Virus record (IMG/VR): IMGVR_UViG_3300042691_012580
Span: 1-22,659 of that record
Origin: a virus
Length of the DNA: 22,659 bases
Direction: 5' to 3' (one strand)
Position numbers and translations under genes: made by a program. Below the pieces are notes generated by a model. The model worked only from the letters and a program-made list of their open reading frames with translations, did not search any database and was not told where the DNA came from. Shown one piece after another: positions 1 through 22,659 of the stretch. Numbering within the stretch: the first letter of the stretch is position 1; each line of letters opens with the position of its first letter.

Positions 1-28
1 CAGTTCCTTTGATCGCTTGCTGAAGCAT
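1..28 (-). CDS. Start of a possible downstream gene (truncated by window edge)
   Basis: An ATG lies at 28-26 on the minus strand, three bases after the stop codon of the NinG-like gene. Nine codons (MLQQAIKGT) stay open to the window edge. The close spacing would suit the next gene of the operon, but no strong Shine-Dalgarno sequence is visible and nine codons cannot identify a product. Confidence 0.3.
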
Positions 29-30
29 TT

Positions 31-552
31 TCAGCGACGCTTCGAGCCAGTTTCCGTCGCCGGTTTTGCGATCGTAAGCATTGGCCGCTCTGACATCGTT
101 TTCTTCAGCATCTCCCCAAGCTGAATCTTTTTCTCCGCAAGTTCCTCGCATGTCCATTTCACTGTTTCCGCTGCGCATCGTTTCAAATCCGCCACAACCT
201 CTTCACCGAATCGTTCAAGCATGTATCGCTCGTATTCCGCCGACTTGTTTCCACGTCGTTTGCGGTCATTACAGGCTGCACACTGAGGATGACAATTCGT
301 GAAATGAAACGCTGTGGCGTGTCGCGTTTTGCTGATGTAGTGGCCAGCGTTCATGTCTGAATCATTCCATAATCGCTCTTTCCCACATGTCACGCAGCGC
401 ACGTGACCAGTCTTGTCTGCAGCCCTAATGCGAACGATTTTTTGAAACACTTTGGCAACGTCATTGATGCGGTTCTGCGGAGCCATCGCGGCGAGACGAG
501 TCGCCATCTTCTCGACCTTGTTTCTCCGCTTTTCTGCTGCTGTCAGTTTCAT
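31..552 (-). CDS. ninG: NinG/Rap-like phage recombination protein
   Basis: This 173-residue protein resembles lambda NinG (Rap), which acts in Red- and RecF-pathway recombination as a structure-specific endonuclease on branched DNA. It has a lysine/arginine-rich N-terminal helix region, then a cysteine/histidine module: C53-x2-C56, the AGHY motif with H71, a TNCHPQCAACN segment with C87, C91 and C94, and a C-terminal helical part with a KWTCEEL stretch like the HRWTIEEC of lambda NinG. The frame is open further upstream, but the ATG at 552-550 is preferred: it overlaps the upstream stop as ATGA and follows a GAGGGG ribosome binding site. It is the last complete gene of the accessory operon and probably translationally coupled. 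The family assignment is firm; activity is inferred. Confidence 0.82.
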   Translation of the reverse strand: MKLTAAEKRRNKVEKMATRLAAMAPQNRINDVAKVFQKIVRIRAADKTGHVRCVTCGKERLWNDSDMNAGHYISKTRHATAFHFTNCHPQCAACNDRKRRGNKSAEYERYMLERFGEEVVADLKRCAAETVKWTCEELAEKKIQLGEMLKKTMSERPMLTIAKPATETGSKRR

Positions 553-797
553 CCCTGCCCCCTCAATACGCCTTTGCCGCTTGGAAGCATTTTCGTGCTG
601 CATTCCCGTATCATCGGAGCCCGATACATGCCCTTGTTTTCTGGATGGTCCGGACGCTCCAACCTAATTTGCTCAGCAAGTCCCATCGTGGTTTCCGTGC
701 CCCAGATTTCCTCTAACGTCGGATCTCGTGTCACTGGCTTATGACCGGTTGGCATGTGCATCCGTTTTGATTTCTTGCCAGCCTTGCGTCGTGTCAT
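549..797 (-). CDS. Hypothetical small basic phage protein
   Basis: This encodes 82 residues of no family I recognise. The N-terminus is strongly basic (MTRRKAGKKSKR), followed by a hydrophilic, proline- and charge-rich body with no membrane segment or cysteine motif. The reality of the gene rests on context: its ATG overlaps the csrA stop as ATGA, a GAGGAG ribosome binding site sits about ten bases upstream inside csrA, and its stop overlaps the ninG start as ATGA. The basic N-terminus would suit nucleic-acid binding, but that is only inference. Confidence 0.65.
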   Translation of the reverse strand: MTRRKAGKKSKRMHMPTGHKPVTRDPTLEEIWGTETTMGLAEQIRLERPDHPENKGMYRAPMIRECSTKMLPSGKGVLRGQG

Positions 798-1072
798 TGC
801 GGCTTTCTCCTCATCAGCTCACCCGGGAGCCGCTCACCAATTCGCACGACTGGAGCCACTGCAGGCCGTTCTTTGCGTGGCTTCAATCCGTCTCGCTCGA
901 TCGCTTCAGCAATCTCTAAGCGATGCACTGCAATCGACCTGTCCGCCTCAATTCCAAGCCTTACCTTTTCTGGCCTAATCTCGTTAACGTTTAGCACTAT
1001 GCGTTGCGGAACAGTTGAGGCCGGAACGTCAAAAATGATCTTTTCGTCGAGACTCCGAGTAAGAACCAACAT
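794..1072 (-). CDS. csrA: CsrA/RsmA-family RNA-binding translational regulator, phage-borne
   Basis: CsrA dimers bind GGA motifs in mRNA leaders and usually block ribosome access. This 92-residue protein has the family hallmarks: N-terminal MLVLTR with the RNA-contacting L4 and R6, a core KVRLGIEA at 36-43, and the VHR segment at 49-51 that completes the binding surface, followed by an EIAEAIER helix. The tail from residue 62 onward is about 30 residues longer than in the 61-residue Escherichia coli protein and is rich in proline, arginine and lysine. The start has an AAGGA ribosome binding site seven bases upstream. That site itself reads AAGGAU, which fits the CsrA core ARGGAU, so autoregulation is possible. 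The gene follows two tandem hairpins and is coupled by ATGA to the next gene. Confidence 0.9.
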   Translation of the reverse strand: MLVLTRSLDEKIIFDVPASTVPQRIVLNVNEIRPEKVRLGIEADRSIAVHRLEIAEAIERDGLKPRKERPAVAPVVRIGERLPGELMRRKPQ

Positions 1073-1092
1073 TTCGAAATCCTTTCATTTAG

Positions 1093-1158
1093 AACAAAAC
1101 CAGTGAGCGACCATGACGCTGTCGAGCCGTCCCAACCCAATTGGCGGCCGCTCACTGG
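1093..1158 (-). terminator. Long-loop hairpin with T-run just upstream of csrA
   Basis: The 10-base arms at 1100-1109 and 1149-1158 are perfectly complementary. On the minus strand the stem is followed by TTTTGTT at 1099-1093. The loop is about 39 bases, long for an intrinsic terminator, so the element could instead be a leader structure or attenuator of csrA, which begins 20 bases further on. Confidence 0.4.
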
Positions 1159-1163
1159 CGGAG

Positions 1164-1227
1164 AAAAACCTGCGAACAGTCCCGACGTGACTGCTTAAAA
1201 ACGCCGGACCGCATGACTGTTCGCAGG
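1164..1227 (-). terminator. 13-bp inverted repeat followed by T5 on the minus strand
   Basis: The perfect 13-base arms are at 1169-1181 and 1215-1227 with a 33-base spacer, and the minus strand continues into TTTTT at 1168-1164. It would end transcription coming from the block at 1228-2331 before csrA. The long spacer leaves room for an alternative role as an attenuator or protein-binding site. Confidence 0.5.
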
Positions 1228-1455
1228 AGGACAAAACGCGGTTCGATTCCTTCGACTTAGCGACGTTTCACGGTCGACCGCTAACGATTGATTGCGGATT
1301 CGAACCGCTCGATGTTGCCAAGTCCTTTGAGGACCAATCGCACAACTCAGTATCCGATTCACCACACCGGACAGGTCAATCGCGCCGTCTCTCCGGCTGT
1401 CACGTCGTTGCCTTTTGGTCAAGGCTGCATTCCGACGTTTCCGCAGCACTTTTCT
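1228..1455. other. Non-coding gap between the 50-residue peptide gene and the csrA leader
   Basis: I see no convincing gene in this stretch. A minus-strand frame is open over most of it from a GTG at 1449, but it lacks a clear ribosome binding site, ends in the loop of the 1164-1227 hairpin, and its translation looks random. The minus strand contains GGTTCGAATCC at about 1299-1309, which resembles a tRNA T-loop, and a five-base hairpin with CAA in its loop at about 1321-1333. I could not fold a proper cloverleaf. A 10-base palindrome, CGGTCGACCG, lies at 1271-1280. Confidence 0.5.
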
Positions 1456-1608
1456 TCAATACGTTCGGCCATACTTCGCACGAATCTGCCGTTCGATTCG
1501 CTTGCGTTCTGTTCGCTCACATGCGATCTCAGACGATCCAGCCGCAAAGCATCCCAGCATCACGAGAATCAGAAAAACGAAACACTTTGTTGCGATTTCA
1601 GCGAGCAT
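1456..1608 (-). CDS. Small membrane or secreted peptide, 50 residues
   Basis: An ATG at 1608-1606 follows an AAAGGAGA ribosome binding site with eight-base spacing and opens a 50-codon frame ending in TGA at 1458-1456. Residues 9-24 are hydrophobic (CFVFLILVMLGCFAAG); the rest is an arginine- and lysine-rich tail. The cysteine after LG resembles a lipobox only weakly. Predicted topology is a single membrane helix or signal sequence with a basic soluble end. Its start overlaps the preceding gene by eleven bases, so it belongs to the same operon. A small lysis or membrane-modulating peptide is possible, but no function can be assigned. Confidence 0.65.
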   Translation of the reverse strand: MLAEIATKCFVFLILVMLGCFAAGSSEIACERTERKRIERQIRAKYGRTY

Positions 1609-2002
1609 TTTGGAGTCTCCTTTTCTCGTTGTTCCTAATCCTTACGCCAGGTTTGCCGACTGGAGTTGTCACTGCTTGCTCAACGCTCATTCCGCATCGA
1701 AGTCGATCGTAAATGTGGCTCGGTCGTATTCCGTAGAATCGTGCCCATTGCTCAACCGTTCTTCGTTGCCCGTTGACCTCAAGAATCGATTTGCGAAAAT
1801 GCTGCTTTGTCGTCTTGCATCCACAATCTGTTTTTCTGCCATCACGCAAGACATCACCGCGAACTCTTACATGTTTTCCGCACGAGCATTTACACATCCA
1901 GTACGGCCTGGCTTCTCCGTTGGCTCGCAGTATTTCGATTAGCCGAATGACAATCAGCTTGCCGAAAGTTTTCTGCGTGAGATCGATTAGTTCTCGCGGC
2001 AT
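1598..2002 (-). CDS. Phage DNA-binding protein with Cys-rich ribbon and HTH-like segment
   Basis: This 134-residue protein starts with DLTQKTFGKLIVIRLIE, a segment seen in many phage proteins of the AP2/HNH-associated group. A cysteine cluster follows, MCKCSCG (C37, C39, C41) and DCGC (C60, C62), that probably binds zinc. Residues 83-113 (VEQWARFYGIRPSHIYDRL...SVEQAV) look like the helix-turn-helix module found beside HNH homing nucleases. No HNH nuclease motif is present, so it is probably a regulator or a nuclease that lost its catalytic part. The ATG at 2002-2000 is chosen over the longer frame because AAGGAG lies eight bases upstream; it overlaps the winged-helix gene by 16 bases. Confidence 0.72.
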   Translation of the reverse strand: MPRELIDLTQKTFGKLIVIRLIEILRANGEARPYWMCKCSCGKHVRVRGDVLRDGRKTDCGCKTTKQHFRKSILEVNGQRRTVEQWARFYGIRPSHIYDRLRCGMSVEQAVTTPVGKPGVRIRNNEKRRLQNAR

Positions 2003-2331
2003 GACTGCTGCTCCTTCACGCGAAACGTCATTGCTGATTTGCCGGTCACTTCGCACTTTCGGTCGGAGCACTCTTCAACAAGATCCATCCGCACCAGTTC
2101 ACGCACTCGCTTCCGAAACGTCTCAATGTTCGCGACGTATTCCTTTGCCGCTTCGTGTGCTGCTTCGTTCGCCGTTATTGGCTTCGATGCCTTCTTGATC
2201 GCTTGCAAGACGAACCACTGAAACGTGTTGATTCGCCGCTCTGTTTCCGCCGCTGACTTCTGCGAGGTGATCGGGTCGGATTTGCGGCTGATCTTTGCGG
2301 GCGCGTCGAATCCTAATGTAAGTTGAGCCAT
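1987..2331 (-). CDS. Winged-helix phage regulatory protein
   Basis: This 114-residue protein has the phage pattern SDPITSQKSAAE near the N-terminus, then helices at 34-50, an ITANEAAHEAAKE segment and a recognition-type helix at 69-81 (IETFRKRVRELVR), ending in a short strand-turn-strand wing (VEECSDRKCEVTGKSAMTFRV). Such proteins are usually transcriptional or replication-associated DNA binders. The frame is open further upstream, but that extension runs through the terminator hairpin at 2345-2385, so the ATG at 2331-2329, with GGAG just upstream, is the likely start. It would be the first gene of a unit that continues to the 50-residue peptide. Confidence 0.72.
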   Translation of the reverse strand: MAQLTLGFDAPAKISRKSDPITSQKSAAETERRINTFQWFVLQAIKKASKPITANEAAHEAAKEYVANIETFRKRVRELVRMDLVEECSDRKCEVTGKSAMTFRVKEQQSCREN

Positions 2332-2344
2332 CCTGAACTCCATG

Positions 2345-2385
2345 AAAAAAGCCGCTTCCCAACGTGCTAGCATTGGGAGCGGCTT
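2345..2385 (-). terminator. Intrinsic terminator after the ibrBA-like unit
   Basis: The arms at 2349-2362 and 2373-2385 form a 13-bp stem with one bulged base and a ten-base loop. On the minus strand it runs straight into T6 at 2350-2345. It is the strongest terminator in the accessory block and ends transcription about 120 bases after the 71-residue gene. Confidence 0.75.
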
Positions 2386-2432
2386 AAACCACAGAAAAGC
2401 TGTCAAGCCATCTGTTGTTAATTTGTCTTCGG

Positions 2433-2450
2433 CAGCCTCTAGCACGGCTG
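2433..2450 (-). other. Small hairpin whose loop complements the terminator loop
   Basis: The arms 2433-2437 and 2446-2450 give a five-bp stem with loop GTGCTAGA on the minus strand. Seven of these loop bases (GTGCTAG) are exactly complementary to CTAGCAC in the loop of the terminator hairpin 70 bases downstream, so the two hairpins could kiss. Sequence complementarity is certain; formation in RNA is inferred. Confidence 0.4.
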
Positions 2451-2501
2451 GCCAGAAAGATTACGATTTGTATCGGAACTGTCAACGCCAGTTTGAATAA
2501 A

Positions 2502-2717
2502 TTATTCGACGAGCTTTAATTCTTCCGCCGCAACTAACCGCAGCCCTTGATGTAACGGCATTCCAAGAACCTTGATTTTTGCGCACAGCACCACAGAATT
2601 GTCCGACTTTGTGACCGGCTCATTGCCGACAATTTCACAGAGCTGCCCTTGCCATATCACAACATCGCGGCCTGATGCCCTTGCGGCTTGTTTCTGTTTT
2701 TCAGTTTGCCGTGCCAT
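2502..2717 (-). CDS. Hypothetical 71-residue protein downstream of the IbrA-like gene
   Basis: A basic, glutamine- and lysine-rich N-terminal helix (MARQTEKQKQAARASGRD) precedes a compact, beta-rich body (VVIWQGQLCEIVGNEPVTKSDNSVVLCAKIKVLGMPLHQGLRLVAAEELKLVE) that could be a small SH3-like barrel. I recognise no family. The start overlaps the end of the ibrA-like gene by 17 bases and has AAGGA about nine bases upstream, so it is probably the third gene of the same operon. A terminator follows. It might be an accessory subunit of the IbrA/IbrB pair; that is inference from position only. Confidence 0.65.
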   Translation of the reverse strand: MARQTEKQKQAARASGRDVVIWQGQLCEIVGNEPVTKSDNSVVLCAKIKVLGMPLHQGLRLVAAEELKLVE

Positions 2718-3927
2718 CGGTCAATTCCTTTGCCATTCGTCGTTTTGTTCTCAACTCTTTAAATGACTGATACGCATCAGAAAGCGGCTGCGATTGACCA
2801 AGGCCCTTGCACCAGTAGTCATTGCGAAGAATGACTTTGCACATTCGACGCCAACTTGGAGCCCAGCATTTCACTTCCAGTTCATGCGGCGACTCATCCG
2901 GAATCGTTGTGTACCCTCGCTGCTGCCAACCAGCAATAAACTTCTGAAACCTTGCCACGTAATGATCGCGAGTCTTTTTAGGCATCGTGCGAAGCAGGAG
3001 ATTACAAAACGACTTCCATGTGTGCCCGTCCGGCTTGCTAATCTTGTTGTAGCCAGTCATGTTGCCAGTTTCCTGAATATACAACGCCCCGGAATTCACG
3101 CCGTTGACTCGCACCACAAGCTTATACCACGTCATTGGTTCGAGGATATGATAAAGCCAAAGCCCCTTGCGCTGATCGTCGCCGTAGGGCTGGCAAAGTC
3201 GCTGTTGACTAAGCGGAACGCCCGCCTTGGTCATCTGGTCATAAACGCGGTTGTGATGCCGGTCTGGATTCTTGCCGTGATAAACCCAAATGTCCTCGAC
3301 TCGCCAATCATAAATCGGGTAGACGTTGTACAGCTTGCGAGCGACCTTTGTGGTCCACTTGTGACCGTTTGCCATCAGTCCGTCTTTGCGTGACACAATA
3401 GCCCTGTACCGATGCAATGACTCATCTGAGCGAATTCCGATAAAAGCCCCGGTCTTTTTCCCTTGCGAGTACCATTCGCCAAAAATCACCATCAATTCCT
3501 CGAACTCCATTTTCGGAGTGTAGAAATCGTACTGGCTTAAATCGGAAGCCAACGCTGGCTTTTCTCGTACCCAAATATCTTTCTTTTCTTCATCCCAGCA
3601 AATCCATCGCGGCTGGTAATTCGATACAGCATTTCTAAGCAGCAGTTCGCCACAGAACCAATGCAAATCAATGTGGTCTGCGTAGCATGTCACCATTTCT
3701 TCAATGTGCTTAATCGTGTCAGAATACTGTGCCTCAAGATCAATGATCAAAACGCCTACCTTTCGGTTCCGTCGCTTCGCTTCATCCATAACGAGATGAA
3801 ACATCACCGAGCTATCTTTGCCACCAGAGAACGAAATATACAGCCGCTCGAACATATCAAACGACTTGGCAATTCTCTCTCTGGCCTCATCAAGAACCGA
3901 CGTCAGCAAGTGCACTTTCTTAGTCAT
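2701..3927 (-). CDS. ibrA: IbrA-like PAPS-reductase-family protein (DUF3440 type)
   Basis: This 408-residue protein is an adenine-nucleotide alpha-hydrolase-fold enzyme of the phosphoadenosine-phosphosulfate reductase group. The PP-loop SGGKDSS sits at residues 34-40, followed by the expected alternating fold and an IGIRSDESLHRYRAI segment that matches the IbrA group, then KLYNVYPIYDWRVEDIWVY. The C-terminal half carries a DUF3440-like region with tryptophan-rich segments and scattered cysteines (C228, C276, C338, C344, C356 by approximate count). In Escherichia coli, IbrA and IbrB together activate prophage eib genes; the chemistry is unknown. True PAPS reductases reduce sulfate, but phage homologues probably act on another substrate such as a nucleotide or nucleic acid. 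Its ATG overlaps the ibrB-like stop by one base (TGATG), so the two are co-translated. Confidence 0.82.
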   Translation of the reverse strand: MTKKVHLLTSVLDEARERIAKSFDMFERLYISFSGGKDSSVMFHLVMDEAKRRNRKVGVLIIDLEAQYSDTIKHIEEMVTCYADHIDLHWFCGELLLRNAVSNYQPRWICWDEEKKDIWVREKPALASDLSQYDFYTPKMEFEELMVIFGEWYSQGKKTGAFIGIRSDESLHRYRAIVSRKDGLMANGHKWTTKVARKLYNVYPIYDWRVEDIWVYHGKNPDRHHNRVYDQMTKAGVPLSQQRLCQPYGDDQRKGLWLYHILEPMTWYKLVVRVNGVNSGALYIQETGNMTGYNKISKPDGHTWKSFCNLLLRTMPKKTRDHYVARFQKFIAGWQQRGYTTIPDESPHELEVKCWAPSWRRMCKVILRNDYWCKGLGQSQPLSDAYQSFKELRTKRRMAKELTDGTAN

Positions 3928-5051
3928 CAGTAAATCTCCACCTGTCGGCCGTATGACAATGCCTGATTCATGTCCACAGATTCCATGCCGCGATTATTCA
4001 GCCAACTGTTTAGCGCTGTTAACGCCGTTTCGTTTGCTTGCTCCTGCTGCTCAATAGTCAGCAAATTGAACCCGGAGCAAAACTGACTCGGAATACCACG
4101 GGCAACGCACATTGCCGCTTGACCAAGCCACGCGATTCGATTCATCGCGACGTTAGTCAAATAGTGCTCGCAAGAGTTTGGCCACTGCTCAAACACTCTG
4201 ACCAACGCTTCAGAAAACTGCTCCGAATCGGATAGAAACGCTGCGTACTCATGCTGGTACTGCTCCTTTGTTTTGCCTTCGACCGTCGAAGAATAAAACC
4301 CTGCCTTAACGCATTCCCATTTGTCATGAGTGTGAAACACCCTGTTTGGGTCTGACGTGTTTGCGGTCCTGACTGCTGCTCTCATTTCATCGGTGATTTC
4401 ATCCGTGAGTTCTACAAAATCATCAGTCGGATTGCTGTCCGCCGCTTCCCACGCCCGTGAGAAGTCCTGATCTGTAAACAAGTGCTCAAGGCCAGTGATT
4501 TGGCATAGCCTCAGAATTTCGTCCTCGTCCATGCCGAGTTCCTTCGCAATTCGCTTGTTAGTCCAGTTGCGGTTTTTCAGTTCCAGAACAATCTCAGACA
4601 TCGCGTCTACCTGATGCTTACCGCGTGCCCTGTTGTGGCGAATAGTTGACGCGATTCGATCATTCTTGCCCTGCTGCTCCTTCCGGATCTCGACCACTGG
4701 CAAGTATCCCTGAACACGCTGTGCAACCAGCTTTGACTCCTTGCCAACTCGCGATCGATGGAACCCGTCAACAACTTCGTGCGCGTCGTCTTTTGCCCAC
4801 GTAACAATCGGTTGCGTGTAGCCGTCATTGACGATAGACACTTCCAGCAACTCCATTTCTGGTGGTGCTACCTTGTTTGGATTGTATTCGTTAGCAGTGA
4901 CGCTGTCGGCCGCAATCCAGATCACACAATCGACTGGTTCATCTTTGAATGGACTGATCTCATGCAGTTGCCGCTTTACTGCGTTGATCGCTGCAACCTT
5001 TTCATGCAGCGGCATCTGCTCTATTTGCCGCAGCGCCTCGGAAATATCCAT
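3927..5051 (-). CDS. ibrB: IbrB-like ParB-fold protein with extra C-terminal phage domain
   Basis: Of the 374 residues, roughly 44-125 form a ParB/sulfiredoxin-like domain (TANEYNPNKVAPPEMELL...VNDGYTQPIVTW...VVDGFHRSRVG; nucleotide-pocket motif GFHRSR at 96-101). Residues 160-190 carry a ParB-type helix-turn-helix (WTNKRIAKELGMDEDEILRLCQITGL). IbrB proteins normally stop at around 200 residues. Here a separate domain follows from about 238 to 374 (HDKWECVKAGFY...SCEHYLTN...NRIAWLGQAAMC...GFNLLTIEQQEQAN), which I believe also occurs as a stand-alone phage protein but cannot name. The start is weak: only GGGGG lies before the ATG, directly after a terminator-like hairpin. The partner is the overlapping ibrA-like gene. 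DNA binding or CTP use is plausible but unproven. Confidence 0.8.
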   Translation of the reverse strand: MDISEALRQIEQMPLHEKVAAINAVKRQLHEISPFKDEPVDCVIWIAADSVTANEYNPNKVAPPEMELLEVSIVNDGYTQPIVTWAKDDAHEVVDGFHRSRVGKESKLVAQRVQGYLPVVEIRKEQQGKNDRIASTIRHNRARGKHQVDAMSEIVLELKNRNWTNKRIAKELGMDEDEILRLCQITGLEHLFTDQDFSRAWEAADSNPTDDFVELTDEITDEMRAAVRTANTSDPNRVFHTHDKWECVKAGFYSSTVEGKTKEQYQHEYAAFLSDSEQFSEALVRVFEQWPNSCEHYLTNVAMNRIAWLGQAAMCVARGIPSQFCSGFNLLTIEQQEQANETALTALNSWLNNRGMESVDMNQALSYGRQVEIY

Positions 5052-5066
5052 ACAACCCCCAAATGC

Positions 5067-5108
5067 AAAACCCCCGGAATCTGCTGTAGAGGAGCAAACG
5101 CCGGGGGT
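5067..5108 (-). terminator. G+C-rich hairpin with T4 in the ibrB leader
   Basis: The 8-bp arms at 5070-5077 and 5101-5108 (ACCCCCGG paired with CCGGGGGT) enclose a 23-base loop, and the minus strand runs into TTTT at 5070-5067. It ends 16 bases before the ibrB start. The G5 ribosome-binding segment could compete with the stem's own G5 for the same C5, which suggests attenuation as well as simple termination. Confidence 0.45.
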
Positions 5109-5112
5109 GAAA

Positions 5113-5128
5113 ATCAGGCAAGCCTGAT
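5113..5128 (-). terminator. Short palindromic hairpin with TTT
   Basis: The sequence ATCAGGC-AA-GCCTGAT is a perfect inverted repeat followed on the minus strand by TTTC. It lies five bases upstream of the ibrB leader hairpin, forming a tandem pair. The stem is short, so termination strength is uncertain. Confidence 0.35.
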
Positions 5129-5174
5129 AATTGAATTGAGATCGTTGCGGCCTCTACTCCGCAGCGGTCAAGAA

Positions 5175-5203
5175 ACGTTACAGAAATTGTGGCAAGTCGT
5201 CAA
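5175..5203 (-). promoter_or_regulatory. Candidate sigma-70-type promoter for the ibrBA unit
   Basis: On the minus strand TTGACG (5203-5198) and TAACGT (5180-5175) are separated by 17 bases. The -35 box matches 5 of 6 and the -10 box only 3 of 6. Transcription would start near 5168 and cross two terminator-like hairpins before ibrB, which would fit an attenuated leader. Confidence 0.28.
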
Positions 5204-5243
5204 CGGTGTTTTTCGATAACGACTTCCATGACAAAACAACCAA

Positions 5244-5523
5244 TCATGATTCGCGTCGTTGTTGTGTGCCCTGTGACGGGGTGTTATCGCGTTGTTTGGC
5301 AGCCTCTTTGCGCACCACGTCTTTATCCCGTCCTATAGGCTTTCACTGCCTTAGTCTGTTCGGATTCAGCTTTCTTCGTCAGGCTCGAATTCCAGTGACC
5401 GGGTTTCTCGGGACGGGCCGGGTCGTCAGTTTGGACGTTGCCCGGATTGCAAAACCAGCAGTATGTATCGATTTGAGTTCGTGAAACTCTCCGCCAACCT
5501 GCGAAAATCACTTTTTGGTGCAC
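5244..5523 (-). pseudogene. Possible small decayed ORF between terminators
   Basis: A 66-codon frame runs from a GTG at 5523 to a TAA at 5325-5323. It includes CWFCNPG and a PEKPGHWN segment, giving a hydrophilic protein. Around 5327 a shift of +1 continues into another open stretch (KDVVRKEAAKQRDNTPSQGTQQRRES) that ends in TGA at 5246-5244 and has similar composition. This could be one gene broken by a single-base change in the GGG, or two chance frames. There is no ribosome binding site before the GTG. I do not recognise a family. Confidence 0.25.
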
Positions 5524-5532
5524 TCACCAAAC

Positions 5533-5559
5533 AAAAACAGCCCGGATTGCTCCGAGCTG
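5533..5559 (-). terminator. Intrinsic terminator, probable end of late operon
   Basis: The arms at 5538-5546 and 5551-5559 make a nine-bp stem with one G-U pair and a GCAA tetraloop on the minus strand, followed by TTTTT at 5537-5533. It is the first strong terminator met by late-operon transcription after the fibre gene ends at 6175. Confidence 0.75.
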
Positions 5560-5905
5560 TCTTCGTGGATTGTGCGACTACGAATCGCGTGTGCAAGAGT
5601 GTAGCGGACTTGCGGCCGAATAATCAATGCTTAGTGCTTTTCGTAGTCGCGATTCGGTTTCCACGCCGAACAGCAAACGAATCCTGAGCGACTATACGGT
5701 CAGTCGTCAAGATCGGTATTGACTGAATTGCAACCTTCTGCAAACACAGCGACGACTGCCGGTAGCCCTGCAGCCGTCTCCCAGTGCTGTGCTGCTGGCT
5801 TCGCTTTTTATCCGCTGCTGCCAAGCATTATGGATTCATGATTTTCAGCCGGGTGACTTGATTTCCGCCCCAGGGTTTCGGATGCTGTTCCCCGGAGGTG
5901 TCGCA
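5560..5905. other. Non-coding region with clustered inverted repeats
   Basis: No convincing gene is visible here on either strand. It holds an 11-bp inverted repeat at 5574-5584 and 5640-5650, a second, overlapping 9-bp pairing at 5581-5589 and 5648-5656, another GCGACTA at 5688-5694, and an 8-bp inverted repeat at 5701-5708 and 5751-5758. The arrangement would suit operators, an origin or a partition site. The plus-strand promoter of the 90-residue gene should also lie here, but I cannot pick out boxes. Confidence 0.5.
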
Positions 5906-6178
5906 ATGGCCGGCAAGATTGCTTTGGGTGTTTTAGTTTCATTTCTGCTTGTTGGGTTCGGATATGCTTTGCATCGTGAACAGTCCCGGCAAATCGAATT
6001 GCCGTTCCGTGTAAAACGCGTGGTGAGTTCCGACGATCATGAAGCCATCACAATTGACGGCATGCACCCACCATTCACAGTTCTCGTGTATGAAGGCCCG
6101 ACAATTCAGAGAACTGTCCCGGGTGAGATTGGACAACTCGGCGACGAAATTTGGATGACACCTCCCAGAGATCGTTAA
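5906..6178 (+). CDS. Membrane-anchored 90-residue protein, only plus-strand gene
   Basis: The ATG at 5906 follows GGAGG with seven-base spacing, a much better start than the upstream ATGs of the same frame. Residues 4-20 (KIALGVLVSFLLVGFGY) form one membrane helix or uncleaved signal. Residues 28-90 are a small, mostly beta-type soluble domain (RQIELPFRVKRVVSSDDHEAITIDG...FTVLVYEGPTIQRTVPGEIGQLGDEIWMTPP). I recognise no family. Its stop shares bases with the stop of the fibre gene on the opposite strand (TTAA at 6175-6178). Opposite orientation and its own ribosome binding site suggest an independently expressed gene, such as a moron (a cargo gene expressed from a prophage) or a superinfection-exclusion factor; that role is inference. 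Confidence 0.7.
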   Translation: MAGKIALGVLVSFLLVGFGYALHREQSRQIELPFRVKRVVSSDDHEAITIDGMHPPFTVLVYEGPTIQRTVPGEIGQLGDEIWMTPPRDR

Positions 6179-8553
6179 AGTTCAGCATCTACAAGCTGAC
6201 CGTAGGCGTAAACGAAGTCTCCCTGAAGCCACGCATAAAGCGGCTGAGCTACTGTAACACTTCCAGCCGTTCCGAATGGGCGTGACCAGATCAGAGACGC
6301 GTCCCCGGCATCGAACGCCGCAATCCCTGGCGGATCTGCGAAGGGCGTTATGTTCTGCATCTCGATCACGATATCTGTCAGGCCGATCAGCTCACCGTCA
6401 TTGCGGAACGTGAAGTAAGAACCGGGGATTCGGCCGGACCCGGGACTGAATCCTGTATCGGTCTTGAACTCAATCATCGGATTGCACTCAATTAGTGCCA
6501 GCGGAACGTTCTCGACAGGATCCGCAATTCCTCCGAAGTCGATGATTGAACAGTTTCCAGAGCCAAGCAGTGCGTTCAGTGCCGCCTCGATTTCGGCTTC
6601 AGTGGAGTACCAATCGAGCCAGCTCGTGAAATTGGTCCCTGGCATGTTCATGACCTTAAATCGAAACTGTTGTGGCTCTGCTGCTCTCGAATGCGGTGGT
6701 GCAAAGTATTTGATGTACAGCAGCGAATCAGCGACATCACCGACGCCATCGTACCGCCAGCCGCCTGAAATGCCTGCGGTTCGTGTACCGAATACGCTGC
6801 TTCCATCGCATCCAAACGCCTGCGCTCCGAGCCGAAATTCAGTGCCATCGATCCACGTATCGGCCCCGTGTGCGTTGATACGGAACCGATTGTTTGCGAT
6901 GTACTGGTCCTGATAAATGATGTCATACGCCCACGAGAAATATGATCCAGGGACACCATCGAACATCGCTGTCAACACGTTGTTGTCTGGCGGTGAGATG
7001 GACCCAAATGTAGTCAGAAGCTCAACAATAGCACCGTCAGAAACCTGCAATCGTGCTGCCGTGCGTTCCCGAACGCTGTCGAAGATCTTCGCAAAGATCG
7101 GACAAATGACGTACCCTGATTCACACGGGATAATGTCTGGAATCGCAATAGTGGCATTGCAGTGAGATTGCCAAGTGCGTTCCCATACGCCAGCGGTGAT
7201 CGTCCAAGACTCTACGACCGACGCCCGAATCAAATCACCGCTTCCGCGCGGCGAAGGCGAGCAAATTACAGAATTGCTCGGACCTGATCCAATTGATTGA
7301 ATTCCTAGCAGGCTCAACCCGGTCACATCCGGAACCGCAGATGCTTCCTCAAACATCTCCGACACTGACACAACTGCGGATCTGCCGAACTCGAATCCAA
7401 CGGCAGAAGTCATTTCTCCGGTCCCGGTGTCGTAACTGGCTGCCGCCATTCCAGCGCGACGCGTCGATGTGACACCATCACCACCTGCGATTACTTCTGC
7501 GACAATCGGCCCGTTGTCTGGCGCTATGTTTACAAAGTTGACCGTGAGCACATTGCCTACCCATTGCACTTCGCCGGGATCATCAGCTGGCACCAGTCCC
7601 GTATTTGCAACAACAAAGGAACCGAGCGATGCACCAAATGCAGCAGTGAAATCTGAAATGTCATCTGTCGTCGATGTGTACGTAAACTGAGCACCGCCGG
7701 GAAACGTCAGCCGAAACTGAGCACCAGAAACCACCTGTGTTGTCGTGAGCGTAAACACGCCGATCGTCGTTGACGTGTCGTTTGTGGCATCGTATTCCAC
7801 ACCACCGGCAGACAGGCTATACGTGCCGGTCGTCGCAATCGCTGAGATATCGCCGCCAGCAACCGACCATTCCACTTCCACCGTGATAGGCTTTAGCGGC
7901 CATGGTCCGCCGGTCACAGTGGCTGCGACACAATCTGCGGTGGCCTCAAACAGCGTTTCCACGGCAGACGCTGTCGAGTTGTACGGAATCGTGATTGTCT
8001 CGTTTGACGTGCGAGTCTTCAGGTATACGTTTCCGTCTCGCAGGCCGTGCGCGTGCAGGATGTATTCCTTCGTCGCTGTGTTGCTCGTGAAGTCAACGAA
8101 CTCGACAAATGGAACACGCTCGCCAACGATGACGAAGTCTCCACCGCTCAAGCCAGCTGCGTTTGTAATTGACTGGCCCGCGACCAGTCCGACTGCCGTG
8201 TCGGTTATCAAATCGCAGAACAATCCGGTGAGTGTCGCCGATTCAATCGTTGTGCCGTCAATGGAATTCAGTTTCACGACTGACAAAGCCTCGGCGACAT
8301 TAGCCGAAAGTGTCCCACTGTTGCGATTTCCGCAGGCACTGAATGACGGATATGCCGCCGCTCCGATGGCGTATTTGTTGAGCGTTGCCGTGAGATTTGG
8401 AACCACGCCCGTGATCGCATCGGCTCCGTAATGATGCCGCCAGAATGAGCCCGGGCCGTATTCCCAGACCGTTGTGCCGTCCGTCTTGTCGATGCCTTTG
8501 ATTGTCACGGCCTGAATTTGCCGACAGCAGGCACAAGCGAGTTGCATCATCAT
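6175..8553 (-). CDS. Large fibre-like distal tail protein
   Basis: This 792-residue protein ends the late operon, where receptor-binding fibres usually lie. Most of it is beta-rich, serine/threonine- and glycine-rich. At least two regions (about 150-260 and 265-360) look like divergent copies of a roughly 100-residue unit built around a TLTxxG...YNST...SAVETLF...VTGGPWP pattern, and a third weaker one lies near 650-700 (FRFKV...STEAEIEAALNALL). Both ends resemble half of a PQQ-type propeller repeat: KGIDKTDGTTVWEYGPG near the N-terminus and AAFDAGDASLIWSRPFG near the C-terminus, which may close a beta-propeller. A cysteine-rich start (LACACCRQ) is odd. The first of three tandem ATGs is preceded by GGAG at seven bases. 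The fibre role is inferred from position and composition. Confidence 0.72.
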   Translation of the reverse strand: MMMQLACACCRQIQAVTIKGIDKTDGTTVWEYGPGSFWRHHYGADAITGVVPNLTATLNKYAIGAAAYPSFSACGNRNSGTLSANVAEALSVVKLNSIDGTTIESATLTGLFCDLITDTAVGLVAGQSITNAAGLSGGDFVIVGERVPFVEFVDFTSNTATKEYILHAHGLRDGNVYLKTRTSNETITIPYNSTASAVETLFEATADCVAATVTGGPWPLKPITVEVEWSVAGGDISAIATTGTYSLSAGGVEYDATNDTSTTIGVFTLTTTQVVSGAQFRLTFPGGAQFTYTSTTDDISDFTAAFGASLGSFVVANTGLVPADDPGEVQWVGNVLTVNFVNIAPDNGPIVAEVIAGGDGVTSTRRAGMAAASYDTGTGEMTSAVGFEFGRSAVVSVSEMFEEASAVPDVTGLSLLGIQSIGSGPSNSVICSPSPRGSGDLIRASVVESWTITAGVWERTWQSHCNATIAIPDIIPCESGYVICPIFAKIFDSVRERTAARLQVSDGAIVELLTTFGSISPPDNNVLTAMFDGVPGSYFSWAYDIIYQDQYIANNRFRINAHGADTWIDGTEFRLGAQAFGCDGSSVFGTRTAGISGGWRYDGVGDVADSLLYIKYFAPPHSRAAEPQQFRFKVMNMPGTNFTSWLDWYSTEAEIEAALNALLGSGNCSIIDFGGIADPVENVPLALIECNPMIEFKTDTGFSPGSGRIPGSYFTFRNDGELIGLTDIVIEMQNITPFADPPGIAAFDAGDASLIWSRPFGTAGSVTVAQPLYAWLQGDFVYAYGQLVDAEL

Positions 8554-8569
8554 GATTCGGCTCCAGTCG

Positions 8570-8974
8570 TTACGGAACCTGAATTCCGGTTGATGAAACC
8601 GACAAATTGAGCTGCGTGGACGTTGCGGCGACCCCCAAGCGTGTAATGTAATCGCCCGTAGCCTTATCAGCGTTTGGCATGATCCCGCCCGCCGTGCGTG
8701 AGACTAGGTATGTTTCTCCAACGGTCATCGTCGTGCCGACCAAAATGACTGACCCGCTCATTGCGATGATGCCATATCCATCTGTTACGCCGGGCGTCAT
8801 TGCGATTCCTTCACTGGCCGCCAGTGCCGATGAGGCATTCGCATCTGCTAAAACATACTTTCCAGCACTCTTCACAACTGCTTGCCCAACGCCGATTGTC
8901 GCGCCATAAACGACGAGCTTCGTTTTTGTAGATGCCGTGGGGCGAACTGCTGAAATACTGCTGAGATCAGACAT
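8570..8974 (-). CDS. Small beta-rich virion (decoration- or tail-associated) protein
   Basis: This 134-residue, alanine/glycine/threonine-rich protein has alternating short strands and few charges: LVVYGATIGVGQAVVKSAGKYVLADANAS, GYGIIAMSGSVILVGTTMTVGETYLVSRTAGGIMP and DYITRLGVAATSTQLNLSVSSTGIQVP. This pattern recurs in small phage structural proteins annotated as decoration or DUF2190-like. Here it sits between the distal tail proteins and the fibre, so it may decorate the tail or fibre and not the capsid. No catalytic motif is seen. Confidence 0.65.
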   Translation of the reverse strand: MSDLSSISAVRPTASTKTKLVVYGATIGVGQAVVKSAGKYVLADANASSALAASEGIAMTPGVTDGYGIIAMSGSVILVGTTMTVGETYLVSRTAGGIMPNADKATGDYITRLGVAATSTQLNLSVSSTGIQVP

Positions 8975-8989
8975 TTTCTAAGTATCCCT

Positions 8990-9370
8990 TCATCGTGATG
9001 CCATGGCGTGACAGTCGCCAAAAAAATGCCAGTGGCCATCAATAAACCGAATCACGCCATATGTGTTCGTGACGTGATTTGCATTTTCAGAATGATTCCA
9101 AACCGTCAACTGCAGCGAGGTTTCAACATACTCCTCATCGGCTGTTGACCACCTGCAAACAGTCGCCAGGCAACTCGATGCTCCTGTCAATGCGTGCGTT
9201 GCCGCCGGAAGGTCTTCGTCGAGAATCACAGCGTGCTCAGAAAACGCTGATGCTTTTCTTTTCTGAGGAGCCTCAACGACTTCCGCAGACATCCGTTTTC
9301 GCTGCCTGTCACTTTTAATCACATCGCGAAGCTGGGCGTCATATTCCGGGCTGATCAGTCCTCCGTTCAT
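8990..9370 (-). CDS. Hypothetical 126-residue tail-region protein
   Basis: The start chosen is the ATG at 9370-9368, which overlaps the stop of the preceding gene as TAATG; five more codons are open upstream. It begins MNGGLISPEYDAQLRDVIKSDRQRKRM, a helical basic segment, and ends in a beta-type domain with several tryptophans and histidines (TSLQLTVWNHSENANHVTNTYGVIRFIDGHWHFFGDCHAM). The family is not recognised. It is a probable structural or assembly protein of the tail tip, because the genes on both sides are tail genes. Confidence 0.65.
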   Translation of the reverse strand: MNGGLISPEYDAQLRDVIKSDRQRKRMSAEVVEAPQKRKASAFSEHAVILDEDLPAATHALTGASSCLATVCRWSTADEEYVETSLQLTVWNHSENANHVTNTYGVIRFIDGHWHFFGDCHAMASR

Positions 9371-10278
9371 TATGGACCTGCCCACGATGTCACGCCCGGC
9401 AGGACTGTGAAATCGCCTTCCTCGTATTTGTCAATCTCAAGATAGATGACATTGTCTGGAGTAGGCACGTCGAGCTTCACTCCGGCCTCATCTAATGCCG
9501 CAGGCTCTGACGGCTCGCTTCCATCTGTGGCGATTATCGTCCTCAGTTCTCCAGCATACTTTTCTCGAAATCCTGCATTAAGCGGCCGCCCCTGATGCTT
9601 ATCACGTTCGTCGACTAAAAGCTCATAGGCGAATTCAAAATACTCCGTGTCGTTTCTCCGCTTTACCTCGCTCAGAAAGTTGCTCGGAAACACTACCCTG
9701 GCCATGTTGGTGCCGATGTACCAATTGCCGATCTGAATCGGGGAAATGTTCACGCGATTTCTCAGGGACAGAACCAACGACTCAACGCCTGAATCAATCG
9801 CCACGTTGACGGTGACACTGATTCCAATTGTGTTTTCCTCGATCGACTGCGCGACAGGATCTCCAGCCGTGTTCAAAATTGGCTTATCGTCACGATCACG
9901 GGTGATGGCTTTTTCTCGTGTTCCTCCGATTGGCTTAATGATTGGTAGGTCATTCGTCGGATCCTCATCGGTGGCCTGCGTGTCGTTCTTGGAGGCTTCG
10001 TCGCTCCAGTCCGTTTTGTAAAGGTAAACACCGCCCTCAATCTGATTGCAGGAAACGCCTCGACAGCTCACGAGCGGCCACAAAGAATTGTAGGCCGAAT
10101 AGTTTGTGCCTTCGATCGGAAGGCCAGCAAACAAACCGGCAATTTGCGATGGTGCCATGTCTGCGAGTGTTGCTGAAATAGTCGTCTTAAGCGTCCACTC
10201 CATTGTGGCTGTAAACACGCCCTTCTTTTTTTCTTCGTCCCATTTCGTGAGCGTAGAACTAATTGCAGTCGCTGCCAT
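9370..10278 (-). CDS. Distal tail or baseplate-region protein following the tape measure
   Basis: This 302-residue protein is coupled to the tape measure gene by a TAATG overlap. It is mixed alpha/beta: a beta-rich first half with TATMEWTLKTTISATLADM, a hydrophilic acidic stretch at 93-125 (SDEASKNDTQATDEDPTND), then a strand-rich region (IEENTIGISVTVNVAIDSGVESLVLSLRNRV) and a late segment FEFAYELLVDERDKHQGRPLNAGF. I do not recognise a named family. By position, immediately after the tape measure, it corresponds to the distal tail or first tip protein of siphoviruses; this is positional inference. Confidence 0.65.
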   Translation of the reverse strand: MAATAISSTLTKWDEEKKKGVFTATMEWTLKTTISATLADMAPSQIAGLFAGLPIEGTNYSAYNSLWPLVSCRGVSCNQIEGGVYLYKTDWSDEASKNDTQATDEDPTNDLPIIKPIGGTREKAITRDRDDKPILNTAGDPVAQSIEENTIGISVTVNVAIDSGVESLVLSLRNRVNISPIQIGNWYIGTNMARVVFPSNFLSEVKRRNDTEYFEFAYELLVDERDKHQGRPLNAGFREKYAGELRTIIATDGSEPSEPAALDEAGVKLDVPTPDNVIYLEIDKYEEGDFTVLPGVTSWAGP

Positions 10279-13007
10279 TACACCGCCCCCAGAATCATTG
10301 GTGATGGCTTGTTTGCGATTTTTGCCAAGTGCTTGTTAGTAGTCTTTTGCTCTGTCAGCTGCTTCTCTGGCGTCTTGTCTTTCTGCCCCGCATAGATTGC
10401 TTCTAAGGCAGCCTGAGACCCCTTCTCAAGATTGCTGACGAGAAAACTCGTTCGCTTGTTTCCAGCCGCAGCATCGCCTTGAGCGTTCATCGGACCTGAT
10501 GCCAAACTAGGGTCAATGGCGGGAAGTTCCGGGGCCGCAATGTTCAGTGCGGCTTGTGCTTCAAGTTCGAGTGCGTCAAAACTGTCTGCAAGCTGCGTTC
10601 CTAGTGCTTCTGTTTGCGTTTGTAGGCTTTGCTCAAGTTCAGTGAGTACACGCTCCGGAATGTCAGGCAAGGCCGCAACAGTAGATTCGAAACCTGTCAG
10701 GAGCGGAGTCCAGGCCAGTTCCAAATCTGCAGTTCCGCCGGATTTAATGAAGTCCCAAATGGCCCGCATTGCGTTGCCGATGTTGTCGGCAAGATTCGTG
10801 AAGATTGTGGCCGTGCCGCTGGCAATGTCGGTGAAAACATTGGTCCAGTTTTCCCCGAACCATGTCAGGTAAGCGGGAATTTTGTCGGTGATGAAATATG
10901 CGATGTCGTTGAACATTGTCACTGCACCGAGTGCGATGGTGGTCCAGACAAATTGAGTGATTGGTAGCAGGTTTTCAAAGTACCAGCGAAACTTCGTCAC
11001 CCATGACATCGTTGCCGCCAGCATACCACCGAACGTCGCTGTCGATGCTCCGAAAATGCCAGCAAACGCCGCCGATGCGACGGACCACAAGCCTACGAAC
11101 GCACCCCGGATCGTCATCATGACCTGCGTCGCAACGGGAGAAATTGCCAGCAGCCAGCCTTTCGATTTTTCGCTGATCTCCAACAGTCCAGTGAGGATCG
11201 GCTTAAATGCTGTCAGCCCAGCACCGCCAATTCCTCCAAGTGCCTGCATGAAGTTGTTTTTTATTCGCGACAGCATTCCTGACGTTGTGTTTCCCATCGT
11301 CTCTAGTGAACCGGCGTAGATTCCATTGCCTTCTGTCAGATGAGATAACGCCGCATCCATCTCCGTGATGCCGATTTGCCCGTCTGTGATCATCTTCGTG
11401 AGCGCTTCGCCGCTCTTGCCAGTTACGGCCGTCAATGCGTGGTAGATGTCGATGCCACGCTCTGCGAACTGGTTAATTTTATCTTGCTGGAAGGATCCGC
11501 GGTTCGCCCCCTGCTGATAAATGCGGGTAAGGTCTGAGAGTTCAGTTGATGTCGCGGCCGCAATCGTTGCGAGCTGGTCTGTCTTTCCAGCCAGATCGGC
11601 AGCAGCAACACCGGCTTTGAAAAGCAACCGACCTGAGTTCAGCACCTCTTCATTGTCGAACAGTCCCACAGACTTTGCCTGCTGCAAACTGGCGACAACT
11701 GCCTTGCCCTGCTCCATGTCTTTCAGCATCACGCCAAACACGGCCTGATTCTTTTCGGTGGCCATGGCCGTAGTGGCTGCCATGGCGACTGACGCTGCAC
11801 CGATCAACCCGATGGCATTAACGCCAAGTTTTACCGCCCCGGCTAAGCGGCCGCCAATTGAGCTTGCCACGCTCATGGCTGCACTGCCAGCAGATCGTGC
11901 CAACGTGGCAAACCCGGATGCCGCCTGCCCAGCCATCTTTCCGGCAAACATGACAGCCTGGCCAGTCAGCATAGCCGCTGTGCGTAAGGCTCGCATCGGA
12001 CTCGTGATTGCAATGACTGGCAACGATAACGCCTGAAACGCTGTCGTGGCGATTTTCACGCTTGTCGCTATACCCCGCATGGCAAATGCGCCGACCTTAC
12101 CAGTGGCTCCAAGTGCCAGCAGTCCACCGACAAGAATGCGTAGCTTTGGCGGAAGCATTCCGAGCCATTGCGTCATGACTTTCAGTGTGCCAATAAACCC
12201 CTTGAACACGAACCACACTTTGAACACCGTGATGGCAACGGATGTTGCTGCGGAAAACAGTGCTTTCATCGCCCCAGCAACTGCCATCAGCCCGGCAAAA
12301 AGCCATTTCACAGGCAGGAGCACAGTGTTAAGTGCCACTGTCATTGCCCTGAATACAAGGCCAGCCACCGCTCCTATCATCCGAATCGGAACCATCAGCA
12401 CGGCAAACGCAGACGCCAGCAAGTCGGCGAAAATCTGTGCTGCGTGGATTGAATGCACTAAGTGCAGCATTCCAGCGGACGCCGATCTGACGACGGATGA
12501 CAGCGCCCCAACCGTACCACCAACGACGCGAGCCCCGGACGCAATCGCCCGCATGGTAAATGCTGATTGCTGTGTCACCGTGGAGAGTCGCTGCAAGACT
12601 GGAGCCGCAACGCCAGCGGCCCCTCCGATCGAGGTTAGCCCGGATGTAGCAGAAGACGCTGATTTGTCGAGAACTCCAAAAGCTGTTCCTGCTGCTGTTG
12701 CGACCGCGCTAGCCTTTGACAGCGACGCCGCTACAAGATCCGCTGAGAATGCTGCGGAAATCATCGACGTTTCAACGATTTCGGCACCCGCTGCCACGGA
12801 GTCAAGCGTCGTGACCAGTTTCGTCGGTAATGTGCTGGACGATGCAAGCTGAGATGCGACACCGTTCAGTGTCGCGTAAGACGGCACAAGATTTGTCACG
12901 CCTACATGCACTCGATCAAGTTCTGACACAACCTGTCGCAGTCCGCGGAGTGATTCCTCATAAGCGACAGACAACCCGAAGTCGAGATCGTCAAGATTGC
13001 CGCTCAT
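10278..13007 (-). CDS. Tail tape measure protein
   Basis: This 909-residue protein sets tail length and helps DNA ejection. It is the longest gene and lies directly after the chaperone pair, as in lambda-like tails. Residues 90-415 are alanine/glycine/serine-rich with several hydrophobic helices. Residues 418-600 form the recognisable tape-measure domain (EKNQAVFGVMLKD...LFKAGVAAADLAGKTDQLATIAAATSTELSDLTRIYQQGANRGSFQQDKINQFAERGIDIYHALTA...GITEMDAALSHLT...SGMLSRIKNNF). More hydrophobic stretches at 615-720 could insert in the host membrane. At roughly 1.5 angstroms per residue, it would fit a tail of about 130 nm. It starts within the ATGA overlap with the chaperone frame. Confidence 0.88.
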   Translation of the reverse strand: MSGNLDDLDFGLSVAYEESLRGLRQVVSELDRVHVGVTNLVPSYATLNGVASQLASSSTLPTKLVTTLDSVAAGAEIVETSMISAAFSADLVAASLSKASAVATAAGTAFGVLDKSASSATSGLTSIGGAAGVAAPVLQRLSTVTQQSAFTMRAIASGARVVGGTVGALSSVVRSASAGMLHLVHSIHAAQIFADLLASAFAVLMVPIRMIGAVAGLVFRAMTVALNTVLLPVKWLFAGLMAVAGAMKALFSAATSVAITVFKVWFVFKGFIGTLKVMTQWLGMLPPKLRILVGGLLALGATGKVGAFAMRGIATSVKIATTAFQALSLPVIAITSPMRALRTAAMLTGQAVMFAGKMAGQAASGFATLARSAGSAAMSVASSIGGRLAGAVKLGVNAIGLIGAASVAMAATTAMATEKNQAVFGVMLKDMEQGKAVVASLQQAKSVGLFDNEEVLNSGRLLFKAGVAAADLAGKTDQLATIAAATSTELSDLTRIYQQGANRGSFQQDKINQFAERGIDIYHALTAVTGKSGEALTKMITDGQIGITEMDAALSHLTEGNGIYAGSLETMGNTTSGMLSRIKNNFMQALGGIGGAGLTAFKPILTGLLEISEKSKGWLLAISPVATQVMMTIRGAFVGLWSVASAAFAGIFGASTATFGGMLAATMSWVTKFRWYFENLLPITQFVWTTIALGAVTMFNDIAYFITDKIPAYLTWFGENWTNVFTDIASGTATIFTNLADNIGNAMRAIWDFIKSGGTADLELAWTPLLTGFESTVAALPDIPERVLTELEQSLQTQTEALGTQLADSFDALELEAQAALNIAAPELPAIDPSLASGPMNAQGDAAAGNKRTSFLVSNLEKGSQAALEAIYAGQKDKTPEKQLTEQKTTNKHLAKIANKPSPMILGAV

Positions 13008-13312
13008 GTTCCGCCTGCCATTCGTTGCTTGATTCTTTGCAGTATCTGTTGGGCCTCTGTTTGCTGTGGCCCGTCGTCAAATTTCAGCATGTACTTTTCT
13101 GGGCTATGGTCTTCAGGAGCCTCTGTGACTGAGCAGGAGACTTGCCAGTACGTTTGCATCGCTGCCCGGAGGTCATCTCGTTTCGTTCCGAATGGCCGAA
13201 TGCGGTAAAACGCCAGCCACCCAATCAGTTGATCTTCAGTTAGCTCCTCCCGCAGGTGATCCGGGCTGAGCGACTTGTCACCACCGACACCACACAAGCA
13301 AAGTTCATACAA
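13004..13312 (-). CDS. Tail assembly chaperone, T-like frame made by -1 frameshift
   Basis: This frame encodes the lambda gpT/DUF4035-like half of the chaperone: LSPDHLREELTEDQLIGWLAFYRIRPFGTKRDDLRA matches the family's WxAYYRxEPFG...RDDLRA pattern. It has no ATG start; the only listed initiator would be a TTG. The same frame is open upstream without a stop to the A_AAA_AAC heptamer at 13345-13339, so it is almost certainly expressed as a fusion with the preceding G-like protein. The fusion would have 233 residues and span 13704-13004. In lambda, gpG and gpGT bind the tape measure and recruit the tail tube protein. Its end overlaps the tape measure start as ATGA. Confidence 0.85.
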   Translation of the reverse strand: MYELCLCGVGGDKSLSPDHLREELTEDQLIGWLAFYRIRPFGTKRDDLRAAMQTYWQVSCSVTEAPEDHSPEKYMLKFDDGPQQTEAQQILQRIKQRMAGGT

Positions 13313-13335
13313 AACCTGCTCTGTAGTGTCCTCCC

Positions 13336-13704
13336 TCAGTTTTTTTCCGCGTTGTCCAACTCTTCGTCGATTTGCTGCTTCGTCTTGTTGTTTGCTCTGC
13401 CGATGGCGTCCATCAAATCGTTGAAAATCGGAGCACTTGCGTCCGCCAATGCTGCGGCGTCTTCCGACGTGAACGCTGGTGTTCCATCCTCATTGACAAC
13501 CGATAACGTGATCAGCTCAATTCTGGCCTTTTCACCTTCCGGGTTGTCTTTCGTCGCTGGCTTGCTCAGTCGTTTCAATACTCCCATGGGAAGTTGCTTT
13601 ACGCGAACCATCACGTCCGGATGATGCTTCAGCGCCAGTTCTTCGACTTTGCACGCGACAATCTGCCGTGCGTTGTGTGATCCAATGAAAACAGGTTCTG
13701 TCAT
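13336..13704 (-). CDS. Tail assembly chaperone, G-like
   Basis: This 122-residue acidic helical protein stands two genes after the tail tube and before the tape measure, where the G-type chaperone is expected. Its sequence has a short beta start (MTEPVFIGSHNARQIVACKVEELALKHHPDVMVRVKQLPMGVLKRLSKP), then SEDAAALADASAPIFNDLMDAIGRANNKTKQQIDEELDNAEKN. The last sense codons, GAA AAA AAC, immediately before TGA, form the slippery heptamer that sends a fraction of ribosomes into the T-like frame. The three-base gap to the upstream gene suggests coupling; the Shine-Dalgarno sequence is weak. Confidence 0.8.
   Translation of the reverse strand: MTEPVFIGSHNARQIVACKVEELALKHHPDVMVRVKQLPMGVLKRLSKPATKDNPEGEKARIELITLSVVNEDGTPAFTSEDAAALADASAPIFNDLMDAIGRANNKTKQQIDEELDNAEKN
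13339..13345 (-). promoter_or_regulatory. Programmed -1 ribosomal frameshift site A_AAA_AAC
   Basis: In the G-like frame the heptamer reads A AAA AAC, directly followed by TGA. It is a classic X_XXY_YYZ slippery sequence. Slippage by -1 enters the frame of the T-like ORF, which is open from the site to 13004. Gene order and function match the lambda G/GT system. Confidence 0.85.
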
Positions 13705-13707
13705 GGG

Positions 13708-14007
13708 TTACCCGTTAATGATGTTTCGGATCCTCTCAACCATTCGTTTTCGCACGATCGGCCGTCTGAGTCTCCATTGTTTCTTAAACCAGTCATGGGT
13801 GGGCGTTTCGGTGCCCGGGTACCGTTGTGGAAAACGCAGGCCAATTCGAGCCCGAGTGGATTTCACCCGAGCCCGAACAGCCTGACGTGTTTTGATGCGA
13901 CCTGGCGGCACGGCCGACCGCATTTCAGACGCCAAAAGCACCGCTTCAGATTCCACTGCTGCAGCGAGGTTTGCTTCCAGTGAATCGACAAACTCTTTGA
14001 ATGTCAC
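13708..14007 (-). CDS. Putative tail completion or neck protein (HK97 gp10-like, tentative)
   Basis: This 99-residue protein is strongly basic in its second half. The N-terminal helix TFKEFVDSLEANLAAAVESEAVLLASEMRSAVPP resembles the start of HK97 gp10-type proteins, which have a helix followed by an 'aP' motif. The rest (RIKTRQAVRARVKSTRARIGLRFPQRYPGTETPTHDWFKKQWRLRRPIVRKRMVERI) is arginine-rich with aromatic residues. In most siphoviruses this protein is encoded before the tail tube gene, not after it as here. The start overlaps the upstream gene as ATGA. The assignment is tentative. Confidence 0.6.
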   Translation of the reverse strand: MTFKEFVDSLEANLAAAVESEAVLLASEMRSAVPPGRIKTRQAVRARVKSTRARIGLRFPQRYPGTETPTHDWFKKQWRLRRPIVRKRMVERIRNIING

Positions 14008-14438
14008 GACGTTTCGCCCAGTGTCTCAGCAGGCTTTGCAAGCTGCTCGGCCTTTTGCTTCAATCCCTTGTGAGACTCGACTAAACCGAGTTCCACCGCA
14101 TAGGCCCGCTCCATCGCGGCAAGTTGCTTTTTATCCTTTGCTGATAACTGGTGCCCCTTGTCCGCCTGCTGAAGCAGTTTGATATCAGCCACGATCGCCT
14201 GACGGCCTTCAGATCCAAGATGCTCTAGCACCTTCTGAGCGCACTCCGCATCGTCGGGCAGCGCTACGCCTTTGACGACCAACCGCCAGCAATCCGGACA
14301 GTCGACCACCTCGCCAGCCTGGAGCGTGACAAATTCCGACGTGTCGTATGTCTTGCCCGCTGCAATGGCCGCCTTGCGTTCGGCATGTGAGAACAGCGGA
14401 TTCGGACACTGTGCGTCTTTGGTTCTGATGGCTTTCAT
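14004..14438 (-). CDS. Hypothetical protein downstream of the tail tube
   Basis: This encodes 144 residues. The first half has a cysteine (C11) and a CPDC pair near residue 48 (GEVVDCPDCWRLVVKG), possibly a small metal site; the second half is a long alpha-helical, charged region (AECAQKVLEHLGSEGRQAIVADIKLLQQADKGHQLSAKDKKQLAAMERAYAVELG) likely to form a coiled coil. No family is recognised. GAGG lies five bases before the ATG. Its place between the tail tube and the chaperones suggests a tail assembly role. Confidence 0.6.
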   Translation of the reverse strand: MKAIRTKDAQCPNPLFSHAERKAAIAAGKTYDTSEFVTLQAGEVVDCPDCWRLVVKGVALPDDAECAQKVLEHLGSEGRQAIVADIKLLQQADKGHQLSAKDKKQLAAMERAYAVELGLVESHKGLKQKAEQLAKPAETLGETS

Positions 14439-14447
14439 GATGCCTCG

Positions 14448-14867
14448 TTAACTTTCTGGCCAGTCGACCAGCTCGGTGATGCTTGCCTCAATCTTCCCCG
14501 CAATCACGCTGGCCGCTTTGATCGAAACAGGAAACTTTGTGATGATGTACTTCACGCTGACGGTTTTCCCGGAGCCGCCGAGCTTGACCGCTCCAACCAC
14601 CTCCGTTCCGTCGTTAAACGCCTTCACGACCTTTTGGTGTGTCGAGTCCGTTGGGTCATAGGCCAGCACGTCTGCACTGATTGACCCCTTACCGCGTACA
14701 CCAGTCGGAATCGGCGTTTCATATGTCATGTTCACGCCGAGAAGGTCGTGAAGCTTGTTCTCTCCAAGATCAATCTCGATGTTGTCGAGAAATGGGATCT
14801 CAGTGAGTGTCGAACTGATTGTGATTTGAAGCTCTGTCGCCAGAGTCTTCTGTGCTGTTGCGGGCAT
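14448..14867 (-). CDS. Major tail (tail tube) protein
   Basis: This 139-residue beta-rich protein has the signature of siphoviral tube subunits: NIEIDLGENKLHDLLGVNMTYETP, then GKGSISADVLAYDPTDSTHQKVVKAFNDGTEVVGAVKLGGSGKTVSVKYIITKFPVSIKAASVIAGKIEASITELVDW. The YDPTDSTHQ segment matches the conserved YDPxDxxxQ loop of tube proteins. It would polymerise as stacked hexamers around the tape measure. An unusually structured leader (14869-14979) precedes it, with AGGGG as ribosome binding site at the edge of a hairpin. Strong, separately tuned expression is expected because many copies are needed. Confidence 0.78.
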   Translation of the reverse strand: MPATAQKTLATELQITISSTLTEIPFLDNIEIDLGENKLHDLLGVNMTYETPIPTGVRGKGSISADVLAYDPTDSTHQKVVKAFNDGTEVVGAVKLGGSGKTVSVKYIITKFPVSIKAASVIAGKIEASITELVDWPES

Positions 14868-14868
14868 T

Positions 14869-14889
14869 GAGATCCCCTTTTTGGATCTC
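14869..14889 (-). promoter_or_regulatory. Hairpin holding the tail-tube ribosome binding site
   Basis: The perfect seven-bp arms at 14869-14875 and 14883-14889 (GAGATCC/GGATCTC) close a seven-base loop AAAAAGG in the mRNA. The Shine-Dalgarno segment straddles the loop and 3' arm, and the ATG starts two bases after the stem. Folding should reduce ribosome access. Confidence 0.55.
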
Positions 14890-14979
14890 CGTCATGGCTA
14901 TGTTTCGATCAAAACTCCATTGTCATGAAATAAACGGGGGGCCGTTCGAATCGGCACACCCCGCCTCCCATGACGGAGA
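14886..14979 (-). repeat. 12-bp inverted repeat competing with the RBS hairpin
   Basis: The arms 14886-14897 and 14968-14979 are perfectly complementary over 12 bases and enclose the terminator-like hairpin at 14928-14963. Bases 14886-14889 belong to both this stem and the ribosome-binding-site hairpin, so the two structures exclude each other in part. Confidence 0.5.
14928..14963 (-). terminator. G+C-rich terminator-like hairpin before the tail tube gene
   Basis: CGGGG and GCCG pair with CGGC and CCCCG around a TTCGAA-containing loop, with a small internal loop, and the minus strand continues as TTTATTTC. It would reduce read-through from the head genes into the tail genes or serve as a processing and stability element. 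Confidence 0.5.
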
Positions 14980-14987
14980 CGAAAAAG

Positions 14988-15377
14988 CTACTCGTCTGCA
15001 TACGGAATCTGATTGCCGTGGAGGTCGATCAGATTCGTATGTCTTCCGTTAATTCCTGCCTCGCCGCGGCTAACCTCCACGCGAAACAATCCGCCTTTAG
15101 GGTCACCGACATGGCCGACATACCACCGCCGCCCCTGATACTCTAAATGCTGAGCAGTGATCGCAACCGCATGGTATGTTTCTGCCAATCTGACGACCCC
15201 ACTTTCGGTTGCTGGACCGGAACCAACGACACCCACTGCCGCACTGTCAAGGCTGACAAGTGCGTCTGTGATTTCCTCGAGGCTTTCGCCAGCGGAGTCG
15301 AACAGCTCAACCGTTTCGCCGTGAAGGCTTCGCGCGGCTGCTGTGCTGATCGTTAGAATGTCGTTGATCACAGACAT
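14988..15377 (-). CDS. Putative neck / head-tail joining protein
   Basis: The first codon used is the ATG at 15377-15375, giving 129 residues; the frame is open for 50 more codons upstream but those overlap the cement-like gene and look random. The sequence begins with a helix (SVINDILTISTAAARSLHGETVELF), then LDSAAVGVVGSGPATESGVVRLAETYHAVAITAQHLEYQGRRWYVGHVGDPKGGLFRVEVSRGE, a strand-rich domain like those of stopper or head-closure proteins (gpFII/Gifsy-2-like). The position between the capsid block and the tail tube supports a neck role. The Shine-Dalgarno sequence is weak (GGAG about 13 bases upstream), so coupling to the upstream gene is likely. Confidence 0.62.
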   Translation of the reverse strand: MSVINDILTISTAAARSLHGETVELFDSAGESLEEITDALVSLDSAAVGVVGSGPATESGVVRLAETYHAVAITAQHLEYQGRRWYVGHVGDPKGGLFRVEVSRGEAGINGRHTNLIDLHGNQIPYADE

Positions 15378-15384
15378 GGTTTGC

Positions 15385-15900
15385 TCAGAACTCCATTTCG
15401 AGCGTGTAAGACGCTGCGGACGCATCGGCTGCCGCGCTGTTAGTTGCACGAACTGAGACGTATCGCTGACAGTTCGTCGGCAGTCGAAACCGCAAAGTGT
15501 TACCAGCAGCACCGGCACCACCAGCACCGGTTTGCACCAGTGCAGCCGAGTTCAATACTGTTGGGCTGCTCATGTCGGAGCTTGCACTGGTCACAATGGC
15601 GTATGTCATCGTGGACCCGTTCGCCAATTGTCCGACAGCCAGCGCCGGAACTGTCAGAAGAAACTCATAGTCCGCAACATTTCGGCCTGTGGTTCCGTGC
15701 CCCAAGTCCAGCCCTGTAGCCGTGACCGCACTGGCACCAGTCGGCAACGCTCGAGACGATCGCAGTTCCATGTCAGTGATTGCGAACGTGCCCAGCGTCA
15801 ATGTGGAAACGACAAGCATAGCCTCTTGAGCCGAAACCAGCCCAGAAGCGACGCCAACGACTGCCATCAGAGCGACGGCGATAAAGATATACCATTTCAT
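15385..15900 (-). CDS. Capsid cement-like protein (Bbp16-type) with N-terminal signal sequence
   Basis: Residues about 30-171 resemble the cement protein Bbp16 of phage BPP-1: AITDMELRSSRALPTGASAVTATGLDLGHG...ADYEFLLTVPALAVGQLANGSTMTYAIVTSASSDMSSPTVLNSAALVQTGAGGAG...LRFRLPTNCQRYVSVRAT...SYTLEMEF. The position directly after the capsid gene also fits. The oddity is the N-terminus: KWYIFIAVALMAVVGVASGLVSA is a typical signal peptide or membrane anchor with a VSA cleavage site. GGGAG eight bases before the first ATG supports that start, while the internal ATG at 15822 has AGAGG only two bases away. A virion protein entering the Sec pathway would be unusual. Confidence 0.68.
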   Translation of the reverse strand: MKWYIFIAVALMAVVGVASGLVSAQEAMLVVSTLTLGTFAITDMELRSSRALPTGASAVTATGLDLGHGTTGRNVADYEFLLTVPALAVGQLANGSTMTYAIVTSASSDMSSPTVLNSAALVQTGAGGAGAAGNTLRFRLPTNCQRYVSVRATNSAAADASAASYTLEMEF

Positions 15901-15931
15901 CTGCGGAACTCCCGATATTTGTGTGAGGAAA

Positions 15932-15952
15932 CCTCCGGAGCTACTCCGGAGG
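15932..15952 (-). terminator. Perfect 9-bp hairpin after the capsid gene
   Basis: CCTCCGGAG and CTCCGGAGG flank a three-base loop; the minus strand then reads TTTCC. The T-run is short, so it may act as a partial terminator or as a 3' stabiliser that keeps capsid mRNA abundant relative to downstream genes. Confidence 0.5.
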
Positions 15953-15979
15953 GATGTGTTTACTGCCGGTCAGGCTCGA

Positions 15980-16939
15980 TCAAAGAGCCAGAGTTTCGAT
16001 ATTGCTGATGCTGTTCGTCACGACGAACGGAACTCCACGGAATGCCAGTTTTGTGGCTTCGCTCGGAACGATGCTCAGGCTTTCCAAATGTGCTTCGTAC
16101 TGATCGTAGGACCGCTGAGACATGAAGAACGCATCCGGACGCTTGCCAACGTTAGCGAAGCACTCATAGAGCGATCGCAGGCGAGCTGTGGTGAGTCCCT
16201 TGCCGCTGTCAGCGGTCAGTTTCTTGATTCGGCCGACTGCTTGCGTGCTGCCAACCTGAAGGCCGACATGTGCGAACAGTTCCTGCATCAACACCGTGTA
16301 CGGGTTGTTGCTGGAGTCCAATGCGTCCTGCTTTCGTGGGTCAGTAATTTCGAACTGACCATCATTTCCAAGAACCCAGCGAACGCCCTGAATACCGTAC
16401 GAGACCGCATAAACTGAGCTAGCGGTGTTGTCAGTCGTTCCGCCAGCGTCAACGGTCATCGCTGCCGTCGTTGCTTCCAGCAGTCCCGGGAAGCCCTTGG
16501 CACCAGCGCCAAACGTGGTGTTCTGGCCGTAAAAATGCGCCTTTCCAAGCAGTTGAAAACCGGCTTCAAGGTGTGCCGCTGCGTTCTCGGCCAGTTCCTC
16601 GAGCAGGTTGGCATCAAAACCGCTGATGCCATAGTCAGCCTGCCAGCGTGGGTTCATCAGATGACAGGTAACCATCCGGTTTTCGGTGGTTTGCTTGGTC
16701 GTCTGAGTTCCTTCGTTAATGTTACGAAAGCCGACTGAAGGCAGTGCAGTACGAACACGCGTATTGTAGACCGTGCCTCGAATGGTCTTTGCAGCGCCGA
16801 GGTTGTTGACTGGCTGGCCGGTCAGCAAATTGATTCCAGAGATTTCCGGAACCGCCTTCATCGTTTCGGAAATCAGTCCGACTTCAGTGTCAGCGATTTT
16901 GCGTTTTGCCAGATCCAGCAGAGTGACTGTTGCTCCCAT
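15980..16939 (-). CDS. Major capsid protein, HK97 fold
   Basis: This 319-residue protein belongs to the capsid group related to Bbp17: an N-terminal region LLDLAKRKIADTEVGLISE, then RTALPSVGFRNINEGTQ, HFYGQNTTFGAGAKGFPGLLE, VDAGGTTDNTASSVYAVSYGIQGVRWVLGNDGQFEITDPRKQDALDSSNNPY, VGLQVGSTQAVGRIKKLTADSGKGLT and PDAFFMSQRSYDQYEAHLES. It is preceded by the protease and scaffold-like genes. The leader reads AAGGA followed by ACATGGACC just before the ATG, which contains the CsrA-type ACA-N-GGA element overlapping the initiation region. Confidence 0.88.
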   Translation of the reverse strand: MGATVTLLDLAKRKIADTEVGLISETMKAVPEISGINLLTGQPVNNLGAAKTIRGTVYNTRVRTALPSVGFRNINEGTQTTKQTTENRMVTCHLMNPRWQADYGISGFDANLLEELAENAAAHLEAGFQLLGKAHFYGQNTTFGAGAKGFPGLLEATTAAMTVDAGGTTDNTASSVYAVSYGIQGVRWVLGNDGQFEITDPRKQDALDSSNNPYTVLMQELFAHVGLQVGSTQAVGRIKKLTADSGKGLTTARLRSLYECFANVGKRPDAFFMSQRSYDQYEAHLESLSIVPSEATKLAFRGVPFVVTNSISNIETLAL

Positions 16940-17006
16940 GGTCCATGTTCCTTATACAAATGAAAATGTGAATTCAGAATGTGTTTTGTTGCGACCGTGG
17001 CCGCTA

Positions 17007-17507
17007 TTACTTTGCCAAGCGAGCTTCGACAGATTTGGCGAAGTCTGAGACCGCCGCGTCTCCCGTTGCTGGCGTCTTGTCGCCGGTCGGTCCGGTCGCC
17101 AGTGGCTCGGCTTCACCTTTGAGCTTGGCCGCCAGTTCCGTTCCGGTCTTTTTCAGGGCTGCGATCTCAGCAGTCTGTGCCGTGATCGTCGCCGCTTGAC
17201 TTGCCATGTGTTTGACACACGCATCGACGAACGGAACCTGATCCGCAAAGAAGACAGATCCCTGCTCGTGGCCAAACGCTGAGCGGAAGTCTGCCAACGT
17301 CTTCGCTCCGGGCGTAGTCGTCACCGTATTGGCCTCAGGTGTTTCCGTGTCAGTCTCCGCGTCGTCAGCACTTTCCGTTTCTGTCGCGGTTTCAGTTTCG
17401 GTAGTCGTCTCACCTCCGCTGTCTGGTGCTTCAGTAGTGACCGGCGATTCTGTTGCTGACTCGCTGGCCGTCGCGCTCAGATTGAGTTTGATTTTTGGTT
17501 TCGTCAT
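17007..17507 (-). CDS. Scaffold-like acidic coiled-coil protein
   Basis: This 166-residue protein starts with a long acidic, threonine/glutamate-rich disordered segment (residues 12-65). It continues with ADFRSAFGHEQGSVFFADQVPFVDACVKHMASQAATITAQTAEIAALKKTGTELAAKLKG, a short motif plus coiled coil. The FRSAFG...FFA...F segment recurs, in other phages, at the C-terminus of the S49 protease; here it is a separate gene. Position between protease and capsid, high charge and coiled coil all fit a scaffold. AAGGA six bases before the ATG marks the start. Confidence 0.7.
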   Translation of the reverse strand: MTKPKIKLNLSATASESATESPVTTEAPDSGGETTTETETATETESADDAETDTETPEANTVTTTPGAKTLADFRSAFGHEQGSVFFADQVPFVDACVKHMASQAATITAQTAEIAALKKTGTELAAKLKGEAEPLATGPTGDKTPATGDAAVSDFAKSVEARLAK

Positions 17508-17516
17508 GACGTTTCC

Positions 17517-18353
17517 TTAAACAGAGAGTTGCTTTCGGATCATGTCCAACGTCTGTTCCAGCGTTGAAACCTGATCAATCAATTTCAGGCCGAGGGCTGA
17601 TTCGCCGAGCCACCATGAGCCGTCGGAAACAGCTGTGAATTCCGCTTCAGACATCTCTCGGCCTTCAATGACGGCCGCTTTGAAGTGTTCGAAATGCTGG
17701 TTGACCAACGATTGCAGGAAGTCTTCCTGCGCCTGTGTGATCTCATCGCCTTCAATGCCGATGCCTTTGATCTCGCCCGTTTTCTTTGTTACCGACCGCA
17801 GCCCGCGCGATGTGTACGCTTCGGAGGAGTCGACCAAGGAAATGACGGTGCCGATGTTTCCGACGTGCATCGTCCGGCCACAGCAGATCGTTGGACACGC
17901 ACACGCAAGGAAGTAGCCAGCGGAGTAACAGCCGCCGTCAATCTGTGCCACTGTCAACTTTGTCGCTGCCAGTGCTTTCAGCTCGGTAGCGCATTCATCC
18001 AGACCATCAACCGTGCCGCCTGGCGTATCAAACTTTACAACGACAGCCACAACATCCGACGACGCTCGAAGCTTCCGAAATGACTCAGTGAGTGCTCGAT
18101 ACGATGCCGTGAAGTAGTTCCACTCCTTGATGAGTGGTCCCGAGACAGTAACAACAGCAATGCCGCCATCTTTCATGTCGATCGGCAGTTCATCCATATC
18201 GAACCAGCTGGCGACTACCTTCGTGAACTTGCGCTCGACGTTGTCACGGTGCAAGCCGTCGCCCTGCTTGATGTTTTCAAGCAGCGCGGCGACTTGCGCC
18301 CGGTAGTGTGGGTGAATCTGCCAGAGCATTGTGTCAGACCAACGCATTCTCAT
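17517..18353 (-). CDS. S49-family prohead maturation protease (SppA-like)
   Basis: This 278-residue protein has the ClpP/crotonase-like serine peptidase fold. The oxyanion-type DTPGGTVDG motif is at 109-117; the nucleophile is probably S144 in GGCYSAGYFLA, followed by VGNIGTVISLVD. K196 (GEIKG), 52 residues after S144, sits where the general base lysine of SppA lies, so an intact Ser-Lys dyad is likely. It would cleave scaffold and capsid proteins during prohead maturation. It overlaps the portal gene as ATGA and precedes the scaffold-like gene. The cysteine-rich stretch CACPTICC (151-158) after the active site is unusual. Confidence 0.82.
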   Translation of the reverse strand: MRMRWSDTMLWQIHPHYRAQVAALLENIKQGDGLHRDNVERKFTKVVASWFDMDELPIDMKDGGIAVVTVSGPLIKEWNYFTASYRALTESFRKLRASSDVVAVVVKFDTPGGTVDGLDECATELKALAATKLTVAQIDGGCYSAGYFLACACPTICCGRTMHVGNIGTVISLVDSSEAYTSRGLRSVTKKTGEIKGIGIEGDEITQAQEDFLQSLVNQHFEHFKAAVIEGREMSEAEFTAVSDGSWWLGESALGLKLIDQVSTLEQTLDMIRKQLSV

Positions 18354-19837
18354 ACCGCTTGCCCCCCGGTGAGAGGTTTCGCAGTCGGAGCACGCAAGGC
18401 GGCCATTAGCTTCGCTGGATTCAGTTCCATCACGTAACCATACTTCGCGACCTGATCACGTTCCCGAGCCAAAGCAGCCACGTTTTCCTCGTAGATTCCG
18501 AGGTTGTTTTCGTCGCAAACGCCCTGCCACGTTTTGAGGCCTACGGCTGCTGCCATGATGTTGGTGCTGAGTTCTTCCTCTGGCTTCCACCATGGCAAGC
18601 CACGCGGCACCCAGCGATACACCACGTCATCCATGGTCATAGAGCGAGGCAAAACAATCTCACCAGTTCCGCCCATATCAACCGGCAGCGTCCAGTCGAA
18701 AAGTCGCCATTCAGTCAAACGCTTGTGCAGCCTTAACTGTGTTTGGCGACGTGGGGCACATGATCGGTCGTAAAGGTTCCACGCAGCCCGTGAGCCGAAA
18801 AAGTTGGTGTGTGCTTCGTCGAAGAAGTTGTATGGCAGGTCAAGCGCTTTGAGCCCCATCTGAATGCAGAGCTTCAAAAACTCTTGAGTGTTCTGGCCCG
18901 GGTTGTTGGCCGTCAGCATCTTAACGTCTTCGCCGACGGTTCGATTCATGACGACAGGTCCGCCGCCGAAATCGTATCGCTCGACGTTCTCTTCCGGGAC
19001 TTCGTTGCCGTCATCATCAACACCCGTTGCCACGTCATCTTCGTCATCTTTTTCAGCGAAAATCGCAACGCCGAAAATCTGGTCAAGCTTGACCTTGGCG
19101 CGTGCATGGTCGAACGTTTCGCTTATGTCGCGCATCTCATTTAGAATGCTGCTGATCGGCGAATAGCCTCGGACCTGATTTAGACGGCCCTCGTACTGAA
19201 TGTGTTGCCATACGTTTCTGGCCGGGACTTCCTTATCGACGAAGGAGTAACCGTTGATAGGATCCATCAGGTTCTGGCGAAAGTTCCACGCGACAACGCG
19301 GCCTCGCTTGTTTAGACGTGCCCCGTTGATGTACGTAGCATCATTCGGTGCGTTCTTTGGATTTCGACAGTAACTGCCTTCGATAGGCTGCAATGTGCCC
19401 TCTGACAGCGGAACGAAAAACATGTCGCCCGTCAGAATCTTCAGTGATTCCGCGACACGTCGCATATCGTCCCAGTCGTACCGGCCCACGTAATCAATCC
19501 GCGATGCTTCGCAGTCTCGAGCCATGAGCCAACGAAGATCCTTATTCAAGCCCTCGTCAGTTGTCTGTGGCTGAAAGTCGAACAGGCAGCAGTAATCCAG
19601 CGTCCTGCGAATCATCCAGGCCAGCAAAGACATGTTCCGCCACACGTCCAACGCGTTTTGGTCGAGTCGATCTCGCTTTGCACCAGTCAGCGTCAAGTCT
19701 TCCGGACGAACGCGAGACGCTGGAGCCGAACGCCGCCGCCCTTTTGGGTTCAACGCGTCATAATGCTCGTCAGCCGAGGCATCGTTAGAACGTGGGGCAC
19801 GGCTAAAAGCGCCCCGGATAGCTCCGAGGAAACTCAT
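18350..19837 (-). CDS. Portal protein, lambda gpB family
   Basis: This 495-residue protein forms the dodecameric DNA gate at the capsid vertex. Family marks include the basic N-terminal GAIRGAF...RRRSAP, VWRNMSLLAWMIRRTLDYC, EASRIDYVGRYDWDDMRRVAESLKILTGDMFFV, WQHIQYEGRLNQVRGYSPISSILNEMRDISETFDHARAKVKLDQIFGVAIF, LPYNFFDEAHTNFFGSRAAWNLYDRSC and the diagnostic LPRSMTMDDVVYRWVPRGLPWWKPEEE. An acidic insertion (KDDEDDVATGVDDDGNEVPEENV) lies near residues 262-285. Length is within the usual 450-550. The start overlaps the connector stop as TAATG. Confidence 0.9.
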   Translation of the reverse strand: MSFLGAIRGAFSRAPRSNDASADEHYDALNPKGRRRSAPASRVRPEDLTLTGAKRDRLDQNALDVWRNMSLLAWMIRRTLDYCCLFDFQPQTTDEGLNKDLRWLMARDCEASRIDYVGRYDWDDMRRVAESLKILTGDMFFVPLSEGTLQPIEGSYCRNPKNAPNDATYINGARLNKRGRVVAWNFRQNLMDPINGYSFVDKEVPARNVWQHIQYEGRLNQVRGYSPISSILNEMRDISETFDHARAKVKLDQIFGVAIFAEKDDEDDVATGVDDDGNEVPEENVERYDFGGGPVVMNRTVGEDVKMLTANNPGQNTQEFLKLCIQMGLKALDLPYNFFDEAHTNFFGSRAAWNLYDRSCAPRRQTQLRLHKRLTEWRLFDWTLPVDMGGTGEIVLPRSMTMDDVVYRWVPRGLPWWKPEEELSTNIMAAAVGLKTWQGVCDENNLGIYEENVAALARERDQVAKYGYVMELNPAKLMAALRAPTAKPLTGGQAV

Positions 19838-20043
19838 TAGCGGTGCCCCATGTAAACAGACATGTTTCGCGGCTTGCGTCGGACTTGCCCGAGTTGCCGC
19901 TTCAATTGCAGAATCGCCTGATTCAGTTCGTCGAAGCTTCTGAACGTAGTCTGAACACTATCGACGCTCGTTGACGACACGCCGCTATCGCGCATCTTTT
20001 CAAGCAGCTCGAGTCGTGCAAGTTGTTCAGAGCGTGTAGCCAT
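19837..20043 (-). CDS. gpW-like head-tail connector / head completion protein
   Basis: This 68-residue protein (from the ATG at 20043-20041) matches the gpW pattern: two helices with a short hairpin, LARLELLEKMRDSGVSSTSVDSVQTTFRSFDELNQAILQLKRQLG, where the segment after SGV is the conserved hairpin around residues 20-35. gpW of lambda joins the packaged head to the tail. A longer frame starts at a TTG at 20079, but it lacks a ribosome binding site. The chosen ATG and an AGG lie in the 17-base loop of an 11-bp hairpin. It lies between the zinc-ribbon protein and the portal, the usual lambda order. Confidence 0.75.
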   Translation of the reverse strand: MATRSEQLARLELLEKMRDSGVSSTSVDSVQTTFRSFDELNQAILQLKRQLGQVRRKPRNMSVYMGHR

Positions 20044-20066
20044 GAACCTATTGTTTACACGCTCTG
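20028..20066 (-). promoter_or_regulatory. Hairpin enclosing the connector start codon
   Basis: The 11-base arms at 20028-20038 and 20056-20066 are perfectly complementary with a 17-base loop. The loop contains AATAGG and the ATG of the gpW-like gene, so the start site is presented or blocked by this fold. Confidence 0.55.
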
Positions 20067-20083
20067 ACCATGGGTGCAATGTG

Positions 20084-20105
20084 TCTATGTCCGTTAAGAC
20101 ATAGA
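20084..20105 (-). other. Stem-loop containing the zinc-ribbon gene stop codon
   Basis: The 8-bp arms TCTATGTC and GACATAGA (20084-20091, 20098-20105) enclose six bases that include the TAA of the zinc-ribbon gene on the minus strand. There is no T-run, so it is not a terminator; with the next hairpin it forms a tandem pair at the gene junction. Confidence 0.4.
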
Positions 20106-20363
20106 TTGACTTTCCATCTCAGGAATATAGTCATACTCCCAGAGCATTAAGGCACGGTTGCACTTTTGACAGTTCGCCCGGCTCATTCGATAGTAACCGT
20201 ATGGCCTGCCCTGATGCTCTCCACTCGCTTCACCTTCTCGCACCAGCCGCTTGTTGATCGGCTCAAGCGTGCAGCCACAGTTCGGGCACGGTGTCACCTC
20301 CTTAACAACTGGTGCCCTGTCTGCTGTCTTCGATCCCTTCGGCCTATGTTGTGGATTACTCAC
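20094..20363 (-). CDS. Small zinc-ribbon protein
   Basis: This 89-residue protein carries CPNCGC (residues 26-31) and CQKC (residues 65-68), four cysteines suited to one zinc ribbon, with a basic N-terminus (NPQHRPKGSKTADRAP). The listed longer frame would use a TTG; a GTG at 20363-20361 is preferred because AAGGG lies just upstream at five to six bases. The gene lies directly after the terminase, overlapping it slightly if the TTG were used. A role in packaging or DNA binding is possible, but only by position. The core of the start region, AGGGAU, also fits the CsrA consensus. Confidence 0.7.
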   Translation of the reverse strand: MSNPQHRPKGSKTADRAPVVKEVTPCPNCGCTLEPINKRLVREGEASGEHQGRPYGYYRMSRANCQKCNRALMLWEYDYIPEMESQSMS

Positions 20364-20374
20364 GATATCCCTTT

Positions 20375-22621
20375 TCAAAATGAGATTTTCACTCGTCGTC
20401 GCATCTTACGTTTTACACTCGTATCCGGCCGACCATTAAGAATCATTGATGCCGGAATACGACACCCGAGCCGAGACCCAAGCACATCATTTCCTACGCC
20501 GCAGTCCCACAGGTGGTTGTCTTGCCCTGGCCGATTAGCCCACCACTCTTCAGTGCGTCCGGTCGCCATGTTCACATTGACACTGGAAAACTCTGCAGTG
20601 GAATGGTCCGCCAGCATCCGGTGTTCTGTGCCACGATAAAACGTGATTGCCCCCGGTGTTTCCCGAGGCACTAAAAGCCTGTCACGGTGGTGGCTTTTCC
20701 ATCGGTCCGTGTCGTAGGTGATGTATCGCATTGATCCGTGAGCGGGTGTTCTGTGTCGCCAGTTGTCGCCGATCACATCACCATCTTTTTTCGGCAGGTC
20801 ATTCAATGGCGGTTTTGGAGCCCGGAACGAACGGGAGTGCATTGGCCAAAGTTTTCCGGCAAGCCCGGCTTTCTTTATCGCATCTCGAACCATTTCTGTT
20901 TCGTCATTCGCGTCGATTCCGGCAAGCGTCAGGCGTTGAACTGTTCCGTCTTCTCGCTGGAATTGCCTGACAAACAGCTCAGTAAATAGGTCTCGAATCG
21001 CAGCCATGGCCCGGACGTGCCACGTCGGGAGATGCTGATAAACCAAATCGATCGTGTTCGATGCCGTTGCCTGTGTGTAGTATGCCCGAGTCTGCTTCGG
21101 CCACGTCCCATACTCCACGACCCAACTTGTCGAGTCCTGCGCCCATGCCCGAATCTCGTACCAGAGAACGTGTTTTGAAACGTCGGCATGAGCTGTCAGG
21201 TAGTCGGCCTCATCGGGAACAATGCCGCCTTCGACGTGATTCCATCGCGTTGCCAGAGCATGAGCCTGAAGTGTTGGGGCTGCGGTAGCGTGAAACTTCT
21301 CTGGCTGGTTCTGCAATTCTGACCAGAACCCCCGCCTGCTTCGAAAATACCAGTGCATAGCCTTTTCGAGCGCGTCAACGTAGTGCTCTGGTTTGTACGC
21401 GTATTCCCATGCCACCATGGCCCCGTGGTTCATCGCCTCGAAGTTCTTGCGGTAGAATTCGTGGGCTCGCTCGCTGATGGCTTCCTGTTCAACGTCGTCA
21501 GAGTCTTCGTCAAATGTCTGCAGGTCTTCGACGCGGATCTGATTCCATGCCTCCCACAGGTCCAGAGCGTCTTCGTCTGGAAGCGAATCCAGAAAGCTCG
21601 CACGGATTCCACGCCAGTCTGGGTGCTGCGATCGATCCAACAGCTGATCTGCTCCGTCTCCGGGCTCAATTACGGTACAGGTCAGCAAGCAGGACCATGC
21701 CTGATCATTTCCCGGGAGCCCCGGAATGTCATCGCTCACGATGTTTAAGCGTGTGTCAATCTGCATTTTGGAACGTGCAGACGCTCTAGTCTGAAAATCG
21801 TCGATCAGGCCCAGCGTCGGCCGCTCGATCTTGTCGCCACGTTTCTTTCGTCGTCCGCGGATTCGGGAGCCGGTGATACCGCCCGCATAAATAACGGCCC
21901 CCGGTTTTCCGTTAATGTCGCCGAGGTGCAATTCATACGCATCAGCCTTGACGCGTGTCGCTACCCCTCCAGATGTCTGCCCCTTTCCTCGCTGATTGAT
22001 TCCTTCGAGTGCCGATATTGGAATGCACAGTTCCGGGAAGTCCTCCCGCAGCAGCGGATTGTTTTCCAGTTCGTCGCGAATGTCTTGAATTAGATCAGTG
22101 GCCGCCGAGTCTGACGCGGCAATCAGCATACACATCGTGTGATGTCGATACGACACGGCCCACATGATTGCACGCACGGAAATAAACGTCTTACCCCAGC
22201 CGCGCGGGATCCCGATTGCCAGCAATGCACCGACAAGCACGACGATCTGGATAGCCTCGATCAATTTCAAATGCACCGTGCTCCATGGATGTTTCGTGTC
22301 AGCCGGAAAATACGTCTTCAGGTACATTGCGAAATCACGTTCGCATTTTGCCCGGCGCTTTTTGTTCTTTGGCGGCGGGATCTCACCAATCTCGCGTTTG
22401 TCTTCTGCCTGCACCCGTGACTTGTTGTTCTCGCGAATCTTGCGAGCTGCATATGAGTCGGCTGATTCGATTCGGCCTGACGGGCTGCTCTGCGTTGCCT
22501 GTCTCTTTTTGCTTTCAGGTACTGCCGCTGAGAATTTTCCGCTTTTCTGTTTTTGCTCTTGCACCCGTGCCGGTTTTGTTTTCTCGGCTCGCTTCTTTTG
22601 TGGTGCTTTTGTTGCTGGCAT
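20375..22621 (-). CDS. Terminase large subunit, lambda gpA-like
   Basis: This 748-residue packaging motor has a long basic N-terminal tail (residues 1-95), the ATPase with Walker A IPRGWGKT at 138-145 and Walker B LGLIDDF at 270-276, and a C-terminal nuclease with candidate metal-binding aspartates at D480 (AHADV), D570 (AGIDAND) and D706 (HLWDC). The final segment, NHLWDCGVG, matches the gpA-family ending 'nHllDc'. It opens the late operon in the window; the small subunit should lie just outside, upstream. The ATG at 22621 lacks a strong ribosome binding site, suggesting coupling to that missing gene: an in-frame TGA lies directly before it. Confidence 0.88.
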   Translation of the reverse strand: MPATKAPQKKRAEKTKPARVQEQKQKSGKFSAAVPESKKRQATQSSPSGRIESADSYAARKIRENNKSRVQAEDKREIGEIPPPKNKKRRAKCERDFAMYLKTYFPADTKHPWSTVHLKLIEAIQIVVLVGALLAIGIPRGWGKTFISVRAIMWAVSYRHHTMCMLIAASDSAATDLIQDIRDELENNPLLREDFPELCIPISALEGINQRGKGQTSGGVATRVKADAYELHLGDINGKPGAVIYAGGITGSRIRGRRKKRGDKIERPTLGLIDDFQTRASARSKMQIDTRLNIVSDDIPGLPGNDQAWSCLLTCTVIEPGDGADQLLDRSQHPDWRGIRASFLDSLPDEDALDLWEAWNQIRVEDLQTFDEDSDDVEQEAISERAHEFYRKNFEAMNHGAMVAWEYAYKPEHYVDALEKAMHWYFRSRRGFWSELQNQPEKFHATAAPTLQAHALATRWNHVEGGIVPDEADYLTAHADVSKHVLWYEIRAWAQDSTSWVVEYGTWPKQTRAYYTQATASNTIDLVYQHLPTWHVRAMAAIRDLFTELFVRQFQREDGTVQRLTLAGIDANDETEMVRDAIKKAGLAGKLWPMHSRSFRAPKPPLNDLPKKDGDVIGDNWRHRTPAHGSMRYITYDTDRWKSHHRDRLLVPRETPGAITFYRGTEHRMLADHSTAEFSSVNVNMATGRTEEWWANRPGQDNHLWDCGVGNDVLGSRLGCRIPASMILNGRPDTSVKRKMRRRVKISF

Positions 22622-22659
22622 TCACATTGAACCGCAGGAAAGAGTGTCTGTTTTGTTGA
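22622..22659. other. Window edge, upstream of the terminase start
   Basis: These 38 bases precede the terminase ATG. Two of the three minus-strand frames are open through the terminase start, so the end of the small terminase subunit gene could lie in or overlap this piece, but it is too short to tell. Confidence 0.3.

Follow-up and report, generated by a model that had tools for sequence, protein, structure and literature searches.

Probable expression of a lambda-type G/GT tail assembly chaperone pair through programmed -1 ribosomal frameshifting in an uncultured siphovirus

Analysis of a stretch of 22,659 nucleotides (positions 1 to 22,659 of the IMG/VR record IMGVR_UViG_3300042691_012580, here called the window) indicates that the uncultured siphovirus from which it comes very probably expresses a lambda-type G/GT pair of tail assembly chaperones via programmed -1 ribosomal frameshifting. 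The original prediction, that a -1 frameshift joins the tail chaperone frames, is supported by the families of the two proteins, the gene order, the conservation of the slippery heptamer, the missing start codons of the second frame and a predicted hairpin 8 nt beyond the heptamer. Conserved G-T frameshifting is textbook knowledge (PMC5009743; PMC10885494), that of lambda, at about 30:1, being widely conserved (PMC5009743). The case described here is an ordinary, well-supported example of this known process; it leaves the understanding of the mechanism unchanged and adds an uncultured phage group, here with a hairpin next to the signal, to those with this textbook form of recoding. The features concerned are:

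14448 to 14867, minus strand: putative major tail protein (tail tube), 139 aa, upstream of G, assigned from a weak match to the major tail protein family phrog_158 (E=0.028), from its position and from homologues in L011-L013
13336 to 13704, minus strand: G-like ORF for a tail assembly chaperone, 122 aa, with GAA AAA AAC TGA at its 3' end
13339 to 13345, minus strand: slippery heptamer A_AAA_AAC, in the G frame
13336 to 13338, minus strand: TGA stop of the 0 frame, directly 3' of the heptamer
13331 to 13338, minus strand: 8-nt spacer TGAGGGAG between the heptamer and the hairpin, from the folding prediction
13286 to 13330, minus strand: predicted stimulatory hairpin of 45 nt (-20.5 kcal/mol), with 19 paired bases in its 5' arm and a loop of 5 nt
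13004 to 13339, minus strand: T-like frame entered by the -1 shift, 111 aa plus stop
10278 to 13007, minus strand: tape measure protein of 909 aa, encoded by the gene right after T, with PF20155 (TMP_3) over the cut-off and a match to the tape measure family phrog_9959

Read from the window on the minus strand, the junction is ...GAC AAC GCG GAA AAA AAC TGA GGG AGG..., with A_AAA_AAC at the very end of the G frame (13345-13339) and the TGA next to it, as had been proposed; the span first given for this element, 13336-13348, had one base too many at its 5' end. Translation of both frames confirmed the predicted lengths: read from C13339, the -1 frame yields 111 residues and is open to 13007, which gives a predicted GT of 233 aa alongside a G of 122, and its TGA (13006-13004) shares two bases with the start codon of the tape-measure gene, as ATGA. 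The T frame is indeed the -1 frame, free of stops back to the heptamer and in fact open back to 13489, well 5' of it. Scanning this frame ahead of the conserved core of T revealed neither the ATG whose absence had been claimed nor a GTG, the only possible starts there being TTG 13312 and TTG 13297. The run of A at the junction (GG-AAAAAAA-C) comprises seven residues, and inspection by eye of the 10-14 nt 5' of the heptamer showed no obvious Shine-Dalgarno-like stimulator.

The G-like protein matched two tail assembly chaperone families of the PHROG collection, phrog_344 (E=1.9e-10) and phrog_1749 (E=2.3e-6). Its match to Pfam Phage_TAC_13 (E=5e-5, 24.0 bits) lies under the curated cut-off of 28.8 bits, which tells somewhat against the frameshift reading, though the two PHROG families agree with each other. 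The T-like frame matched the Pfam family Phage_tail_T (PF06223) with E=2.8e-10 and 40.9 bits, over a cut-off of 25.9 bits, and phrog_337 with E=3.5e-8. The pair, with its second ORF in the -1 frame, follows the putative major tail gene and precedes the tape-measure gene. Further upstream, family matches identify genes for the capsid, for an S49 protease, for a portal of the lambda family and for a large terminase that carries a GpA nuclease domain. Two further small ORFs, of 99 and 144 aa (13708-14438, minus strand), separate G from the putative tail tube gene; neither has a convincing family match in PHROG or Pfam. In L011-L013 the 144-aa gene is again located before G, and the homologue of the 99-aa ORF is found ahead of the tail tube gene instead.

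To assess conservation we counted as T homologues only those sequences that were matched over most of the PF06223 profile, which gave 11 besides the window, lambda included. Relatives of the window were found via a portal protein search and via T alignment; the Moraxella phages Mcat9 and Mcat32 came from a weak match in the phage collection and were confirmed as PF06223 members, and a PF06223 profile search of 392 genomes, from the phylum of a Planctomycetaceae MAG carrying a portal relative, gave the prophage-like loci L038-L042. Other searches were less productive: the window's T by itself had no match in the IMG/VR protein search, its G and T had none in the phage collection, and MCP as a query returned none. 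Two IMG/VR matches to G (L002 and L003) were discarded, the shared segment being only the short peptide NEDGTPAF in unrelated proteins. Alignment of related phages for the heptamer had been suggested as a check, and a canonical 0-frame heptamer was found exactly where the -1 shift enters T in all 11 of these homologues, which are not fully independent of one another, some being closely related and L012 and L013 near each other; from these two, though, the window has diverged to only 26% identity in G and 34% in T. The heptamers are:

L012 (IMGVR 3300027754_000640) and L013 (IMGVR 3300037487_000758): A_AAA_AAG
L030: A_AAA_AAC, then TAG
Moraxella phage Mcat9 (L031, KR093633): A_AAA_AAC, then TAA
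Moraxella phage Mcat32 (L032, KR093656): A_AAA_AAC
L038: G_GGA_AAA
L039: A_AAA_AAC
L040: G_GGA_AAC, then TGA
L041: A_AAA_AAC, then TAG
L042: G_GGA_AAC
lambda: G_GGA_AAG

A stop directly after the heptamer is thus seen in five sequences: the window, L030, L040, L041 and Mcat9. Relatives devoid of the heptamer and with an independent start for T, which had been named as contrary evidence, number zero among the 11. This conservation is a stronger argument than the chance statistics. The plain 7-mer AAAAAAC is no rarity in the window (2 observed against 5.1 expected), and codon choice alone, with the residues E-K-N fixed, would produce A_AAA_AAC 15% of the time. Across the 5556 codons of 16 genes there are 7 in-frame X_XXY_YYZ sites, so that the chance of having one at most 10 codons from the G/T junction is about 1%.

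The predicted hairpin, which the original note did not mention, begins exactly 8 nt after the heptamer, a spacing that is usual for -1 sites composed of a heptamer and a structure. The 50-nt window containing it has a z of -4.88 against 1000 dinucleotide shuffles; an equally extreme value is reached by 5 of 1885 windows along the whole strand, the hairpin being one of these, and its raw energy puts it 58th of 7537. A hairpin of like strength is predicted at the same spacing in Mcat9 (z -5.3), another at 6 nt in L042 (z -3.3) and a weaker one at 4 nt in Mcat32. The same 50-nt shuffle test gave values near random, with no significant hairpin, for L012, L013, L039, L041 and lambda. That a comparably significant hairpin is missing from some homologues is a point against the frameshift reading; since it is not shared by all of them, the predicted structure would be a stimulator in some members and not a defining part of the signal. 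One suggestion is a trade-off, with a weaker heptamer and strong hairpin in the window versus a stronger heptamer without hairpin in L012 and L013, but L030, L039 and L041 do not clearly follow it.

Of the alternatives, transcriptional slippage, by which RNA polymerase would add one A in the run so that some mRNAs hold G and T in a single frame, can draw on the seven A present at the junction, and one extra A would indeed create an identical GT junction. We nevertheless regard it as improbable: the corresponding run of L030 has only six A, in L038, L040, L042 and lambda the corresponding site is G_GGA_AAN, which contains no long run, and the arrangement of spacer and hairpin suits ribosomal shifting. 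Even less probable, in our estimation, is that T is a separate protein coupled to the end of G, with its own start at one of the two TTG codons that soon follow the G stop and with an incidental heptamer. In its favour, L012 and L013 have a T-frame ATG a few codons beyond the G stop, yet these too keep their heptamer, as do all other homologues. In L038 the first start is a GTG 69 bases past the start of the heptamer, and neither L030 nor L042 has a start codon of any kind between the heptamer and the T core. In the window, where only TTG codons are available, TTG 13312 lies at the apex of the predicted hairpin and TTG 13297 in its 3' arm. An assembly or sequencing error that split one gene within the homopolymer of a metagenomic contig can be practically dismissed, as the same split and the stop right after the heptamer recur in assemblies made independently of this one and in the Mcat9 genome as deposited.

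Programmed frameshifting, the reading that we prefer, also places the window alongside known systems. It shares with lambda gpG/gpGT the order G, T, tape measure, the position of a heptamer near the end of G and in the G frame, the -1 direction of the shift and, for T, membership of the Pfam family that is named for lambda T. It differs in that lambda uses G_GGA_AAG in place of A_AAA_AAC, has 5 more codons between the heptamer and the stop, which is immediate in the window, and lacks, in the same 50-nt test, a significant hairpin such as the one 8 nt downstream in the window. The Moraxella phages are distant in sequence but have A_AAA_AAC at the junction, and Mcat9 in addition has EKN followed by an immediate stop and the hairpin 8 nt downstream. 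Public annotations record such G and T as unlinked genes; those deposited for Mcat9 and Mcat32 give two separate genes without a joined product, despite the A_AAA_AAC junction and the downstream hairpin. L012 and L013 are related to the window in their portal, capsid, tail and tape-measure genes (26% identity for G and 34% for T) and have the heptamer at the same place; they differ from it in the form A_AAA_AAG, in a 0-frame stop 5 codons later, in having no strong hairpin and in the T-frame ATG. The set of junctions could be used to calibrate frameshift predictors.

On this reading, the majority of ribosomes would terminate at the TGA after the heptamer and release G. A ribosome holding the AAA and AAC of A_AAA_AAC would be slowed by the downstream hairpin, both tRNAs could re-pair one base back, on AAA AAA, and a minority of ribosomes would carry on in the T frame to make GT, the ratio of the two products being set by the heptamer, the hairpin and the adjacent stop. 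In lambda, G attaches to the tape measure and T to the tail tube protein (PMC5009743); by analogy, the G part of the window's products may coat the tape measure protein, and their T part may recruit the tail tube protein. For the haloarchaeal viruses HCTV-1, -2 and -5, the listed g-t shift sites include A_AAA_AAC (PMC5009743). Against the frameshift reading it can be said that in E. coli, which may not be the host of this phage, this heptamer is much less slippery than A_AAA_AAG (PMC5009743). A more specific idea, which we put forward tentatively and consider rather unlikely, is that of a composite signal in a phage lineage perhaps of planctomycetes, in which A_AAA_AAC, a weak heptamer in bacteria, would be boosted by the hairpin at 8 nt and by a stop in the A site, the G:GT ratio then being determined by competition between termination and slipping. 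A planctomycete host is a guess, because the sole genome with a relative of the portal is the Planctomycetaceae MAG, at 38% identity over part of the protein.

A different tail module is present in other loci that are related to the window through their portal and capsid; there the gene preceding the tape measure contains an in-frame T_TTT_TTC (L005:13209, L009:16903, L015:8304, L019:15767, L025:16886, and also L043, L045, L047 and L049). The -1 frame is open from this heptamer into the next small gene, and in L005-L025 the heptamer lies in a DFFP motif. Between L005 and L009 the third-position differences drop from 41/97 to 17/70 codons past T_TTT_TTC, and no such drop is seen between L015 and L019 (61/93 and 28/44); a long-overlap frameshift is possible for this module. 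The weak PF06223 matches L043-L067, which cover the profile only from about position 18 onward and were left out of the T homologues on this ground, probably represent a different tail module; of these, L043-L047 and L049 were inspected.

Elsewhere in the window, the minus strand encodes a 92-aa CsrA homologue (794-1072; PF02599, 49 bits, over the cut-off), a phage-carried post-transcriptional regulator. It also encodes, at 2701-5051, a PAPS-reductase/DUF3440 protein of 408 aa right after a weakly ParB-like protein of 374 aa, a pair that occurs in various mobile elements.
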